Shown: piece after piece, positions 1-64,000 of the stretch | Layout: each line of letters starts with the position of its first letter | How positions within the stretch are numbered: the first letter of the stretch is position 1 | Origin: Flocculibacter collagenilyticus | Lineage (GTDB): Bacteria > Pseudomonadota > Gammaproteobacteria > Enterobacterales > Alteromonadaceae | DNA: 64,000 bases | Assembly (NCBI RefSeq): GCF_016469335.1 | Contig: NZ_CP059888.1 | Location: 1,674,001-1,738,000, forward strand | Direction: 5' to 3' | The notes under the pieces: model-generated | What the model saw: only the letters and a program-made list of their open reading frames with translations | Database searches by the model: none | Told to the model about the DNA's origin: nothing | Made by a program: the position numbers and the translations under genes

Positions 1-21
1 AAAAAATGAAAATGGTTAAAT

Positions 22-465
22 TTGTCTCAGTTTATAGACTGGACATATGAGACGGGTAGGAAAGGGCAGGGAATCGGTACGCCATTAGATGAAAAAGAGC
101 TATTACTAGCGGCTGAAATCGGGATTGAGCACCCAGAAAAAGTAAGAAGTATTTATGTTGATGAAGTTCCTTACCCACATAAAAATGTTGCATTAAAATT
201 TATTGGTGAAGCTGTCGGGCTTGTTGGTGAAGGAATAATTAATAATGCACAAGTTTGCGGTTACTCAATTTATTCGCGAAAAGACTTTGTGTTAAATAGA
301 CCAAAACTAGCTCATGAGTTGGTGCATGTGTTGCAGATTGAAAGATCCGGTTTAGACAATGTAGTAACTCAACATTTTTCTGATATGGCAAAGTATGGAT
401 ACGATAAAGCACCGTCAGAAGTTGAAGCTTCTGAAGCCAACAAAAAATACAGTGCCAACTGGTAG
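22..465 (+). CDS. Uncharacterised HExxH metalloprotease-like protein
   Basis: A 147-residue protein with a TTG start; an in-frame stop lies just upstream at 7-9, so the gene cannot begin outside the window in this frame. No clear Shine-Dalgarno is visible. Near residues 99-106 it carries HELVHVLQ, an HExxH zinc-binding motif, followed by a Tyr-Asp-rich stretch and an acidic SEVEASE segment that could give the third metal ligand. The middle part (SIYVDEVPYPH, then GYSIYSR) resembles a family of small bacterial proteins of unknown role with the same HExxH-x-Q arrangement. No signal peptide or membrane segment is visible. Peptidase activity is inferred from the motif alone. It is the first of several small + strand genes with regular gaps. 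Confidence 0.6.
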   Translation: MSQFIDWTYETGRKGQGIGTPLDEKELLLAAEIGIEHPEKVRSIYVDEVPYPHKNVALKFIGEAVGLVGEGIINNAQVCGYSIYSRKDFVLNRPKLAHELVHVLQIERSGLDNVVTQHFSDMAKYGYDKAPSEVEASEANKKYSANW

Positions 466-510
466 CCAAAAATGATTTTTTGCTACGTACAAACCTTGCA
501 AATTAATTAA

Positions 511-572
511 GGTGCTAAGCTAGGCTCAGTTCAACTTTTGATATACATCTTAGCCTAGCGTTACCAGCATCA
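511..572. repeat. Imperfect two-arm inverted repeat between small genes
   Basis: Inner arms GCTAGGCT (519-526) and AGCCTAGC (552-559) are perfectly complementary. Outer arms GGTGCT (511-516) and AGCATC (567-572) pair with one mismatch, with unequal unpaired bases between inner and outer arms. About 60 bp overall with a 25-nt central loop. The two-arm shape with unpaired spacers recalls integron attC sites, but the consensus core GTTRRRY is not met (the right side reads GTTACCA). It could equally be a transcription terminator-like hairpin. Confidence 0.4.
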
Positions 573-629
573 TAGTGGGGAATCCTAAAGTGGGGCATGT
601 ATTTCAAAATTTGTTGGAAGGACGTCATA

Positions 630-1076
630 TTGAAGTTTAAAAAAGGTTCGAAGCAATCGATTATGTTTGTATTTGAATTTCAGTCTTTACCTTCTCTTCG
701 AGCTGGATTTAAGAAGCATTATGAACGCTTATCTCAGTATGAACCTTCGATAATGCAATTAGATAATGGCACTTTTCATTTGAGAATTACCAAACTTGTA
801 AGTTATGAAGAAAGCGAGATATTAAAAATTAAAGAAGAGCTGGTCGAAGATACAAAATGCTATGGTGGTAAGTTTGTAGAGTGGAAAGTACACAAGGTAG
901 TCAAAGGAAACTCTTTTAAAAATAAGACGGTTAGTATTAAGTCTAAAATAGTAAACATTTTTACTGTCGCAGATGATGCTAGGACTTCGAGAGTTTATAA
1001 AATGCCTTTTTATTCAATTCTGGCAATTTTGATTATTGTTTTAATTAGCTCTATCGTTAGGTATTGGGTAATTTAA
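630..1076 (+). CDS. Small membrane-anchored protein, RraB-like fold possible
   Basis: Start chosen at TTG 630 because GGAAGGA lies 7 bases upstream; ATG 597 (159 aa) is the longer in-frame alternative. The protein has an N-terminal soluble part of about 95 residues (FVFEFQSLPSL, then FHLRITKLVSYEESEI and a GGKFVEWKV segment). Its beta-helix-beta pattern resembles RraB-type ribonuclease E inhibitor domains, but this is only a pattern impression. The last ~20 residues form one hydrophobic helix (FYSILAILIIVLISSIV), so it is probably a tail-anchored inner-membrane protein. No partner gene is evident. It sits in the accessory run of short + strand ORFs. Confidence 0.5.
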   Translation: MKFKKGSKQSIMFVFEFQSLPSLRAGFKKHYERLSQYEPSIMQLDNGTFHLRITKLVSYEESEILKIKEELVEDTKCYGGKFVEWKVHKVVKGNSFKNKTVSIKSKIVNIFTVADDARTSRVYKMPFYSILAILIIVLISSIVRYWVI

Positions 1077-1194
1077 ATTTACCAAGCACATCAAAAGTAA
1101 ACGTACGAAGCTGGACTGTCGCTCATTCTTTGGGTGAGAGTCGGTCGGCAAGTAATTACCCTTTAAGTAAACTGTAAGTGGAGAATAAAATATT

Positions 1195-1650
1195 TTGAGA
1201 ACAGTCAAAGGTGACCTGCTTAAATTAGCTAAAAAAGGACAATTCGATGTGATTGTTCATGGCTGTAATTGCATCTGTACTATGGGAGCAGGAATAGCTA
1301 AACAAATTAAATCACAATATCCCTCCGCTTTCGAGGCAGACTCAAAGACCATTAAAGGGTCAAAAGAAAAACTAGGCACCTTTTCATCGTCAACAGTCAC
1401 GGTTGGAGACCATCAGCTAACAATCGTAAATGCTTATACTCAGTACCATTGGCGGGGTAATGGAAATAAAGCTGACTATGGAGCAATAAGAAGTGTTTTT
1501 AAGCAAATAAAGCAGGAGTTTGGTGGTCTTAAAATTGGCTACCCTATGATTGGTGCTGGCTTAGCTGGCGGTGACTGGTCGGTAATTTCAAGTATTATTT
1601 GTGAAGGGTTACAAAATGAAAATCATACTTTGGTGCAGTATGCTCCCTAA
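1195..1650 (+). CDS. Macrodomain protein (ADP-ribose/ADP-ribose-1''-phosphate type)
   Basis: 151 residues, TTG start with GGAG about 12 bases upstream. It is a stand-alone macrodomain: an N-terminal strand RTVKGDLLKLA, the ligand loop HGCNCICTMGAGIA with the Asn-containing GCN and glycine-rich MGAGIA motifs, VNAYTQYHW, YGAIR, a second glycine loop YPMIGAGLAGGDW, and the C-terminal HTLVQYAP signature close to the YmdB/Poa1 group. Members bind or hydrolyse ADP-ribose derivatives such as ADP-ribose-1''-phosphate, or remove ADP-ribose from targets; which applies here cannot be read from sequence. Length is normal. No ADP-ribosyltransferase toxin gene is seen beside it. Such macrodomain genes are frequent in accessory gene pools. 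Confidence 0.85.
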   Translation: MRTVKGDLLKLAKKGQFDVIVHGCNCICTMGAGIAKQIKSQYPSAFEADSKTIKGSKEKLGTFSSSTVTVGDHQLTIVNAYTQYHWRGNGNKADYGAIRSVFKQIKQEFGGLKIGYPMIGAGLAGGDWSVISSIICEGLQNENHTLVQYAP

Positions 1651-1763
1651 AACTCAAGTTAGACTATTCGTTCACGCTTATTCTAGTGCCAACACATCCG
1701 CGGCTTCGTCATTTTAGTATATGTATCTGCGCTTCATATTTAAATGTTAGGAACTTAATTGTA

Positions 1764-1901
1764 ATGGAAGATAAATTTAATTTTGATATTACAGGGTTAG
1801 TATATGGAACAAGCTACACTGATTTTGGTGCCAAGGGCTTAGGAATCGAATTCTTTCCCAAAAATACAAGTGTAATGTGGGTTGTTTCGCCACGTGTCTG
1901 A
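1764..1901 (+). CDS. Very short hypothetical protein, possibly truncated
   Basis: Starting at ATG 1764 gives a 45-residue product ending in a double stop (TGA then TAA). An upstream GTG at 1686 would lengthen the frame through what looks like non-coding spacer, so it is not used. The peptide has FDITGLVYGTSY and a GLGIEFFPKNTSVMWVV stretch but no recognisable domain, signal or cysteine. It may be the remaining N-terminus of a longer gene or a spurious ORF. GTTAGGAA lies upstream, as it does before the next gene. Confidence 0.3.
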   Translation: MEDKFNFDITGLVYGTSYTDFGAKGLGIEFFPKNTSVMWVVSPRV

Positions 1902-2005
1902 TAACTCAATGAACTCGCCCATTTTGTTCGTTGGGACGCATACATCTAAGGCCGCTTCACCAGTATGCCTTGCATGGCTAGTATGTTATTGAATAGTTAG
2001 GAATA
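1902..2005. repeat. attC-like imperfect palindrome between short genes
   Basis: Outer arms TAACTCAAT (1902-1910) and ATTGAATAGTTA (1988-1999) pair as TAACT/AGTTA plus CAAT/ATTG, with extra unpaired bases on the right arm. An inner stem GCATAC (1938-1943)/GTATGC (1963-1968) encloses a loop. The right end continues GTTAGGA, one base off the integron core GTTRRRY. About 104 bp long, within the usual attC range. The two-box pairing with bulged bases is attC-like, but consensus R boxes are imperfect and no integrase is in the window. Confidence 0.35.
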
Positions 2006-2015
2006 CCGAATAGTT

Positions 2016-2408
2016 ATGAGAAATTTGATAGTTTTTTTATTGGGAATGGCAGTCGCTTTTCCGGTTATTTGGCTTTCTAATATATTCAGTCCGACAAGTT
2101 ATGTTGTTAGAATTTTGGACAAATCTGAATGCCGAAATCCTCAGTATATAATTGAGACTAAATACCAATCAATATCGGTTAGCGGTGAACAAATTGACTA
2201 TTATGGTGCTTTAGTCCCAAACGGTGCAGAAGCGTTTATCTATGTTCATCCTCCAGATGAAAAGTCGGGTGACTTTACTTATAAAGTTGTAGCTAACTAT
2301 TCAAACTGCGTAACAATTAAGTCAGAGCCACGTACGGTTAAGCTTGGCTGGATTCTGTATGAATTTGTAGATGAAAACAATATAAAACATACAGTTCGTG
2401 CAAGGTAA
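2016..2408 (+). CDS. Hypothetical membrane-anchored or secreted protein
   Basis: 130 residues from ATG 2016. The first ~25 residues (LIVFLLGMAVAFPVIWLSNIF after a short basic start) form a signal-anchor or uncleaved signal peptide, so the rest probably faces the periplasm. The remainder is beta-strand-like, with two cysteines (DKSECRNP and YSNCVTI) that could form a disulfide. No family is recognised. It follows the attC-like palindrome with the shared GTTAGGAA motif about 18 bases before the start. Confidence 0.5.
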   Translation: MRNLIVFLLGMAVAFPVIWLSNIFSPTSYVVRILDKSECRNPQYIIETKYQSISVSGEQIDYYGALVPNGAEAFIYVHPPDEKSGDFTYKVVANYSNCVTIKSEPRTVKLGWILYEFVDENNIKHTVRAR

Positions 2409-2437
2409 TGCCTAACATGAGATTAGGGCATCAATAG

Positions 2438-2629
2438 CTAATTTAGAGCTTTTGGCGCTTTCCACATAGCATCATCTTTTGGCGTTGAATTTAATATCAC
2501 CATTATTTTTCTAATACAGGGAATTATTGCTACTTTCTTAAGTTTCGCTGATGCCACTAATCGCTGATAAGTTTCTTTTAATAAAGGGTTACTTTGTATA
2601 GCAGACACCATCGTCATGTATAAAACAGT
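2438..2629 (-). pseudogene. C-terminal remnant of an IS110-family transposase
   Basis: Reading the minus strand in one frame gives about 63 codons with the hallmark C-terminus of IS110/IS1111 transposases (Tnp_20 domain): LYMTMVSAIQSNP, then TYQRLVASAKLKKVAI, IRKIMVILNS and a terminal MWKAPKALN before a stop. The family normally reads RTVLYM...NP...Y.RL...GK..KVAL.A..RK.L..LNA...D...W. The frame is closed upstream by a TAG where an Arg codon is expected, and no catalytic DEDD or serine region is present nearby, so only the tail survives. IS1111 relatives are known to insert in integron attC sites, which is relevant to the neighbouring palindromes. Confidence 0.8.
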
Positions 2630-2802
2630 CTAATTATACTGGTCAAGCACAATAAAAGGCATGCTAAGGTTATTTATGATGGCCTCTGCTGTTTAGTTAT
2701 TTGACAGGCTGATTATGGTTCAGGCTTTGAGTGAAGCTAACCGAAGAAAATCGCAGGCTAACAACGTGTGGGAGTGATTATGTTTATATTACTTAGGAAT
2801 AT

Positions 2803-3168
2803 ATGGAAAATTTAGAGAAAATAAAAAAGATTATTCCTCTTTGGTACGCTCAAAGAAAGTGGGCCGAAGAACTACTGGTTCAATCTTTCCAGCTAGAAGA
2901 TATTCTTCAACCACAATACCGTGGTGTAAAGTTAATACCTGGCACTAACTGGATGTATCGCACACATGGTATCGGTGTGGATATCTATCGAACAGCTGAT
3001 GTCGGAGGAATTGATTTTGACTTTAACAAAATCGAGCCTGACGCATGGCGGTTACAAACGTTCTTCGAAAAACAATATAACGAAGGTAATCTACCTTTAG
3101 CTGATTATCGGGATCTCTATGAAGATGAAGGTCTATTACGAAGTGTCCTAGAGCAAGTATTAAGATAG
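2803..3168 (+). CDS. Hypothetical soluble protein (121 aa)
   Basis: Begins at ATG 2803 and encodes an acidic soluble protein. Visible features are an N-terminal helix (LEKIKKIIPLWYAQRKWAEELL), a central strand region with GTNWMYRTHGIGVDIYR and GGIDFDFNK, and a helical C-terminus (DAWRLQTFFEKQYNEG). The G-x-D-F-x-F and D-x-W-R-L pattern resembles small cytosolic proteins annotated as domains of unknown function near toxin/immunity loci, but I cannot assign it. A TTAGGAA motif lies just before the start, as upstream of the two preceding short genes. Confidence 0.5.
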   Translation: MENLEKIKKIIPLWYAQRKWAEELLVQSFQLEDILQPQYRGVKLIPGTNWMYRTHGIGVDIYRTADVGGIDFDFNKIEPDAWRLQTFFEKQYNEGNLPLADYRDLYEDEGLLRSVLEQVLR

Positions 3169-3344
3169 CGCAATATTACTAGCGCATTTAATCACTTGCT
3201 GGGAAGGGAGTATAGCGTCAGCTCTGAAAATAAAAGTGTTCGCATCGATACGGTTTTAATAATCAGAAAGAGAACGTTGAGATAATAGGGGGTATTGAGA
3301 CTGATTAATTTCAGGTAGGATGATATCTGCAAGGAAATTTAAAC

Positions 3345-3360
3345 GTGCGCCGTAGCGCAC
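3345..3360 (-). terminator. Probable terminator of the tusDCBE transcript
   Basis: Perfect 6-bp stem GTGCGC/GCGCAC around a CGTA loop, about 40 bases past the tusE stop when read on the minus strand, followed there by a T-rich run (GTTTAAATTT). The T tract is interrupted, so strength is uncertain. Confidence 0.45.
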
Positions 3361-3398
3361 TGAAACAAAACACTCGATTACTGAGTTACACGAGAGCT

Positions 3399-3728
3399 TT
3401 AAATACATTTTGCTGGTTTAGGTAAGCCTGCAATTCTTGTCGCTTGTTTGGCAGGGCCTTTTGGAAATAATTTATATAAGTATTTACTATTTCCTTTATC
3501 TTCACCTAATTGCTTCGCCATTGCTTTTACTAGCATGCGTATGGCGGGGCTAGTTTTATATTCTTTATAAAACTCTCTTACGAACATTACCACTTCCCAG
3601 TGGTTGTTGGTCATCTTAATCCCTTCAAGTTCAGCGATGTGCTCGGCAAGTGGCTTGGACCAGTCAGCTAAATTTAATAAATAACCATGTTTATCTGTTT
3701 CGTATTCTTTGTTTTCAAAATTAATCAT
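3399..3728 (-). CDS. tusE: TusE, DsrC-family sulfur carrier
   Basis: 109 residues, the usual size for TusE/DsrC. It accepts persulfide sulfur from the TusBCD complex and hands it to MnmA for 2-thiolation of the wobble uridine in Lys, Glu and Gln tRNAs. The C-terminal arm ends KPAKCI, with the penultimate cysteine that carries the persulfide; the conserved [11 protein letters not shown] and [12 protein letters not shown] segments are also present. The second DsrC cysteine ten residues upstream, seen in sulfite-reductase partners, is absent (ATRIAG instead), which fits a tRNA-thiolation role. The ATG overlaps the tusB stop, so the two are translationally coupled; it is the last gene of the operon. 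Confidence 0.93.
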
Positions 3729-4036
3729 TAAAGTGTTATCACCGTTTGATAAGCGAGAGTTAAGTCGACAAATTCATTGTAATTAATGGATTGTACCTTT
3801 AGGGGCTTACAATCGCTATTAAACTCATTTTCTGTAGTTACATGTCTTGCGGTAAGATCAGCTTCTAGCGCATAAGCCTTTGAAAAAGAAACTTGCTTAA
3901 CTAAGTGCTGTAGTTGTTGGCCCTCAATGTTATAAACGCCATCCTGTAGAAATAATACAGCGTCACCTTTGGCGATAATGGGTGCTAAAACGCTAACATC
4001 GTTTAGTACATGGTTAATTAAAATTAATTTGTTCAT
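3728..4036 (-). CDS. tusB: TusB, DsrH-like subunit of the TusBCD sulfur relay
   Basis: 102 residues from ATG 4036; a TTG codon directly before it is a possible alternative start. It belongs to the small DsrH/TusB family ([23 protein letters not shown] and the LFLQDGVY segment). With TusC and TusD it forms a hexamer that passes sulfur from TusA to TusE. TusB is the non-catalytic structural subunit and shows no conserved active-site cysteine. It overlaps tusE by one base and lies 50 bases after tusC, so it belongs to the same transcript. Confidence 0.88.
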
Positions 4037-4086
4037 CAATATTTATTCTTTATAGAAGCAGGTATAGGACTTTTTATTCATCAAGT

Positions 4087-4443
4087 TTAAAAGCTAAAAG
4101 TATGGTGTTGCTCGCTTAATAACTTTTGTATTGCTTCGTTATCAAGGACTTTAGCGTTTGGCAATAAATTAGTTTCAGTTAAATTGAAAAGAGATAAAGA
4201 TTGCTTACACACAATGATGTTTTCAACATCATATAACGCTAAGGCTTTAAATGTAGATAAGTAGTCTTTATGGCCAATGCTTTCAGGCTGTTGATTAATT
4301 TTCATAGATAAAACAGCACTTCCAAGCATAATTAGAGTGACTTCCTGCTCGACAGCAGCAAAAATCAGTGCCATATCCAAGGCTTCTCTACCTGACGGGC
4401 TGTTAAGTGGCGACTGATGACAAAGAATGCAGACTTTTTTCAT
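4087..4443 (-). CDS. tusC: TusC, DsrF-like subunit of the TusBCD sulfur relay
   Basis: 118 residues, normal for TusC/DsrF. The Rossmann-like DsrE/F fold begins with KKVCILCHQSPL and the SGREALDMALIFAA helix, followed by EVTLIMLGSAV and the YDVENIIVC strand. It acts in the cytoplasmic TusBCD complex for mnm5s2U formation in tRNA. Order and spacing (11 bases after tusD, 50 before tusB) match the conserved tusDCB arrangement. Confidence 0.9.
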   Translation of the reverse strand: MKKVCILCHQSPLNSPSGREALDMALIFAAVEQEVTLIMLGSAVLSMKINQQPESIGHKDYLSTFKALALYDVENIIVCKQSLSLFNLTETNLLPNAKVLDNEAIQKLLSEQHHTFSF

Positions 4444-4454
4444 AACGTTAGTGC

Positions 4455-4814
4455 CTATTTAAATTGAATAACTTTGTCGGTGGTGGCTGCTAACATTGCA
4501 AACTCAGCAAGCCCTGCAATAGTGTATGGCTTTGTCACAGAATGATTTTTAATACCTCTTTTTTCAGCAGCTGTTACACATAGGAGTAGGGGAGTACTAT
4601 GCGTTGCTTGAAGTTGTTGAAATGCTGTTTGAGCATTAAATTCATCACTTGGGATGTCTAGATCAATATGTGCAATATTTACTGCGTCTTGATAGAAAAA
4701 TACAGCGTTTAATTTATGGCCTTGTTTCACAACAGCGTTGCAAAAGGAAAGTGCGGCTCTGTTAGCGTCATGGGCAAACGCCGATGCATGTAATGTAATA
4801 ATAAAAGATGCCAA
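4455..4814 (-). CDS. tusD: TusD, catalytic DsrE-like sulfurtransferase subunit
   Basis: 119 residues. The start is TTG with GAGGA about 6 bases upstream on the minus strand. The DsrE fold is clear: SFIITLHASAFAHDANRAALSF, then HKLNAVFFYQDAV. The active-site cysteine that accepts sulfur from TusA lies in PLLLCVTAAEKRGI, about residue 78. It is first in a tusD-C-B-E operon. Having tusE directly behind tusB is compact; in E. coli tusE lies elsewhere, next to the BI-1 homologue yccA, and here the two arrangements are combined. Confidence 0.93.
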   Translation of the reverse strand: MASFIITLHASAFAHDANRAALSFCNAVVKQGHKLNAVFFYQDAVNIAHIDLDIPSDEFNAQTAFQQLQATHSTPLLLCVTAAEKRGIKNHSVTKPYTIAGLAEFAMLAATTDKVIQFK

Positions 4815-4837
4815 ACTATATCCTCTAAATATAAAAA

Positions 4838-4856
4838 AGGCTCCAATAAGGAGCCT
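4838..4856 (-). terminator. Rho-independent terminator after the BI-1 gene
   Basis: On the minus strand AGGCTCC-loop-GGAGCCT is followed by six T (A run at 4833-4838 on the + strand). It lies between the BI-1 stop (4887) and the tusD start (4814), so tusDCBE is probably transcribed mainly from its own promoter or by read-through. Confidence 0.8.
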
Positions 4857-4886
4857 AATTATAATCTAATTTAGATTCTAACGATA

Positions 4887-5555
4887 TTAGTCGTCACTAC
4901 CAAATGCACCAAGTAGGTGAAGAATAGAAGTGAACATATTATAAAGGTTTAAGTATAGTGAAACAGTTGCGCGGATATAGTTTGTTTCGCCACCATTTAC
5001 AATACGGCTAGTATCAAAAAGAATTAAACCAGACATTAGCATAACAATAGCAGCACTGATTGCTAATGATGCAGCAGGTACTTGGAAGAAAAGGTTAGCT
5101 AAAGAAGCTAACACTACCATGATCAAGCCTACCATTAAAAAGCCACCCATGAATGAGAAGTCTTTTTTAGTTGTAAGTGCATAACCAGATAATGCAAAAA
5201 ATACAATTGCAGTAGAACCTAGTGCTTGCATAATAAGTGAAGCGCCATTAGGCATACCAGCATAGTGATTTAACATTGGACCTAATGCAGCACCTAATAC
5301 TCCAGTAAACGCAAATACCCAGAAGATACCAGCTGACGAGTCAGCTTTTTTGTTTACTACAAATAAAAGGCCAAAGCCGACTAGAGATAGAACAAGTGCT
5401 GCCATACGGCTAATTTCAAAGAACATTGCTGCACCAGCAGTTACTGCGCTAAATGCTAATGTCATTGAAAGTAGCATATAAGTGTTTCTCAACACCTTAT
5501 TTGTTTGTAGTACTGAGGCTTGCGTGCCCGTACTATATACAGTTTGATTTTGCAT
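4887..5555 (-). CDS. yccA: Bax inhibitor-1/YccA family membrane protein
   Basis: 222 residues, ATG with GGAG upstream. Seven hydrophobic segments can be traced from about residue 25 to the end, with the C-terminal signature LNLYNMFTSILHLLGAFG typical of the BI-1 (UPF0005) family; the short tail GSDD supplies terminal acidic residues. E. coli YccA binds FtsH and modulates degradation of membrane proteins such as SecY, and family members act as pH-sensitive calcium leak channels. Which role applies here is not visible. It stands upstream of the tus genes on the same strand but is separated by a terminator. Confidence 0.92.
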   Translation of the reverse strand: MQNQTVYSTGTQASVLQTNKVLRNTYMLLSMTLAFSAVTAGAAMFFEISRMAALVLSLVGFGLLFVVNKKADSSAGIFWVFAFTGVLGAALGPMLNHYAGMPNGASLIMQALGSTAIVFFALSGYALTTKKDFSFMGGFLMVGLIMVVLASLANLFFQVPAASLAISAAIVMLMSGLILFDTSRIVNGGETNYIRATVSLYLNLYNMFTSILHLLGAFGSDD

Positions 5556-5682
5556 GGTGTGCTCCTATTTATACCTAGCAAAGATTAAAAACAATTCTGG
5601 ATACATTCTTTGGGTTTTGACTCCGAATTTCAAGGTTAATTCGTAATAAAACAAGAAATTTTAAAAAAAGATAAAAAATCAC

Positions 5683-5711
5683 TTCACATTTATAAATGAA
5701 GTAGTTAGTAT
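5683..5711 (+). promoter_or_regulatory. Sigma-70 promoter of the first tRNA-Ser
   Basis: TTCACA (5683-5688), a 17-base spacer and TAGTAT (5706-5711), followed by a GC-rich discriminator GCGCCCGC, as expected for growth-rate-controlled stable-RNA promoters. Confidence 0.65.
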
Positions 5712-5779
5712 AGCGCCCGCTTTGAAGGGATGCACATTGCTCCCAAGTAGTATCAATAGATTACATCAAGGCATATTGC

Positions 5780-5870
5780 GGTGAGGTGGCTGAGTGGTTG
5801 AAAGCACCGGTCTTGAAAACCGGCGTACGTTAATAGCGTACCCAGGGTTCAAATCCCTGCCTCACCGCCA
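5780..5870 (+). tRNA. tRNA-Ser (UGA)
   Basis: 91 nt with encoded CCA. Acceptor GGTGAGG/CCTCACC, discriminator G, D arm GTGGCTGAGTGG, anticodon loop CTTGAAA giving UGA, a long variable arm (GCGTACGTTAATAGCGTAC) as in all tRNA-Ser, and T loop GGTTCAAATCC. Identical in sequence to the copy at 6304-6394. Confidence 0.97.
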
Positions 5871-5920
5871 TCTCTCTTCAAGATTTATACTCTCTAATTT
5901 AATTTCCTAAAAAATACACT

Positions 5921-5968
5921 CTTGTTACAGTATCTACTTGTTACAGTTTCTTCTTGTTACTTTAATTC
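5921..5968 (+). repeat. Three tandem 16-bp repeats between tRNA-Ser copies
   Basis: CTTGTTACAGTATCTA, CTTGTTACAGTTTCTT and CTTGTTACTTTAATTC follow each other directly at 5921, 5937 and 5953; the third is degenerate. They lie in the 433-bp AT-rich spacer between the tRNA-Ser genes. Apart from these repeats and the promoter at 6263 I see no gene in that spacer. Confidence 0.6.
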
Positions 5969-6262
5969 GTTTTACCTAAACACATTTTACTTAAATACAT
6001 CTAAACCGCTATTCAAACAGTAAATACAAAACGTTTATGTAATCCGTTTATATATAAAGGTGTTTAGATTTTTTGCATCACCTAAACTTTTACGTTATCG
6101 CAGAGTAATTATCCTTGTTACTCCTGATGCTTTAATTAGCGGTTTTATGATGTTGGTCAAAATATTTTGTTTAAAATATCAGCGTAATCACGTTGTTTTT
6201 TATAAAAAATAATCACAATGTTTAAAAATAAACCGAACGATTCAAAATTATAAATTTAGCCC

Positions 6263-6291
6263 TTTACAAGATAATACGAACTACGTATTAT
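6263..6291 (+). promoter_or_regulatory. Sigma-70 promoter of the second tRNA-Ser
   Basis: TTTACA (6263-6268), exactly 17 bases, TATTAT (6286-6291), then a GC-rich discriminator GCGCTCC just before the tRNA. It shows that the second copy is transcribed independently of the first. Confidence 0.75.
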
Positions 6292-6303
6292 GCGCTCCAT
6301 CGC

Positions 6304-6394
6304 GGTGAGGTGGCTGAGTGGTTGAAAGCACCGGTCTTGAAAACCGGCGTACGTTAATAGCGTACCCAGGGTTCAAATCCCTGCCTCACCGCCA
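6304..6394 (+). tRNA. tRNA-Ser (UGA), second identical copy
   Basis: Same 91-nt sequence as the gene at 5780, including the CCA end, the UGA anticodon and the long variable arm. It is preceded by its own promoter and followed 10 bases later by a strong terminator. Confidence 0.97.
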
Positions 6395-6403
6395 CTAATT
6401 TAG

Positions 6404-6430
6404 AAAAGCCGCATTTATATGCGGCTTTTT
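6404..6430 (+). terminator. Rho-independent terminator after tRNA-Ser
   Basis: AAAAGCCGCAT, a short TTAT loop, then ATGCGGCTTTTT: an 11-bp stem ending in a T run. It ends the tRNA transcript before uvrY. Confidence 0.9.
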
Positions 6431-6571
6431 GCGTTTTAACTTCCTTGTAATATACTTACCACCTCTTTTGTATCACTAAACTTTTGCTTTACATTAAAGG
6501 TGGGTATGATAGCTTGAGTCATTCATAACTGTCTGATATATCTTATTGTAGTTCTACCGAGAGACAAAACC

Positions 6572-7219
6572 TTGATAAACGTATTTCTAGTAGATGATCA
6601 TGAACTAGTGCGTACAGGAGTTAAAAGGATACTTAACGATGTACGTGGTCTAAAAGTTGTTGGCGAAGCCAAAACAGGCGAAGAGGCCGTGCAGTATTGC
6701 CGCAGTAACCATCCCAATGTAGTGCTTATGGATATGAATATGCCGGGGATTGGTGGGTTAGAAGCAACGAAAAAAATACTTAGATTTAACCCAGATATTA
6801 AAGTAATAGTGCTAACTGTGCATTGCGAAGATCCCTTTCCAAGTAAAGTGATGGAAATTGGTGCGCACGGCTATCTGACTAAAAGTGCAGGCTCAGACGA
6901 AATGGTAAACGCCATTCGTGCTGTTAATAGTGGTCAGCGATACATTGCGCCTGAAATAGCCCAACAAATTGCGTTAAGCCAGTTTAACCGCAAGAGTGAT
7001 CCCAACCCTATTAAAAACCTTTCCGAACGCGAACTTCAAATCATGTTAATGATTACGAAAGGGCAAAAAGTGCAAGACATTGCTGAGCAATTAAATTTAA
7101 GCTCGAAAACCGTTAATAGTTACCGATATCGTATGTTTCAGAAACTTGGGGTAAATGGAGACGTTGAGTTAACCCATTTAGCAATTCGTCATGGATTACT
7201 AGATATGGATAACCTTTAA
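6572..7219 (+). CDS. uvrY: UvrY/GacA response regulator (BarA-UvrY system)
   Basis: 215 residues, NarL/FixJ type. The TTG start is supported by the N-terminus MINVFLVDDHELVR, which matches E. coli UvrY from its own TTG start. The receiver has acidic DD at residues 8-9, phospho-acceptor Asp in VLMDMNMPGIGG (about residue 54), Thr in VLTVH and Lys in YLTKSAG. The C-terminal LuxR-type helix-turn-helix (LSERELQIMLMITKGQKVQDIAEQ, then SSKTVNSYRYRMFQKL) binds DNA. UvrY activates the csrB/csrC small RNAs that antagonise CsrA. It lies 40 bases upstream of uvrC, the conserved gammaproteobacterial arrangement. Confidence 0.95.
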   Translation: MINVFLVDDHELVRTGVKRILNDVRGLKVVGEAKTGEEAVQYCRSNHPNVVLMDMNMPGIGGLEATKKILRFNPDIKVIVLTVHCEDPFPSKVMEIGAHGYLTKSAGSDEMVNAIRAVNSGQRYIAPEIAQQIALSQFNRKSDPNPIKNLSERELQIMLMITKGQKVQDIAEQLNLSSKTVNSYRYRMFQKLGVNGDVELTHLAIRHGLLDMDNL

Positions 7220-7259
7220 CGCTTTGAATCAGTTTACGACAGTGTAACTACATAAATTA

Positions 7260-9089
7260 ATGACCTCGAAATTTGATGCCAACCATTTCTTAAGTAAATT
7301 AACCGAACAGCCGGGCGTTTATCGAATGTATAACACGGCTGAAGAGGTTATTTATGTAGGTAAAGCGAAGAATTTAAAAAAACGTTTAAGCAGTTATTTT
7401 CGCGGCACTATTACCAATGCCAAAACACGTACATTAGTTTCCCATATCGCAAATATTGAAATAACGGTTACGCATACTGAAAGCGAAGCGTTAATACTCG
7501 AAAATAATTTAATTAAAAAATACCTGCCTAAATATAATGTCTTGTTAAGAGACGACAAATCTTACCCATTTATTTTAATTACTGATCACAAGCACCCTAA
7601 AATAGGCCTTCATCGCGGTGCTAGAAAGGTAAAAGGGGACTATTTTGGTCCTTATCCAAGTTCTGGGGCAGTGTGGGAAAGTTTGCGACTTATGCAGAAA
7701 ATTTTCCCAATTCGCCAATGTGAAGATAATTTTTACAAATCTAGAACGCGGCCTTGTTTGCAATATCAACTAAAGAGATGCTCAGGCCCCTGCGTTGATA
7801 AAATTTCGGTTGATGATTATCAAGAGCAAGTTAATTTAGCTAAATTATTTTTAAATGGTAAGAATAAAACTGTAATCGCTGCGCTAGTTAAGAAAATGGA
7901 GAAGGCGAGTAGCGAGTTAGCTTTTGAACAAGCCGCAAGTTATCGAGATCAAATTTCTGTACTAAGAAAAGTGCAAGAACAGCAATACGTAAGTGGTGAT
8001 GTACCTGAGCTTGATGTAATTGGTTTTCATTATGAAAATGGTGTTGCAGCAATCCATGTATTATTTATTCGAGATCACAAAGTACTTGGTAGTAAGAACT
8101 ACTTTCCTAAAATACCAAAGTCGTCTGATACAGAAGAAGTGCTTACCGCATTTATTCTGCAATTTTATATGAACGGTTACGGTGGTCAGGCAATGCCTAA
8201 AGAAATTACCTTGCCTTTTGCAATTGATGAGCAGGCAGGGCTTCAGGGGGCATTATCAGAAATTGCACAGCGAAAAGTAAAACTTAAAACCATCAGCCGT
8301 GGCGAGAAGTTACGTTATCTTTCATTAGCAAATAAAAATGCCTCAATTGCGGTTAAGACTAAGTTGGTTGAAAAGGGAGCGGTTGCTCAACGCTATAAAG
8401 AATTAAATGAGTACTTAAATTTAGATAACACCATTTCTAGAATGGAATGTTTTGATATTAGTCATACTTCAGGTCAGCAGACGATTGCGTCTTGCGTGGT
8501 GTTTAATGACCAAGGACCTTTTAAGCAAGAGTATCGCCGTTATAATGTTGAAGGGATCACTCCCGGAGATGATTATGCAGCCATGCGATTCGCTTTGGCA
8601 AAGCGTTACGATAAGGTGAAAGATGAAACCAAAATACCTGACGTAATCTTTATAGATGGTGGCAAGGGCCAATTAACTCAGGCGGAAGAGTATTTTGAGT
8701 CGTGGTCACACAATAAGTTTCCTATGTTAATTGGTGTTGCTAAAGGTACATCACGTAAACCGGGCTTAGAAACCTTAATCTTTAATGGTGGAAGTAAGGA
8801 AGTGTCTTTACCGAGCGATTCTTTAGCGTTACACCTTATTCAACATATCCGCGATGAAGCGCATCGGTTTGCCATTACAGGGCATCGTAATAAACGTGCC
8901 AAAGTTAAAGCTACTTCGCCACTTGAAAGCATTCAAGGTGTAGGGCCAAAACGCAGACAGGCATTATTGAAATATTTAGGTGGTCAACAGGGGATTACTA
9001 GTGCCTCAATTGACGAATTGGCAAAAGTACCTGGCATTAGTAAAGAACTAGCTGAAAACATTTTTCATACTCTGCATGACAAAAGCTAG
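7260..9089 (+). CDS. uvrC: UvrC, excinuclease ABC subunit C
   Basis: 609 residues, the usual length. UvrC makes both incisions in nucleotide excision repair with UvrB. The N-terminal GIY-YIG domain is present (PGVYRMYN, then [15 protein letters not shown]) for the 3' cut. It is followed by the Cys-rich region ([16 protein letters not shown]), the UvrB-interacting UVR motif near residue 205, the RNase H-like domain with catalytic acids ([13 protein letters not shown] and [11 protein letters not shown]) for the 5' cut, and tandem helix-hairpin-helix motifs at the C-terminus ([20 protein letters not shown]). It is in the uvrY-uvrC-pgsA order known from E. coli. Confidence 0.97.
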
Positions 9090-9143
9090 TATAACGTGAG
9101 ATTATATCTGCAAATAACTTTATAACTGAATTTGTCGTTATCT

Positions 9144-9728
9144 ATGTGGACTATACCTAACACTCTTACCCTTTTTCGTATTTTATTAATTCCTGTATTT
9201 TTAATTATTTTCTATTTGCCATATTCTTGGGCGCATTTTGGTGCTGCATTCGTTTTCTGGTTGGCTGCAATAACGGATGCACTTGACGGTTATCTAGCGC
9301 GGAAATTAGAACAATCTACGCCTTTTGGGGCATTCTTAGATCCTGTTGCCGATAAAGTGATGGTTGTTGCTGCGTGCTTTATCATTGCAGAAGATTTTCA
9401 GTCAGCTTGGATCACCATACCTGTATTAACAATGGTAGCGCGAGAAGTGGTTATATCTGCATTACGAGAATGGATGGCCGAACTTGGTAAACGAGCGAGT
9501 GTAGCCGTATCTGAAATGGGTAAATATAAAACCGCAGCGCAAATGTTGGCGCTTATTGGTTTAATTTGGCAACCAAACGATTTAGTAATTTGGGGAATTG
9601 AACTAGGCTGGTTAACCGATCTTGCCTTTTTGATGTTGTACATTGCATTTGTTTTAACGCTTTGGTCGATGGTTATATATATAAAAGCAGCTTGGAGTGA
9701 CCTAACATACACAAAACAAGAAGGGTAA
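9144..9728 (+). CDS. pgsA: PgsA, phosphatidylglycerophosphate synthase
   Basis: 194 residues from ATG 9144; a TTG at 9132 would add four residues, but [13 protein letters not shown] aligns better with the family start. It transfers glycerol-3-phosphate to CDP-diacylglycerol, the committed step to phosphatidylglycerol and cardiolipin. The CDP-alcohol phosphotransferase motif D-x2-DG-x2-AR-x8-G-x3-D-x3-D is complete in [20 protein letters not shown] followed by LDPVADK. About five membrane helices are visible. It follows uvrC by 54 bases. Confidence 0.95.
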
Positions 9729-9793
9729 ATGTGTAAATAAACCGCAAACAATTCATTTTTTGTGCAAACGAATCAAAAACATGAATTTTATTG

Positions 9794-9821
9794 TTGACGC
9801 TAAATCAAAATCTTGTAGAAT
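9794..9821 (+). promoter_or_regulatory. Promoter of the tRNA-Gly/Cys/Leu/Gly operon
   Basis: TTGACG (9794-9799), a 16-base spacer, TAGAAT (9816-9821), then GCGTCC as a GC-rich discriminator. It lies 48 bases before the first mature tRNA end. Confidence 0.7.
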
Positions 9822-9869
9822 GCGTCCACATGTTCAGGGGGTAACACGATTACCAACTAGCATAATAAA

Positions 9870-9945
9870 GCGTGTATAGCTCAGCTGGTAGAGCGCAACC
9901 TTGCCAAGGTTGAGGTCATGAGTTCGAACCTCATTACACGCTCCA
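9870..9945 (+). tRNA. tRNA-Gly (GCC)
   Basis: 76 nt. Acceptor GCGTGTA/TACACGC, discriminator T, encoded CCA, D arm AGCTCAGCTGGTAGAGC, anticodon loop TTGCCAA giving GCC, T arm GGTTCGAA-type loop in GAGTTCGAACCTC. Identical to the copy at 10247. Confidence 0.97.
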
Positions 9946-9964
9946 ATTTTAAATTGGAAATTTA

Positions 9965-10038
9965 GGCGGCTTGGCAGAGTGGCCATGCAGCGGATTGCAA
10001 ATCCGTCTACCTCGGTTCGACTCCGGGAGCCGCCTCCA
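9965..10038 (+). tRNA. tRNA-Cys (GCA)
   Basis: 74 nt. Acceptor GGCGGCT/AGCCGCC, discriminator T, encoded CCA, anticodon loop ATTGCAAA giving GCA, T loop GGTTCGACTCC. Second gene of the tRNA operon, 19 bases after tRNA-Gly. Confidence 0.97.
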
Positions 10039-10112
10039 TATTATTATGGAATTAGCAATTTAAAGTTTGCAAAAAGTAGGGCGCCAATCTCTACTATAAA
10101 AAATTACTCGTT

Positions 10113-10199
10113 GCCCGGGTGGTGGAATTGGTAGACACAAGGGATTTAAAATCCCTCGTCTGTAAGGACGTGCCGGTTCAAGTCCGGCCCCGGGCACCA
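10113..10199 (+). tRNA. tRNA-Leu (UAA)
   Basis: 87 nt with a long variable arm (CGTCTGTAAGGACG). Acceptor GCCCGGG/CCCGGGC, discriminator A, encoded CCA. Anticodon stem AGGGA/TCCCT around TTTAAAA gives UAA. T loop GGTTCAAGTCC. Confidence 0.96.
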
Positions 10200-10246
10200 T
10201 CTTAACGAGTAAACTGCTTGTAGCACAACCAGATGCTACTTATGAA

Positions 10247-10322
10247 GCGTGTATAGCTCAGCTGGTAGAGCGCAACCTTGCCAAGGTTGAGGTCATGAGT
10301 TCGAACCTCATTACACGCTCCA
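10247..10322 (+). tRNA. tRNA-Gly (GCC), second identical copy
   Basis: Same 76-nt sequence as the gene at 9870, with GCC anticodon and encoded CCA. Last gene of the tRNA operon. No strong terminator hairpin is evident directly after it. The 262 bp to the next gene are AT-rich without a recognised feature. Confidence 0.97.
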
Positions 10323-10584
10323 ATCTTTATATTACCTACGCCAAATTAATTATCTTAAAAAATTATTTTATTTCTTGTTGCGATATTATTATTTTCGCCA
10401 ACTCAGTTCGTCTTCAATCAGTTTTATCTTACTTATTCTAATTTAGCTCGCACGTTATCAAAAGCTCTCAAATTGCTTAAAACAGGCTATGATTACTATA
10501 GCTGTATACCAAACTAGGTACACATTACCTAGATGTTGAATATTCAAATTGTTTGAGTAGCGCATGGTTTGCAGGGAATAATTT

Positions 10585-11136
10585 ATGAGCATACACATTT
10601 CCGACGAATTAAAGATTGATTGTGTTGAGTTGCCTTTAGAGCGAGATTTATTCCTTAGGACGTTAGTAAGAGAATTGTCTGGTACGCTTGAAGATATTAT
10701 TGGATACGAAGAAGCGGCTGGTTATATCAGTATTGTTGGCCAGCGCGTAGGTGAGTGGATCAACACTGAGTATAAACAAGCACTTAATATAAAAGCACTC
10801 AATGCATCGCAAGTCGCCGAGGTCTGTATTGATCTAAAAAAGCGCATTCAAGGTGACTTTTATATTATTGAGCATAATAACGATAAAATAGTATTCGGTA
10901 ATAGAGCGTGCCCCTTTGGTGATAAAGTCGTTGGGCGGTCTTCAATGTGTATGATGACTTCAAATGTGTTTGGCTCTATCGCTGCTGATAATTTAGGTTA
11001 TGGGAAAGTCGCACTCGAAAAAACGATAGCGAAAAATGATAAAGAATGTAGGGTTGTGCTTTATCTTAACCAAACTGATGAAAGCGAGCAAAGTACGGGT
11101 AGAGAATATTTTAATACAGATCTAATAAAGGAATAG
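10585..11136 (+). CDS. Methanogen output domain (metOD1)-like sensor protein
   Basis: 183 residues, no signal or membrane segment. N-terminal helical part (ERDLFLRTLVRELSGTLEDIIG) and a C-terminal domain with NRACPFGDKV and SSMCMMTSNVFG, followed by ALEKTIAKNDKECRVVLYL. The CPFG motif plus the second Cys in a SxxCxMTSNVFG context is the pattern of the methanogen output domain 1 family, a V4R-like small-molecule or redox sensing fold. The two or three cysteines may bind a metal or act as a redox switch (inference). It lies 9 bases upstream of a soluble hybrid histidine kinase, so it is probably its sensory partner. Confidence 0.7.
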   Translation: MSIHISDELKIDCVELPLERDLFLRTLVRELSGTLEDIIGYEEAAGYISIVGQRVGEWINTEYKQALNIKALNASQVAEVCIDLKKRIQGDFYIIEHNNDKIVFGNRACPFGDKVVGRSSMCMMTSNVFGSIAADNLGYGKVALEKTIAKNDKECRVVLYLNQTDESEQSTGREYFNTDLIKE

Positions 11137-11145
11137 CCATATTCA

Positions 11146-12810
11146 ATGACACTGCTACCAGTGCTTAATACTGTACCACTTGGTGCAATCCAAATTTCTC
11201 TATCTGGAGATGTGCTGTGCGTGAACGACATAGCAGCAATATTTATTGAACGTCCTCGTGCCAATCTTCAAGATGTAACAATTGATCAAGTCATATATGA
11301 CGAAAACGGTGTAATTTCTGATTTTATAAAAAAATGTATGAAAACAAGTGGACCATTGCCGCGCGTAATAAGGTTTATCTCAAATAATAAAGAAGTGACG
11401 GCAAAGTTTTATGCATTACGGATGGATAATAGTTTATCGATAATTATTTATTTCGACCAAAATCGAGAAGTTAGAACGCAGTTTTTAAAATTGAATGACA
11501 AGCTACAAGCATTATCAATGACACACCAAAAACTGCAACAGCGAGAACTAGAATTAAACGCATTGAACACACTGCTTCAATCTGAAATTGCGCAAAAAAA
11601 AGAGCTGGAAGACACGCTTATATCAAAGGTTGCAAAGCAAACAAAATTAATTAAAGAACGTGAACGGCAACTGCGTCAATCACAGAAGCTTCAAGCGTTG
11701 GGCACACTTGCTGGTGGGATTGCGCATGATTTCAACAATTTGTTGGTTCCTATTTTGGGATTGTCGGAGATCTTATACGCAAAAGTCGCACCTAAAAGTG
11801 AAGAGGCAGAGCACATTGATATGATAATGACAGCGGCCAAGCGAGCAAAAGATTTGGTTTCACAAGTGTTACTTGTAGGACGAAAATCTCAAGCGCTCAT
11901 GACGCCTTGGTTGCCTGCTCAACTTATTGATGAGTCGTTAAAGTTATTTAAAGTAACACTGCCCAGCACTATTCAAATTGACGTAAAGCTAGAATCAAAT
12001 GTACCGCATATTTGTGTTGACCGATCACAATTTCAACAAGCACTCATGAATTTAATTATTAACGCGTGTCAGGCTATGGAAGATGTTGGGCACTTAACGG
12101 TAACATTGGAGCGAAAAGGAAGCTATTCGTACATTAATGATATAAATGAAGAGGTGGTGGGCGATTTTGCGTGCTTAAGTGTTATTGATACAGGAGTAGG
12201 TATAGCTGGCGACATTATAGAAAAAATATTTGATCCATTTTATACCACCAAAAATCGAACCGATGAGAAAGGAACAGGCTTAGGTTTAGCAATTGTCGCA
12301 GGTATTGTAGGGCAACATGGCGGCTTAGTTGAGGTAAATAGCCAAGTTAACGTAGGCACTGAAGTGAGTTTATATTGGCCGATAGCAGAAGATGAAAAAC
12401 GCGACGAGGATAACGACACAAAAGATAAAGCACTATTTAAGTCATTAACAATATTGCTTGTGGACGATGAGGATATTGTACTGCAGACAGGCGCGTTATT
12501 ATTACAACATTTAGACTGCGATGTAGTCAGCCATATTAATAGTAATGAAGCACTTAAAGATTTTGAGAGTAGACCTCAGCATTTTGACTTAATCATTACC
12601 GATTACGCAATGCCGAATTTAACAGGTTCTCAACTGGTGGAAAAATGCAAAGACATTAGGAGCGATATTCCATGTATTCTTTGCACTGGTTATTTAAGTG
12701 TTTCTAAAATAAAACAGCTTAATTTAAGTAAGTTCGAACAAATAATTACTAAACCTTTTAGATTAGAAGATCTTACAAATGCGATTACAGAAATTAAAAA
12801 GCAGCATTAG
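11146..12810 (+). CDS. Soluble hybrid histidine kinase with C-terminal receiver
   Basis: 554 residues, no transmembrane segment. A PAS-like N-terminus (about 1-105) is followed by a long coiled coil (about 110-180) and the HisKA dimerisation helix with phospho-acceptor His in GGIAHDFNNLL (about residue 194). An HATPase_c domain has N box LIINACQA, G1 VIDTGVGI, F box FDPFYTTK and G2 GTGLGLAI. The receiver at about 437-554 begins ILLVDDEDIV, with phospho-Asp in LIITDYAMP and Lys in ITKPF. The IAHDFNN type is common in NtrB-like and hybrid kinases. No DNA-binding output is attached, so the partner regulator is elsewhere. It overlaps the 3' end of convergent bioA by 4 bases. Confidence 0.9.
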   Translation: MTLLPVLNTVPLGAIQISLSGDVLCVNDIAAIFIERPRANLQDVTIDQVIYDENGVISDFIKKCMKTSGPLPRVIRFISNNKEVTAKFYALRMDNSLSIIIYFDQNREVRTQFLKLNDKLQALSMTHQKLQQRELELNALNTLLQSEIAQKKELEDTLISKVAKQTKLIKERERQLRQSQKLQALGTLAGGIAHDFNNLLVPILGLSEILYAKVAPKSEEAEHIDMIMTAAKRAKDLVSQVLLVGRKSQALMTPWLPAQLIDESLKLFKVTLPSTIQIDVKLESNVPHICVDRSQFQQALMNLIINACQAMEDVGHLTVTLERKGSYSYINDINEEVVGDFACLSVIDTGVGIAGDIIEKIFDPFYTTKNRTDEKGTGLGLAIVAGIVGQHGGLVEVNSQVNVGTEVSLYWPIAEDEKRDEDNDTKDKALFKSLTILLVDDEDIVLQTGALLLQHLDCDVVSHINSNEALKDFESRPQHFDLIITDYAMPNLTGSQLVEKCKDIRSDIPCILCTGYLSVSKIKQLNLSKFEQIITKPFRLEDLTNAITEIKKQH

Positions 12811-14102
12811 CTTTCAGACAATTCAGTGACAACGGTTACCATGGCATTTATCAGTACTGTTAATTCACTATTAGAGATGACAAAAGGTGGCATAATATAA
12901 ATAAGCTTGCCAAATGGTCTCACCCAAACGCCATGGCGAATAAAACGTTTTTGTACATCAGCAACATCTACGCTTTCTTCCATCTCAATTACACCAATTG
13001 CGCCTAGCACCCTCGCGTCATGAACCTTTTTTAAAGAGGCAAGGGGAATTAAAGATTGTTTTAGTTGCTGTTCGATATGAGACACAGATGATTGCCAGTT
13101 GCTTGACTCAAGCAGGTTTAATGATGCATTAGCGACACTGCAAGCAAGTGGATTTCCCATAAACGTTGGGCCGTGCATAAGCACTCCGGCATCTCCTGTA
13201 GAGACGCCCATAGCCACTTCGTCTGTACAGAGCGTGGCTGCTAATGATAAATATCCACCGGTTAATGCTTTACCCACGCACATGATGTCAGGTGTAATGT
13301 GTGCGTGATGACATCCAAAAAGTTGCCCCGTGCGGCCAAAGCCCGTTGCAATTTCATCAGCAATTAATAATACATCATACTGTTCACATAATTGTTTTAC
13401 GCTTGCTAAATAGGCTGGATGATACATCCGCATGCCGCCTGCGCCTTGTACGATAGGCTCAAGAATAACGGCTGCGATGTCGTCGTGATGATGTTGTAAT
13501 AATTGCGTCATAGCAGCAACATCATTAACTAGGTTGTCAGAGGGCAGGTTTTCATCAAACTGGGTTTTAGGTGCCTCAACAAAATAATGATTAGGTAATA
13601 TATCTGAGTAAATAGTATGCATGCTGTTTTCAGGATCGCAGACCGACATCGCACCAAATGTGTCGCCGTGATAGCCATGCTTAAGTGCAACCATTTTATT
13701 TTTTTGAGGCTTATTTTTTCCGCGCCAATATTGAATCGCCATTTTTAAAGCAACTTCAACGGCAACAGAACCGCTATCTGCAAGAAATACCTTGTTTAAG
13801 CCATCTGGTGCTATTTCAACTAGCTTACGACATAAATCAATAGCGGGTTGGTGTGTTAAGCCACCAAACATTACATGCGCCATCTTTGCGGTTTGTTCAT
13901 GAATTGCTTGGTTTAACACGGGGTGATTATAGCCATGAATGATGCTCCACCAGCTAGACATGCCATCAATTAATTGTTCGCCAGTTTCTAACTCGATAAA
14001 TACGCCTTTAGCCTGTTTTACTTGGTAAGTTGGAAGCGGCTTTAACATAGATGTATAAGGGTGCCAAATATGTTCGAGGTCAAATTGCTGATTAGTTTTC
14101 AT
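12807..14102 (-). CDS. bioA: BioA, adenosylmethionine-8-amino-7-oxononanoate transaminase
   Basis: 431 residues, class III aminotransferase size. It converts KAPA to DAPA with S-adenosylmethionine as amino donor. Visible features are HIWHPYTSM at the N-terminus (typical BioA), GMSSWWSIIHGYNHP, the cofactor region LADSGSVAVEVALKMA, HGYHGDTFGAMSVCD, the Asp in LLIADEIATGFGRTG that contacts the PLP ring, and the Schiff-base lysine in MCVGKALTGGY. Transcribed away from bioB, with a shared 190-bp control region as in the E. coli bio locus. Confidence 0.96.
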   Translation of the reverse strand: MKTNQQFDLEHIWHPYTSMLKPLPTYQVKQAKGVFIELETGEQLIDGMSSWWSIIHGYNHPVLNQAIHEQTAKMAHVMFGGLTHQPAIDLCRKLVEIAPDGLNKVFLADSGSVAVEVALKMAIQYWRGKNKPQKNKMVALKHGYHGDTFGAMSVCDPENSMHTIYSDILPNHYFVEAPKTQFDENLPSDNLVNDVAAMTQLLQHHHDDIAAVILEPIVQGAGGMRMYHPAYLASVKQLCEQYDVLLIADEIATGFGRTGQLFGCHHAHITPDIMCVGKALTGGYLSLAATLCTDEVAMGVSTGDAGVLMHGPTFMGNPLACSVANASLNLLESSNWQSSVSHIEQQLKQSLIPLASLKKVHDARVLGAIGVIEMEESVDVADVQKRFIRHGVWVRPFGKLIYIMPPFVISNSELTVLINAMVTVVTELSES

Positions 14103-14145
14103 GTATAAATAACATCCAAATGTAAACCAGTGTAACTGGTAGGCG

Positions 14146-14212
14146 TTGACAATAAAGAGGTTGCGGCTAGACTATCGCAAAAATTAAAACAGAACAATAG
14201 AGTTTACATACC
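14146..14212 (+). promoter_or_regulatory. bioBFCD promoter and possible BirA operator
   Basis: TTGACA (14146-14151), 16 bases, TAGACT (14168-14173) faces bioB. A right half-site AGTTTACAT (about 14201-14209) lies 15 bases after a degenerate left half starting TCGCAAAA, approximating the BirA operator TTGTAAACC-N15-GGTTTACAA. A second perfect half TGTAAACC sits at 14121-14128 near the bioA start. BirA control is expected for this divergent region, but the match is partial. Confidence 0.4.
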
Positions 14213-14294
14213 CTTAGCATTGCCATTGAAGCGCTTCATTAAGTGCTGATAAATGCCATCAGTAATCTCGAATATATCTACAGGGATAAAACAA

Positions 14295-15395
14295 ATGAAC
14301 TCAGCTTCAATTCATTCTGAAACAGTTCAAAATACACAAGCTCACTCTTTTACAGATGATGTGCAAATTCGTCACAATTGGACACACCAAGAAATAAAAG
14401 CGCTTTTTGATCTGCCATTTAACGATCTGCTTTTTAAGGCACATACAATTCATCGTGCGTGCTTTAATCCTAATGAAGTGCAAGTGAGTACGTTGCTTTC
14501 AATTAAAACCGGTGCATGTGCTGAAGACTGTTCATATTGTCCGCAAAGTGGGCATTATAATACTGATCTAGAGCGTGAACGCTTAATGGAAGTTGAAAAA
14601 GTGCTTGTGCAAGCTAAAGCTGCAAAAGAGCAAGGCGCAACACGTTTTTGTATGGGCGCGGCATGGAGTAATCCCAAAGACCGTGATATGCCTTATATAA
14701 TGGACATGGTTGAAGGGGTTAAATCATTAGGCTTAGAAAGTTGTATGACGTTGGGTAAATTAACTGCCGAGCAAGCGGAACAACTTAAATCTGTAGGCTT
14801 AGATTACTATAACCATAACCTAGACACGTCACCTGAATTTTATGGGGAAATTATTACAACACGCACCTATCAAGACAGGCTAGACACATTACAACATGTT
14901 CGTGACGCAGGAATGAAAGTTTGCGCTGGTGGTATTGTTGGTTTAGGTGAGTCACAACGAGATCGGATTGGTTTGATTAGGCAACTAGCCAACTTGCCAG
15001 TTCACCCAGAAAGTGTGCCTATTAATATGTTGGTAAAAGTAGAAGGCACACCGTTAGCAAATGTAGATGACTTAGATCCGTTTGAATTTGTTAGAACCAT
15101 TGCCATTGCACGTATTGTAATGCCTAAAAGTCATGTTCGACTGTCTGCTGGAAGAACGCGCATGAACGAGCAAATGCAGGCTATGTGCTTTTTTGCTGGA
15201 GCTAATTCTATTTTCTATGGCGATAAACTGTTAACCACCGAAAATCCTGAGCAAAATGAAGACATGAAATTATTCGCAAAGTTAGGAATATCACCAGAGA
15301 AGCGTGAAGAGTTTTCTGATGAAGCGCAAGAAGCTGCATTATTAGACTCCATTGAAACCGAAAGTGATAAAAGCTTATTTTACGACGCCAGTTAA
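14295..15395 (+). CDS. bioB: BioB, biotin synthase
   Basis: 366 residues from ATG 14295, chosen because AGGGAT stands 8 bases upstream; ATG 14253 in frame would add 14 residues without a good ribosome site. It is a radical SAM enzyme inserting sulfur into dethiobiotin. The 4Fe-4S motif CxxxCxxC is in [17 protein letters not shown]. Further family blocks are [39 protein letters not shown] and the Arg-containing [13 protein letters not shown] that ligates the auxiliary 2Fe-2S cluster. First gene of bioBFCD. Confidence 0.97.
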
Positions 15396-15418
15396 TGTAA
15401 GTAATAGGACGTTAATTT

Positions 15419-16645
15419 ATGAGTTATGGTTTTATCACTGATGCGTTAGCACAGCGGCAAGCACACGGATTACTGCGTAACCGCAGCATTGCTGAAAATA
15501 TATCTGGACGTGAAATATGCCTTGAGGGTAAAGGCTATTTAAATTTTTCGTCGAATGATTACTTGGGGCTAGCTGCAAGTGATGAACTTAAGAAATTAAC
15601 GGCTTCATTCGTCGGGGGGCAATCTTTTGGGAGCACAGGCTCGTCTTTATTAACCGGGTACCACCAATCACATCATCATTTAGAGCGCTTATTGTGTGAC
15701 TGGTTAGTACCTGATCACAGTGATGAGTATGCGGCTTTATTGTGCTGTTCAGGGTTTTCAGCCAATGTGGGAACAATAAAAACACTGATGAATGATGCTA
15801 ATGCTGTGCTAATTCAAGATAAGCTAAACCATGCAAGCTTGATGGATGCCGGTGTTGAAGCTAACGCAAAAATGTTGCGCTTTAAACATAATGACATGAC
15901 ACATTTAAACGCCAAGCTAAATGCACTGCCAACATCTGAAATAGCAACATCACGAGCGATGATTGTCACTGAAGGGGTGTTTAGTATGGATGGCGATCAA
16001 GGTAATTTATCTGAGATTGCCAAATTAGTAACCCAAAATAAACACACATCCAAAATTGATACACTTTTTATGGTAGATGATGCCCATGGAATTGGGGTGT
16101 TAGGCGAAAGAGGAAGTGGCACTGCACATGCACATGGCCTATCAAGTTCAGATATAGATGTCCGCATGGTTACATTTGGGAAGGCGATTGGTACAAGTGG
16201 CGCGGCAATTGTTGCTAAAAAACCACTAATTGAATATTTGCTCAATTTCAATCGGCATTATGTTTATAGCACTGCTATCAGTCCTTTAATGGCCAATATT
16301 ACAGCTGCAAGTATTCAGATAATACAACAACAGCAATGGCGACGAGATAAATTACACAGCCATATTTCATTGTTTCAATCACTCATGTCGAACTTTCAGC
16401 ATAATGATGCTTATCCATCTTCAACAACAGCCATACAACCAGTGATAATTGGTGAGGCAGATAAAGCGCTAAAGATAAGTGAATATTTGAGAAATAATGG
16501 CGTATGGGTTAATGCAATAAGGCCGCCTACCGTACCAAACGGAAGTGCTCGATTGCGTATTACCTTAACGGCGAATCATACCGAACAAGATATTTATACC
16601 TTATGCCATCATTTAAATAACGCAGCTGATAAATTTTTATGCTAA
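15419..16645 (+). CDS. bioF: BioF, 8-amino-7-oxononanoate synthase
   Basis: 408 residues. It condenses pimeloyl-ACP with L-alanine to give KAPA. PLP alpha-oxoamine synthase features are FSSNDYLGLA, the glycine-rich GSTGSSLLTGY, CCSGFSANVG, DKLNHASLMDAG, the cofactor-binding Asp/His in MVDDAHGIGVLGERGSG, and the PLP lysine in MVTFGKAIGTSGAA. It starts 23 bases after bioB and its 3' end overlaps bioC by 7 bases (ATGCTAA). Confidence 0.96.
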   Translation: MSYGFITDALAQRQAHGLLRNRSIAENISGREICLEGKGYLNFSSNDYLGLAASDELKKLTASFVGGQSFGSTGSSLLTGYHQSHHHLERLLCDWLVPDHSDEYAALLCCSGFSANVGTIKTLMNDANAVLIQDKLNHASLMDAGVEANAKMLRFKHNDMTHLNAKLNALPTSEIATSRAMIVTEGVFSMDGDQGNLSEIAKLVTQNKHTSKIDTLFMVDDAHGIGVLGERGSGTAHAHGLSSSDIDVRMVTFGKAIGTSGAAIVAKKPLIEYLLNFNRHYVYSTAISPLMANITAASIQIIQQQQWRRDKLHSHISLFQSLMSNFQHNDAYPSSTTAIQPVIIGEADKALKISEYLRNNGVWVNAIRPPTVPNGSARLRITLTANHTEQDIYTLCHHLNNAADKFLC

Positions 16646-17517
16646 ATCAAACCAAACCAAAGTTAACAGAATCTTGTACCTCATTATTACAAGCAGAAGA
16701 GTCTGCATTTAATAAACGTAAGGTAGAGCGTGCTTTTGAACATGGCGTTGCAACATACGAACAAGCTAATACAGTACAACGTGTGTCAGCAGAAAAGTTA
16801 TTAGCACAATTACTTAAAGCGAACACTAGCAAACATAAAGCTAACGTATTATTGGATTTAGGGTGTGGGAAAGGGGTCAATACCGTATCACTTGAACGGC
16901 ACTGCGAAACATTGCTTTCGGCAGATATTACATACTCTGCTTTACGCAATATAGATAATAAGATAAATAAACAACATTTGCTTAATACCGATGCCGAGTC
17001 ATTACCGCTTCAATCCAACACGATTGACTTGGTTTATTCTAATTTGATGTTGCAATGGACCAATAACCCACAGCACGCACTAAACGAGCTCGTGAGAGTG
17101 CTAACTCATGGTGGGCGTGCACACGTATCAACGCTAATTGACGGGTCGTTAAATGAACTGAAATATGCTTGGTCGAAAGTGGATAACGATAAACACGTTA
17201 ATTACTTTATTACTCGCGATGAGTTAACCTATCTCATTAATGCGCTACCTAATGTAGACGTAAGCGTTTCATTTAGTACTGAGCAAGTATACGGCGACAC
17301 GGTAAAGCAGCTATGCACAGATTTAAAGAAAATTGGCGCGAACTATGTTTCTGGAAGAAAGAATACTGCATTAATGGGCAAGTCTAAGTGGAAAAAAATG
17401 TGTTTAGCTTACGAAAAATTCCGCATAGACGGGACTGAGAACACAGCATCAGCAGTGCACAACAAGTTGCCCCTAACTTATCAAATAGCCTATATCGAGA
17501 TGGTAAAACGTGACTAG
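16639..17517 (+). CDS. bioC: BioC, malonyl-ACP O-methyltransferase
   Basis: 292 residues, slightly longer than E. coli BioC (251). It methylates malonyl-ACP so that it can enter fatty acid synthesis as a disguised pimeloyl precursor. The SAM-binding motif I reads VLLDLGCGKGVNT, with VYSNLMLQW as motif II and RVLTHGGRAHVST as the post-motif region. Residues 28-45 (RAFEHGVATYEQANTVQ) match the N-terminal F-x-x-A-x-x-Y signature of BioC. No bioH is in the window; the demethylating esterase must be elsewhere. Confidence 0.93.
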   Translation: MLNQTKPKLTESCTSLLQAEESAFNKRKVERAFEHGVATYEQANTVQRVSAEKLLAQLLKANTSKHKANVLLDLGCGKGVNTVSLERHCETLLSADITYSALRNIDNKINKQHLLNTDAESLPLQSNTIDLVYSNLMLQWTNNPQHALNELVRVLTHGGRAHVSTLIDGSLNELKYAWSKVDNDKHVNYFITRDELTYLINALPNVDVSVSFSTEQVYGDTVKQLCTDLKKIGANYVSGRKNTALMGKSKWKKMCLAYEKFRIDGTENTASAVHNKLPLTYQIAYIEMVKRD

Positions 17518-17577
17518 TTGGTTTCACAATTAAATGAACTAGGCCAGAACGTTCAAACACTTAAAAAATTAAAAATC

Positions 17578-18264
17578 ATGAAAAAATTATTTGTTACAGG
17601 TACAGATACCGATGTAGGAAAAACCCTCATCTCCAACGCGTTATTACATAAATATAATGAACTTGGTTTAAAAACAGTTGGCTTCAAGCCTGTTGCTGCA
17701 GGTAGTGAAGTGATTGATGGCAAAGAAGTAAATGGTGATGGCTGGACGTTACAACAAAATAGCAGTATGCCTGTATCGTACGAAGAGGTGAATCCGTATT
17801 TATTTACTCCGCCTATTGCCCCGCATATTGCAGCAAAAGCAGTGGGCGTAGAAATAACGAATAAATTATTGCTGGCACATTACCAGAAGTTGGTTAACAA
17901 AGCGCCCGATGTATTACTAACAGAAGGTGCTGGTGGTTGGTTTTTACCGTTAAACTGTAACGAGGGAAATACTGAATACTTGTGTGACTTTGTGTCAGCA
18001 GTAAACTGTGACGTTGTGTTAGTGATCGGCATGAAATTAGGATGTTTAAACCATGCACTGTTAACCATCGATAAAATTAAGCAACAAGGCTTAACATTGG
18101 TAGGATGGGTAGCGAATAAAATTGACCCTAACATGCTTAATTTAAATGAAAATATTCAAACACTTAACTCGTTGGTTGAAGCTCCCTGTTTAGGCGTTAT
18201 ACCGTTTTATAACAGTGCGCCGTCGGCTAAAGAGGTTGCCTTAAATATCACACTGCCTGCTTAA
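17578..18264 (+). CDS. bioD: BioD, dethiobiotin synthetase
   Basis: 228 residues from ATG 17578; the frame is open back to TTG 17518 directly after the bioC stop, but KKLFVTGTDTDVGKT is the normal family start. It carboxylates DAPA with CO2 and ATP. The P-loop is GTDTDVGKT (residues 7-15), followed by KPVAAG and the TEGAGGWFLPL segment near residue 115. Last gene of the biotin operon; 120 bases follow without a clear terminator. Confidence 0.96.
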   Translation: MKKLFVTGTDTDVGKTLISNALLHKYNELGLKTVGFKPVAAGSEVIDGKEVNGDGWTLQQNSSMPVSYEEVNPYLFTPPIAPHIAAKAVGVEITNKLLLAHYQKLVNKAPDVLLTEGAGGWFLPLNCNEGNTEYLCDFVSAVNCDVVLVIGMKLGCLNHALLTIDKIKQQGLTLVGWVANKIDPNMLNLNENIQTLNSLVEAPCLGVIPFYNSAPSAKEVALNITLPA

Positions 18265-18386
18265 CAATAGCCTTGTATGAAAATTGAGGTCAAAGCGCTC
18301 TTAGCTATTGATCTCATTGAGTTTCAAATATAGCAAATTAGCTTTATTGAACTATACTTCTGACACATAGTTGAAGGTAAAGCAAT

Positions 18387-18737
18387 TTGAACAACCTAAT
18401 TCGTTTTTTACTTTATAAGTTGCTGCTAATAGTCGCTTTGTTAACCTTTTTTACAGGGTGTTATAGTCAATGGAATGATGCCGATCTTTTTGTTGCGCAA
18501 ATTACTTGTAGTAAAAGCCGATCGGATATTTTATCGATGTCCGAGGCTGTCAGTGCGAAAGTGATTAGAAATAACGATGAATTCTTACAATTGCAGAAAA
18601 AGTGGGATGTAATTGCAATTCGTTTTCGAGAGTCAGGCACTATTGATAAAGTTTACATTGCCAATATTGAAGGCTTCAGCTTAAGCGGCAATAAAGAAAA
18701 AAACGCCCCTTATATTGCATTAGATTGCTCGCCGTAA
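18387..18737 (+). CDS. Small putative lipoprotein
   Basis: 116 residues, TTG start. A basic N-terminus followed by LLLIVALLTFFTGC is a lipoprotein signal with the acylated Cys at about residue 25. The mature part (about 90 residues) has two more cysteines (ITCSKSRS and the terminal ALDCSP) that may form a disulfide. No family is recognised. It precedes another lipoprotein gene. Confidence 0.6.
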   Translation: MNNLIRFLLYKLLLIVALLTFFTGCYSQWNDADLFVAQITCSKSRSDILSMSEAVSAKVIRNNDEFLQLQKKWDVIAIRFRESGTIDKVYIANIEGFSLSGNKEKNAPYIALDCSP

Positions 18738-18777
18738 AGTGATGTTATTTTTAATTGACTTAAATCAGAGCATCTAA

Positions 18778-19155
18778 ATGAATATAAATACTAATACGCG
18801 CACTATCTCGCTCACATCGTTACTGCTCTTATTAATGGCTATGTTCTTTATTTCAGGTTGTGGCCCGAAACCGTGGGATGAACCACCTATTCATGAAGCC
18901 GCTAAACGTGGCGATTTGGAAGAAGTAAAAGCCCTGCTAAATGCTGGAGTTGATCCTAACCTAAATAACAATGAAGGCGCTACGCCGTTGCACTGGGCTG
19001 CATTCAAAGGGCATGTTGACGTAGCTAAGCTATTAATATCTCGCGGCGCTAAGGTGAACGCCGTAACAAAAAAGGGGTCAACACCGTTGCGCCTAGCAAC
19101 AACTCACAAACAAGAAAAGATGATTAAGTATTTACGATCTAAAGGGGGTCGATAG
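18778..19155 (+). CDS. Ankyrin-repeat lipoprotein
   Basis: 125 residues. A signal peptide ends with the lipobox FISGC (Cys about residue 28). The mature part is almost entirely ankyrin repeats: EPPIHEAAKRGDLEEVKALL, ATPLHWAAFKGHVDVAKLL and STPLRLATTHKQEKMIKYL, about three 33-residue units each closing with AGVDPNLNNN or RGAKVNAVTK. It is probably a lipid-anchored periplasmic protein-protein interaction module. The target is unknown. It is followed by 287 bp of AT-rich sequence in which I see no gene. Confidence 0.85.
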   Translation: MNINTNTRTISLTSLLLLLMAMFFISGCGPKPWDEPPIHEAAKRGDLEEVKALLNAGVDPNLNNNEGATPLHWAAFKGHVDVAKLLISRGAKVNAVTKKGSTPLRLATTHKQEKMIKYLRSKGGR

Positions 19156-19442
19156 GTTATTTGCAGGTATTGAATTATTGGGACTGAAACACCGCTTTGA
19201 GCACTTCCACATCTCCATATATAAACCCTATAAGCGTTTACTTAATCATAATAACACTCTGTATGTCTGTAGGATATTTGGACAAGATGTAATTGAATAT
19301 TGCAGCATATACATACGGTTATAGTGTTTATGTAGATGAAAATCCTATTGTATTTAGTTTTATGAGCTTGTACTGTTTGTTTAATAGACAAATTTATTAT
19401 AACTATCATTTAAATTGAGATGACATTATAGGAGTAACTAAC

Positions 19443-19670
19443 ATGAAGCAAATGGCTTTGTATGCGTTATTATTTTGTTTGTTCTGGGCTTGTATTTGGA
19501 TAGGTTGGTCTGACTATGAATTTATCAAGCCAGCTATTTCACAAGAAGAAATACGAGAATCCATTCGGTTTTATATAAAAAGGGTATTTCAAGTATCCGT
19601 TCAATTCATTGTTCCAATTGCTATTCTGGTTTACTTTGCAAAAAGGTTTTTACACCGTAACGCATCTTAA
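19443..19670 (+). CDS. Small two-helix membrane protein
   Basis: 75 residues from ATG 19443 with GGAG 9 bases upstream. Hydrophobic segments at residues 5-22 (LYALLFCLFWACIWIGW) and about 50-66 (VSVQFIVPIAILVYFA), with a charged linker, predict a hairpin inner-membrane protein. No family is recognised. Downstream, after 38 bases, is a frameshifted gene. Confidence 0.55.
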   Translation: MKQMALYALLFCLFWACIWIGWSDYEFIKPAISQEEIRESIRFYIKRVFQVSVQFIVPIAILVYFAKRFLHRNAS

Positions 19671-19708
19671 TGCTATGTATCTCAAACTATCAGAGTTAAG
19701 GAATTTCA

Positions 19709-20072
19709 TGAATCGGATAGTCGTTATCATCATTTTTACATTTTTCTCTTGTGTAGCTGTGGCTGACAAAGCTGATGATCATAAAATGATAAAAAATGCA
19801 GTGCTTGATTACATTGAGTCTCAACAGAACGTTAAACCGGATCAAATGAGGCGAGGTTTAGACAAGAAATTAGTAAAAAAGGTGATAAATTTCTTTTATC
19901 TCCAAAGGTTGATATAGATATTTTAGATATAGATAACCGTGTAGCATCTGTAAAATTAACGGTCGACGAGTGGATTGATTACATGCACTTGTACAAGAAT
20001 GAAAACAGTGAATGGAAGATTATTAATGTATTATGGCAATTTCATGATACGAGTAAACATACGAGTAATTAA
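19709..20072 (+). pseudogene. Frameshifted NTF2-like (lumazine-binding/SnoaL-type) secreted protein
   Basis: ATG 19709 with AAGGA upstream opens a signal peptide (IVVIIIFTFFSCVAVADK) and a helix HKMIKNAVLDYIES typical of the NTF2-like lumazine-binding family. The frame then breaks in an A6 run near 19869-19880 and closes at 19917. The next frame continues without stops to 20072 with DKFLLSPKVDIDI, VASVKLTVDEW, and the family ending SEWKIINVLWQFH. One extra A would restore about 121 codons. It could be a real inactivation, a sequencing error in the homopolymer, or slippage-dependent expression. Confidence 0.75.
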
Positions 20073-20344
20073 TAAGTACTTTGTAATAAAATTGAAAAAT
20101 ATGTAGACATTCAAACATTACTTGGTTAATTTTTATGCGCTACGTACTTATATCAGTACCTAAATTTTGTAGTTGGTATATCTTCAGAATACAGTCTGGA
20201 ATTTGATAGCTGTTTTGTGCATTGCAGAAATAGATGCCTAGCATCTAAATACCAATTAACTTTTCTTCCTGAACAAACTATCAGTGAAGTACGATACATA
20301 TTTAAGTTAATTGGATATCTTAATCATATTTAAGGAAATCTATA

Positions 20345-20515
20345 ATGAAAAAGCAAACAGAAAATAAGTTATTCGCATTTAAATTAGCAGAAAAAAAAGA
20401 CGCTAAAGAAACTAAGAAATGGCAAGCGCGTGATGGTGTAGCAACCGCTGGCTGCTCTGGTATGTGGGCACGCGGTCCATCTCGTTGGGGTAGCGATACT
20501 GGAATGTATTGTTAA
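20345..20515 (+). CDS. RiPP precursor peptide 1 (ATP-grasp cluster)
   Basis: 56 codons from ATG 20345 with AAGGAAATC 7 bases upstream. The N-terminal leader is Lys/Glu-rich (MKKQTENKLFAFKLAEKK) and shares ENKLFAFK and KKWQAR with the second peptide. The C-terminal ~20 residues form the putative core: AGCSGMWARG, then PSRWGSDTGMYC, with Cys37, Ser38, Trp41, Arg43, Asp51 and the C-terminal Cys56 conserved between the two peptides. No signal sequence is present. The size, a leader conserved better than the core, the two conserved cysteines and the ATP-grasp, protease and exporter genes downstream all support a ribosomally made, modified peptide. Confidence 0.8.
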   Translation: MKKQTENKLFAFKLAEKKDAKETKKWQARDGVATAGCSGMWARGPSRWGSDTGMYC

Positions 20516-20630
20516 TTTTGCAACAATTTTTAACGCTCTAACTTTTACAAGTCGTACATATTCCCTGTCTTTTTAAGAAGGTTGAGGTATTAACTGATTT
20601 GTAATTATTAGATGGTTACTTTTTTATAAA

Positions 20631-20657
20631 AGCTCTGATAATTCAGGGCTTTTTTTG
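20631..20657 (+). terminator. Terminator after precursor gene 1
   Basis: AGCTCTGA (20631-20638), TAAT loop, TCAGGGCT (20643-20650), then seven T. An 8-bp stem with one G-U pair. The rest of the 405-bp gap 20516-20920 between the two precursor genes is AT-rich with no gene recognised; a promoter for the second precursor is expected there but I cannot fix one with confidence. Confidence 0.85.
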
Positions 20658-20920
20658 TGTCTATGAACTGTAAAAGAAGTTTATATGATATTCCTTTTTG
20701 TTATTAAAAAAATTTAACCTAGATCATAATAATGTAACTGAATGGTAAATCATAGCTGGACGGTGACGCTTTATTTGGTTAAGTTGTGTTCACGCAGTAC
20801 TCATATCGTGGACAAATGTTCATAATAAAAATCTGTTGTTCATACAATGATAGTAGTTTTGTACTTTGCTGGAAGCAGATGTTTAGTCATCTAAATTAAT
20901 AACAAAGAAGGAAATTTACA

Positions 20921-21094
20921 ATGAAAAAGCAAAACGAAAATAAGTTATTCGCATTCAAAGTTGCTGATAAAAATAAAGAAACAAAAGAAAAGAAATGGCA
21001 AGCGCGTGAAACCGTTGCTGTTGCTGGCTGTTCAGGCCCTTGGACTAGAGCAGACCGTCGTCGTGGCGGTGATGACCAAGGTATGTGGTGCTAA
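20921..21094 (+). CDS. RiPP precursor peptide 2 (ATP-grasp cluster)
   Basis: 57 codons from ATG 20921, preceded by AAGAAGGAAATT as ribosome site. The leader MKKQNENKLFAFKVADKN is nearly the same as in peptide 1, also at DNA level, indicating duplication. KKWQAR precedes the core AVAGCSGPWTRADRRRGG, which ends DDQGMWC. Relative to peptide 1 the core keeps Cys37-Ser-Gly, Trp41, Arg43, one Asp, Gly-Met-aromatic and the terminal Cys, while the middle differs. Such conserved-leader, variable-core pairs are typical of RiPP families. It ends 62 bases before the ATP-grasp gene, with a terminator between. Confidence 0.82.
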   Translation: MKKQNENKLFAFKVADKNKETKEKKWQARETVAVAGCSGPWTRADRRRGGDDQGMWC

Positions 21095-21119
21095 TAGACC
21101 AGTTATAGATTATTTTAAA

Positions 21120-21143
21120 GCCTCACGTTAGTTGAGGCTTTTT
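21120..21143 (+). terminator. Terminator/attenuator between precursor 2 and the enzymes
   Basis: GCCTCA (21120-21125), a 7-base loop, TGAGGC (21133-21138) and five T, ending 13 bases before the ATP-grasp start. Read-through of this modest 6-bp stem would give much less enzyme than precursor mRNA, a common design in RiPP operons. Confidence 0.8.
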
Positions 21144-21156
21144 CTTTGGAAGTGAT

Positions 21157-22173
21157 ATGACCAACACCATTCTTATAATAACAAATAGTCACGATCTTCA
21201 TGCAGATTTAGTTACTAAGGTTATCGATAGAAAACAACACCCTTATTTTAGAATTAACCTCAATCAATTTCCTCGAGATTATCAAATTACTCATTCATAT
21301 ATTAATGGTGAAATGAGTGGAAATATTATTCATTTACCATCTGGACAATGCGCCACACTACAAAACATAAGCGCTGTTTGGATGCGTAAACCAGCAGATT
21401 ATTCGTATTTAAGTGACGATTTGTCACCGCAAGAACGTGCTTTTGCAGCGCAAGAAGTAGAGCAAACTTTATTTGGTTGGATATATTCGCTGGACTGTTT
21501 TTGGATGAGTCACCCGTTAAATATGCGCTCAGCGATGTGGAAAGGCGAGCAACTTAAACGTGCGCTCGGCTTTGGTTTCACAGTACCCGACTCTTTAATA
21601 ACGAATTATCCTGATGATGTTATATCACTTAATAAAAGCAGCACCAGTGGCATAATTTTTAAAACATTATCAACACCAACCTTAGCCGCTGAAAATGTAC
21701 AAGATGAAGAGGTGATTGCCGATAACTTGCCAACAACTATGGTCACGCCAGACATGCTGGACAATATAGAGTCGGTTAAAGAGCTACCTTGTCATTTTCA
21801 GGCCTACGTAGATAAAGAATATGAATTGAGAGTGACTGTGATTGGCCAACAAATATTTGCGGCTAAGATTGACTCGCAAAGTGATGAACGCACTAAAGTC
21901 GATAGTAGAGACATGTCGGCGGAAATTGGTTATTCAGCTATCACTCTTCCAGAAGATATTCAGGAAAAATGCCTAAAATTTGTTGCTAGTTATCAGCTAA
22001 ATTACAGTGCGTTAGATATTTTAGTTAACAAAAAAGGGGAGTATGTATTTTTAGAAAACAATCCCAATGGCCAGTTTTTATATATTGAACAACTAGTGCC
22101 AGAGCTATCGATGTTAGAAGCCGTAGCTGATACATTAATTAAGGAAGCAAAATGTCATCACAAGCATGTGTAA
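21157..22173 (+). CDS. MvdD-like ATP-grasp peptide ligase
   Basis: 338 residues, cytosolic. The N-terminal pre-ATP-grasp part has ILIITNSHDLHADLV, then PYFRINLNQFPRDY and SAVWMRKPADY, the layout of MvdC/MvdD graspetide ligases. The central and C-terminal ATP-grasp fold shows FKTLSTP, FQAYVDKEYELRVTVIG with the metal-ligand Arg, FAAKIDSQ, and the final LNYSALDILVNKKGEY with VFLENNPNGQFLYIE (Asp, Glu and Asn that coordinate Mg-ATP). Known relatives join Ser/Thr or Lys side chains to Asp/Glu in peptide cores. Here Ser38 and the conserved Asp near the C-terminus of each core are the only pair conserved in both. The stop overlaps the protease gene by 22 bases. Confidence 0.85.
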   Translation: MTNTILIITNSHDLHADLVTKVIDRKQHPYFRINLNQFPRDYQITHSYINGEMSGNIIHLPSGQCATLQNISAVWMRKPADYSYLSDDLSPQERAFAAQEVEQTLFGWIYSLDCFWMSHPLNMRSAMWKGEQLKRALGFGFTVPDSLITNYPDDVISLNKSSTSGIIFKTLSTPTLAAENVQDEEVIADNLPTTMVTPDMLDNIESVKELPCHFQAYVDKEYELRVTVIGQQIFAAKIDSQSDERTKVDSRDMSAEIGYSAITLPEDIQEKCLKFVASYQLNYSALDILVNKKGEYVFLENNPNGQFLYIEQLVPELSMLEAVADTLIKEAKCHHKHV

Positions 22174-23039
22174 TGTCTTCACTACATCATGAAATAGAGT
22201 GTTTGGAAGGGCAACGCAACTCTACTGTTATAGTATTGTCGGCGTCGCATCTGGATATTGAGTTGTTACCAACGTTGTACAATTGTTTAAGGTCGATTGG
22301 CCATGTACCACGGCTAGATGTGGTGTTACAGTCTCGGGGAGGGGTTGTTAATGCAGCCAGACGTATAGGGCTGTTGCTCCGAAAATTTACCGATCATTTA
22401 GGTATTATAGTGCCATATCAGTGCGAGTCTTCAGCGACTATTTTATCGTTAGCCGCAAACGAAATTATTGCCGGTGATTTAGCTATATTTTCTCCCATTG
22501 ACCCCAATTTAAACGGCGCAGATGCTGAAGGGCAAGAATCAGCTATGTCTAGCATGGACATTAAAGAATTCGGCAAAATGTGTGAAGATTGGTTTAATGT
22601 AGATAGCCAAGAGGCGAAAGAGCAATCACTTTCATTATTATGCAATAGCATATTTCCGCCTAACCTTACTGCCTTTTATCGCACAACACAGGAAGTAAAG
22701 AAAATAGCGGAAGAATTACTTACATTTCAACTACCAAACCTAGCCCGTGAACAGAGAATTGAAATTATTAATCAATTAATGTTTGGTTACCATTCTCATA
22801 GTTTTGCTCTTACAAAAGAGGAAATGCAGCATTTAGGCCTGAATATTGTGACAGATGAACAAGTGGAGACGATAGCATGGAAAATCTCTGAACATCTTCA
22901 GCAAATAGTGGGTGGTGGTTTGCGAACAAGCATTGAGCAACCTTGGAATGATGCATTACTAGCAACAATACACGAATGTAAAATAAGACAAAATAATAGT
23001 CATGGCTTTATGCCCATATGGAAAGAGCTGGATGTGTGA
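22152..23039 (+). CDS. SDH-type Clp-fold serine protease, probable leader peptidase
   Basis: 295 residues. Start at ATG 22152 with AAGGA 6 bases upstream; ATG 22173 is an alternative in a TAATG coupling. No signal peptide. The crotonase/Clp fold is visible: VVLQSRGGVVNAARRIG as oxyanion-side glycine loop, then YQCESSATILSLAANEI, where a Ser in ESS is in the position of the SppA/SDH nucleophile, and FSPIDPNL after it. It matches the serine dehydrogenase proteinase (S49-like) group. The ABC exporter of this cluster has no C39 domain, so this enzyme is the natural candidate for removing the leader in the cytosol (inference). Ends in a TGATG overlap with the next gene. Confidence 0.8.
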   Translation: MSSQACVMSSLHHEIECLEGQRNSTVIVLSASHLDIELLPTLYNCLRSIGHVPRLDVVLQSRGGVVNAARRIGLLLRKFTDHLGIIVPYQCESSATILSLAANEIIAGDLAIFSPIDPNLNGADAEGQESAMSSMDIKEFGKMCEDWFNVDSQEAKEQSLSLLCNSIFPPNLTAFYRTTQEVKKIAEELLTFQLPNLAREQRIEIINQLMFGYHSHSFALTKEEMQHLGLNIVTDEQVETIAWKISEHLQQIVGGGLRTSIEQPWNDALLATIHECKIRQNNSHGFMPIWKELDV

Positions 23040-23578
23040 TGACCATTTATCTTCTAGAAATTATTAGACTATTTATAGGTTTTGTTTTAGTTGCTGGGGC
23101 GTTAGGTAAGTATTCGGTATTTGATCAGTTTGTTACTGGAACTGCTGAAGCGCTAGGAGTAAGCCTAAAAGCAGTAAAATTTGTTGCCCCGATAGTTATT
23201 TTGTGTGAAGCGGCAATCGGTGGTTCGCTAGTTTTCAAATTGATATCTCCTTACTTATTAATGTGGGCGGCGTTAACGTTATTTGTCATTTTTACTGGGC
23301 TAATTATCTATTGGCTTATGCAAAATGCTGTTATTAGCTGCCATTGCTTTGGCGAAGCGCCACAACCTTTAACATTCTGGGATTTACTCAGAAACATTTT
23401 ATTGTTGGTAAGTATTGGTTATTTTTTATTACAGCCTCAAGCTGTGGCAGAGCTAGACACCATTTCGCTGCTTCTTGCTGGTGGGGTAGCCATGATTTTA
23501 ACATTAGTTATCATCAACTTTAGCCAGTTAGTGGTAATGAAGAATACGTTTTCAGAAGGGGCGTATCGTGTCGAATGA
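23039..23578 (+). CDS. MauE/DoxX-like membrane redox protein
   Basis: 179 residues from ATG 23039, overlapping the previous stop (TGATG). Four to five hydrophobic helices are visible (IIRLFIGFVLVAGALGKY, APIVILCEAAIGGSLVF, LMWAALTLFVIFTGLIIYW, then two C-terminal). The short loop ISCHCFGEAP carries the CxCFG motif typical of MauE and DoxX-related proteins. In methylamine dehydrogenase maturation MauE works with the thioredoxin-like MauD to handle disulfides of the small subunit. The same pairing is seen here with the next gene, so a role with the two conserved core cysteines is suggested. Confidence 0.8.
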   Translation: MTIYLLEIIRLFIGFVLVAGALGKYSVFDQFVTGTAEALGVSLKAVKFVAPIVILCEAAIGGSLVFKLISPYLLMWAALTLFVIFTGLIIYWLMQNAVISCHCFGEAPQPLTFWDLLRNILLLVSIGYFLLQPQAVAELDTISLLLAGGVAMILTLVIINFSQLVVMKNTFSEGAYRVE

Positions 23579-24140
23579 GTTTATTGGCATTATCTTAATC
23601 GTGTTAACCGCTAGCGCAATTTTAAACTTTGTACTTATTTTGACGCTATTTAAGATTATTAGGAAGTACGTTAATTTAACGCCACCACTGCTGAATATCG
23701 ATGAAGGTCAAGAGCTTCCCAATATACAAGCTTATTACTTAAGCAGTAAAAAGCCTGAAATTTTAACCTCGCAAAAGCAGGCGACAGCGTTGGTATTTTT
23801 GATGAGTAACTGCCCTAAGTGTCAGTCTAAAATTGCGGAGTTAGAATCTGTATTGTCAGTGGCACCGGTTGCAGGTGTAAAGCTGTTTTTTATTACGCAT
23901 GAACGTACAAGAAAGATAGAACAATTTCTTGGTAAAAGTGCGCTAAAAGCGGTAACACTTAAAGTAACAAAAAAAGCATACTTACAATTAAACCCTTCTC
24001 AGGCATCACCATTTTATATATTTGTAGATCACCAAGCCCAATTACAAACTGCTGGGATGATTGGTGATGAAAACTGGCAAGGTTTTATTGAGCAGATAAA
24101 TGATATTAAAACGGACGCTGACATCAGTTTGGCCTCCTAA
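23568..24140 (+). CDS. MauD-like membrane-anchored thioredoxin-fold protein
   Basis: 190 residues from GTG 23568, overlapping the MauE-like gene by 11 bases. One N-terminal membrane helix (IIGIILIVLTASAILNFVLI region) anchors a thioredoxin-like domain. The redox motif CPKC follows ALVFLMSN (about residue 83), and the cis-Pro region is ASPFYIFVDHQ. Domain order and neighbour resemble MauD. It probably exchanges electrons or disulfides with the MauE-like partner at the membrane. The substrate is inferred to be the cysteine-containing peptides; a role in general redox balance cannot be excluded. Confidence 0.8.
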   Translation: MSNEFIGIILIVLTASAILNFVLILTLFKIIRKYVNLTPPLLNIDEGQELPNIQAYYLSSKKPEILTSQKQATALVFLMSNCPKCQSKIAELESVLSVAPVAGVKLFFITHERTRKIEQFLGKSALKAVTLKVTKKAYLQLNPSQASPFYIFVDHQAQLQTAGMIGDENWQGFIEQINDIKTDADISLAS

Positions 24141-24155
24141 ATAGGGATTATACGA

Positions 24156-25955
24156 ATGGAAAACGCATCGGATACGGTAGCGATTAATGATAAAGCCGGC
24201 AAAAATAGTGCTCATTTTTCGCGCTTGGGCTTAGTTAAAGAATTTGCTCCGCGCTTACTTTTAGGGCTGTGTATCATGGCGTTAACAGTTGCACTACAAC
24301 TTGCTTTCCCAAAGGCCATTTCGTATTTTATTGATAACGTTCAGCAGGTACATCAACCTTCTTGGTACTATACCTTTGCCATTGCAGCCCTAGTGGCGTT
24401 AATCATTCATTCTGTAGCAACGGCCCTTAGGTATTATTTATTTGAGACTGCTGGCTTGCTCATCGTGACTAAAGTTCGACGAATTCTACATTTTGCTTTA
24501 ATTAATCAACCCATCGCATTTTACGATAAACACAATATCGGTGAATTGACTAATCGCTTATCTAACGATGTCGATATGCTGCAAGATACACTGACTATGG
24601 GTTTAGCTATTTCGTTACGTTCATTACTTGTGTTTATTGGCAGCATAGTGATGTTGGTGATGATTTCCCCTTTGATGTGTATAACACTGTTGGTTTTAGT
24701 GCCAGCGAGCTTTTATGCGGGAAAGTGGGTTGGCGATAAAATTCAGACAAAGTCTAAAAACATTCAGCATATACAGGCAATGTGCTCGAAAGTGGCTCAC
24801 GAAAATTTTTCAAATATCAAATTAGTCCATGCCTTTAATAAGCAAAATAAAGCGAAGTCGCTTTATATGGACGAAACAGAAAACGCTTATCAAACAAATG
24901 TAGGGTATACCGCTTTTATTGCAAAATTTCAGGGTGCTACGTCTTTTATTTTATATTTAACTTTACTGATAACGCTGCTTATTGGTGCAAACTTAATCGC
25001 AAAAGGTTCAATCACGATTGGTGAATTGACCAGTTTTGTGATTTACGCGGGCATGCTAACTAGCTCGGTTAGTGCAATTAGTGACTTTTGGAGTGACTGG
25101 ATGCGCGCTATGGGAGCCACCGATCGCATTTTCGAGATAATAGAGGATGCAGATGTAGAAAAAAATAAAATAAGAAATGTAGATGTAAAAAGTGATGAGC
25201 TCTCAGGGGCAATTCAATTTAATAATGTGGCCTTTAGTTACCCAGAAAGGCCAGCACAATATGCGTTAAAGGATATTAGCTTAATCATTGCGCCAGGAGA
25301 AAAAGTTGCGCTGATTGGGCCTTCAGGGGCAGGAAAATCAACTATAGCAAGTTTGCTGTTAGGCTATTATCAAGCAAATAGTGGCAGCATTACTTTTGAT
25401 GGTAAAAGTTACCCCGATTTAACTGTGAATACTATTCGTGGTAACACTGCAATTGTTGAGCAAGAACCTTCATTATTTTGCACAAGCATTTTAGATAACA
25501 TTGCTTATGGGGCAAAAGCTAAGACAGCGACAGAGCAAGAGGTGATTCAAGCAGCGAAAAAAGCAAATGCGCATGATTTTATTATGAGTTTCCCTGAGCA
25601 ATATAACACGTTAGTTGGCGACCGTGGTGTGCAGCTATCTGGTGGTCAAAAACAGCGTATCGCAATAGCGCGAGCATTGTTAAGAGATCCTAAAATTCTC
25701 ATTTTAGATGAAGCAACCAGCGCATTAGATTCTGTTAGTGAACGTCAAGTTCAAGGTGCATTAGATAATCTCATGCAAGGTAGAACTACAGTTATGATTG
25801 CACACCGATATTCTACAATTGCAAAAGCTGATAAGGTATTCATTATTAATAACGGTGAAATTGTAGAGCAGGGTACTCATCATGAATTAAGCATGAGTAA
25901 AAATAGCTTTTATACTGAACTGGTTGAGTCACAAAAAATCTCGGAAGCAAGTTAA
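24156..25955 (+). CDS. ABC exporter (ABCB type) of the peptide cluster
   Basis: 599 residues, a half-transporter with six-helix membrane domain (about 35-325) fused to a nucleotide-binding domain. Visible motifs are Walker A GPSGAGKST, Q-loop VEQEPSLF, signature LSGGQKQRIAIARALL, Walker B ILILDEATSALD and the H-loop AHRYST. There is no N-terminal C39 peptidase domain, so the leader must be cut by another enzyme. Sequence type is that of lipid/peptide multidrug exporters (MsbA/TAP-like). It is the last gene of the cluster, 15 bases after the thioredoxin-like gene, and most likely exports the mature peptides. Confidence 0.9.
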   Translation: MENASDTVAINDKAGKNSAHFSRLGLVKEFAPRLLLGLCIMALTVALQLAFPKAISYFIDNVQQVHQPSWYYTFAIAALVALIIHSVATALRYYLFETAGLLIVTKVRRILHFALINQPIAFYDKHNIGELTNRLSNDVDMLQDTLTMGLAISLRSLLVFIGSIVMLVMISPLMCITLLVLVPASFYAGKWVGDKIQTKSKNIQHIQAMCSKVAHENFSNIKLVHAFNKQNKAKSLYMDETENAYQTNVGYTAFIAKFQGATSFILYLTLLITLLIGANLIAKGSITIGELTSFVIYAGMLTSSVSAISDFWSDWMRAMGATDRIFEIIEDADVEKNKIRNVDVKSDELSGAIQFNNVAFSYPERPAQYALKDISLIIAPGEKVALIGPSGAGKSTIASLLLGYYQANSGSITFDGKSYPDLTVNTIRGNTAIVEQEPSLFCTSILDNIAYGAKAKTATEQEVIQAAKKANAHDFIMSFPEQYNTLVGDRGVQLSGGQKQRIAIARALLRDPKILILDEATSALDSVSERQVQGALDNLMQGRTTVMIAHRYSTIAKADKVFIINNGEIVEQGTHHELSMSKNSFYTELVESQKISEAS

Positions 25956-26005
25956 GAAGGTACAAAAGCAATGAGTGTTGAAATCTTTTGTCATATATTT
26001 TAGCG

Positions 26006-26092
26006 ATGCGAAGAGGGTTTAACAAAGTAAGTGGCGGCATGCTGGTTACAGCAGGTGCAATGATAGCATCACTAAATAAAACCGCTTTGTAG
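26006..26092 (+). pseudogene. C-terminal remnant of a LysE/RhtB-type exporter
   Basis: The short frame MRRGFNKVSGGMLVTAGAMI, then ASLNKTAL and stop, looks like the usual end of LysE/RhtB amino-acid exporters, which close with an R-x-N-R-x-SGG-x-x-x-G-x-G helix. No upstream part of such a gene exists here, so this is a leftover after deletion or insertion of the peptide cluster. The match is short and could be chance. Confidence 0.45.
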
Positions 26093-26183
26093 TTAATAGC
26101 CACTTTGAATGTTTACTCAAGACTTGATTATTTACCCCTTAAAGCCCGATAATATGCGCCTGTTTTTCTTATAGGTAGTCGCA

Positions 26184-27302
26184 ATGACAAATGTTGTAAT
26201 TTCGGGCACAGGATTATTTACGCCTCCTCATACTGTATCTAACGATGAACTTGTAGCAAGCTACAATCAATATGTTGATAAATTTAATGCTGAAAACGCT
26301 GCTGATATTGAAGCTGGCACAGTATCGCCGATGCAACATTCTAGTTCTGAATTTATTGAAAAAGCATCGGGTATTAAGTCACGTTATTTAATGTATAAAG
26401 ATGGTGTGTGTGACCCTAATGTAATGCAACCAATTTTTGATAAACGTGCCGCTGAAGAAATGCCTGAAATGGTTGAAATGGCATTAAGCGCGGCAAAAGA
26501 AGCGCTAGCACAAGCTAATAAAAAGCCTGAAGAAATTGATCTAGTTATTGTTGCCGCTTCAAATATGCAACGCCCATATCCTGCATTGGCGGTTGAAATT
26601 CAGCATTATTTAGGTGCAAAAGGTTACGCCTATGATATGAATGTAGCTTGCTCATCTGCAACTTTCGGTATTATTAACGCGATTAATGCAGTAAAAACGG
26701 GTAATGCAAACGTTGCTTTAGTTGTAAACCCTGAATTCACGTCGCCAAATTTAAATTTCAGAAACAGAGACAGTCACTTTATTTTTGGTGATGTGTGTAC
26801 AGCAACAATTATTGAAAAAGAAGAAACGGCACATACTGAAAATGCGTTTAGAGTGTTAGGTAATAAGCAAACCACACAGTTTTCAAATAATATTCGCTGT
26901 AATTATAGCTATACCGATTATTTGCATGGGTCAGTGCCTGCTGAAACACCATATTTTCATCAAGAAGGGCGTAAAGTATTTAAAGAGTTATTACCTATTG
27001 TAATAGACGTTATTGGTGGTCACCTTCAAGAGCAGGCATTGCCAGTGGAAGACATCAAACGTATGTGGTTACACCAAGCTAATATCAATATGAATACGTT
27101 TGCAGTTAAAAAATTATTAGGCAGACCAGCTGAAAATGATGAAGCGCCATTAGTGTTGGATGAGTACGCAAATACTGCGTCTGCAGGTTCGGTTATTGCC
27201 TTCCACAAGTACAAGCAAGGTTTTGAGTCGGGTGATAAAGGTATTTTGTGTTCGTTTGGTGCAGGCTATTCTGTGGGCTGTATTAGCTTAGAAAAAGTGT
27301 AA
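26184..27302 (+). CDS. Beta-ketoacyl-ACP synthase III-like enzyme
   Basis: 372 residues, longer than housekeeping FabH (about 317) and of the size of the FabH-like enzymes of Pseudomonas and Vibrio relatives. The thiolase-fold triad is complete: Cys in DMNVACSSATFG (about residue 156), His in WLHQANINMN and Asn in DEYANTASAGS. Extra N-terminal insert around residues 30-60 (FNAENAADIEAG, SPMQHSSSEF). It probably condenses an acyl-CoA with malonyl-ACP, feeding fatty acid synthesis or shunting beta-oxidation products; the substrate cannot be read. Monocistronic, with a strong terminator. Confidence 0.88.
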   Translation: MTNVVISGTGLFTPPHTVSNDELVASYNQYVDKFNAENAADIEAGTVSPMQHSSSEFIEKASGIKSRYLMYKDGVCDPNVMQPIFDKRAAEEMPEMVEMALSAAKEALAQANKKPEEIDLVIVAASNMQRPYPALAVEIQHYLGAKGYAYDMNVACSSATFGIINAINAVKTGNANVALVVNPEFTSPNLNFRNRDSHFIFGDVCTATIIEKEETAHTENAFRVLGNKQTTQFSNNIRCNYSYTDYLHGSVPAETPYFHQEGRKVFKELLPIVIDVIGGHLQEQALPVEDIKRMWLHQANINMNTFAVKKLLGRPAENDEAPLVLDEYANTASAGSVIAFHKYKQGFESGDKGILCSFGAGYSVGCISLEKV

Positions 27303-27370
27303 TCTTTCATGCTGTTTTTATGAGTATGTTTGTTCTGAACATACTTTTAATAACGTCATCACTCACAATA

Positions 27371-27404
27371 AAAAAGAGGCCTAATTTATAAGCCTCTTTT
27401 TTTT
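27371..27404. terminator. Bidirectional terminator between KAS III-like gene and asnS
   Basis: AAAAAGAGGC (27371-27380), loop, GCCTCTTTTT (27392-27401) and more T. A-runs on the left and T-runs on the right let it work for the + strand gene and for asnS converging from the other side. Confidence 0.88.
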
Positions 27405-27465
27405 AATTTCATTAACCGTATTTTTTGCTAATTATATAAGCAACAAACTCTACAGGATTAATTAA

Positions 27466-28866
27466 TTAGTAATTTGCTGTACCTGGCGCACGTGGGAATG
27501 CAATTACGTCACGTACATTACTTACACCTGTTACGTAAGACACTAAGCGCTCAAATCCTAAACCAAAGCCTGAATGTGGCACTGTGCCGTAACGGCGAAG
27601 GTCACGATACCAGCTGTAATCTTCGCGATCTAAGCCCATTTCCTCTAACCGTGCATCTAACACATCTAAACGTTCTTCACGTTGGCTACCACCAATAATT
27701 TCACCTATACCCGGTGCTAAAACATCCATTGCAGCAACTGTTTTTCCGTCTTCATTCATGCGCATGTAGAATGCTTTAATATCTTTCGGGTAGTTCATTA
27801 ATACAATAGGTGCGCCAACACGTTCTTCAGCTAAGTAACGTTCGTGTTCTGAAGATAAGTCGATACCCCATGTAACAGGGAATTCAAATTTCTTACCACA
27901 ATTTTGTAAGATTTCGATAGCATCAGTGTAGTCCATGCGTACAAAGTCTTGTGATGTTAGCTTTTCAAGGCGGTTAATTGCATCTTTGTCAACGCGTTGA
28001 GCGAAAAATGCCATGTCGTCCGCACGTTCTTCTAATACGGCTTTACATACATACTTAAGCATTTGTTCGGCTAAGGTTGCAGCGTCACTTAAATCAGCAA
28101 ATGCGATTTCTGGTTCTATCATCCAGAACTCAGCTAAGTGCCTACTTGTATTAGAGTTTTCAGCGCGGAAAGTTGGACCAAACGTATAAACTTTAGACAA
28201 AGCACAACAATAGGTTTCAACGTTTAATTGGCCAGAAACTGTTAAGAAGGCTTCTTTACCGAAGAAGTCTTGACCGTAATCCACGTTGCCCTTGTCATCC
28301 ATTGGCAAGTTCGCTAAATCTAACGTGCTCACACGGAACATCTCACCAGCGCCTTCACAGTCACTGGCTGTAATGATTGGTGTGCTGATCCAGTTGTAGC
28401 CGTTTTCGTGTAAAAAACGATGGATGGCTTGTGATAAGCAGTTTCTAACACGTGTTACCGCGCCCATGATATTTGTGCGCGGACGAAGGTGCGCATGCTC
28501 ACGAAGGTATTCGATTGAATGGCGTTTTGCCGCCATTGGGTATGTATCAGGGTTTTCTACCCAACCCAGTACGGTAACGCTTTCCACTTGAATTTCGTAT
28601 GCTTGACCAGCTCCTTCAGACTTAACGATGGTACCGTCAACAGAAACAGAACAACCAGTGGTTAGTTTAATAACTTCTGACTCGTAATTATTAAGAGAAT
28701 TAGGTGCTACAGCTTGAATTGGATCAAAGCACGATCCGTCATGAATATTTAGAAAAGAGATCCCAGCTTTTGAATCGCGACGTGTGCGAATCCATCCTTT
28801 TACTGTTATCTTTTCACCGATAGCAACTTTACCTGCTAATGCGTCTACCACAGCTGTATGCGACAT
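27466..28866 (-). CDS. asnS: AsnS, asparaginyl-tRNA synthetase
   Basis: 466 residues, the usual length. Class IIb synthetase: the N-terminal OB fold binds the anticodon ([20 protein letters not shown]), followed by motif 2 ([20 protein letters not shown]) and motif 3 ([16 protein letters not shown] with the ATP-binding Arg). The [12 protein letters not shown] segment distinguishes AsnRS from AspRS. Charges tRNA-Asn in the cytoplasm. Confidence 0.97.
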
Positions 28867-29117
28867 TATTTGAAACTTCCTCTTAATAACCTTTTAATAG
28901 GGGGATTGAATATGACTAAAACGAGGGCGTGCCTGAATCGTTTTAGCAAATAACTTTGAGCGGGTAATATTACTGCTGCTACGGGCGTGAGTCAAAGCTA
29001 ATATGGCCTTAACTTCATTATATTTACTATCGCTATTTTCACTGTATCAAGTTACTGGTGTAATTCATTAAACTCATGCAAACTTATAAAGAGTTTTATA
29101 ATGTTTTTTGAGCTGAT

Positions 29118-29471
29118 ATGAGTTGGAGTGGAAAAGACAGACGCCAAAGTAAAGAGGGCGCTAATACAGCGCTTAATTGGTTGTCATTACTTAGCTGGGC
29201 TGTATTTGTTGCAGCATTAATAGTGTTTCATTATGCCCGGCCTGAATTAGAGTATGGGTTACTAAAGTACTGGGGTATTAGTGTTCGTGAACATTGGGTG
29301 TTATCACTTAAAGATATTTTGTTTGGTTTGCTTGTGGTGTGTAGCTGCTTAAGTTTATTAAGTATGTATTACAACAAGAAGCGATTAAGGCGCAAACAAG
29401 ATCATTTCAGATATAACTTTATGCTGCTATTTTTAGTGTCGGTTGCGACTATGTTAAGCATTTTAGTGTGA
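29118..29471 (+). CDS. Small hypothetical membrane protein
   Basis: 117 residues, ATG 29118. A polar N-terminus (SWSGKDRRQSKEG) precedes three hydrophobic helices: LNWLSLLSWAVFVAALIVF, DILFGLLVVCSCLSLLSMY and FMLLFLVSVATMLSILV, separated by basic loops (NKKRLRRKQDHF). No family is recognised. The stop lies just before the P-loop gene, so the two may be co-transcribed. Confidence 0.65.
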   Translation: MSWSGKDRRQSKEGANTALNWLSLLSWAVFVAALIVFHYARPELEYGLLKYWGISVREHWVLSLKDILFGLLVVCSCLSLLSMYYNKKRLRRKQDHFRYNFMLLFLVSVATMLSILV

Positions 29472-29488
29472 ATAATGAGATTAGGCAT

Positions 29489-29932
29489 ATGACTAATATC
29501 AAGCAAGCTGTTATTTTGCGTGGTTTACCGGGCAGTGGTAAAAGCACCACAGTGTCACAATTAATCACTGAACGGCTGCCGAAAAGCCAACAGCACCTTG
29601 CAAAGGTGTGCAGTACCGACGCATTTTTTGTAAACAATGGCAAATATGCTTTTGATCAAAGCTTGTTACCTAAATATCATAATTTAAATATTGCCAATTT
29701 TATAAAAGCACTCGCTGACGGTGCCCCATTAGTTATTTGTGACAACACAAACATTAAAAAGTGGGAATTTGAGGCGTATAAACAAGCAGCTCTTGCATTA
29801 GATTATGACTTAGATGTCATCATAATAGGAGAAACATCAAGCCGTGTGGCATTAGAAATATATGCACAACGAAATACCCATGGTGTTTCTTTGGATGTAA
29901 TTGAAAAGATGTCAGCTGAATTTGAAACCTAA
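29489..29932 (+). CDS. P-loop kinase-like ATPase (N4BP2/polynucleotide-kinase type)
   Basis: 147 residues from ATG 29489; a GTG at 29468 overlapping the upstream stop is an alternative start. Walker A is GLPGSGKST near the N-terminus, followed by CSTDAFFV, the Asp/phenylalanine region of small zeta-toxin and polynucleotide-kinase-like folds, then ICDNTNIKKWEFEAY (Walker B-like NTN element) and a lid RNTHGVSLDVI. It belongs to the small AAA/kinase family seen in eukaryotic N4BP2. Substrate unknown. Confidence 0.75.
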   Translation: MTNIKQAVILRGLPGSGKSTTVSQLITERLPKSQQHLAKVCSTDAFFVNNGKYAFDQSLLPKYHNLNIANFIKALADGAPLVICDNTNIKKWEFEAYKQAALALDYDLDVIIIGETSSRVALEIYAQRNTHGVSLDVIEKMSAEFET

Positions 29933-30127
29933 TCCCTGCTTAATATCTTTAACATGCCCCACTTTTAAATAAAAGATTGTCCAATTAAGGTATTTACCTG
30001 CTTAAAAATTAGTCTACTATTATTCTTATAAGAAATTACAGCGCTGTATTAGTTATGCTGGAAAGTTACTGATTATAAAGTACTTTCCATACTCATTACC
30101 TAACGCTCAAATTAATAAGAATAATAA

Positions 30128-31270
30128 ATGAGTAATCGATTTCAGAATATTCTCCAATGGTGGTTTCCAAATAAAGATGAATTGCAATGGGTGTTAGCAA
30201 CCATTGTTAACATTGAAGGTTCATCTTATCGCAAGCCCGGTGCCCGTATGCTAATTAACAGTTTAGGGCAATATAAAGGCATGTTAAGTGGAGGCTGTTT
30301 AGAGGCCGATATTTTACTTAATGCAAAAACTGTTATAGATGAAAACGCCAGCCGTACGATTCGTTATGACATGGCGAACGATGAAGACAGTGCGTGGGCT
30401 TTAGGTGTTGGTTGTGGTGGGATAGTCGATATATTGTTGCAACCAGTACACGTAGAAAACCAATATCTACAGCTCAATATAGTGTATGAGTATTTATGTA
30501 ATAGTGTAGCGGTGCGTTACTATCAACATGTTCTAAACCATACTAATTATGTTGTACCGTATGTTAAAGCGGATGAACATACTCGTTACCAGCCTACTGG
30601 CGAAACCTCAGCCGATAGCCATACTGATGCTGTGTCAAACCAAGAAACATTATTAAACAGCGCCGATGAACTCGTCTTTTCAAGCGAAGTACAGCCTAAC
30701 CCTAAACTGGTTATCTTTGGCGGTGGAAAAGATGCAATACCATTGTGCGATATGGCAAATGTGCTTGGTTGGCATGTCACGGTTATTGATAAGCGAACGA
30801 GCTATGCTCGGCGACATTACTTTAAACAAGCAGATTGCCTATTAAGTGCAGAAGAGTTGCCCGATATATGGTGGCACAATGTAAGCGCGACAGTCATAAT
30901 GCACCACAATGTTGATATGGATGTGAACGCGCTTTTTACACTTGCTGAAAAACTTTTAACGTTACCACCTACATCTCCATCGTCATTACCACCTTCTAAA
31001 CTTGCGTATATTGGTTTATTAGGACCATTTCATCGTAAAGAAAAAATACTTGACCAGCTAAATACTGAGTACGGTATTAAAGCGTCAGCGTTCCTCCCAG
31101 TATTAATTGACGGACCTGCAGGTTATGACATAGGTGCTGAATTACCCGAGTCTATCGCGCTAGCTATTTTATCTAAGGCACATGCAGAGATTGAAAATAA
31201 ACACGCACGAAAATATAGCACTACTAAGCATGTAGCGGCAAAAGAAAAACTTGAAAGGCATAAGGAATAA
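30128..31270 (+). CDS. XdhC/CoxI family molybdenum-cofactor chaperone
   Basis: 380 residues. The N-terminal XdhC_CoxI domain has ATIVNIEGSSYRKPGARML, the SGGCLEADI and LGVGCGGIVDILL signatures. A Rossmann-like C-terminal XdhC_C domain starts LVIFGGGKDAIPLC. These proteins bind molybdopterin cofactor, promote its sulfuration and insert it into xanthine-dehydrogenase-type enzymes. The middle (about 135-195) is a poorly conserved linker. First gene of a four-gene molybdoenzyme cluster and overlapping nothing; the next gene starts 22 bases after it. Confidence 0.9.
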   Translation: MSNRFQNILQWWFPNKDELQWVLATIVNIEGSSYRKPGARMLINSLGQYKGMLSGGCLEADILLNAKTVIDENASRTIRYDMANDEDSAWALGVGCGGIVDILLQPVHVENQYLQLNIVYEYLCNSVAVRYYQHVLNHTNYVVPYVKADEHTRYQPTGETSADSHTDAVSNQETLLNSADELVFSSEVQPNPKLVIFGGGKDAIPLCDMANVLGWHVTVIDKRTSYARRHYFKQADCLLSAEELPDIWWHNVSATVIMHHNVDMDVNALFTLAEKLLTLPPTSPSSLPPSKLAYIGLLGPFHRKEKILDQLNTEYGIKASAFLPVLIDGPAGYDIGAELPESIALAILSKAHAEIENKHARKYSTTKHVAAKEKLERHKE

Positions 31271-31292
31271 CCAGCGTACAAAGGAAGATGTT

Positions 31293-32018
31293 ATGCAAAA
31301 ATTGATTATCAAAAAAAAGAACAAATCATCTCAGCGGCCACTTAAAAATTTGGCCACATTGATTTTAGCAGCAGGACAAGCGTCCCGTTTTGGTAGTGCC
31401 AAGCAAGTTGCGATATTAAACAACGAGCCCATGCTATCTCATAGCGTAAGCATTGCCAGAAAAAATACGCCAAGTAATGTGCATGTTGTGGTGGGGGCCT
31501 ACAAAAACCTTGTTACAGAACACTTACCGCAAGATGTAAATATTATTGAAAACAAGTACTGGCAACAAGGCTTGGGGTGTTCATTGGCTACTGGAATAAA
31601 GTTAATTTGTGATTACTATCAGCGTGAAGAGACTAGAAAACAAGGCAGTTGGCATAAAAAATTACTACCAAGGAAAGTGAAAAGCGTCGCGACAATTGAT
31701 GGCGTCTTAATATTGTTGGCTGATCAAGTTGCTATTACAACACAAGACATAAAGCGGCTAATTACTTCTTGGCAGGCAGCGCCAACCAGAATTCATTGTG
31801 CATTTTATAATTCTCAATGTGGAGTACCAGCCATTTTTCCTGCGAGTTACTTTGAGCAATTACAAACGTTAAATCAAGATGTTGGCGCAAAACGCGTACT
31901 GATGAACAGTGAATCAAAACGGCAAATATCAATGCCCAATGCGGGAATAGATATTGATACACCAGAACAGCTAATACAGTGGCAACGTGCCCAAAATATT
32001 GAAACTGCGCACTTATAA
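31293..32018 (+). CDS. MobA/MocA-like molybdopterin nucleotidyltransferase
   Basis: 241 residues from ATG 31293 (AAGGA 8 bases upstream); the frame is open further 5' inside the XdhC gene. The NTP-transferase motif is [18 protein letters not shown], followed by [13 protein letters not shown], the Asp-containing metal site, and GVPAIFP. It probably links CMP or GMP to molybdopterin to make MCD or MGD cofactor for the hydroxylase encoded downstream. A basic N-terminal extension of about 25 residues ([14 protein letters not shown]) is unusual. Its 3' end is 16 bases from the 2Fe-2S subunit gene. Confidence 0.85.
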
Positions 32019-32034
32019 TATATTAGGAATCGCT

Positions 32035-32535
32035 ATGGTCAAACTAACGATAAATGGCAAAAAATATGATTTAGACGTAAATCCACAGATGCCGCTGTTG
32101 TGGGCTATTCGAGATATAGCGAAGCTGACGGGCACTAAGTTTGGTTGTGGTAAAGGTTTATGTGGGGCTTGTACGGTTCACTTAGATGGAAAGCCAACAC
32201 GTTCATGTATAACGCCTGTTAATGCCGCGCTAAAATCGAAAATCACCACCATCGAAGGCTTATCTAAACATAACGATCACCCATTACAGCTTGCTTGGCA
32301 TGAGCATAACGTACCCCAGTGTGGTTATTGCCAGTCGGGGCAGTTAATGACGGCAGCAGGCTTACTTAGCGAGCATCAATCACCTACTGACGAACAAATA
32401 AATCAAGCTATGAGTGGTAACTTATGTCGCTGTGGTACATATCCCAGAATTAAAGCAGCCATTAAAACAGCCGCAAAACATGCAAATCAAATTGAAATAA
32501 AACAAGACTTATCGCCCGTTATTGCGGAACGTTAA
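32035..32535 (+). CDS. 2Fe-2S subunit of a molybdenum hydroxylase
   Basis: 166 residues from ATG 32035. A plant-type 2Fe-2S domain has [15 protein letters not shown]; with the Cys after GKPTRS it gives the first cluster. The C-terminal helical domain has CGYCQSGQ and [10 protein letters not shown] for the second cluster. This is the small subunit of the xanthine oxidase family (IorA, aldehyde oxidoreductase type). It passes electrons from the Mo centre of the large subunit to an acceptor such as a cytochrome. Confidence 0.93.
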
Positions 32536-32559
32536 TTAACGCGACTAGGATGATTGAAA

Positions 32560-34797
32560 ATGAATAATAAACATAAAGTTCAAAATATTAGTCGTAGAAA
32601 CTTTTTAAAAGCAACAGGAATAACCACGGGTGGGCTGGTATTAGGAGTAGGATTACCTAGTTGGATGCCAGCATGGGCAGAGCAATATGACTCGTTGCAT
32701 AAACTTAATTTATTTATCCAGATCAGCCCCGACAATACGGTTTATATTATTGCTCATCGTTCAGAAATGGGGCAAGGCATCAGAACTGGTTTACCGCAAA
32801 TTGTGGCTGATGAAATGGAGGCAGATTGGCAAAAAGTAAAAATTATTCAAGGGCAAAGCAATAAAGCGTTCGGTAGCCAAAATACCGATGGTTCGCGCAG
32901 TGTAAGACGATTTTATACAAAAATGCGAGAGATGGGTGCGGTCGCAAGACATATGCTGGAACAAGCGGCAGCTAATCAATGGCAGGTGCATGTTGATGAG
33001 TGCGAAGCAAGTAACCACGTTGTTAAACACAGGCCAACAGGCAAACGTTTTAGCTTTGGCGAACTTGCAGAAACGGCTGCTAAGTTACCTATGCCAAAGT
33101 CTGAGCAAATAATTTTAAAAAATGAATCTAAATTTAAATATATTGGTAAGCCAATAAAAATTGTTGATTTACCAAACATTACCAGCGGCAATACGCAGTT
33201 TGGCGTGGATGTACAGTTACCAAATATGCTTTACGCTTCTATTGCGCGAACACCTGTAACAGGAGGGGCTGTGGCTTCTTTTGATAAAAAAGAAGCCATG
33301 AAAGTGGCAGGCGTTAGCCATGTAATTGAAATGCCAAATTATGAAGGTGCACCGTTATTTAACTCGGTTGCCGGAGTGGCTGTTGTCGCCAATAACACAT
33401 GGAGCGCAATGGAAGGAGTCAAAAAATTAAATATAAAATGGGAAAACCCAATAGCCGATAACGCCAAACATAGTTCAGATGAGTATTTAAACATTATTAC
33501 CAAAAATGCGCAGGCCGCTGGAAAGGTAAGCAGAAGCAAAGGGGATGTGAAGGAAGCGCTATCGCAAGCAGCCAATACTATCGACGCCACTTATACGGCT
33601 CCCTATTTAGCACATGCGACTATGGAGCCGCCCATGGCAACGGCGAACTTTGATGGCAAGAAGTTAGAAATATGGGCATGTACGCAAAACCCACAAGGTG
33701 TACAAGAATTCATTGCAGGTAAATTAGGTTTAGAACCAGAAAATATCGTGATCAACATTACTTTATTGGGTGGTGGGTTTGGTCGAAAGTCTAAACATGA
33801 CTTTTCGGTTGAAGCTGCTCGATTAGCGATGCAATTGAAGCGCCCTGTTAAAGTTGTATGGTCTCGAGAAGACGACATTCAGCACGATTATTATCACTCT
33901 ATCAGTGCGCAATATTACAAAGCGGGCTTAAACCAAAATAACGATGTAACAGCGTGGTTGCAGCGAACAGCATTCCCGTCTATAGCCAGTACATTTGAGC
34001 AAGGCGCAAATATGCCAGCAGACTTCGAATTGGGGCTAGGTTTTGGCAATACACCAATCGGTGTACAGAACTTACAATGCGAGAAATGTGAAGCACCAGC
34101 ACACATTCGTATTGGCTGGTTAAGATCTGTCTCTAATATTCAACATGCTTTTGGTTTAGGTAGTTTCGTAGATGAAATTGCGCGCTATAAAAAGCAACCG
34201 CCCCAACAAACATGGATAGAGTTATTAGGTAGTGATGACTTTGACCCAAATGCAGAAGGGTTTAAATACAATAATAAAGACTATCCGCTAGATAAAAATA
34301 GAATCAAAAAAGTACTCGATAAAGCCATCAAAACATCAGGCTTTAGTCAAAACAACAAAAAGGGAGAAGGATGGGGCGTGTCGGTACATTATAGCTTTTA
34401 CTCTTATGTTGCCGTTGCCTCAAAAGTCAGATTGGAAAATAACCAAGTTACAGTGCTGGAGATGCATTGTGTTAGCGATGTAGGGCAAATGGTTAATCCT
34501 GATCGGGTACATTCACAAATGGAAGGCGCAATGATTTTCGGCTTAAGTGCTGCACTTATGGGAGAAATATCGGTAAAAGATGGACGTGTAACCCAATCAA
34601 ACTTCCACGACTATCCTATCTTAAGAATGAATCAATGCCCTGATATTCATATAGAACTAATGCCCAGCAAGCAAGTACCAACGGGTGTGGGTGAGCCCGG
34701 CGTTCCACCCGTAGCGCCAAGTATTACCAATGCCATTGTAGATGCTGGTGGTATGCGAATTCGCGACCTACCTGTTAATAAGCATTATGGTGTTTAG
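32560..34797 (+). CDS. Tat-exported molybdopterin subunit (IorB/aldehyde dehydrogenase type)
   Basis: 745 residues from ATG 32560 (AGGA 9 bases upstream; TTG 32554 possible). A twin-arginine signal is present (ISRRNFLKATG, hydrophobic stretch, cleavage near PAWA), so the enzyme is periplasmic; the 2Fe-2S partner is probably carried along. Xanthine oxidase family features are HRSEMGQGIRTGLPQIVADE, LLGGGFGRKSKHDF and the C-terminal GVGEPGVPPVAPSITNAI with the catalytic Glu. The domain layout (no FAD subunit, Tat signal) is that of isoquinoline 1-oxidoreductase and membrane aldehyde dehydrogenases. The natural substrate is unknown. Confidence 0.9.
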   Translation: MNNKHKVQNISRRNFLKATGITTGGLVLGVGLPSWMPAWAEQYDSLHKLNLFIQISPDNTVYIIAHRSEMGQGIRTGLPQIVADEMEADWQKVKIIQGQSNKAFGSQNTDGSRSVRRFYTKMREMGAVARHMLEQAAANQWQVHVDECEASNHVVKHRPTGKRFSFGELAETAAKLPMPKSEQIILKNESKFKYIGKPIKIVDLPNITSGNTQFGVDVQLPNMLYASIARTPVTGGAVASFDKKEAMKVAGVSHVIEMPNYEGAPLFNSVAGVAVVANNTWSAMEGVKKLNIKWENPIADNAKHSSDEYLNIITKNAQAAGKVSRSKGDVKEALSQAANTIDATYTAPYLAHATMEPPMATANFDGKKLEIWACTQNPQGVQEFIAGKLGLEPENIVINITLLGGGFGRKSKHDFSVEAARLAMQLKRPVKVVWSREDDIQHDYYHSISAQYYKAGLNQNNDVTAWLQRTAFPSIASTFEQGANMPADFELGLGFGNTPIGVQNLQCEKCEAPAHIRIGWLRSVSNIQHAFGLGSFVDEIARYKKQPPQQTWIELLGSDDFDPNAEGFKYNNKDYPLDKNRIKKVLDKAIKTSGFSQNNKKGEGWGVSVHYSFYSYVAVASKVRLENNQVTVLEMHCVSDVGQMVNPDRVHSQMEGAMIFGLSAALMGEISVKDGRVTQSNFHDYPILRMNQCPDIHIELMPSKQVPTGVGEPGVPPVAPSITNAIVDAGGMRIRDLPVNKHYGV

Positions 34798-34977
34798 GGC
34801 AGTGTTGTCACTAAGAAACAAATGCTGATTAAGATTTGTGATAGATAAATTGCTCAAGTAGCCATCATATCGTGGAGGCGATTAGAAGGCACTATAAAAT
34901 ACTTGAGCTTAATTTTGATACTAGCATTTAAATAAAACGAAATCGGGTATCACATCATCAAATAATGTACTGGTAAA

Positions 34978-35418
34978 TCAATCCTGCACAAACTCCAACT
35001 CAGGATCTACCACTAAACGGCCAATCATGGCTTCTCTACCAAGTAACATTAAATAACTCATGCTGGAGCGGTCGGTGAGTGTTACTTGGATTTCCCATTT
35101 TTCTTCGCCAATTACAATATCTGTCAAAATGGTGTAGCGGTGTTCAATTTGGCCGTTAGAGCTTTTTATGGTCTTTTCAGTAAGAACTTCTGCTTCTCTT
35201 CTTTCAACCTGTGAAACATTATGAACATCAGGGTGAATATCAAATGATATCCAGCGTCTTTGTTCTTTAAAAAATTCGGTAATGTTATCAACATGTAAGG
35301 AAGATGTGGCAGCGCCAGTATCGATACGAGTGTCTAAATGTTCAATATTTAGTAGTGGTAAATCGCAATGCTCAAGCGCACCAACTAATAATTTAGAATT
35401 TATTTTTTTCATTTGCAT
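34978..35418 (-). CDS. RimB-like retropepsin-type protease
   Basis: 146 residues. The putative aspartic protease motif is [17 protein letters not shown] (DTGA near residue 32), of the family often annotated ATP-dependent zinc protease, which includes Pseudomonas RimB. Homologues lie beside rimK and are reported to influence poly-glutamate tail formation on ribosomal protein S6. Here it is divergent from rimK with a 125-bp gap. The ending [19 protein letters not shown] is typical. A catalytic role in trimming glutamate tails is inference. Confidence 0.8.
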
Positions 35419-35543
35419 TCCATCTAAAACACGTCACACTCAATAGTGCCGCTATTATTAAGCGTATGATATATATTTGTTTATCTTTTCTAATAAGCGT
35501 TGTATATAGTAGGCCAAAATTAGCTAACTATAAAGGATCTAAA

Positions 35544-36449
35544 ATGAAAATCGCAATTTTATCCCGTAATAAAAATTTATATTCTACAAAGCGCTTAGTT
35601 GAGGCTGCGAAAGAACGAGGCCATGAAGTAGATGTTATTGACACACTTCATTGCTACATGGATATAACGAGTAGTAAACCAACGGTTAGGTATAAAGGTG
35701 AGGCACTACCAAAATATGACGCGATTATTCCTCGCATTGGTGCATCGGTAACTTTTTACGGTACGTCTGTTGTGCGTCAATTTGAAATGATGGGTACTTT
35801 CAGCATTAATGAGTCTGTTGCGATTAGCCGTTCGCGCGATAAGTTACGCTCTATGCAATTGTTGTCGAGAAAAGGAGTTGGCTTACCGCGTACAGGTTTT
35901 GCAAACGAGCCAGATAACGTTAAAGATTTAATAAAAAATGTGGGTGGCGCACCTGTAGTGATTAAGCTACTTGAGGGAACACAAGGAATTGGTGTAGTAC
36001 TTGCGGATACTGCAAAAGCGGCCGAAAGTATTATTGAGGCTTTTATGGGGCTAAGTGCAAACATCTTGGTTCAAGAGTACATTAAAGAAGCGGGTGGTGC
36101 CGATATTCGTTGTTTGGTTGTTGGTGAAAAAGTGGTTGCCGCGATGAAACGACAAGCAGCTGAGGGTGAGTTCCGTTCTAATTTACACCGTGGTGGTACG
36201 GCTGAAATTGTAAGGCTAACAAAAGAAGAGCGGGCCACAGCAGTGAATGCTGCTAAGGTGATGGGGCTGAATTTCTGCGGTGTTGATATTTTACGTTCGT
36301 CTCGCGGTCCTGTGGTAATGGAAGTTAATTCATCTCCAGGCTTAGAAGGTATTGAAACGTCAACAGGTAAAGATGTAGCAGGCATGGTATGTGAGTTTTT
36401 AGAAAAGAATGCTAAACCTAACAAGAATAAAACTAAAGGTAAGGGATAA
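35544..36449 (+). CDS. rimK: RimK, ribosomal protein S6 modification glutamate ligase
   Basis: 301 residues from ATG 35544 with AAAGGAT upstream; the frame is open back to 35466 but the normal N-terminus is [18 protein letters not shown]-grasp ligase that adds glutamates to the C-terminus of ribosomal protein S6 (and can make poly-alpha-glutamate). Family blocks present: [74 protein letters not shown] and [13 protein letters not shown]. It is followed after 2 bases by an AstE-like gene. Confidence 0.95.
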
Positions 36450-36451
36450 TA

Positions 36452-37459
36452 ATGACTGATGATCTCGTCATTGCTGGTCATACATTTAAAGTTGGTGAAA
36501 CGAAACAGGTTAAGTTACCTGTAGCCAAAACGTATACCGATACTGAAGTATCTATTCCGTTGCACGTGGTCAGGGGTAAAAAACCAGGGCCTGTCTTTTT
36601 TATAAGTGCAGCAATCCACGGTGACGAGCTTAACGGCATTGAAATTGTTAGGCGAATTATTCAATCTAAATCGATAAAACGATTAAAAGGCACGCTGATT
36701 GCTGTGCCTATGGTGAATGTATACGGTGTGTTAAACCAAAGCCGTTATTTACCAGATAGACGTGATCTAAATAGAAGCTTTCCGGGATCTGGCAAAGGTT
36801 CTTTAGCGGGCAGGTTGGCTAATTTCTTCTTAAAAGAAATAGTTGAGAAGTGTGATTACGGTATCGACTTACACACAGGTGCAATCCATCGTAGTAATTT
36901 GCCTCAAATACGAGCAAATTTAAAAGATGATGAAACGTTAGCAATGGCAAAAGAATTTGGTGTGCCAGTATTGCTAAATTCAGACTTAAGAGATGGCTCG
37001 TTACGCCAATCAGCGCTGGAATCAGGCACAAAGATTTTATTGTATGAAGCAGGAGAAGCACTGCGTTTTGATGAATTTTCCATTCGTGCAGGTGTAAAAG
37101 GCGTCAAGCATGTATTGGCTCACCTTGGTATGATTACAAAGCGTTCCAAAAAAGTACCTACCGACCCATTCATTGCTGATTCTAGCCAATGGATTCGTGC
37201 CGGCACTAGCGGGTTAGTGCTCGATAAGAAGCACTTGGGAGATAGGGTTGATAAAGGACAAGTACTAGCAGAAATTGGCGATGCATTTGGTAATAAATTA
37301 GATGAAGTTAAGTCTAAATATGAAGGCATCATAATTGGTAAACAAAATATTCCATTAGTACAAGAAGGCGATGCCATGTTCCACGTTGCCTATTTTGATA
37401 ACCATGTAGAGGTGGCAGAGCACATAGAGCTGTTACAAGACTTCCACTCGCCTGAGTAA
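36452..37459 (+). CDS. Succinylglutamate desuccinylase/aspartoacylase-like deacylase
   Basis: 335 residues. M14-like AstE/AspA fold: zinc ligands in ISAAIHGDELNGIEIVRR (H-x2-E) and a later His in YGIDLHTGAIHR, with the substrate Arg region RYLPDRRDLNRSFPGSG. The C-terminal part (about 230-335) is beta-rich with a lipoyl-like barrel (GLVLDKKHLGDRVDKGQVLAEI). The gene sits two bases behind rimK, an arrangement seen in many gammaproteobacteria. A role in releasing an acyl group or in glutamate-tail metabolism is inferred from context only. Confidence 0.85.
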   Translation: MTDDLVIAGHTFKVGETKQVKLPVAKTYTDTEVSIPLHVVRGKKPGPVFFISAAIHGDELNGIEIVRRIIQSKSIKRLKGTLIAVPMVNVYGVLNQSRYLPDRRDLNRSFPGSGKGSLAGRLANFFLKEIVEKCDYGIDLHTGAIHRSNLPQIRANLKDDETLAMAKEFGVPVLLNSDLRDGSLRQSALESGTKILLYEAGEALRFDEFSIRAGVKGVKHVLAHLGMITKRSKKVPTDPFIADSSQWIRAGTSGLVLDKKHLGDRVDKGQVLAEIGDAFGNKLDEVKSKYEGIIIGKQNIPLVQEGDAMFHVAYFDNHVEVAEHIELLQDFHSPE

Positions 37460-37502
37460 AGCTGAGTTAAATTTGCTCATCAGGTTGTAAGTATTTGATT
37501 TA

Positions 37503-37534
37503 AATTGCCTCAAACTGGATTTTTGGGGCAAATT
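37503..37534 (+). terminator. Possible terminator after the rimK operon
   Basis: AAATTGCCTCAA and TTGGGGCAAATTT form an inverted repeat of about 12 bp with a G-U pair around a 7-9-base loop. The T run after it is short, so this is a moderate candidate. Confidence 0.45.
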
Positions 37535-37637
37535 TATGTTTAGATGGGGTTAATATTTTTGGTTGAGTGGCTATTAGGTTAACACAGCCTAACTTCTCGT
37601 TTTCTTCAAATACAATAATAAAGGTTTTATCCGATTT

Positions 37638-40535
37638 ATGTTTCGTAGACTATTAGTTGCCATTTTCCTCTCGCTTTGTGTATTTCTGATTTTATTGACT
37701 GCCATTACCCCTTCCTTAGTGGTTTATTTTGCAGACGATCATCTATCGCAACAAAACTTACAATTAGACGTAAAAGAGTTACGGTTAAACCCTATTACCT
37801 TGGAGCTGTCGGCAAAACAAATCAAAATTACGCCATTAAATGCAACAGGGCCTGATCAAGATAAACCTTATTTAAAAATAACCAACTTTAATGCAGCGAT
37901 ATTAGCGCAAGAGCTGCTAAATAAACGCTTGGTAATAGAACAGATAAACTTGTCGGATAGTATTATCGAGATAAAAGAAGATATTAGCGAGGTTATAGAT
38001 ACAACAGCAGACGAAACTGATATTGAGCCCACTTCCCATTGGTTAATTGCGGGTTATCAAATACCCACTGCAACGGAAAAAGAACCTATTGAGGAAACGC
38101 CTACTCCTTCATTCATCAATGAATGGCGTTTTCATCTTTCAAAATTATTGTTCGACGATGTTGATATTCGCATCATTAAAGACGGCAGAACGAACAATAT
38201 CTCGATAGATGCATTTGAGGTAAGTAAATTTTCGTTAAGTATTTTAAACGAACAAACAAAGTTTAGCGGTACGATAAATTTAAAAGCCTTGGTTGAAAAA
38301 AATCCGATTGATATGGATATAAAGCTTGCTCAAAGAGGGGAGGAGCTAACCGCTGAAATCGACATTAAACAATTCGACTTAGACTTTAATACACTTAAGC
38401 CCTATTTATTAGAGCAACCATTTACGCTTCAAGGATTGTTGTCTAGTAAGGCGTATCTTGTTGTAAATAAAAAGAAAGACATTATTACAGCAGAATTAAG
38501 TCGTGGAAAGTTTGATGTTGTAAATTTAGACACTTCATTTAAAGAGCAATCTACAAATTCAGATTATGGGTTACAGCTTGCGAATGCTTCGATTAATGTT
38601 GAGAGTTTAAATACGCAGTTCGAAAATGAGAAACTGCAAATTTTACACAGCGAAATTGCACTCACCACTCAAGAAGGTTTAGCACTATTAAAAAACACAG
38701 GTGACTTAATTGCTAAGTGGAACAGTATCAATATTCCTAGCACGCAATTTGTAATGCGTGAACAACCTACCGTCTCGTCGGCAAAAATTATAGTTGAAGG
38801 GCTAATTGCGTCGCAAACAGCCAGCCACATTTCAAAACAGAATCAACTTAGCCAGCAACAATCAAATACCAACGAATTGCCTAAAGTAACCAAAAAGGGC
38901 TTAGCAGAAAAATTACCTAATTTAGTAAAAAGCCTAACTAAACTTGGTAGCAAAAAAGAGGAAGGGCAGGCTTTAAGCGAACAACAGCTAAATGAAAAGA
39001 AAAGTACTAACGATTCTGATGAGCAAAAACAGCAGTTAGCACAAGCGACAACCGTTGTTGATCCAAAAACCACCCCCGCATTGTTAAAATTAAACACATT
39101 ATCAATAGAGAATATTAATTTTGTGGAAAACAGCTTATCGATTGAAGATGTTGCATTGTCGGACGCACAAACCAATTTATTTTTAGATAAAGAACAACAG
39201 CTCTCTACGCTTATTGCATTTAGTAATGCGAAATCGGCTAAGCAAGATAACTCGGCAAACGATGCTGTTGATACTAGTGCTTCGGACGCCATTACTTCAG
39301 GCGATACTATCTCAGACAGTACTATCTCAAACAGCACTATCTCAGACAACACCACATCAAGTAGCACTGCGCTTGAAGCTAAAGCGACGTCTAAAGATAC
39401 CGCGTTAAATAAGAATGCACCCAAACGTGATGAAAACCAAGCACAGCAAGTAGCCGAGCCTGACGTTGTTACCGCTAAAAACGAGAATAATAACAACGAG
39501 CTTACGGTGTTTGTGGGTAAAATAAGATTATTAGATAAGTATGCGCTGCATATTAAAGACCGCTCTGTAAGCCCAACATTCAATAAAATATTTAATATTA
39601 ATACGCTGCAAGTTGAACACTTAAGCACTATTGCAACCCCTCAACCAATTACATTAATAACCAGTGGTACAGCTGGTAAATACAGTCGTTTTAACATTTC
39701 AGCAAGCACGCCTAGCTTGCAGTCAACCGACTCTTTTAACATTGATGGAGAAATAAAAGAATTAGCGCTTAACTCACTTTCAGGTTACTTAAGCAAAGCA
39801 TTAGGGTTTGATGTTAAAACAGGTGAAATTGATTTAAACATTAACCTAGTAACCAAAAAAGGGCAGTTAGATGGCGAAGCAATCGTCGCGCTGCGCGGTA
39901 TGCAGTTTGATGCAGTAGAAGATCAACAAACCAACATCGTTACTGAAAATAGCGCAATGCCTTTTAATATGGCGCTGGCTCAACTTGCAGACAAACGAGG
40001 AAATCTGGAACTAGAAATTCCACTCAGCGGTGATTTATCATCACCAAGTTTTGGTATGTCGAGTTTTATTGGCTTAGTGACTAAAAAAGCCGTCATGGAG
40101 AGCACCAAAAGTTATTTAATGCAAACCTTTGTACCTTATGCCAATGTTATTTCTGTAGCATTAATGGCTAGCGATCACCTATTAAAAGTTACTGTAAACG
40201 ACTTAGCCTATAAACCCGCACAAGTTATTATTGATGAAGATGAGCAACAAGCATTCGTCGATGAGTTTCGTGCATTAATGCAGAAAAAGAAAAAGCTACA
40301 AGCACAAGTTTGCCCAATTGTGTCTACTTCCGACTTAGGCAACAATTCAAACATCAATGAAGGCAAACTAGATGATGAGCAAAAGGACGAATTAAGAGAG
40401 CTAGGACTGCAACGAGCGTATCATTTTATTGATGCAGTTATTGAAGATACCGATATTAGCTCAAGCCGAATGATTGTTTGCACACCAAAAATCAAAAGTG
40501 ATATTAAGCCAGTATTAAGTTTTGAGTTTAAATAA
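37638..40535 (+). CDS. Large AsmA-like DUF748 envelope protein
   Basis: 965 residues. An N-terminal membrane anchor (LLVAIFLSLCVFLILLTAI) is followed by alternating beta segments typical of the AsmA/YhdP/TamB superfamily: LQLDVKELRLNPITLELSAK at the start, FNLDVNTLKPYL-type repeats, and a C-terminal DUF748 block (GLVTKKAVMESTKSYL). Such proteins bridge the periplasm and help lipid transport to the outer membrane. Residues about 390-620 are a low-complexity insert rich in Gln, Ser, Thr and Asp, containing four 5-residue repeats. Apparently monocistronic. Confidence 0.8.
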   Translation: MFRRLLVAIFLSLCVFLILLTAITPSLVVYFADDHLSQQNLQLDVKELRLNPITLELSAKQIKITPLNATGPDQDKPYLKITNFNAAILAQELLNKRLVIEQINLSDSIIEIKEDISEVIDTTADETDIEPTSHWLIAGYQIPTATEKEPIEETPTPSFINEWRFHLSKLLFDDVDIRIIKDGRTNNISIDAFEVSKFSLSILNEQTKFSGTINLKALVEKNPIDMDIKLAQRGEELTAEIDIKQFDLDFNTLKPYLLEQPFTLQGLLSSKAYLVVNKKKDIITAELSRGKFDVVNLDTSFKEQSTNSDYGLQLANASINVESLNTQFENEKLQILHSEIALTTQEGLALLKNTGDLIAKWNSINIPSTQFVMREQPTVSSAKIIVEGLIASQTASHISKQNQLSQQQSNTNELPKVTKKGLAEKLPNLVKSLTKLGSKKEEGQALSEQQLNEKKSTNDSDEQKQQLAQATTVVDPKTTPALLKLNTLSIENINFVENSLSIEDVALSDAQTNLFLDKEQQLSTLIAFSNAKSAKQDNSANDAVDTSASDAITSGDTISDSTISNSTISDNTTSSSTALEAKATSKDTALNKNAPKRDENQAQQVAEPDVVTAKNENNNNELTVFVGKIRLLDKYALHIKDRSVSPTFNKIFNINTLQVEHLSTIATPQPITLITSGTAGKYSRFNISASTPSLQSTDSFNIDGEIKELALNSLSGYLSKALGFDVKTGEIDLNINLVTKKGQLDGEAIVALRGMQFDAVEDQQTNIVTENSAMPFNMALAQLADKRGNLELEIPLSGDLSSPSFGMSSFIGLVTKKAVMESTKSYLMQTFVPYANVISVALMASDHLLKVTVNDLAYKPAQVIIDEDEQQAFVDEFRALMQKKKKLQAQVCPIVSTSDLGNNSNINEGKLDDEQKDELRELGLQRAYHFIDAVIEDTDISSSRMIVCTPKIKSDIKPVLSFEFK
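39306..39365 (+). repeat. 15-bp tandem repeat inside the DUF748 gene
   Basis: ACTATCTCAGACAGT, ACTATCTCAAACAGC, ACTATCTCAGACAAC and a degenerate ACCACATCAAGTAGC follow each other in frame, encoding TISDS, TISNS, TISDN, TTSSS. In-frame copy number can change without breaking the gene. Confidence 0.75.
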
Positions 40536-40681
40536 CACGTTAAATAAAACGGTAAAAGGCACAATGGAATATGCGGTGTAATTGACAGATTCAGTTACAG
40601 TTCAAACTTGTTAGTTGTTGTTGAATCTATTACAGTTTATACGCTGTTGAAACGCATTGTTTCAAATAAATGGAGATTAAT

Positions 40682-40924
40682 ATGGGTATATTATTGGAAT
40701 TTATCCCAAGCTTATTTACCGTGCTAGCATTTGATTTTTTGTTTTATGTAACTGGCTCAATTATTTTGCGCGTTGTTAGTTTTGGCTTGTATAAATCTAA
40801 AATACACGGTTATGAAGAATTTAAAGAGCTAAAAACAAAATCGAGTAAAGCCTTAACACTGAAATATATTATTGGCGCTTTATTTTATGTGCTAGCTATT
40901 GTTGTAATTGTCATGCTCAATTAA
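40682..40924 (+). CDS. Small two-helix membrane protein
   Basis: 80 residues from ATG 40682 with GGAG 7 bases upstream; ATG 40670 would add four residues. Two hydrophobic helices (FIPSLFTVLAFDFLFYVTGSII and IIGALFYVLAIVVIVML) flank a basic, charged loop. No family is recognised. It stands alone between the DUF748 gene and another hypothetical gene. Confidence 0.6.
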   Translation: MGILLEFIPSLFTVLAFDFLFYVTGSIILRVVSFGLYKSKIHGYEEFKELKTKSSKALTLKYIIGALFYVLAIVVIVMLN

Positions 40925-41049
40925 GCACTATCCCAAATACAATGAATGGTGTGTGCAGTTGTATGGTTATATTAGAGAGAGTTTTGCGGGCCTAAGACTC
41001 TACAATGGTAAGAAATAAGCTTAAAAGCATCTTTAGGAATTTATAATGC

Positions 41050-41547
41050 ATGAAAATTAAACACCTTAACTCGGGATTTATTATAGCTCTCCTAGGGGTT
41101 TTAGGTTCTTTAGCGTTGGCGATTTTTCAGTACAGTGCAACTCAAGATCAAAAGTTGAAGGATTTTGAAAAACAAAGGAAGGAAGAAGCATATAAGTCAT
41201 TGATTTATTCGCTTAACGGTTTTTATGGTGAATTGAGCAACTGCCTTTCTGAGTCAGAAATACATAAATTACGTTTTGATTTTTCGAACCAAATGGATAA
41301 TTGTTGGTTATATTGCTCTGATGAAATTGTATACAAAACTCAAGAGTTAATTAATGCTATAGCAAATAATGCCCCCGAAATAGAGCAATCAAGAATTAGA
41401 GACGAGGTATTTGTTGCTATGCGGAGAGAGTTTAAGCCAAAGACCAAATTAAAAGCAAATGAGTATGTTCGCCTAAATCCTGTGAAGCCTGATATGAAAA
41501 AATGTAATCTTCGTTTAGTAAATGGAAAAGTCGAAAGTAAAACTTGA
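41050..41547 (+). CDS. Hypothetical single-pass membrane protein
   Basis: 165 residues from ATG 41050. One N-terminal helix (FIIALLGVLGSLALAIF) is followed by a coiled-coil stretch (DQKLKDFEKQRKEEAYKSL) and a soluble domain with three cysteines (LSNCLSES, NCWLYCSDE). The topology suggests a cytosolic or periplasmic helical domain tethered to the membrane. No family is recognised. It precedes the DUF6119-type gene by 157 bases and may belong to the same accessory segment. Confidence 0.55.
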   Translation: MKIKHLNSGFIIALLGVLGSLALAIFQYSATQDQKLKDFEKQRKEEAYKSLIYSLNGFYGELSNCLSESEIHKLRFDFSNQMDNCWLYCSDEIVYKTQELINAIANNAPEIEQSRIRDEVFVAMRREFKPKTKLKANEYVRLNPVKPDMKKCNLRLVNGKVESKT

Positions 41548-41704
41548 GATTGTAGAAATATGGACTGTTGCCCCTGAAATTGTAGCTTGTGAACTTGGAT
41601 TCACAAGTCAGGCATTTATCACGACAAAAACTATATGAATCTTAATATCAATTCAGATGTTATGAGAGATTGACTGCTTATTACATGGTTCAGAGAGGAA
41701 TTAA

Positions 41705-43258
41705 ATGAAGCTTAAGGTTGTTGCATATTTAATCAAAGAAGGCTACAAAGAAACTGACATAATTAACCGCGATAAAAAAGCTAAGAGAATTGATGTCGAT
41801 ATAAACGGTAAAAGGAACAGTCTTTATATTAAAAGCGCAAGATCTAAGCCTAAGTGGAGTGGAATTTTTACTACTCATCCGAATGTTGATGAGTCCATTT
41901 TTTTCTCTGAGAGTGTATGTGGAATGTTTATAGTAGAAGCGCATGGAAGGTTAATTGCTTTTACATTTGGGCATGCTAAGTCACTGCTATTACCAGTCGT
42001 CATTCAACGTGGTTTCGGCTTAAGGGTATCACTGAACCTTGGCGACTCAGAACAAATTAAATCAATCGATAAGGCTACACTGAATAAAGTTGCCCTGAAG
42101 ACTCGCTCTCAAACCTCTAAAAATACAAATGTCTCAGATTTTGACTTTGAGTTTGACCATGAAATTCTAAAATCAATATCTGCTGTTGTCGAAGCTGATC
42201 ATGATGAATTAGAAATTGTGTCTGGTAGCGACTCCGTTTCTCTTTACACAAAAGTTAGTCTCGAAGAGCTACCTCAAATTGCTACAAGAATTATGTCTGC
42301 ATATATGTCAGATAAATATTTACTCAATTATCCGTGGATAGACTTTATTCAACCTGTGACTGACCCTGACACTATCTTCAACCTAAATGATAATATTATT
42401 CATAGGCTAAACTCTCAGAACTATGAGTCGATTTGGATCGCGTGCCCAGAAATTATGGATTATGATGACTTCTCTGGCTTTGTATATACAAAGAGGACAA
42501 AACAAGGTTGCTCGGTATGTATGCACCCTGAACTAGACTTGAAGTCATACGTTAAGGAAACAAAGTTTAAACTGCCTACAAATGTTGAAATATTGAAACG
42601 TAAACAAGTATACGCCTATAACTCCGACGAAGTAGAGGTTAAAGCTTGGTCACTCTTTCGTTGCTTCAATGTGGAGGTCGAGTTAGATGGAGATATCTTT
42701 GTATTAAATGATTCTCAGTGGTACAGACTTGAGAAAAAATTTAGTGATTCGGTAAATGAGTTTTTCAAACGCTTACCTCGATCGACAATTGATTTTCCAC
42801 CATATGGGGCTCTTACTGAGGGCGAGTATTTGAGGAAAATTGCTGACGGTGAAAATTTCGCCCTTTTGGATCAAAAATGGATCTATCCGCAAGGTACAGG
42901 GACTCGCATAGAGTTTTGTGATTTGCTTTCACAATGCGATGCATTTATTCATGTTAAAAAGTACGGAGCCTCTTCGGTATTGAGCCACTTGTTTTCACAA
43001 GCAACAGTAGCAACTGAGCTGTTGTTAAACGATAACACGGTACTCAGTCAGGTTAACTCGTATTTGGATGATACATATTTAAGTGTTGTATTTGATAAAA
43101 ATAAGTCTCCTCGTACCCACCGAGTTGTTCTAGCGATCATGCATAATAAACAGGGCGAAGTACATCTACCATTTTTTTCTAAAGTAAATCTCCGACATCA
43201 TAGTAGAAGGCTACAAAATATGGGATTCACAGTCGAAATCACTAAAATTAACGCATAA
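41705..43258 (+). CDS. TIGR04141/DUF6119 family sporadically distributed protein
   Basis: 517 residues, cytosolic. The layout fits the TIGR04141 (DUF6119) family: N-terminal AYLIKEGYKETDII, SGIFTTHPNVDE, GRLIAFTFGHAKSLL with VIQRGFGLRVSLN, then KTRSQTSKN, and later DGDIFVLNDSQWYRLEKKF and IEFCDLLSQCDAFIHVKKY with SSVLSHLFSQATVATELL. The family is scattered among bacteria, often near restriction or other defence genes, and has no settled biochemical role; the C-terminal half has a restriction-endonuclease-like hint. No methylase or other defence partner is nearby. Probably horizontally acquired. Confidence 0.75.
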   Translation: MKLKVVAYLIKEGYKETDIINRDKKAKRIDVDINGKRNSLYIKSARSKPKWSGIFTTHPNVDESIFFSESVCGMFIVEAHGRLIAFTFGHAKSLLLPVVIQRGFGLRVSLNLGDSEQIKSIDKATLNKVALKTRSQTSKNTNVSDFDFEFDHEILKSISAVVEADHDELEIVSGSDSVSLYTKVSLEELPQIATRIMSAYMSDKYLLNYPWIDFIQPVTDPDTIFNLNDNIIHRLNSQNYESIWIACPEIMDYDDFSGFVYTKRTKQGCSVCMHPELDLKSYVKETKFKLPTNVEILKRKQVYAYNSDEVEVKAWSLFRCFNVEVELDGDIFVLNDSQWYRLEKKFSDSVNEFFKRLPRSTIDFPPYGALTEGEYLRKIADGENFALLDQKWIYPQGTGTRIEFCDLLSQCDAFIHVKKYGASSVLSHLFSQATVATELLLNDNTVLSQVNSYLDDTYLSVVFDKNKSPRTHRVVLAIMHNKQGEVHLPFFSKVNLRHHSRRLQNMGFTVEITKINA

Positions 43259-43310
43259 ATAAGTAGTCAAGCGCCAATGAGTTAACTGCGTTGATTAGTA
43301 GGTGTTTCGC

Positions 43311-45101
43311 TTATCGCGCTTTTAACCAAAGCTCTGTACGTGCTTCGTCATTAACTGTTAACGCAGCAGCATGATGCTCAGGTTTATCTAGTACTAATGT
43401 TTTTGCCATAAGAATATTATCTCGAAATAAATGGCATTCAATACTGCTTTGTTCAATCAGTCCTTTTAGCACATTCTCAATATTTTTCTCTGTGACTTTA
43501 ACTCCATCAATCGCGATGATATCGTCGTTTGCGGCAATTCCAGCTTGTTCTGCTGGAGAATCTTCAAATACGTTCGTAATTTTTAACGTTTGATTAGTTG
43601 TTTTATATAAGAAACCTAAATAAGGCGTATTGGCGGTACCTTGTGCTTGAGACTCAAGCGAGTTAATTGTTTTGCTTGGGTTAAATTGCAGCGTTACACC
43701 AAATTCTTTTAGTAACTCAGCAAAGGGTAAGTCTTGGGTTGTGTTGATGGCGTTATCGATTTCTGCTGATAAGTCGGTAGTCGCAAATAATGAAATTAAA
43801 TCTGTTATGTCTTGCTGTTCTGTTCCAATGTTTTTCTCGCCATGCTGTTTCCATAGCGCTTTCATCACGTTGTCTAAATTATGCTTTCTATTTGAGTGTT
43901 TTATGATAAGCAGGTCAAAATACAATGCTATTAATCCACCTTTGGCGTAATAACTCACAATATTATTGGGGGCATCTTCAGCTTGTTTATAAAACTTAGT
44001 CCAAGCATCAAAGCTAGACTCAGTGACGGATTGCTTTAATCTGCCCTTACCACGGTAAACGCGGCTAAAAGTTTTCGCTAATAGCGTTAAATACTCTTGT
44101 TGATTAATAATGCCAGCTCGATATAACACAAAATCGTCGTAATAAGAGGTGAAGCCTTCATACGCCCATAATTGCGTTGTATAGGATTCTTGATCGAGTT
44201 GATATGGCATAAATGTAGCGGGTTTTATGCGTTTAACATTCCATGTATGAAAGTACTCGTGGCTACATAAGCTAAGAAATGTTTTGTAATCGTCAGATAG
44301 GGCTGCGTCATTTTTGAAAGGGAAATCATAACGCCCGCAAACTAAAACGGTTGAGTTTCGATGTTCTAAACCACCAAAGCCAGACTCTTGGATATTGGTT
44401 AAGAACCAGTATTCATCCATGGGATAAGGCGCAGTAAATAAGCTTAATTGATGTTCACAAATTTTTATTAAATCACTTTTTACTCGCTCTAAATCTGCGT
44501 AATGTTTGCCCGATAAAATTAAGTAATGAGGAATTCCGCACGCAGAAAAAGAAACAATGTCAAAGTCGCCTATTTCAACTGGGCAATCGATTAACTCGTC
44601 GTAATTATCAGCATGATATAAACCAAAGTTGAAAATTTCAGTAGATTGACCGCGCTGTAATCCGGTGGCTACTTGCCAGTTTGGCATGTCGTCACTGGCT
44701 AATATTTCTATATCGCAGCCTAGATGTTCATATGTTTTGGCGGTTAAGAATAAGGACGTACCATTAAAAAAGCCTCTGGTATCGTCTAAATAAGCCGTAC
44801 GTACTGATAGGTCAAATGCATAAACTTGGTATGTGATACGAACGGGTTGGCCTGTAGGGTAAATACGCCAAGTTTGTTTATCTAGTTTCTCTGACGTAAG
44901 TTCGGTGCCGTCTTGAGCGTTGGAACAAGCAATTGTAATAATATTTTTAGCAAAATCACGGATCATATAGCTGCCCGGTATCCAAGCGGGTAGGTATATA
45001 TCCATCGGAGTGTCATCCTTAGGAAAAAATGACATGGTTACGTTGTAAATATGTTGATTTTTTGCACTTAAATCGACGGTATATTTAATGTTTTCTTGCA
45101 T
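43311..45101 (-). CDS. M61 family glycyl aminopeptidase with PDZ domain
   Basis: 596 residues from ATG 45101, where QENIKYTVDLSAKNQHIYNV gives the normal family start; upstream ATGs at 45128 and 45182 would add residues without homology. Gluzincin zinc site: CSHEYFHTWNVKRIKP (HExxH) with the downstream Glu in LWAYEGFTSYYDD. The N-terminal beta domain has YLPAWIPGSYMIRDFAKN. A PDZ domain occupies about residues 490-575 (PYLGFLYK, then EDSPAEQAGIAANDDIIAIDG). Family enzymes release N-terminal Gly/Ala residues. No signal peptide is evident, so it is cytosolic. Confidence 0.92.
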   Translation of the reverse strand: MQENIKYTVDLSAKNQHIYNVTMSFFPKDDTPMDIYLPAWIPGSYMIRDFAKNIITIACSNAQDGTELTSEKLDKQTWRIYPTGQPVRITYQVYAFDLSVRTAYLDDTRGFFNGTSLFLTAKTYEHLGCDIEILASDDMPNWQVATGLQRGQSTEIFNFGLYHADNYDELIDCPVEIGDFDIVSFSACGIPHYLILSGKHYADLERVKSDLIKICEHQLSLFTAPYPMDEYWFLTNIQESGFGGLEHRNSTVLVCGRYDFPFKNDAALSDDYKTFLSLCSHEYFHTWNVKRIKPATFMPYQLDQESYTTQLWAYEGFTSYYDDFVLYRAGIINQQEYLTLLAKTFSRVYRGKGRLKQSVTESSFDAWTKFYKQAEDAPNNIVSYYAKGGLIALYFDLLIIKHSNRKHNLDNVMKALWKQHGEKNIGTEQQDITDLISLFATTDLSAEIDNAINTTQDLPFAELLKEFGVTLQFNPSKTINSLESQAQGTANTPYLGFLYKTTNQTLKITNVFEDSPAEQAGIAANDDIIAIDGVKVTEKNIENVLKGLIEQSSIECHLFRDNILMAKTLVLDKPEHHAAALTVNDEARTELWLKAR

Positions 45102-45492
45102 GTCATTTTCCAGTTTTTGTAGATGCATATGAACAGTGATGCTAATTCTTATTGAAGTCGCAGCGTTGTTGACGACATGCATTTACCATCCTCACTTAGT
45201 TTTCTCACTTAGTTTTTTAAGATGATGGAGGTTTATATGTTCGTCGATTAACTACGCCTGCAATCAGCGTGAGTATAGAATAATTTATATAATGTTAGAT
45301 AACATCTTCTTTTTAAGCTATTTTTATGAAAAGTAGGTTTATTACAAATTTTCTTTGTATGGTAACAGGTACGATGTGTTAAAATTTCCAAGCTGTAATT
45401 CCACGTCAAATCGAATACGCAATTCTTACCTCTCTAAGTATTGTTTATGCTTAGTAGATAAATACATCATTTCTTAATTTACGAGAACATTA
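45102..45492. other. Intergenic region without recognised gene
   Basis: 391 bp between the divergent M61 peptidase and acyl-CoA thioesterase genes. AT-rich; a promoter for each gene is expected but no clear -35/-10 pair, repeat or small ORF could be supported. Confidence 0.5.
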
Positions 45493-45888
45493 ATGGAAAA
45501 AGCTAAACTCATTGCCGTTAGAAAAGAACGCTCTATCGTTAGAACGACTAAAACCGTTTTTCCGGGTAGAACTAATCATCACAATACGTTGTTTGGTGGT
45601 GAAGCGTTGGCTTGGATGGATGAGGCCGCATTTATTTCTGCCACGCGCTTTTGCCGCAAACCTTTAGTGACTATTTCGTCTGATAAAGTGGATTTTAAAG
45701 AAGCCATTCCGTCTGGCTCAATTGTGGAAATTGTTGCAAAAGTTGTTGAAGTAGGTAACACCAGTATTAAAGTGCAAATAGATATTTACGTTGAGAACAT
45801 GTTTAAAGATGATCAACACAAAGCGATTTCTGGAGAATTTACGTTTGTGGCTTTAGATGAAAATAGAAAGCCTACTAGCGTCATTTAA
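45493..45888 (+). CDS. Hotdog-fold acyl-CoA thioesterase (YciA/BACH-like)
   Basis: 131 residues. Hotdog domain with TVFPGRTNHHNTLFGGEALAWMDEAAFISATRF, where the Asn-His and Asp positions match the catalytic Asn/Asp of YciA-type thioesterases, followed by TISSDKVDFKEAIPSGSIVEI and the beta strands of the core. Hydrolyses acyl-CoA esters in the cytosol; chain preference unknown. Convergent with gapA. Confidence 0.9.
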   Translation: MEKAKLIAVRKERSIVRTTKTVFPGRTNHHNTLFGGEALAWMDEAAFISATRFCRKPLVTISSDKVDFKEAIPSGSIVEIVAKVVEVGNTSIKVQIDIYVENMFKDDQHKAISGEFTFVALDENRKPTSVI

Positions 45889-45916
45889 CTAACGTTGATT
45901 AATTAGCGTTTAATTG

Positions 45917-45961
45917 GCTATGCTGACTCATCTAGTTTATACATTTGAGTAACAGCATAGC
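45917..45961. terminator. Long inverted repeat between convergent genes
   Basis: GCTATGCTG (45917-45925) pairs with CAGCATAGC (45953-45961), and the stem can extend inwards (CTCA/TGAG). It lies between the thioesterase and gapA 3' ends. There is no strong T run, so it may be a weak bidirectional terminator or an mRNA-stabilising hairpin. Confidence 0.5.
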
Positions 45962-45974
45962 TTGTTTATTGCGG

Positions 45975-46982
45975 TTAGGCGCTCATTAGCTCAACAGTAT
46001 TGTCTAACATTCTATTACTAAATCCCCATTCATTATCATACCAAGCCATTACCTTGATCAATTTATGCATCACACGGGTTTCAGACAATTCAAATATTGC
46101 AGAACTAGGGTTATGATTAAAATCGACCGATACCAGCGGCGCTGAATTCACACTCAGTACACTTTTTAACGGGCTAGTTGCGGCAGCTTGGGTCATGATT
46201 TCATTCACTTCTTCTACTGATGTATAGCGCGATGCCACAAATGTGAAATCGACTAATGATACATTGAGTGTAGGAACGCGAACGGCAAGCCCATCAATTT
46301 TTCCAGCCAATTCAGGAATGACTAAACCCACCGCGGCGGCTGCACCTGTTTTAGTCGGGATCATCGAATGAGCTGCGGCTCGTGCACGCCTTAAATCGTC
46401 ATGGTGCACATCTGTTAGGCGTTGATCATTAGTATAAGCATGAATTGTATTCATTAACCCTGAATCAATGCCGATGGCTTCATGAAGAGGTTTGGCGATG
46501 GGAGCAAGGCAGTTTGTTGTGCACGATGCATTAGAAATAACCGTCATATCCGGAGTAATAATGTGATGGTTAACGCCATGCACAATGGTTGCATCTACAC
46601 CTTTAGCGGGCGCTGAAATAATGACTTTTTTTGCGCCTGCAATTATGTGCGCATTGGCGGCTTCTTTACTTTGAAAAGCGCCAGTGCACTCTAGTACAAC
46701 GTCTATATTCAATTCAGCCCAAGGTAATTGTTCTGGGCTACGCTCTGAAAACATTCGAATTTCGTCATTGTTAACGTAAATTGCTGTGTCATTATGTTCT
46801 ACTTGTGCATTAAACCGACCATGTGCAGTGTCGTATTTCAAAAGGTGTGCGCTGGTTTCAGCGTCACCTAAGTCATTAATTGCTACAACACTAATAGGGT
46901 AGTGTTTTTCTGCTTCATATAGCGCGCGTAACACATTACGCCCAATACGACCAAATCCATTAATGGCTACTCGAATACTCAT
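45975..46982 (-). CDS. gapA: Type I glyceraldehyde-3-phosphate dehydrogenase
   Basis: 335 residues. NAD-binding [19 protein letters not shown], catalytic Cys in [15 protein letters not shown] (about residue 152), His in [11 protein letters not shown], and the C-terminal [14 protein letters not shown]. Close in type to the Pseudomonas Gap enzymes; the [15 protein letters not shown] segment is shared with Epd, so erythrose-4-phosphate dehydrogenase activity is a lesser alternative. A second, longer GAPDH is encoded at 54773, suggesting separate glycolytic and gluconeogenic roles. The upstream region has HexR-like boxes. Confidence 0.92.
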
Positions 46983-47006
46983 AACATCACCTGCAAAATC
47001 AAATAA

Positions 47007-47021
47007 TGTAGTAAAATTACA
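47007..47021. promoter_or_regulatory. HexR-like operator 1 upstream of gapA
   Basis: TGTAGTAAAATTACA differs in one base from the known gammaproteobacterial HexR palindrome TGTAATwwwATTACA. It lies 25 bases upstream of the gapA start. HexR is a 2-keto-3-deoxy-6-phosphogluconate-responsive regulator of central carbon genes, and gapA is a known target in related bacteria. Confidence 0.55.
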
Positions 47022-47069
47022 ACAAATGTGATTTTTTACAAGTGATTTATTCGTTTTTAAGTAATTAAG

Positions 47070-47084
47070 TGTAATTTAATTACT
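47070..47084. promoter_or_regulatory. HexR-like operator 2 between gapA and the GH77-like gene
   Basis: TGTAATTTAATTACT matches the HexR palindrome except for the last base. It is embedded in a longer perfect inverted repeat AAGTAATTAA...TTAATTACTT (about 47059-47085). It could control gapA, the divergent GH77-like gene, or both. Confidence 0.5.
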
Positions 47085-47220
47085 TGTTTATATTCTTAGC
47101 ATGACATGCTCGTCGCTTAACACTAAACTATAGCAGCGTTAACTATTCTGTATGTCAGCATTCGATTTACTGCTTCTGTTATAAGCAACCCACACGCGCT
47201 AATGTTTTTAGGATAATAAT

Positions 47221-49098
47221 ATGAAACAACAGGTTATTGAGTTTTTAGCTGAATCTAAAGGTATTGCGACAGTATACCTCGACAGCGATGGTAATGAAGT
47301 GAATGTAGAACCCGCGCTGATTGAAAACGCGCTGCGCTGCATGGGTTATTCAACTCATGACGATAACGAATTAGCGATTCAGGCAGCACAGGAAGTTGAT
47401 CAATATTGGCTTACAGCATTAAATCCCGTTTATATAGTTGAGCGCGAGCAAGATTGGGAATTTGAAGTGCGTTTACCCATTGAGTTTGTAAACGATGAAT
47501 TAGTGCTAATCGTTGAATTAGAAAATGGTGGCCAGCAGGAATTCATGGTTACACCAATTCTTGGTGCGCTAGTTGGTTCGCATGATATTAATGAAGGTGA
47601 ATTTCAAGCGTACCATTTAGAGTTAGAGCAAAGTTTACCGTTAGGCTATCACACGGTGTCGTTGTACGAGCGAAATGTACCCGAGCCTCTTGGCGTTTCA
47701 CTGTTAATTGTTACCCCAGAAAAAGCGTATGTATTTGAGCCTGATCGCTCAGAAGGCAGTCTAGAAAATAATTTATTAGAACTGATTCTGCCTAGTGACA
47801 CGATTGAAGTGAAAGGTATGACAGTTGATGCATGCAGAATGCACAGTGGCGCACGTTGGGGCATGGTAGATTTTAGAGATTTACAACTATTTGCTAAGCA
47901 TGTTTTTGAGAGTCAATCGCAAAATAATTTTGAGTTTGTGGGGTTTGATTTAGATAGTAAGGGCATTAGCCCCGAAATGTCGCTAGTTCGGTACGGCATG
48001 GCCTCTATTAGCTTTATCAATATTGAAAAGGTGGTTGGCTTCGCGCAATCTAAACAAGTGCAAACGCTTTATCAAAGTGACAGCTACCAGCAATCGTTAG
48101 CTGAGTTACGTCAGCAGTCATGTATAACAAGTGAGCATATTCATACTTTAACCCAGTTAAAAATAGATTTATTAATGCCACTTTATACTTGGTTTATTGA
48201 GCACAAAACCCAGCACGAAACACTCAGTGATGAATTTAACGTGTTTCAAGAAAATTGCGATGTAGCGTTGTTAAATGTTCTGAAAAAAGACCTGTTAGCA
48301 AGTAAGTCTGACAAAGTAGGACTTGATGCTTTTATTTGGATGGTGTGGTTAGCTGAACGTCAATTTACTGCACTTAAATCGTTAATTCAGCTAGGTGCAA
48401 GCCAATGTGGCGCTGGGCAATATGATATATGTTTACCCTTCGAATTAGAATCAAGCCTAGTGTGCATGCAAGCGCGAGCGGAATTAACTGACGACGCTAC
48501 GAGCAATAACAAAGGTGAGCACCACTTATTTTTCAATCAGCTTAAAATAGGTAAAAGCGAAGGGTGTGATACCGATGTTCCGGTTACTAATCCGCTGAAT
48601 ATTGGTGAGCTTTACAAACAAGCATTTAAACCGTTAGTGATTGCGCTACAAAATGTGATGAGTAAGAGTTCCATCATTAAGCTGCCACCTTTAATGACGT
48701 TATTGCATAGGTGGGTAGAGCCTGTGGCAAACGACCTTAAAATAGAAAACAAAGAGCAAGGTGTTTATGTGTATTACCCATTTTCAGAGCTATTAGCCAT
48801 CATTAAGCTAGAAAGCCAGCGAAATAACTGTAGTGTGATATTTGATGCTAATGACGGCGAGCAAATGCCAGACGAGCTATTATCTCAAGTGCTTGATGAA
48901 GGTTTTATTATGATGTCTAACGGTGCAGAGGCTGAAGATGAAGACGCAGAGACGGTAACGCACAGAATGAAAGCATTTCCTCTCTCTCATATGCTAAATG
49001 AAAATAAAACTATTGAGGGAACTGCAAAACGTTATACTCAATCTTTAAATGAGTTACTTGAAAACGATGCGTGGATGACTACGCCATTTCCTTCTTAA
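47221..49098 (+). CDS. Degenerate 4-alpha-glucanotransferase (GH77) homologue, probable pseudoenzyme
   Basis: 625 residues, intact frame. The MalQ layout is recognisable: N-terminal carbohydrate-binding-like domain ending YHTVSLYERN, then SGARWGMVDFRDLQLFAKH (MalQ: NWGIGDFGDL), WMVWLAERQFTALKSLIQLG (MalQ: QWLAdrQL), PLMTLLHRWVEP (MalQ: RIDHVMGLMRLWWIP) and GVYVYYPFSELLAIIKLESQ (MalQ: GAYVHYPFDDLLAIL). The catalytic positions are lost: PYSPSSR is absent, the nucleophile R-x-D-H motif reads KLPPLM, and the acid/base ED-x-G motif reads ANDGEQ. It is therefore probably inactive as a transglycosylase. Followed by an equally degenerate branching-enzyme homologue. Confidence 0.75.
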   Translation: MKQQVIEFLAESKGIATVYLDSDGNEVNVEPALIENALRCMGYSTHDDNELAIQAAQEVDQYWLTALNPVYIVEREQDWEFEVRLPIEFVNDELVLIVELENGGQQEFMVTPILGALVGSHDINEGEFQAYHLELEQSLPLGYHTVSLYERNVPEPLGVSLLIVTPEKAYVFEPDRSEGSLENNLLELILPSDTIEVKGMTVDACRMHSGARWGMVDFRDLQLFAKHVFESQSQNNFEFVGFDLDSKGISPEMSLVRYGMASISFINIEKVVGFAQSKQVQTLYQSDSYQQSLAELRQQSCITSEHIHTLTQLKIDLLMPLYTWFIEHKTQHETLSDEFNVFQENCDVALLNVLKKDLLASKSDKVGLDAFIWMVWLAERQFTALKSLIQLGASQCGAGQYDICLPFELESSLVCMQARAELTDDATSNNKGEHHLFFNQLKIGKSEGCDTDVPVTNPLNIGELYKQAFKPLVIALQNVMSKSSIIKLPPLMTLLHRWVEPVANDLKIENKEQGVYVYYPFSELLAIIKLESQRNNCSVIFDANDGEQMPDELLSQVLDEGFIMMSNGAEAEDEDAETVTHRMKAFPLSHMLNENKTIEGTAKRYTQSLNELLENDAWMTTPFPS

Positions 49099-49156
49099 CG
49101 GGTATTGGCGCAATTTCATTATTGCTTCATTCTTAGTCTATTCAGCTTGAGCCGGT

Positions 49157-49181
49157 AAAGGTGCTAGTCATTTGCACCTTT
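49157..49181 (+). terminator. Probable terminator after the GH77-like gene
   Basis: AAAGGTGC (49157-49164), loop, GCACCTTT (49174-49181), followed by ATTA. An 8-bp stem with a weak T tract. Confidence 0.5.
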
Positions 49182-49500
49182 ATTACCCCTCCATTATTCC
49201 TTTATGACACCTCTAGTACGCCCTTATCACTCCCTTAGTACTCATTTAGTCACGCTTGATTTAACACCTACTTCATTAACACCTATGTAGATAAAGCTAG
49301 GGAGATTTACCTTACTGAGGGCCAAATAGTCAGGAAAGGTTAATAAGTACTAGCAATATCAATATTGCTTCCATAAAACAGACGGTTGCATTTTACATAT
49401 ATCAAAAAATAACTCGTTGTTCTGTACTTATGTACTATGCTTAATGAAGATTATTTTCAAATCTAGCAAGCCCATCAATAATAAAAATACAGGGTAGATA
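49182..49500. other. Intergenic region without recognised gene
   Basis: About 320 bp between the two degenerate glucan-enzyme genes. Pyrimidine-rich at the start (repeated CACTCCC/CCTTAT-like words), then AT-rich. No ORF, tRNA or clear operator was found; a promoter for the branching-enzyme-like gene is expected. Confidence 0.4.
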
Positions 49501-51633
49501 ATGATAGTTGATCAGTATGAAGATGATATTCTCGCCGAGCCATTCAAATATTTGGGTAAAGTAGTTGTCAGTAACCAACTGATGATTCGTGTGTTAGCGC
49601 CGGATGCCACTAAGGTGGTAATAAAGGAGCTGGCTACCAATCAGGTATTAGGTGAAATGCGACAAGTGTCAACATTTGGCTTATATGAATTGATATTGAA
49701 GCCTGAACAACACGACACGCATTATCTACTTGAAGCGACCACTGAAGAAGATACCAAGCAAATTGTTGATGCCTATCAATTTCAGCAGGAAGCCATTGAA
49801 GCAGAGCATTGCCTTACTTTAAATCCTACTAATCTTTACCATCAAGTAGGCGCTCAACTTATTGAGCTCAAGTTACAAAATTACACAGTGGTGGGTACTC
49901 GATTTGCGGTGTATGCCCCCAATGCGTCTTCTGTTTCAGTTATTGGAAGTTTTAATAATTGGGATGAACGTTTAAACCCCATGCACAGAACAGAGTGTGG
50001 GCATTGGGTTTTGTTTATTCCAAAAGTGTCTGCGGGTGAAAGCTATCGCTTCAAACTGAAAGACGGCTTAAAAAATGAGTTGCCGCCAAAGCTCGATCCA
50101 ATCGGGTTTGATGTGATGCTGATACCCGCGACTAACATTGAAAAAAATGCGGAACAGTCAGATAAACAAATGGTGTCAGTGGTGGTCGATCATCAAAACT
50201 ATCAATGGCTAGATCACGCTTGGATTGCTAATAAACAAACAGAAAGCGATTTACTCGAAAAACCAACCTCAGTTTTTGAATTAGATTTAGTTTCGTGCCG
50301 TTCATCGCATATAAATACTAATAAAAGCCAAAATATTATCGAAGCATATAAGGCACTTATACCTAAAATAAAATCGTTGGGGTTTAGTCATGTTCAATTA
50401 CCCGTTCATGAATTATTCAATGTAGATAACTTTTCCTCCAGCCAGCGCGTTGGTAGTCAAATATATAATCCATTTTCGCCAAACATTGAGTACGGAACTC
50501 CAGAAGATTTAAAAGCATTTATCGATCAATGTCACCAAAATGATATTGGGGTTATTGCTGTGTGCGACTTTTCAACTATTGATACGCATCCGCAGGGGCT
50601 TATACGCTTTGATGGAACACATTTATATGAATGTGAACAAAGCAATCATTCCAGTGAAATTAGTCCATTTGAATACGAAATAAATATACAACATTCATAC
50701 GTTCAGCAAATGGCCATTGCTAATGCGTTGTTTTGGATTGAGCACTATCATGTTGACGGCATTAAACTTCAAAATATGGCGGGCTTATTAAGCACTATTT
50801 CAAGTAAGAATATTCAATGTGCGAATGTACTTAAAACATTAAGTGACTTAGTTCATGAAAAATACTCAAGCGCGTTCATTCTCTGTGACGACTTTACCCA
50901 TAATGTAAATAGTAACCAAACAATTACAGCGCCAGTATTAGGTTTTGATTGCGTTTATTATAATAAATGGACAGATATAACCTTGCGCTATGTGGCACTA
51001 GACTCGCGCTATCGCAAGTATCAACATACAGATATTACTGAAACGATGATACTTGGCTTTGATGAAAGATTTTTTATTAGCTTAGCCAGCGACAACGATT
51101 TATTGCAATTTTTGCCTGGCACAATTAAGCAGCGTCAAGCTAACTACCGTTGCTTAGTTGGCTTCATGTTCGCCCATTCAGGAAAGAAGCATTTGAAGTT
51201 TTTTTACGACAGGATGGTTAATACACCAAATGAGTATTTAATGTATAAAGACTTGAACAGGCTATATAGAACATTACCTGAATTATACGAATTAGACGGG
51301 AATAGTTATGGCTTTACATGGTTAGAGCATCATGACGCAGAGAACAGTATTGTTGCTTTTATACGCAAAGATAAAAGCGGAAATGAGTGTTATGTCGTGT
51401 CAAATTTTTCAACCACTTGTTACTCCAGTTATCGGTTAGGTGTTAATGCTAAAGGTAAGTATAAGATAATTTTCAACTCAGACGATGCTACTTATGGCGG
51501 TGTTTCGACTATTAAAAGCCAAGTGCGTACAGGTAGCATTATTGCGAGTAATAAAGCTTGTCAGGGACGGGAATATTCAATAGAAATTGAATTACCCGCA
51601 CTTACCACCATATTTTTAAAAATAGAAATATAG
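49501..51633 (+). CDS. Degenerate glycogen branching enzyme (GH13/GlgB) homologue, probable pseudoenzyme
   Basis: 710 residues, near GlgB length. Two N-terminal beta modules are visible; the second is a CBM48 (GTRFAVYAPNASSVSVIGSFNNWDERLNPM). The GH13 barrel is traceable: SHVQLPVHELF, IYNPFSPNIEYGTPEDLKAF, then THPQGLIRFDGTHLYE (GlgB: GLARFDGTALYE). The catalytic residues are changed: region II reads VDGIKLQNMAGLL where GlgB has DGLRVDAVASML (nucleophile Asp to Gln, Arg to Lys), region III reads LCDDFT instead of AEEST, region IV reads SLASDND instead of LPLSHDE. A beta-sandwich domain follows. It most likely binds glucans without cleaving them, or serves as regulator (inference). Confidence 0.78.
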   Translation: MIVDQYEDDILAEPFKYLGKVVVSNQLMIRVLAPDATKVVIKELATNQVLGEMRQVSTFGLYELILKPEQHDTHYLLEATTEEDTKQIVDAYQFQQEAIEAEHCLTLNPTNLYHQVGAQLIELKLQNYTVVGTRFAVYAPNASSVSVIGSFNNWDERLNPMHRTECGHWVLFIPKVSAGESYRFKLKDGLKNELPPKLDPIGFDVMLIPATNIEKNAEQSDKQMVSVVVDHQNYQWLDHAWIANKQTESDLLEKPTSVFELDLVSCRSSHINTNKSQNIIEAYKALIPKIKSLGFSHVQLPVHELFNVDNFSSSQRVGSQIYNPFSPNIEYGTPEDLKAFIDQCHQNDIGVIAVCDFSTIDTHPQGLIRFDGTHLYECEQSNHSSEISPFEYEINIQHSYVQQMAIANALFWIEHYHVDGIKLQNMAGLLSTISSKNIQCANVLKTLSDLVHEKYSSAFILCDDFTHNVNSNQTITAPVLGFDCVYYNKWTDITLRYVALDSRYRKYQHTDITETMILGFDERFFISLASDNDLLQFLPGTIKQRQANYRCLVGFMFAHSGKKHLKFFYDRMVNTPNEYLMYKDLNRLYRTLPELYELDGNSYGFTWLEHHDAENSIVAFIRKDKSGNECYVVSNFSTTCYSSYRLGVNAKGKYKIIFNSDDATYGGVSTIKSQVRTGSIIASNKACQGREYSIEIELPALTTIFLKIEI

Positions 51634-51701
51634 CGCGACAGTAACCATTCTTGTATAATCGCGCCCACAATTAGGGTGGTAGTTGTTCGAGGAATTAATC
51701 G

Positions 51702-53255
51702 ATGGGGCAAAACACACAACTGTGTGATATTGGATTTATTGGACTGGGAGTGATGGGTAAAAACCTCACAATGAACTTGGTCGATAATGGTTATAAAGTC
51801 GCAGTATTTGATTTGGATTACCATAAAATTGAGGCTGTTGTTGCTCAAGACCAATACGAAATAGAGACGTATGGTAATGATCCCGATAAATCAACTTCCT
51901 CTCCTCGCGTTATCCCCTGTAGCTCCTACACTGAACTTCTTTCTAAACTATCTTCTCCTCATCTTATTATTCTTTCTGTTCCTGCTGGTGAACCCGTTGA
52001 CGATGTTTGCGCCAAATTGATTGACGCAGGTATTAAAGCTGACGATATAGTAGTTGATACAGGTAATAGCTTGTGGACTGATACAGTGGCGCGTGAAAAG
52101 CGTTTTGAAAGTAAGTTTTTATTCTTTAGTACTGCCGTATCGGGCGGCGAGATAGGCGCGCGGTTTGGTCCTTCATTGATGCCTAGTGGAGATCCTTACG
52201 CGTGGACGCGCATAAAACCGGTATGGCAAGCCATTGCAGCAAAAGTTGATCCAAAAACAGGTAAGCCGATTGAACGATTTGAACCGGGAAATCCTGTTAA
52301 AGAAGGCGAGTCATGTGCTAGCTATATTGGGCCAAACGGAGCAGGGCATTATGTCAAAATGGTCCATAATGGCATTGAATATGCCGATATGCAGTTGATT
52401 TGTGAAGCCTATCACGTAATGCGAACCGCGCTACATATGACACCTGCCGAAATAGCAAAAATTTTTAGGCAGTGGAACCAAGGTGTATTAGATAGCTATT
52501 TAATTGCAATTAGTGCGGAAGTGTTAGAACACGTTGATAGTGAATCACAATTACCCCTAGTTGATATTATTTTGGACAAAGCTGGTCAAAAAGGCACCGG
52601 GCTTTGGACTGCAATGAGTAGCTTAGAATTAGGCAGCCCTGCGCCAACGATTAGCCAAGCTGTATTTGCTAGAGCGCTGTCTGGTTTAAAAGCGGAAAGA
52701 GTGCATGCAGCAAAAATACTACCCGGCCCAGTTATTCATGAATTAAGTAGTAAAGAAAAGCAGGATGTGATCCAGTCTATTCACGATGCATTATATTGCT
52801 CTAAAATTTGTGCTTATGCACAAGGCTTTCAATTAATGAACACGGCGGCCGCAGAATACGGTTGGGAGTTGGATTTTGCTGAGATAGCGAAGATTTGGCG
52901 GGCAGGGTGCATTATTCGTGCAGTATTTTTACAGTCTATTACTGAGGCATACCAGCGTGACGAGCAACTTGCCAATTTATTAGTTGATCCGTTTTTTGCA
53001 GAGCAAATTAAAACGTATCAAGGTAATTGGCGTAAAGCAATTTCGTTTGCAACACTAAACGGCATACCTTGCGGTGCATTTAGCTCAGCGCTGGCTTATT
53101 ACGATAGTTATCGTCTTGACGTTTTACCTGCAAATTTATTACAAGGGCAACGTGACTTTTTTGGTGCACACGCTTTTGAACGTGTGGGTAAGCCGTCTGG
53201 AAAACGTTTTCATGTGGCATGGAACGAGCCAAATCGACCGGTTGAAAAACTATAG
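51702..53255 (+). CDS. gnd: 6-phosphogluconate dehydrogenase, decarboxylating
   Basis: 517 residues. NADP-binding GFIGLGVMGKNLTMNLVDNG, the signature VSGGEIGARFGPSLMPSG, substrate Lys in GHYVKMVHNGIEYADMQLI, and the C-terminal FGAHAFERVG segment. It converts 6-phosphogluconate to ribulose-5-phosphate in the oxidative pentose phosphate pathway. TATAAT at 51654-51659 is a probable -10 element just upstream. Codons for residues about 63-100 form an unusually pyrimidine-rich stretch (51890-51990). Confidence 0.94.
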   Translation: MGQNTQLCDIGFIGLGVMGKNLTMNLVDNGYKVAVFDLDYHKIEAVVAQDQYEIETYGNDPDKSTSSPRVIPCSSYTELLSKLSSPHLIILSVPAGEPVDDVCAKLIDAGIKADDIVVDTGNSLWTDTVAREKRFESKFLFFSTAVSGGEIGARFGPSLMPSGDPYAWTRIKPVWQAIAAKVDPKTGKPIERFEPGNPVKEGESCASYIGPNGAGHYVKMVHNGIEYADMQLICEAYHVMRTALHMTPAEIAKIFRQWNQGVLDSYLIAISAEVLEHVDSESQLPLVDIILDKAGQKGTGLWTAMSSLELGSPAPTISQAVFARALSGLKAERVHAAKILPGPVIHELSSKEKQDVIQSIHDALYCSKICAYAQGFQLMNTAAAEYGWELDFAEIAKIWRAGCIIRAVFLQSITEAYQRDEQLANLLVDPFFAEQIKTYQGNWRKAISFATLNGIPCGAFSSALAYYDSYRLDVLPANLLQGQRDFFGAHAFERVGKPSGKRFHVAWNEPNRPVEKL

Positions 53256-53280
53256 AGAAAAGCTCTCAGAAAAAGGCAAT

Positions 53281-53664
53281 ATGATGAAGAATGACGCTGA
53301 ATGGAAAGAAGCACTAACAGAAGAGCAGTACTATATTTGTCGTAAAAAAGGTACTGAACCACCGTTTAGTGGCAAGTTGTTGTATTGCGATAAGTCGGGA
53401 GAATATACCTGTGTTTGCTGTGGTGAACCTTTATTCCAATCAGATGATAAATTTGATTCAGGTTGCGGCTGGCCAAGTTTTTCGGCAGCAATTAATGAAA
53501 GCTGTATTGAATACACACAAGATAACAGTCATGGTATGTCGCGCATTGAGATAACCTGTAAAAAATGTGGCTCGCATTTAGGACATGTGTTTGATGATGG
53601 GCCAACTGAGAGCAAACAACGCTATTGCGTTAATTCGATCTCGTTGGCGTTTAACGGCGAATAA
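53281..53664 (+). CDS. msrB: MsrB, peptide-methionine (R)-S-oxide reductase
   Basis: 127 residues from ATG 53281 (a second ATG follows at 53284); a longer open frame reaches back into gnd but is not coding. It reduces methionine-R-sulfoxide in proteins. Motifs: GTEPPFSGKLLY, zinc cysteines in VCCGEPLF and CKKCGSHLGHVF, DSGCGWPSF and the catalytic Cys in RYCVNSISL. It lies 25 bases after gnd on the same strand and is probably co-transcribed. Confidence 0.95.
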   Translation: MMKNDAEWKEALTEEQYYICRKKGTEPPFSGKLLYCDKSGEYTCVCCGEPLFQSDDKFDSGCGWPSFSAAINESCIEYTQDNSHGMSRIEITCKKCGSHLGHVFDDGPTESKQRYCVNSISLAFNGE

Positions 53665-53686
53665 AAGTTCGCTGTTGATGAGCTAA

Positions 53687-54517
53687 TCAAGGTTTCGAGT
53701 AGGGTGACTCAAAAGAATAGCTGCGGATTTCTTCTAATGTTTTTTCTATTAATTTGTCTAAACCTTCAAGGTTAGCTTTTTGTTCAATCAATATGAAACG
53801 TAGTTCTTCAATTTCTACGTTAGTGTCTCCAAACACTTTAGATATTTGCGCCCACACGTAAGCTTTTTTATAGTCCCTTTTCTTTAAGTAAACGGTTGTG
53901 AGCGCATGAAAAATTTCCGGCTCAATTTCATCTTCAGGCTCGTAAAGCGCTAATGCGTTGTAAAGTAACCTTAAGGTTTTATTGAGATCTCTTTTCACCC
54001 AATAAGTAGCTAATGCGAACTGTAATTCGGGTGTGTTTAGTTGACCTTGTTCCTCTAGGGCAAGAAACTTTTCAAGTGCTTCTTCGTCACCGTTGCGTGA
54101 CCAGTGGTAATATAGTAATTCTGGTAGTTCTGATGTTTGGGTATCTCTAGAAACGCGCTTTATTTCTCTTAGGCTTGTTAAATGCCCTTCAACACGTGAA
54201 GTCGTTTTTTCTTTCAGCTTTTTATGTTCTATTTTCGAAGCTAGATTAATACACTGAGAATAATCTTCTAAAGCGATTAGTAAATTGTATTTGTTCTTAT
54301 CTGTGGGGAGTTTACGTTCTGCATGACGATATAAGATGACTTCCCTGCGTTCAGCATTACAATGGCCGTCTTTATTTAGGTCGTCACAAATTTCAGGTTT
54401 ATCTTTACATGCTTGACGCACGGTCATTTCTGCATCGCCGCAACCAGTGAGTGCTATCGCTAATAAAAACGTAAATAAATACGGTATATACAATTTAAGT
54501 ATGATTTTGTTCAACAT
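53687..54517 (-). CDS. DUF2989 family lipoprotein
   Basis: 276 residues from ATG 54517 (TTG 54529 possible). A lipoprotein signal ends in IALTGC with the acylated Cys about residue 25. The mature part begins with a Cys-rich segment (RQACKDKPEICDDLNKDGHC) followed by TPR-like helical hairpins (LPELLYYHWSRNGDEEALEKF, ALATYWVKRDLNKTL and HALTTVYLKKRDYKKAYVWA). This is the pattern of DUF2989 proteins of Shewanella and Colwellia relatives. Function unknown; probably outer-membrane-anchored. Confidence 0.85.
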   Translation of the reverse strand: MLNKIILKLYIPYLFTFLLAIALTGCGDAEMTVRQACKDKPEICDDLNKDGHCNAERREVILYRHAERKLPTDKNKYNLLIALEDYSQCINLASKIEHKKLKEKTTSRVEGHLTSLREIKRVSRDTQTSELPELLYYHWSRNGDEEALEKFLALEEQGQLNTPELQFALATYWVKRDLNKTLRLLYNALALYEPEDEIEPEIFHALTTVYLKKRDYKKAYVWAQISKVFGDTNVEIEELRFILIEQKANLEGLDKLIEKTLEEIRSYSFESPYSKP

Positions 54518-54772
54518 TAAGTTACTCAACTTTACTACATAGGCGTCAATAGGTTACCTCAAACTCACAAAAAAATCTTGTTGTAGGTGGTGGAGAAATA
54601 ATACAGATTAAATTACAATATGCCCCGCACTAAGCCAACACGCCTAATTTTCTAATACGTTAGAACGATTATTTTATAAGACTTTAGACGATAAAACGGC
54701 GGGTAGGCTAATTATTAGTGAACAAATTTATTCCTACAGAAATTAACCACGTGATTTTATAAGGCGATAGTA

Positions 54773-56218
54773 ATGACCGTATCTCACGAAGAGCAATACC
54801 AAAAAAGCTGGCAAGAACGTCAAGATTATGCAGAAAAAATGCAACCAATTATTGGCCAGTTATACCGTAACAAAGGGATTGAAGTTACAGTTTATGGACG
54901 CCCTTTGGTAAACGCAACGACCATCGACATTATTAAAGCGCATAAAACAGTAAACAAGTTTGAAGCGAACAAGCTACGTTTACGTGAAAGCTTTCCATTT
55001 ATTGCTGCACTAGAAAATATGGATCTTGCACCTGCAAGAATTGATATTGGTAAAATTGCTTATAATTATCACTACAATGATGCTGGAAACGGCATGGAGC
55101 CAGCACAGTATTTAGCTCAAGAATTAGCTGACATCACTGACGTTGATGACAAAGTAGAACCGCAAGATGTTGTGCTTTATGGCTTTGGTCGTATTGGTCG
55201 TTTGTTAGCACGCTTAATGATTGAACGCTCAGGCCCTAACGCTAAGCTACGTTTACGTGCCATTGTTGTTCGCGGTGGCCGTGAAGGTGACCTTGAGAAA
55301 AGAGCAAGCTTATTGCGCCGTGACTCAATTCATGGCCCATTCAACGGCAGCATTTCTGTAGATAATGAGCGCAATGCAATTAAAGCGAATGGCGCTTACA
55401 TCCAAGTTATTTACGCAAACTCACCTGATGAAATCGATTACACTAAATACGGTATTAACAATGCACTTATTGTTGATAACACAGGTATTTGGAGTGACGA
55501 AGAGGGACTAGGGCAACACCTTAAGTCCAAAGGCACGAGTAAGGTTTTATTAACTGCGCCGGGTAAAGGCGACATAAAGAACATCGTATATGGTGTTAAT
55601 ACTGACGATATTACTAGCGATGACCGCATTTTATCAGCTGCAAGCTGTACAACAAATGCGATTACGCCAGTATTAAAGGCGGTAAACGATGAGTTTGGCA
55701 TTAAGAATGGTCACGTTGAAACGGTTCACTCTTATACTAATGACCAAAACTTAATTGATAACTACCATAAAGCAGATCGCCGTGGTCGTTCAGCACCACT
55801 AAACATGGTAATTACTTCAACTGGTGCTGCTAAAGCAGTTGCTAAAGCCCTGCCAGAGCTAAAAGGTAAGTTAACGGGTAACGCGATACGTGTTCCTACA
55901 CCTAATGTTTCAATGGCAATCATGAACCTTAACTTAGACAAAGAAACGTCTACAGAAGCATTAAACGACTACCTACTAAAAGTAGCATTGTACTCTGAGT
56001 TGCAAGATCAAATCGATTTTACTCAGTCTACGGAAATTGTATCAACTGACTTAGTGGGTTCGCGTTATGCAGGTGTTGTTGATTCGCAAGCAACAATTGT
56101 AGATGGCGATAGAGCAGTACTTTACGTATGGTACGACAATGAATTTGGCTATAGCTGCCAAGTAATTCGTGTGATGCAAGAAATGGCAGGTCATAAACAA
56201 CCTACATTGCCTAGATAA
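54773..56218 (+). CDS. Long-form glyceraldehyde-3-phosphate dehydrogenase
   Basis: 481 residues, about 145 longer at the N-terminus than ordinary GAPDH. The extension (about 1-130) is helical. The dehydrogenase part has LYGFGRIGRLLARLMIE, catalytic Cys in SAASCTTNAITPVLKAV, His in VETVHSYTNDQNL, and WYDNEFGYSCQVIRVM. Such 480-residue forms are usual in Vibrio, Shewanella and Colwellia and are thought to serve gluconeogenesis, complementing GapA. A TAAATTACA half-site resembling a HexR box lies upstream at about 54611. A good terminator follows. Confidence 0.92.
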   Translation: MTVSHEEQYQKSWQERQDYAEKMQPIIGQLYRNKGIEVTVYGRPLVNATTIDIIKAHKTVNKFEANKLRLRESFPFIAALENMDLAPARIDIGKIAYNYHYNDAGNGMEPAQYLAQELADITDVDDKVEPQDVVLYGFGRIGRLLARLMIERSGPNAKLRLRAIVVRGGREGDLEKRASLLRRDSIHGPFNGSISVDNERNAIKANGAYIQVIYANSPDEIDYTKYGINNALIVDNTGIWSDEEGLGQHLKSKGTSKVLLTAPGKGDIKNIVYGVNTDDITSDDRILSAASCTTNAITPVLKAVNDEFGIKNGHVETVHSYTNDQNLIDNYHKADRRGRSAPLNMVITSTGAAKAVAKALPELKGKLTGNAIRVPTPNVSMAIMNLNLDKETSTEALNDYLLKVALYSELQDQIDFTQSTEIVSTDLVGSRYAGVVDSQATIVDGDRAVLYVWYDNEFGYSCQVIRVMQEMAGHKQPTLPR

Positions 56219-56240
56219 CAGTACAATCATATTAAGATTA

Positions 56241-56264
56241 AGAGAAGGCTACGCCTTCTCTTTT
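56241..56264 (+). terminator. Rho-independent terminator after the long GAPDH gene
   Basis: AGAGAAGGC, TAC loop, GCCTTCTCT and T run: a 9-bp perfect stem 22 bases after the stop. Confidence 0.88.
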
Positions 56265-56440
56265 GTTTTCAACACTCCCACCACGCATCAAGTAATGTTC
56301 ATCATAAGTCACCCTTAATACTCTTCAGCCGAAGAAGCGATTCTTTAGTTTGATATCATTTAGACAAAATGAATAGGTAACTGAAATTATTTTCACCTGC
56401 CCAAGGTCTATAGGGTAATTAGCAAAAAAGAGGTACATTT

Positions 56441-56929
56441 GTGGTAAGAACAGCGTTGTTCCAACTTGCATTGGTTATGCTTGCGTTTTGGGTAATTAGT
56501 ACAATTAGAGAAACATCTTTGCTTAGCGCTGATGGCGAAGTGCAAAGTCCTGCATTTGAATTAACCACGCTTGAGCGGGAAGTTATTTCACTGAATCAGG
56601 TAACCGGTCACAAAACAATTATCTACTTTTTTGCGCCGTGGTGCGCTGTTTGTAAAGCAAGTATGGGCAACTTAGAACAATTGTCTAACGAGATGAATGT
56701 TAAAGTAATTGCCATTGCTTTGGATTATTCGTCTACCGAAGAGGTTGAACAATTTGTTAGCCAGCTAGGCCTCACAATGCCGATTGCTTTGGGGCATGCG
56801 GGCATTAAGCAAGACTATAAAATCATGGGCTATCCTACCTACTATGTACTAGATAAAAAACATAAAATCATTAGTAAGTCGATGGGGTATAGCACAGAGA
56901 TAGGGATGAAGTTACGTACACTAATTTAG
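56441..56929 (+). CDS. TlpA/ResA-like membrane-anchored thioredoxin
   Basis: 162 residues, GTG start. An N-terminal helix (LFQLALVMLAFWVIS) anchors a periplasmic thioredoxin-like domain. The redox motif is WCAVC within YFFAPWCAVCKASM (about residue 67), with cis-Pro in MGYPTYYVLD. It belongs to the TlpA/redoxin group that reduces disulfides in the periplasm, for example in cytochrome maturation or envelope repair. No cytochrome genes are adjacent, so the substrate is unknown. Confidence 0.88.
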   Translation: MVRTALFQLALVMLAFWVISTIRETSLLSADGEVQSPAFELTTLEREVISLNQVTGHKTIIYFFAPWCAVCKASMGNLEQLSNEMNVKVIAIALDYSSTEEVEQFVSQLGLTMPIALGHAGIKQDYKIMGYPTYYVLDKKHKIISKSMGYSTEIGMKLRTLI

Positions 56930-57182
56930 GTAGATACTGATACAAGCTAGAGCAAAAACTCAATCTTGTTGCAAAAATAAACAAACCATTATTATTTCCG
57001 GCATAGCTACGTATTTTCAACACTTTTTCAGCACTTCGTTGCTTATCAATCTATGGTAATTTGCTGTTACTGTGGTAGGCTACTGGCACTAAAAATTATA
57101 GTCATTCTTAACTGAAAACCATGTTTACTAAACAGTCTTTGATTAGTAAAACTGGTTTATTAACCTACCCGGGAACAGGATA

Positions 57183-58310
57183 ATGAAAATAACAAGTAAT
57201 TTCGATAGTGGAAATATCGAAGTTGTTGCGTTAGCAGAGCCTAATGATATACAACTAAAAATAATAAAAGACAATCAATCTGACTTCTTCCAATGGTTCC
57301 ATTTTAGACTTCAAACTACCGCACAAACTTCTCATAAATTAGCCATCATCAATGCTCACGAGTCAGCTTATGTTAAAGGCTGGGAAGATTATTATGCAGT
57401 TGCATCTTATGATCGCGAAAACTGGTTCCGCGTAGATACTAAGTACGATGGAAAATCGTTAGTGATAGAGCATACACCTGAGTTTGAATCAGTATTTTAT
57501 GCTTATTTTGCTCCTTACAGCTACGAGCGCCATCTCAATCTAATTCATCAATCGCAAATTTCACCATTCTGTCAATTAGAAGACTTAGGCGAAACGCTAG
57601 ATGGCCGTGATATGTCATTACTTATTATCGGTGAACCAGACGAGAATAAGAAAAAAATCTGGATGACTGCGCGTCAACACCCTGGTGAAACAATGGCTGA
57701 ATGGTTTGTTGAAGGCTTTTTATCGCGTATTTTAGATGAAGAAGACGGCACAGCCAGAAAGCTACTTGAAGAAGCCGTGTTTTATGTAGTGCCAAACATG
57801 AACCCAGACGGTTCTGCACGCGGTCACTTACGCACTAATGCCGTTGGTTCTAACTTAAATAGAGAATGGCAAACGCCGTCTTTAGAAAAGTCTCCGGAAG
57901 TTTATCACGTACGTGAAAAAATGTTGGAAATAGGCGTAGACATGTATCTAGATGTACATGGCGACGAAGCCTTACCATACAACTTTGTGGCAGGTTGTGA
58001 AGGTAATCCATCATACGACGAGCGCCATAAAGCACTTGAAGACGCATTTAAGCATGCTTATATGATGGCAACGCCTGAGTTCCAAGATGAATTTGGTTAC
58101 GATAAAGACGAGCCGGGCAAAGCTAACTTAACGGTTGCAGCAAATTGGGTAGGTGAACAATTTAAGTGTTTATCTTACACCATTGAAATGCCATTTAAAG
58201 ACAATGCAGACCTGCCAGATGAACTTTATGGTTGGTCGGATATCCGTTCAATAAAGCTAGGTAAAGATGTGTTACCAGCTATTTTAGCGGTTGTACCAAA
58301 GCTACGATAA
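57183..58310 (+). CDS. M14 family cytosolic carboxypeptidase-like protein
   Basis: 375 residues, no signal peptide. An N-terminal beta domain (about 1-115) precedes the zinc carboxypeptidase domain: ARQHPGETMAEWFVEG (H-x2-E ligands), VPNMNPDGSARGHLRTN with VGSNLNREW (substrate Arg/Asn), DVHGDEALPYNFVAG (third zinc His) and the catalytic Glu in CLSYTIEMPFKDN. This is the cytosolic carboxypeptidase (CCP/AGTPBP-like) architecture of bacteria. The physiological substrate is unknown; removal of C-terminal glutamates is the known activity of eukaryotic relatives. Confidence 0.92.
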   Translation: MKITSNFDSGNIEVVALAEPNDIQLKIIKDNQSDFFQWFHFRLQTTAQTSHKLAIINAHESAYVKGWEDYYAVASYDRENWFRVDTKYDGKSLVIEHTPEFESVFYAYFAPYSYERHLNLIHQSQISPFCQLEDLGETLDGRDMSLLIIGEPDENKKKIWMTARQHPGETMAEWFVEGFLSRILDEEDGTARKLLEEAVFYVVPNMNPDGSARGHLRTNAVGSNLNREWQTPSLEKSPEVYHVREKMLEIGVDMYLDVHGDEALPYNFVAGCEGNPSYDERHKALEDAFKHAYMMATPEFQDEFGYDKDEPGKANLTVAANWVGEQFKCLSYTIEMPFKDNADLPDELYGWSDIRSIKLGKDVLPAILAVVPKLR

Positions 58311-58351
58311 CTGTTGCTCAAATATAATTATAATAAAGGAGGGGCTCAGTT

Positions 58352-60025
58352 GTGGAGTCGTTTAGTCAATTTTTAGATACCTTGGATGGTTTGTTAGGAA
58401 GCTCGTTTTGGTTTCCGTATGTGCTGCTAGGAGTAGGTATATTTTTTACTTTTTACCTTAAGTTTCCGCAAATTCGTTACTTTAAACATGCGTGGAAAGT
58501 AGTGACGGGTAAATATGAAAAGAAAGACGCCGAAGGGGATACCTCACATTTCCAAGCGTTAACAACGGCATTATCGGGTACAGTTGGTACGGGTAATATT
58601 GGTGGTGTTGCGCTGGCAATTTCGATTGGTGGCCCCGCTGCCTTATTCTGGATGTGGATGACTGCATTTTTCGGTATGACAACGAAATTTGTAGAAGTAA
58701 CACTGTCACACAAATACCGTGTTAAAGCTGCAGATGGCACCATGGCTGGTGGTCCAATGTACTACATGGATCGCCGCTTAAACATGAAATGGTTAGCTGT
58801 GGCCTTTGCGGTTGCTACCGTAATCAGCTCATTCGGTACAGGTAACCTGCCGCAAATTAATAACATTGCACAAGGTATGGAAGCCACGTTTGGCATTGAG
58901 CCAATGGTAACTGGTGGCGTGCTATCAATTTTATTAGCGTTGGTTATTCTTGGTGGCATTAAGCGTATTGCGAAAATCACTTCTCGAATTGTGCCTACAA
59001 TGGCGGCTATTTACATTATTGGTGCGCTGTCAGTTATTTTCTATAACATTGAAAACTTAGTTCCTTCTTTCTTATCAGTTTTCCAAAATGCGTTTACTGG
59101 CTCAGCAGCGGCTGGTGGCTTCTTAGGTGCATCATTTGCGTATGCATTCACGAAGGGTGTTGGCCGTGGTTTATTTTCTAATGAAGCGGGTCAAGGTTCT
59201 GCGCCAATTGCTCACGCATCAGCTCGAGGTGACGAGCCAGTGTCTGAAGGTGTGGTTTCAATTTTAGAACCTTTCATCGATACAATTATTATCTGTACTT
59301 TAACCGGTATGGTTATTTTGTCATCGAATGTTTGGACAGAAAAATTTGAAAATACATTCCAAAAAACCGAGCTAACAGTAATTGAAGGCGTTTACCTAGA
59401 TACAAATGACGAGCATAAAGTTGAACTTGCGAATCATTTAAACGGTGGCGAGTCGACATTAACAATGTATAACGGTCAGTTAAACGTTGTTGATGGTAAG
59501 ATTATGAATAATGACTTTACTATGTTGCACGCGCGTTCTGTTGCTGAAGATATTAGAGTAACGACTGCGGGCGGGCACCTTTTCTCGGGCTCTATTCCTG
59601 TTGAAAATGGTAATGTAAAAGATCGTAACGTATTAATTATTGGTAAGTCCCTAATCCACTCAGCGAGCTTAACAGCAAAAGCCTTTTCTAAAGGGTTTGC
59701 CGGAGAATACGGTAAATATATAGTCTCCATTGGTTTACTATTATTTGCATTTTCGACTGCAATTGCATGGTCGTATTACGGTGATAGGGCGATGATATAC
59801 TTATTTGGTATGCGTTCAGTGATGCCATATCGAGTATTTTACGTTGCTGGATTTTTCTGGGCGTCTTACGCAGATACGGCGCTAGTGTGGAAAATTGCAG
59901 CGGTTGCAATAGTCATAATGACCTTACCAAACTTATTCGGTTTATTATTGCTACGTAAAGAAATGAAAGAAACCGTTGATGATTATTGGGTTAAGTTTGA
60001 TAAAGAACACCCCAACGAAAAATAA
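58352..60025 (+). CDS. AGCS family sodium:alanine/glycine symporter
   Basis: 557 residues, GTG start with a strong AAAGGAGG 8 bases upstream. About ten membrane helices. AGCS signatures: [48 protein letters not shown] and [16 protein letters not shown] hydrophilic insert at about residues 340-440 ([14 protein letters not shown] to the [12 protein letters not shown] region) between helices is longer than in E. coli relatives and typical of marine gammaproteobacteria. Takes up alanine or glycine with Na+, fitting a marine sodium-motive lifestyle. Confidence 0.93.
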
Positions 60026-60031
60026 CCAAAT

Positions 60032-60056
60032 AAAAAGCGCCTAAGGGCGCTTTTTT
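60032..60056 (+). terminator. Rho-independent terminator after the AGCS symporter
   Basis: AAAAAGCGCC, TAA loop, GGGCGCTTTTTT: stem of about 9 bp with a 6-T run, 7 bases after the stop. Confidence 0.92.
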
Positions 60057-60111
60057 CATGTAAAATCTACGCAATTTTTTATACACGAGTGCTTGAGTAG
60101 CGGAGCTGTCG

Positions 60112-60438
60112 ATGGCTGTAATAAATTGTCCTGAATGCAATAAAAAAGTATCTGATAAAACACAACAATGCCCACACTGTGACTTTGCAATCGGCGAAGT
60201 ATCTGAAGAAAAACTGGAAAGTTTAAATCGCATAAAAAAAATTAAGCGTATGCAGCGATTAACTACGCAGTCATTTATAGCCATTATTTTGTTTGCAGCC
60301 GGATTTACCTGGATGTATTGGCATGAACCAGAGCCTGAGTCTATTGAACTTTATGTCAGCCAAGCAGCTATTGCTATTGGTGTGATTTGGTATTTAGTCA
60401 ATCGTGTTCGTTTAATTATCAGTAAGAAAAAGAGTTAA
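60112..60438 (+). CDS. Zinc-ribbon membrane protein
   Basis: 108 residues. An N-terminal zinc ribbon with two CxxC knuckles (INCPECNKKV and QCPHCDFAIG) is followed by a basic helix (RIKKIKRMQRL) and two membrane helices (FIAIILFAAGFTWMYW and QAAIAIGVIWYLVNRV). Function unknown. It lies 2 bases before the YeaC-like gene, so the two are co-transcribed. Confidence 0.75.
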   Translation: MAVINCPECNKKVSDKTQQCPHCDFAIGEVSEEKLESLNRIKKIKRMQRLTTQSFIAIILFAAGFTWMYWHEPEPESIELYVSQAAIAIGVIWYLVNRVRLIISKKKS

Positions 60439-60440
60439 GT

Positions 60441-60749
60441 ATGGATTTTTCCAGTATCGTTAAAAGCATGACTCCAGAAGTCTATAACAATCTTAAAACG
60501 GCTGTAGAACTAGGGAAGTGGCCAAATGGTGACTTACTCAATGAAGAGCAAAAAGAGAACAGTTTACAATTGGTAATGGCATACCAATCTTTAGTGTTAA
60601 AATCAGAAGAACATTTCACGATAGGTGAGAAAGGTGAGTTGATTAACAAGCCTAAAAGAGAACTTAAAGCACAATTTGCCGCAGATAAAGAGTCAGAACA
60701 GCACAATTCAGAGCACCAAATAGCAAGGTTTGATCACGATGATATTTAA
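60441..60749 (+). CDS. YeaC-like DUF1315 protein
   Basis: 102 residues. Begins DFSSIVKSMTPEVYNNLKTA, then ELGKWPNGDLLNEEQKENSL and LVMAYQSL, the DUF1315/YeaC pattern. A charged C-terminus (KESEQHNSEHQIARFDHDDI) is less conserved. Role unknown. It overlaps the start of the DUF349 gene by 11 bases, indicating one operon with the flanking genes. Confidence 0.88.
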   Translation: MDFSSIVKSMTPEVYNNLKTAVELGKWPNGDLLNEEQKENSLQLVMAYQSLVLKSEEHFTIGEKGELINKPKRELKAQFAADKESEQHNSEHQIARFDHDDI

Positions 60750-63525
60750 GAGTTTATTTCAACCAAAATGGAAGCATAAAAACGCTGACATTCGTATTAA
60801 GGCTATTGAAACACTTGTAGTTGATAATCTAAACGACAAATCGGTTTTACATGAATTAGCATTTAACGATGCGGATGAAAAGGTACGCCTAGCGGCACTT
60901 GAACATTTAAATGACTTTTCATTATGGTGGCAAGCTAACAAAAAAGAGAAAAGCGAGCGTTTAGTTCGTATTACAGACGAAAAAATCAAGTACACTTTGC
61001 TGGGTAAAAGTGATTGCAAAATAGACTCGCAATTAAAAAAGCAATTTGTTAATGAGTGCACTAAATCCGCATTACTTGAAACATTAGCACTTCAAGACGC
61101 TGATGAAGAGATCAGAGTAACAGTGCTTGCAAAACTTAATAAAGAAAGTTTGTATATTAATGCACTTATTGCTGGCAACTTAAGTACCCAATCTGCCTTG
61201 TTATTACTTGAAAAGATTCAAGAGCCTGACAATTTAAACAAAATTGCTAAAAAGCTAACTGGTGAAGTACAGCAAAAAGCACAGCACCGTTTAGATGCAA
61301 TGGAACAGGCTAAACAAAAGCCAATAGCTGCGCAAAAAAGTGCCAAAATAATCTTATCTAAGCTTAATGCGCTTAAAGATAAATCAGAATACATCGAAAT
61401 AGATCAAAAACGCGCAGATCTAATTAAGCAATGGCAAGCATTAACGGCTGATTTTACATGCTTAGAACCTACTCAAGCAGAAGAGCTGCAAACAAAATAC
61501 AATAGTATTATTACCAGCCTTGATCGTATTACAACGCCGCTGAAAACAAAGTGGGAAGCGCAGCAACAAGCTGAGCAAGACCGTATTACTAAGTTAAATA
61601 ATGCAAAAGTTATTGAAGCGGAAATCGCGGCTGTTGAAATTGACATTACCAACCTTTTACAACGTGACGATGACACCGAAGAAGAGTTAGCAGCAGTTGC
61701 CACAACACTAGCGAACATTCAGAGCAACGCTGAAACCTTGTTACTGATGGCAGACGATAAGCTAAAAGCATTAAAACAGCTTGAAATACTTACTAAGCAG
61801 CTTTCACACATACCTGAATGTAAACATGCACTGAAGCAGGCTGCGCTATTATTAGAAGTGCTTTCTACTAAAACGCCGCCAACTACAATGGAAGCGTTTA
61901 ATGAGCTTGGAAACACTTATCAAGAGTGGCAACGTAGCTGGCGTAATAACCTTAAATCAGTTGATATCAAATTATCTGATGAACTGAAGTCAGCACACCA
62001 AACGCTTACAAAAGAGTGGAATGACGCTATAGCTCCACTTAAAGCCGAACAAACTAAACGTTTTAATCACACTCAGAAAAAGCTATCTGAATTAAAGCGT
62101 TTAATATTTGCTGGTAAATATCGTGCAGCCTTCGGTTTATATAAAAAAGTAGCTAGCTGGTATAACGAACTGAACGAGCAACAGCAAAGCAAATTAGAGC
62201 GTGAATACACTTTAGTGAAAGAAAAGATTGATGAACTGGAAGATTGGCAAGAATACATAGCGACGCCAAGAAAACAGGAAATGGTTGCGGAAGTTGCGCA
62301 ATTGGCCGTTGAGCCTCTTTCTTCACCGCAAGAACAAGCTAGCCGCATTAAATATATGCGTAGCGTGTGGAACACATTAGGAAAAGCAACGCCAGAATTA
62401 AACGAAGAACTTAATGCCGCGTTCGATCAAGCTTGTGAGAATGCGTTTGCAATTTGTCGTGCATATTATGCCGAACAAGAAAAAATCCGCACTGAAAATT
62501 TAATCGCAAAACAAACAATCTGTGCAGAATTAGCCCTGATGAATGAATCAACTAAACACCAAGAAATTGATTACAAGCAATTAGATGCAGACTTAAAACG
62601 TATTAGCCAGCAGTGGAAAGGCATCGGCTTGGTGGATAAGGATCAGGTTAAGCAAATCAATCAAACTTATTATGATTCAGTAAATGCGCTAAGAGCTGTT
62701 TTAAATAGCCACTACCAAAACAATGCAGATAAGAAGCAGGCGCTAGTGCAGCAAGCTATAACATTGGCTGAGCAAGACGATCTTAGCAATGCCGCAGCTG
62801 AACTTAAGCAACTACAAGCGCAATGGAAAGAAATTGGGTTTGCAGGAAGAAAATTAGATCGCCCACTTTGGGCTGAATTTAGAGAAGTAAATGATGGTTT
62901 TTTTGCTAAACGCAAAAGTGAATATCAGCTTCAAAAAAATGAAAATGCTCAAGTAGTGAATGAATTTGATAAAGCCCTGCTAGCACTGACTAATGACATT
63001 GAGAGTGCAGAAAATGCAGCAACCTTAAATAAACTTATTGATGATATTAAGTCACTCTTATCTACAACCAACGAGTTACCAAAAGCAGAGTTTGTGAAAC
63101 TTGCTAAGCGTGCAGAAACAAGTATTTCTGTGGCTAACAGCAAAATTGAGAGTATCGCCAAGCATAAGACTACAGAGCAATACGCAGCACTCTTTAATGT
63201 GCTACGCAAAGACGAAGTTGTTGACAGTGATGAAGCGATGACGACATTGCCAAACAATTGGCAGCAAGCGTTATCTAGCACTAGTAACAATGCAGAAAGC
63301 CGCCATCACACAATGCTTAAAATGGAAATTACAGCTGGTGTGGACTCTCCAGAAGAGGACAACCAAGCGCGCATGGCTATTCAAATTGATATGCTTTCAA
63401 GCAAGCTTAGCTCAGGTTCGGTCGATAAAATAGAACACCTACTGTTAGAGTGGCTGTCTTTCGGCTTGCCTAATAAGGATGAACAGTCGTTAGTATCACG
63501 ATTAGAAAAGGTACTAATAGGCTAG
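60739..63525 (+). CDS. DUF349 domain protein with HEAT-like N-terminus
   Basis: 928 residues from ATG 60739, inside the YeaC-like gene end. The N-terminal ~180 residues are HEAT-like repeats (ADIRIKAIETLVVDN, ADEKVRLAALEHLNDF, ADEEIRVTVLAKLNKES). The rest is an Ala/Glu/Lys-rich helical protein with several DUF349 units, whose W-K-x-x-G signature shows in QQWKGIGLV and AQWKEIGFAGRKLDRPLWAEF. Long coiled coils are predicted. DUF349 proteins occur across bacteria with unclear function. No signal or membrane segment. Confidence 0.88.
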   Translation: MIFKSLFQPKWKHKNADIRIKAIETLVVDNLNDKSVLHELAFNDADEKVRLAALEHLNDFSLWWQANKKEKSERLVRITDEKIKYTLLGKSDCKIDSQLKKQFVNECTKSALLETLALQDADEEIRVTVLAKLNKESLYINALIAGNLSTQSALLLLEKIQEPDNLNKIAKKLTGEVQQKAQHRLDAMEQAKQKPIAAQKSAKIILSKLNALKDKSEYIEIDQKRADLIKQWQALTADFTCLEPTQAEELQTKYNSIITSLDRITTPLKTKWEAQQQAEQDRITKLNNAKVIEAEIAAVEIDITNLLQRDDDTEEELAAVATTLANIQSNAETLLLMADDKLKALKQLEILTKQLSHIPECKHALKQAALLLEVLSTKTPPTTMEAFNELGNTYQEWQRSWRNNLKSVDIKLSDELKSAHQTLTKEWNDAIAPLKAEQTKRFNHTQKKLSELKRLIFAGKYRAAFGLYKKVASWYNELNEQQQSKLEREYTLVKEKIDELEDWQEYIATPRKQEMVAEVAQLAVEPLSSPQEQASRIKYMRSVWNTLGKATPELNEELNAAFDQACENAFAICRAYYAEQEKIRTENLIAKQTICAELALMNESTKHQEIDYKQLDADLKRISQQWKGIGLVDKDQVKQINQTYYDSVNALRAVLNSHYQNNADKKQALVQQAITLAEQDDLSNAAAELKQLQAQWKEIGFAGRKLDRPLWAEFREVNDGFFAKRKSEYQLQKNENAQVVNEFDKALLALTNDIESAENAATLNKLIDDIKSLLSTTNELPKAEFVKLAKRAETSISVANSKIESIAKHKTTEQYAALFNVLRKDEVVDSDEAMTTLPNNWQQALSSTSNNAESRHHTMLKMEITAGVDSPEEDNQARMAIQIDMLSSKLSSGSVDKIEHLLLEWLSFGLPNKDEQSLVSRLEKVLIG

Positions 63526-63539
63526 TTACTACCTCACAT

Positions 63540-63578
63540 ATAAACACTGGGCTAGATGAACGCTTACCCAGTGTTTAT
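63540..63578. terminator. 12-bp perfect hairpin after the DUF349 gene
   Basis: ATAAACACTGGG (63540-63551) and CCCAGTGTTTAT (63567-63578) with a 15-base loop, 15 bases after the stop. No T run follows, so it may end or stabilise the message. Confidence 0.6.
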
Positions 63579-63609
63579 AGCAATTCAATATGCTAATGGA
63601 GATAAGCAA

Positions 63610-64000
63610 TTGTTCAAGCGTGTAGCCAAGCACAGTAAAGAGGTTTTTTCGGCCGTCGCCATAGGTGTTTTAATTGCAATTATTAGTGCAGTTATTCTGG
63701 AATATATTTATTCAGTAAAAGCGCCAAACGAAACGGTTTTATTTTCAGAAGGAATTCACGCTAATTCCAAGGTTCCTCAATTATGGTCGGACCATAAATT
63801 ACTAAACATACCTTCAAATAAATGTGCATCTAATGGCCAATTAATTTTAAAAGGCCTAGGCTTTAATTCAGTTATACAGAACAACCAATACATTTATGGC
63901 AACTTTGATGGTAATAGAGCCGTGATAAAATGCGTCGACTTGGCAGAAAAGTCGTTTGTATACATCGCCGTTGCTGGCTCCAATGTGAAACAAGTTGAAA
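63610..64000 (+). CDS. 5' part of a membrane-anchored protein, cut by the window end
   Basis: An open frame of 130 codons runs to the last base. TTG 63610 has GGAG 8 bases upstream. A basic start (FKRVAKHSKE) precedes one membrane helix (VFSAVAIGVLIAIISAVILEYIY), then an extracytoplasmic domain with a Cys pair (NKCASNGQ, IKCVDLAEK) and strand-rich segments (LILKGLGFNSVI). No family is recognised from this portion. The remainder lies outside the window. Confidence 0.6.
   Translation, partial: MFKRVAKHSKEVFSAVAIGVLIAIISAVILEYIYSVKAPNETVLFSEGIHANSKVPQLWSDHKLLNIPSNKCASNGQLILKGLGFNSVIQNNQYIYGNFDGNRAVIKCVDLAEKSFVYIAVAGSNVKQVE

Follow-up and report, generated by a model that had tools for sequence, protein, structure and literature searches.

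Graspetides are formed by ATP-grasp ligases such as MvdC/MvdD, CdnC and TgmB from small precursors with a leader and a C-terminal core holding Ser/Thr plus Asp/Glu. Their leader helix motif is given as Phhx(1,2)h / PFFARFL in the part of PMC8939145 that deals with leaders. For graspimiditides (group 13; fuscimiditide) a stem-loop with nested crosslinks at the loop base is described in the corresponding sections of PMC12291112. MauD and MauE are a gene pair of methylamine dehydrogenase maturation, with CxC in MauE and CxxC in the thioredoxin protein. Among decRiPPter candidate families of Streptomyces, three have MauE, and one has MauD too, near a Cys-rich predicted precursor with at least eight Cys; the passages of PMC7794033 on these families mention a speculated role of MauE in disulfide formation and call the exact function of MauD unclear. 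SDH-type serine proteases (PF01972) have the ClpP/SppA fold, and a review of RiPP leader proteases (PMC10885120) makes no mention of ClpP, SppA, S49, S14 or serine dehydrogenase.

The window analysed here, a stretch of 64,000 nucleotides from Flocculibacter collagenilyticus, contains five packed genes 3' of two short homologous precursor genes (Table 1). The reading frames, their common strand and the matching leaders bear out the first-pass annotation, which had reported two homologous precursors of 56 and 57 residues and five packed genes. With graspetides the cluster shares the MvdD pre-ATP-grasp domain, near full-length ligase homology and precursors of the kind described above. Unlike other graspetides, it has one invariant donor/acceptor pair and two invariant Cys in the core, and an SDH/Clp-fold protease and a MauE/thioredoxin pair are fixed in the operon. 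The stem-loop idea is like that of graspimiditides, but there is no methyltransferase among the five genes and one of the nested links would be a disulfide. The decRiPPter families differ in Cys number and hosts; the precursors here have two Cys, come from other hosts and are accompanied by an MvdD-type ligase. The products of the cluster are probably short ring-shaped peptides released by export, and our best reading of their structure is a graspetide with one Ser/Thr–Asp ester inside a Cys–Cys disulfide.

Table 1. Features of the cluster, with positions in the window
Feature	Position	Strand	Remarks
Precursor peptide 1	20345..20515	+	56 aa; core CSGMWARGPSRWGSDTGMYC after ...VATAG
Terminator-like hairpin + T-run	20628..20653	+	3' of precursor 1
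Precursor peptide 2	20921..21094	+	57 aa; core CSGPWTRADRRRGGDDQGMWC after ...VAVAG
Terminator-like hairpin + T-run	21117..21141	+	between last precursor and ligase
MvdC/MvdD-type ATP-grasp ligase (graspetide synthetase)	21157..22173	+	338 aa
SDH/Clp-fold serine protease	22152..23039	+	295 aa; S93, D117, H216 invariant 36/36
MauE-like membrane protein	23018..23578	+	CxCFG; start 23018 or 23039
Membrane-anchored thioredoxin-fold protein (MauD-like)	23568..24140	+	CPKC, 190 aa
ABC exporter, fused permease + ATPase	24156..25955	+	599 aa; no C39 peptidase domain

According to the coordinates, ligase and SDH genes overlap by 22 bp, MauE and thioredoxin genes by 11 bp, and a 15-bp gap separates the thioredoxin and ABC genes, all as annotated before. 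The 1-bp SDH/MauE overlap of the same annotation holds only if MauE starts at the ATG at 23039; with the in-frame start at 23018 the overlap is 22 bp, and relatives are mixed in this respect (L010 agrees with the short start, L011 with the long one). In 25 of 36 loci a hairpin with T-run follows the last precursor within 130 bases, compared with 1.4 expected from mononucleotide shuffles; here it lies between precursor 2 and the ligase and might allow more precursor than enzyme to be made. The hairpin behind precursor 1 is weak when taken alone because six such sites were found region-wide against 4.7 expected by chance. Promoter-like sites are no more frequent than chance would give (21 against 20.5 expected). 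At 0.38–0.40, the GC content of the ligase, protease, MauE-like, thioredoxin-fold and exporter genes is similar to the surroundings; the precursor stretch 20000–20999 is lower, at 0.307.

We collected 82 precursors, which are not phylogenetically independent and represent 67 distinct cores. Their C-terminal pattern is C-[S/T]-x(9-19)-[D/E]-x-G-x-x-C in all 82, followed by a final Ala in four. The 'CxS' motif proposed earlier for the core is wrong: Cys directly adjoins Ser or Thr (AGCS / AGCT). Every precursor has exactly two cysteines and none of them is in the leader; Cys at core position 1 is invariant. Position 2 is Ser in 39 and Thr in 43 precursors, position −6 is Asp in 81 and Glu in one, and position −4 is Gly. 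Free exchange of Ser and Thr together with a single Asp to Glu replacement is what would be expected for the donor and acceptor of an ester. Position 2 is the sole Ser/Thr/Lys in 9 of the 67 distinct cores, and position −6 the sole acidic residue in 3. Other crosslinks are possible because 64 of the 67 have further acidic residues and 10 have Lys. At fixed distance before the core stand W/F, K/Q, A/S and Ala-Gly in all 82 precursors and Arg in 75. Further upstream, the leader contains FAF in 79/82 (LFAFKLAEK exactly in 36) and PFAF in 3/82. A conserved leader and a core with Ser/Thr/Lys plus Asp/Glu, by which graspetide precursors are recognised, are present in all 82. There are one to nine precursors upstream of the enzymes per locus; one precursor of L058, missed by BLASTP and found by profile, has its core after GG instead of AG and was left out of the 82. 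All 39 pairs compared have dN/dS below 1 (median 0.088; pairs not independent), and this, together with the precursor family upstream in all 35 named loci, led us to reject chance small ORFs.

These named loci come from a scan of 84,980 species genomes with exact protease peptide patterns, which makes their number a lower bound. Since the protease was the search handle, its presence in the 35 is by construction. Ligase, protease, MauE and thioredoxin genes are in the same order in 35/35 and the exporter is present in 33/35, the two exceptions being Lysobacteraceae loci with no exporter nearby; gene distances correlate at 0.87–0.91. The cluster is scattered taxonomically among bacteria with its gene order kept. 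That ligase and precursor do not occur without the protease rests on other tests. By ligase type and by protease the same 8 of 394 genomes of the order are found, and by precursor and by protease the same 5 of 196 genomes of the family. At 21 other ATP-grasp loci, two of which (L064 and L072) overlap, none of the partner genes was found in flanks of up to 1.5 kb to either side (shorter at L071 and L089). A search of 369 genomes of the class gave ATP-grasp matches in eight genomes besides our own (best 204 bits), with no further ligase of the cluster's type among them. It had been allowed at the outset that the small ORFs might be absent where the five genes occur, and these counts did not bear out that doubt.

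The ligase belongs to the family ATPgraspMvdD (PF21068, 1.5e-18) and adjoins the precursors, as a graspetide ligase of the MvdC/MvdD superfamily should. It reaches 237 bits (2.3e-70) with TIGR04187, 210 bits (4.4e-62) with the MvdD model and 169 bits with MvdC, and its matches among solved structures include CdnC (2.3e-60), AMdnB and chains named ATP grasp ligase. It is below the curated cut-offs of all four matching NCBIfam graspetide ligase models (GRASP_SAV_5884 237/350, MvdD 210/475, MvdC 169/425, grasp-with-spasm 99/230). In a quickly built tree, which came with a warning of long branches, one branch (SH-aLRT 100) separates the 36 ligases of the system from the 23 others compared. Our results agree with the earlier view of a real RiPP-type cluster, best read as combining ATP-grasp crosslinking with cysteine chemistry. 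The same view had the cluster as a candidate undescribed RiPP system; because the ligase is homologous to MvdC/MvdD/CdnC/TgmB enzymes, the cluster is better filed as a graspetide subgroup than as a wholly new class.

The protease matches SDH_protease (PF01972, 2.9e-14, 53.2 bits at a cut-off of 31.3). By sequence it has no match among solved structures at E 0.1; its predicted fold matches ClpP and SppA chains with a query TM of about 0.3–0.4. Three genomic SDH relatives outside the cluster are 20–22% identical to it and have S93, D117, H216 and GG63–64 in common with it; the three former residues are putatively catalytic. Unlike other SDH proteases it is tied to the cluster and stays far under the NF047768 cut-off (65.9 of 250 bits). 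The MauE-like protein matches PF07291 (7.1e-19, 68.8 bits at a cut-off of 27), and its CxC residues C108 and C110 are invariant in 36/36 loci, as are C82 and C85 of the thioredoxin-fold protein. The predicted fold of the latter is clearly thioredoxin-like, and its sequence weakly so (PF13098 0.0018, below the family's cut-off). Unlike MauD of methylamine dehydrogenase, it reaches 18.3 of 188.6 bits in the MauD model TIGR02661, and methylamine dehydrogenase maturation was rejected on this ground; a search of the genome for the dehydrogenase light chain gave no match, but the controls were likewise silent. In the exporter, ABC_membrane and ABC_tran lead the 20 families listed. There is no C39 domain among these 20, in line with the first-pass annotation, and an exporter with built-in peptidase (PCATs carry an N-terminal C39 peptidase) was rejected.

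Gene order, conservation, co-occurrence, active-site residues and precursor pattern can be read directly, and from them we infer each chemical step, the order of the steps and the use of the product. The ligase would bind the leader helix around K-L-F-A-F-K-L-A-E-K, phosphorylate the Asp/Glu that is invariant at core position −6 and join it by a single ester to the Ser/Thr invariant at position 2; the resulting ring would enclose a loop that varies from 9 to 19 residues. The anatomy of the cluster suggests how this could continue. The thioredoxin-fold and MauE-like proteins would act as a redox pair joining the first and last Cys of the core, so that ester and disulfide are nested and clamp the loop base. 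The SDH/Clp-fold protease would recognise [W/F]-[K/Q]-x-R-x-x-x-[A/S]-x-A-G at its fixed distance and cut after Ala-Gly, leaving an N-terminal Cys, and the ABC exporter would carry the peptide out. We give an even chance to this reading as a whole, i.e. a RiPP cluster of graspetide type whose enzyme set is fixed, with nested ester and disulfide, Clp-fold leader cleavage and export.

With MauE membrane segments placed from hydropathy of the window's own protein alone, positive-inside charge bias predicts the thioredoxin domain to be cytoplasmic in 35/36 (one tie) and the CxC loop of MauE in 36/36, an odd place for disulfide formation. It is rather unlikely, though in keeping with these predictions, that the pair holds the two Cys in the reduced state in the cytoplasm, or undoes wrong pairings there, as long as the ester is not yet closed, and that the disulfide forms later, outside, through general periplasmic machinery. 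The fold matches of the thioredoxin model, which include FetE, DsbE-like, ResA and TlpA chains beside peroxiredoxins, agree with such a role; however, the topology comes from charge counts only, and the role speculated for MauE in the cited passages of PMC7794033 is disulfide formation. We consider it very unlikely that the ligase links Cys1 by a thioester or amide instead of the Ser/Thr ester, for example as a Cys1–Asp thioester rearranging to the N-terminal amine after leader removal. Invariance of Cys1 would suit this, and ester-forming ATP-grasp enzymes can yield thioesters on changed substrates, shiftable to amides (PMC12291112, in the relevant sections). Yet the restriction of position 2 to Ser/Thr in 82/82 would be left unexplained, the last Cys would be unpaired and the redox pair needless. 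As for the leader, the genome encodes one C39 peptidase far from the cluster, at C1:354363, which could also cut at a small-residue site. The SDH-type protein might then be a self-protection or partner protein, the leader being removed by this peptidase or a general protease. According to the parts of PMC8939145 on function, the graspetides that had been characterised by 2022 were protease inhibitors, and those of PMC13097080 on neighbouring genes suggest proteinases beside graspetide genes as resistance or maturation genes. We find such a role of the SDH-type protein rather unlikely: the gene has a tight position in the operon, S/D/H are invariant, a conserved stretch stands at fixed distance before the core and the exporter has no peptidase domain.

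The cluster is not described in the literature searched, which left out the numbered-group surveys of Lee 2020 and Ramesh 2021. It is quite possible, though less likely than not, that it is already catalogued as one of the numbered groups in published similarity networks and has just gone undiscussed. Groups are numbered up to 43 in the group listings of PMC13097080, where 26, 30, 32 and 40 have neighbouring proteases and group 9 a serine proteinase. Against this, group 9 cores share a precursor cluster with groups 8 and 11 according to the grouping sections of PMC8939145, and the leader of that precursor cluster is linked there to an Actinobacterial ligase branch; this points to group 9 being a different system. 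Figures and supplements aside, SDH, Mau, Clp and thioredoxin are absent from the main text of PMC8939145; that of PMC13097080 likewise has none of these four, nor Massilia, Janthinobacterium or Shewanella. We think it unlikely that the cluster will prove a distinct RiPP subclass in which a fixed module of six families equips a single core with two nested clamps, one an ATP-grasp ester and the other a dedicated disulfide, in which the leader peptidase is of Clp fold, and in which a MauE/thioredoxin pair with active sites towards the cytoplasm sets the disulfide before export. If the graspetide reading with nested ester and disulfide is true, graspetides would extend to cores with an enzyme-guided disulfide, and a Clp-fold leader peptidase would be gained. 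As many as nine cores occur at one locus, and the 67 distinct natural ones share a scaffold, which makes them a ready library for testing the tolerance of ligase and protease to loop changes. The role of MauE/MauD pairs could also be addressed in this compact system.

Concerning the surroundings, an empty-site test found the downstream ketoacyl synthase in 15 of 25 relatives, our genome among them. In the 14 other relatives, no second flanking gene among those tried is located within 1.5 kb of the synthase, so the insertion site is not readable. Clustered flanking ORFs of the named loci form groups that resemble shadow ORFs by eye (the filter is crude), and we therefore claim no extra member of the cluster. 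A scan of viral contigs with the ligase gave one pattern stretch and no confirmed relative. Among plasmids the ligase matches 79 records, all below 60% identity; of the 20 listed, 17 are named ATP-grasp maturase or MvdC/MvdD and three are nameless, and the other 59 include four Alteromonas records.

The cluster is a genuine graspetide-type module, its genes inherited together and its peptide core carrying two cysteines. Its predicted product is most likely a stem-loop peptide carrying an ester and a disulfide. The first-pass annotation had placed two small precursor genes together with the five genes that follow them, and this pairing is borne out: precursors lie upstream in 35/35 loci, and in the family sample the precursor profile matches exactly the five genomes with strong protease matches. 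In that sample the protease profile matched 8 of 196 genomes, five of them strongly (at least 206.9 bits; next 49.8). In the order sample (394 genomes) it matched 11, eight strongly (at least 316.9 bits; next 77.6), and the ligase profile matched 16, again eight strongly (at least 443.8 bits; next 207.8); the two sets of eight are the same genomes. The system is rare, being present in 8/394 order-sample genomes and in 1/398 phylum-sample genomes, the latter being the window's own. We also examined 29 ATP-grasp loci with flanks of up to 1.5 kb. Eight were of the system type, with both precursor and protease adjoining; around the other 21, searches of these flanks at E 0.01 yielded no match to the precursor, the protease, MauE or the thioredoxin.

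When the 36 system ligases were placed in a tree with 23 others, a branch of SH-aLRT 100 separated the two groups. Pairwise distances among the four proteins correlate at 0.87-0.91, a level reached in 0 of 999 permutations, which fits a module inherited together. Horizontal spread is suggested by the ligase tree, in which bacterial families intermix; for example, two Rheinheimera sit next to Massilia sp. BJB1822 and Pseudoduganella (SH-aLRT 91).

Protease peptide patterns scanned against a collection of 84,980 species, one genome per species, returned 35 loci. The record names are Massilia, Janthinobacterium, Rugamonas, Pseudoduganella and Undibacterium; Luteimonas, Lysobacter and Lysobacteraceae MAGs; and Shewanella, Rheinheimera, Idiomarina, Pseudoalteromonas, Kangiella, Bowmanella and Aestuariibacter. 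All 35 keep the order ligase-protease-MauE-thioredoxin and have one to nine precursors ahead of the ligase; in L035 and L038, each with nine tandem copies, the precursors have varied loops on a common scaffold. An exporter homologue lies downstream in 33/35. None was found downstream of the thioredoxin gene in L057 and L058, both from Lysobacteraceae, and in L057 a GGDEF/MASE1 gene takes its place.

Coordinates of the features discussed
Feature	Location	Coordinates
Two precursors (56 aa, 57 aa) ahead of five same-strand genes	window	20345-25955
Hairpin with T-run	window	21117-21141
MauE and thioredoxin genes (predicted cytoplasm-facing redox sites)	window	23018-24140
Nine tandem precursors	L035 (Massilia sp. 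BJB1822)	6895-8913
Nine tandem precursors	L038 (Pseudoduganella violacea)	6897-8913
Precursor missed by BLASTP; core preceded by GG, not AG	L058	8699-8890
Ankyrin-repeat protein	window	18778-19155
DUF6119 protein	window	41705-43258
L117	own genome, contig C1	3822483-3822857
L115	own genome, contig C1	354363-354767

The precursor set comprises 82 sequences, 81 of them distinct after trimming, with 67 distinct cores. The leader carries FAF in 79/82. At a fixed distance, immediately ahead of the core, stands [W/F]-[K/Q]-x-R-x-x-x-[A/S]-x-A-G (W 75, F 7; K 63, Q 19; R 75; A 71, S 11; Ala-Gly 82). The core C-[S/T]-x(9-19)-[D/E]-x-G-x-x-C fits 82/82; each precursor has exactly two cysteines and none in the leader, and in four an Ala ends the core after the last Cys. 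Median dN/dS is 0.088, with values below 1 in 39/39 same-length pairs at 70-97% DNA identity. Core position 2 is T in 43 and S in 39, and position -6 is D in 81 and E in one. Such S/T swapping and the lone D-to-E change are compatible with these residues acting as ester donor and acceptor. Position 2 is the sole Ser/Thr/Lys in 9 of the 67 distinct cores, and -6 the sole acidic residue in 3. Additional links may form in the remaining cores, since these carry extra candidate residues.

At the window locus, the packed spacing described in the first-pass annotation stands as to the 22-bp and 11-bp overlaps and the single 15-bp gap; its 1-bp overlap holds for one choice of MauE start and otherwise becomes 22 bp. 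Pfam and NCBIfam assign the ligase to the MvdD-type ATP-grasp family, the protease to the SDH/Clp fold and the next gene to MauE, and match the thioredoxin gene weakly to the thioredoxin family. Among the families listed for the ABC exporter there is no C39 domain. ATP-grasp proteins related to the ligase, at less than 60% identity, occur in four Alteromonas plasmid records.

Active-site residues are invariant across the 36 loci. In the ligase these are D287, E300, N301 and N302, of which we take D287, E300 and N302 to be metal-binding, as in ATP-grasp folds. In the protease they are S93, D117, H216, G63 and G64, all shared with three SDH relatives that are not part of the cluster; S93, D117 and H216 form a putative catalytic triad. 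The protease sequence matched no solved chain at E 0.1. Its model (pLDDT 81.2) matched SppA/ClpP chains with a best E of 2.3e-5 and a query TM of about 0.3-0.4. The thioredoxin model (pLDDT 91.3) had 626 PDB matches at E ≤0.001, the best being oxidoreductases of thioredoxin fold (FetE at the top, DsbE-like, ResA, TlpA) mixed with peroxiredoxins.

MauE C108 and C110 and thioredoxin C82 and C85 are likewise invariant. Lys and Arg are more numerous after than before the thioredoxin protein's membrane segment in 35/36 loci (one tie), and in MauE on the loop set containing CxC in 36/36. As a charge count, and by the positive-inside rule, this predicts cytoplasm-facing redox sites in both proteins, which weighs against reading them simply as periplasmic oxidases.

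A hairpin with a T-run lies within 130 bases past the last precursor in 25/36 loci, including the window's, against 1.4 expected from mononucleotide shuffles. It looks like a leaky terminator, which would let precursor transcripts outnumber enzyme transcripts.

Our literature search found no paper joining graspetides with MauE. In the graspetide-plus-disulfide literature the gene set is absent from the titles and abstract openings of the matches listed. Among MauE and ATP-grasp papers PMC7794033 alone concerns RiPPs by title; it describes Streptomyces candidate clusters with MauE, once with MauD, and precursors of at least 8 Cys. The gene set was not met in the main-text passages covered of PMC8939145, PMC13097080, PMC10885120 and PMC13039773, nor in those of PMC12291112, PMC13003496 and PMC13352647.

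The host genome, a single contig of 3.97 Mb, encodes, away from the cluster, a second protein with a MauE domain (L117) and a single C39-peptidase protein (L115). Elsewhere in the window are a near full-length DUF6119 protein (4.3e-130) and a small ankyrin-repeat protein (Ank_2, 2.2e-37) whose N-terminus resembles a lipoprotein signal by eye.
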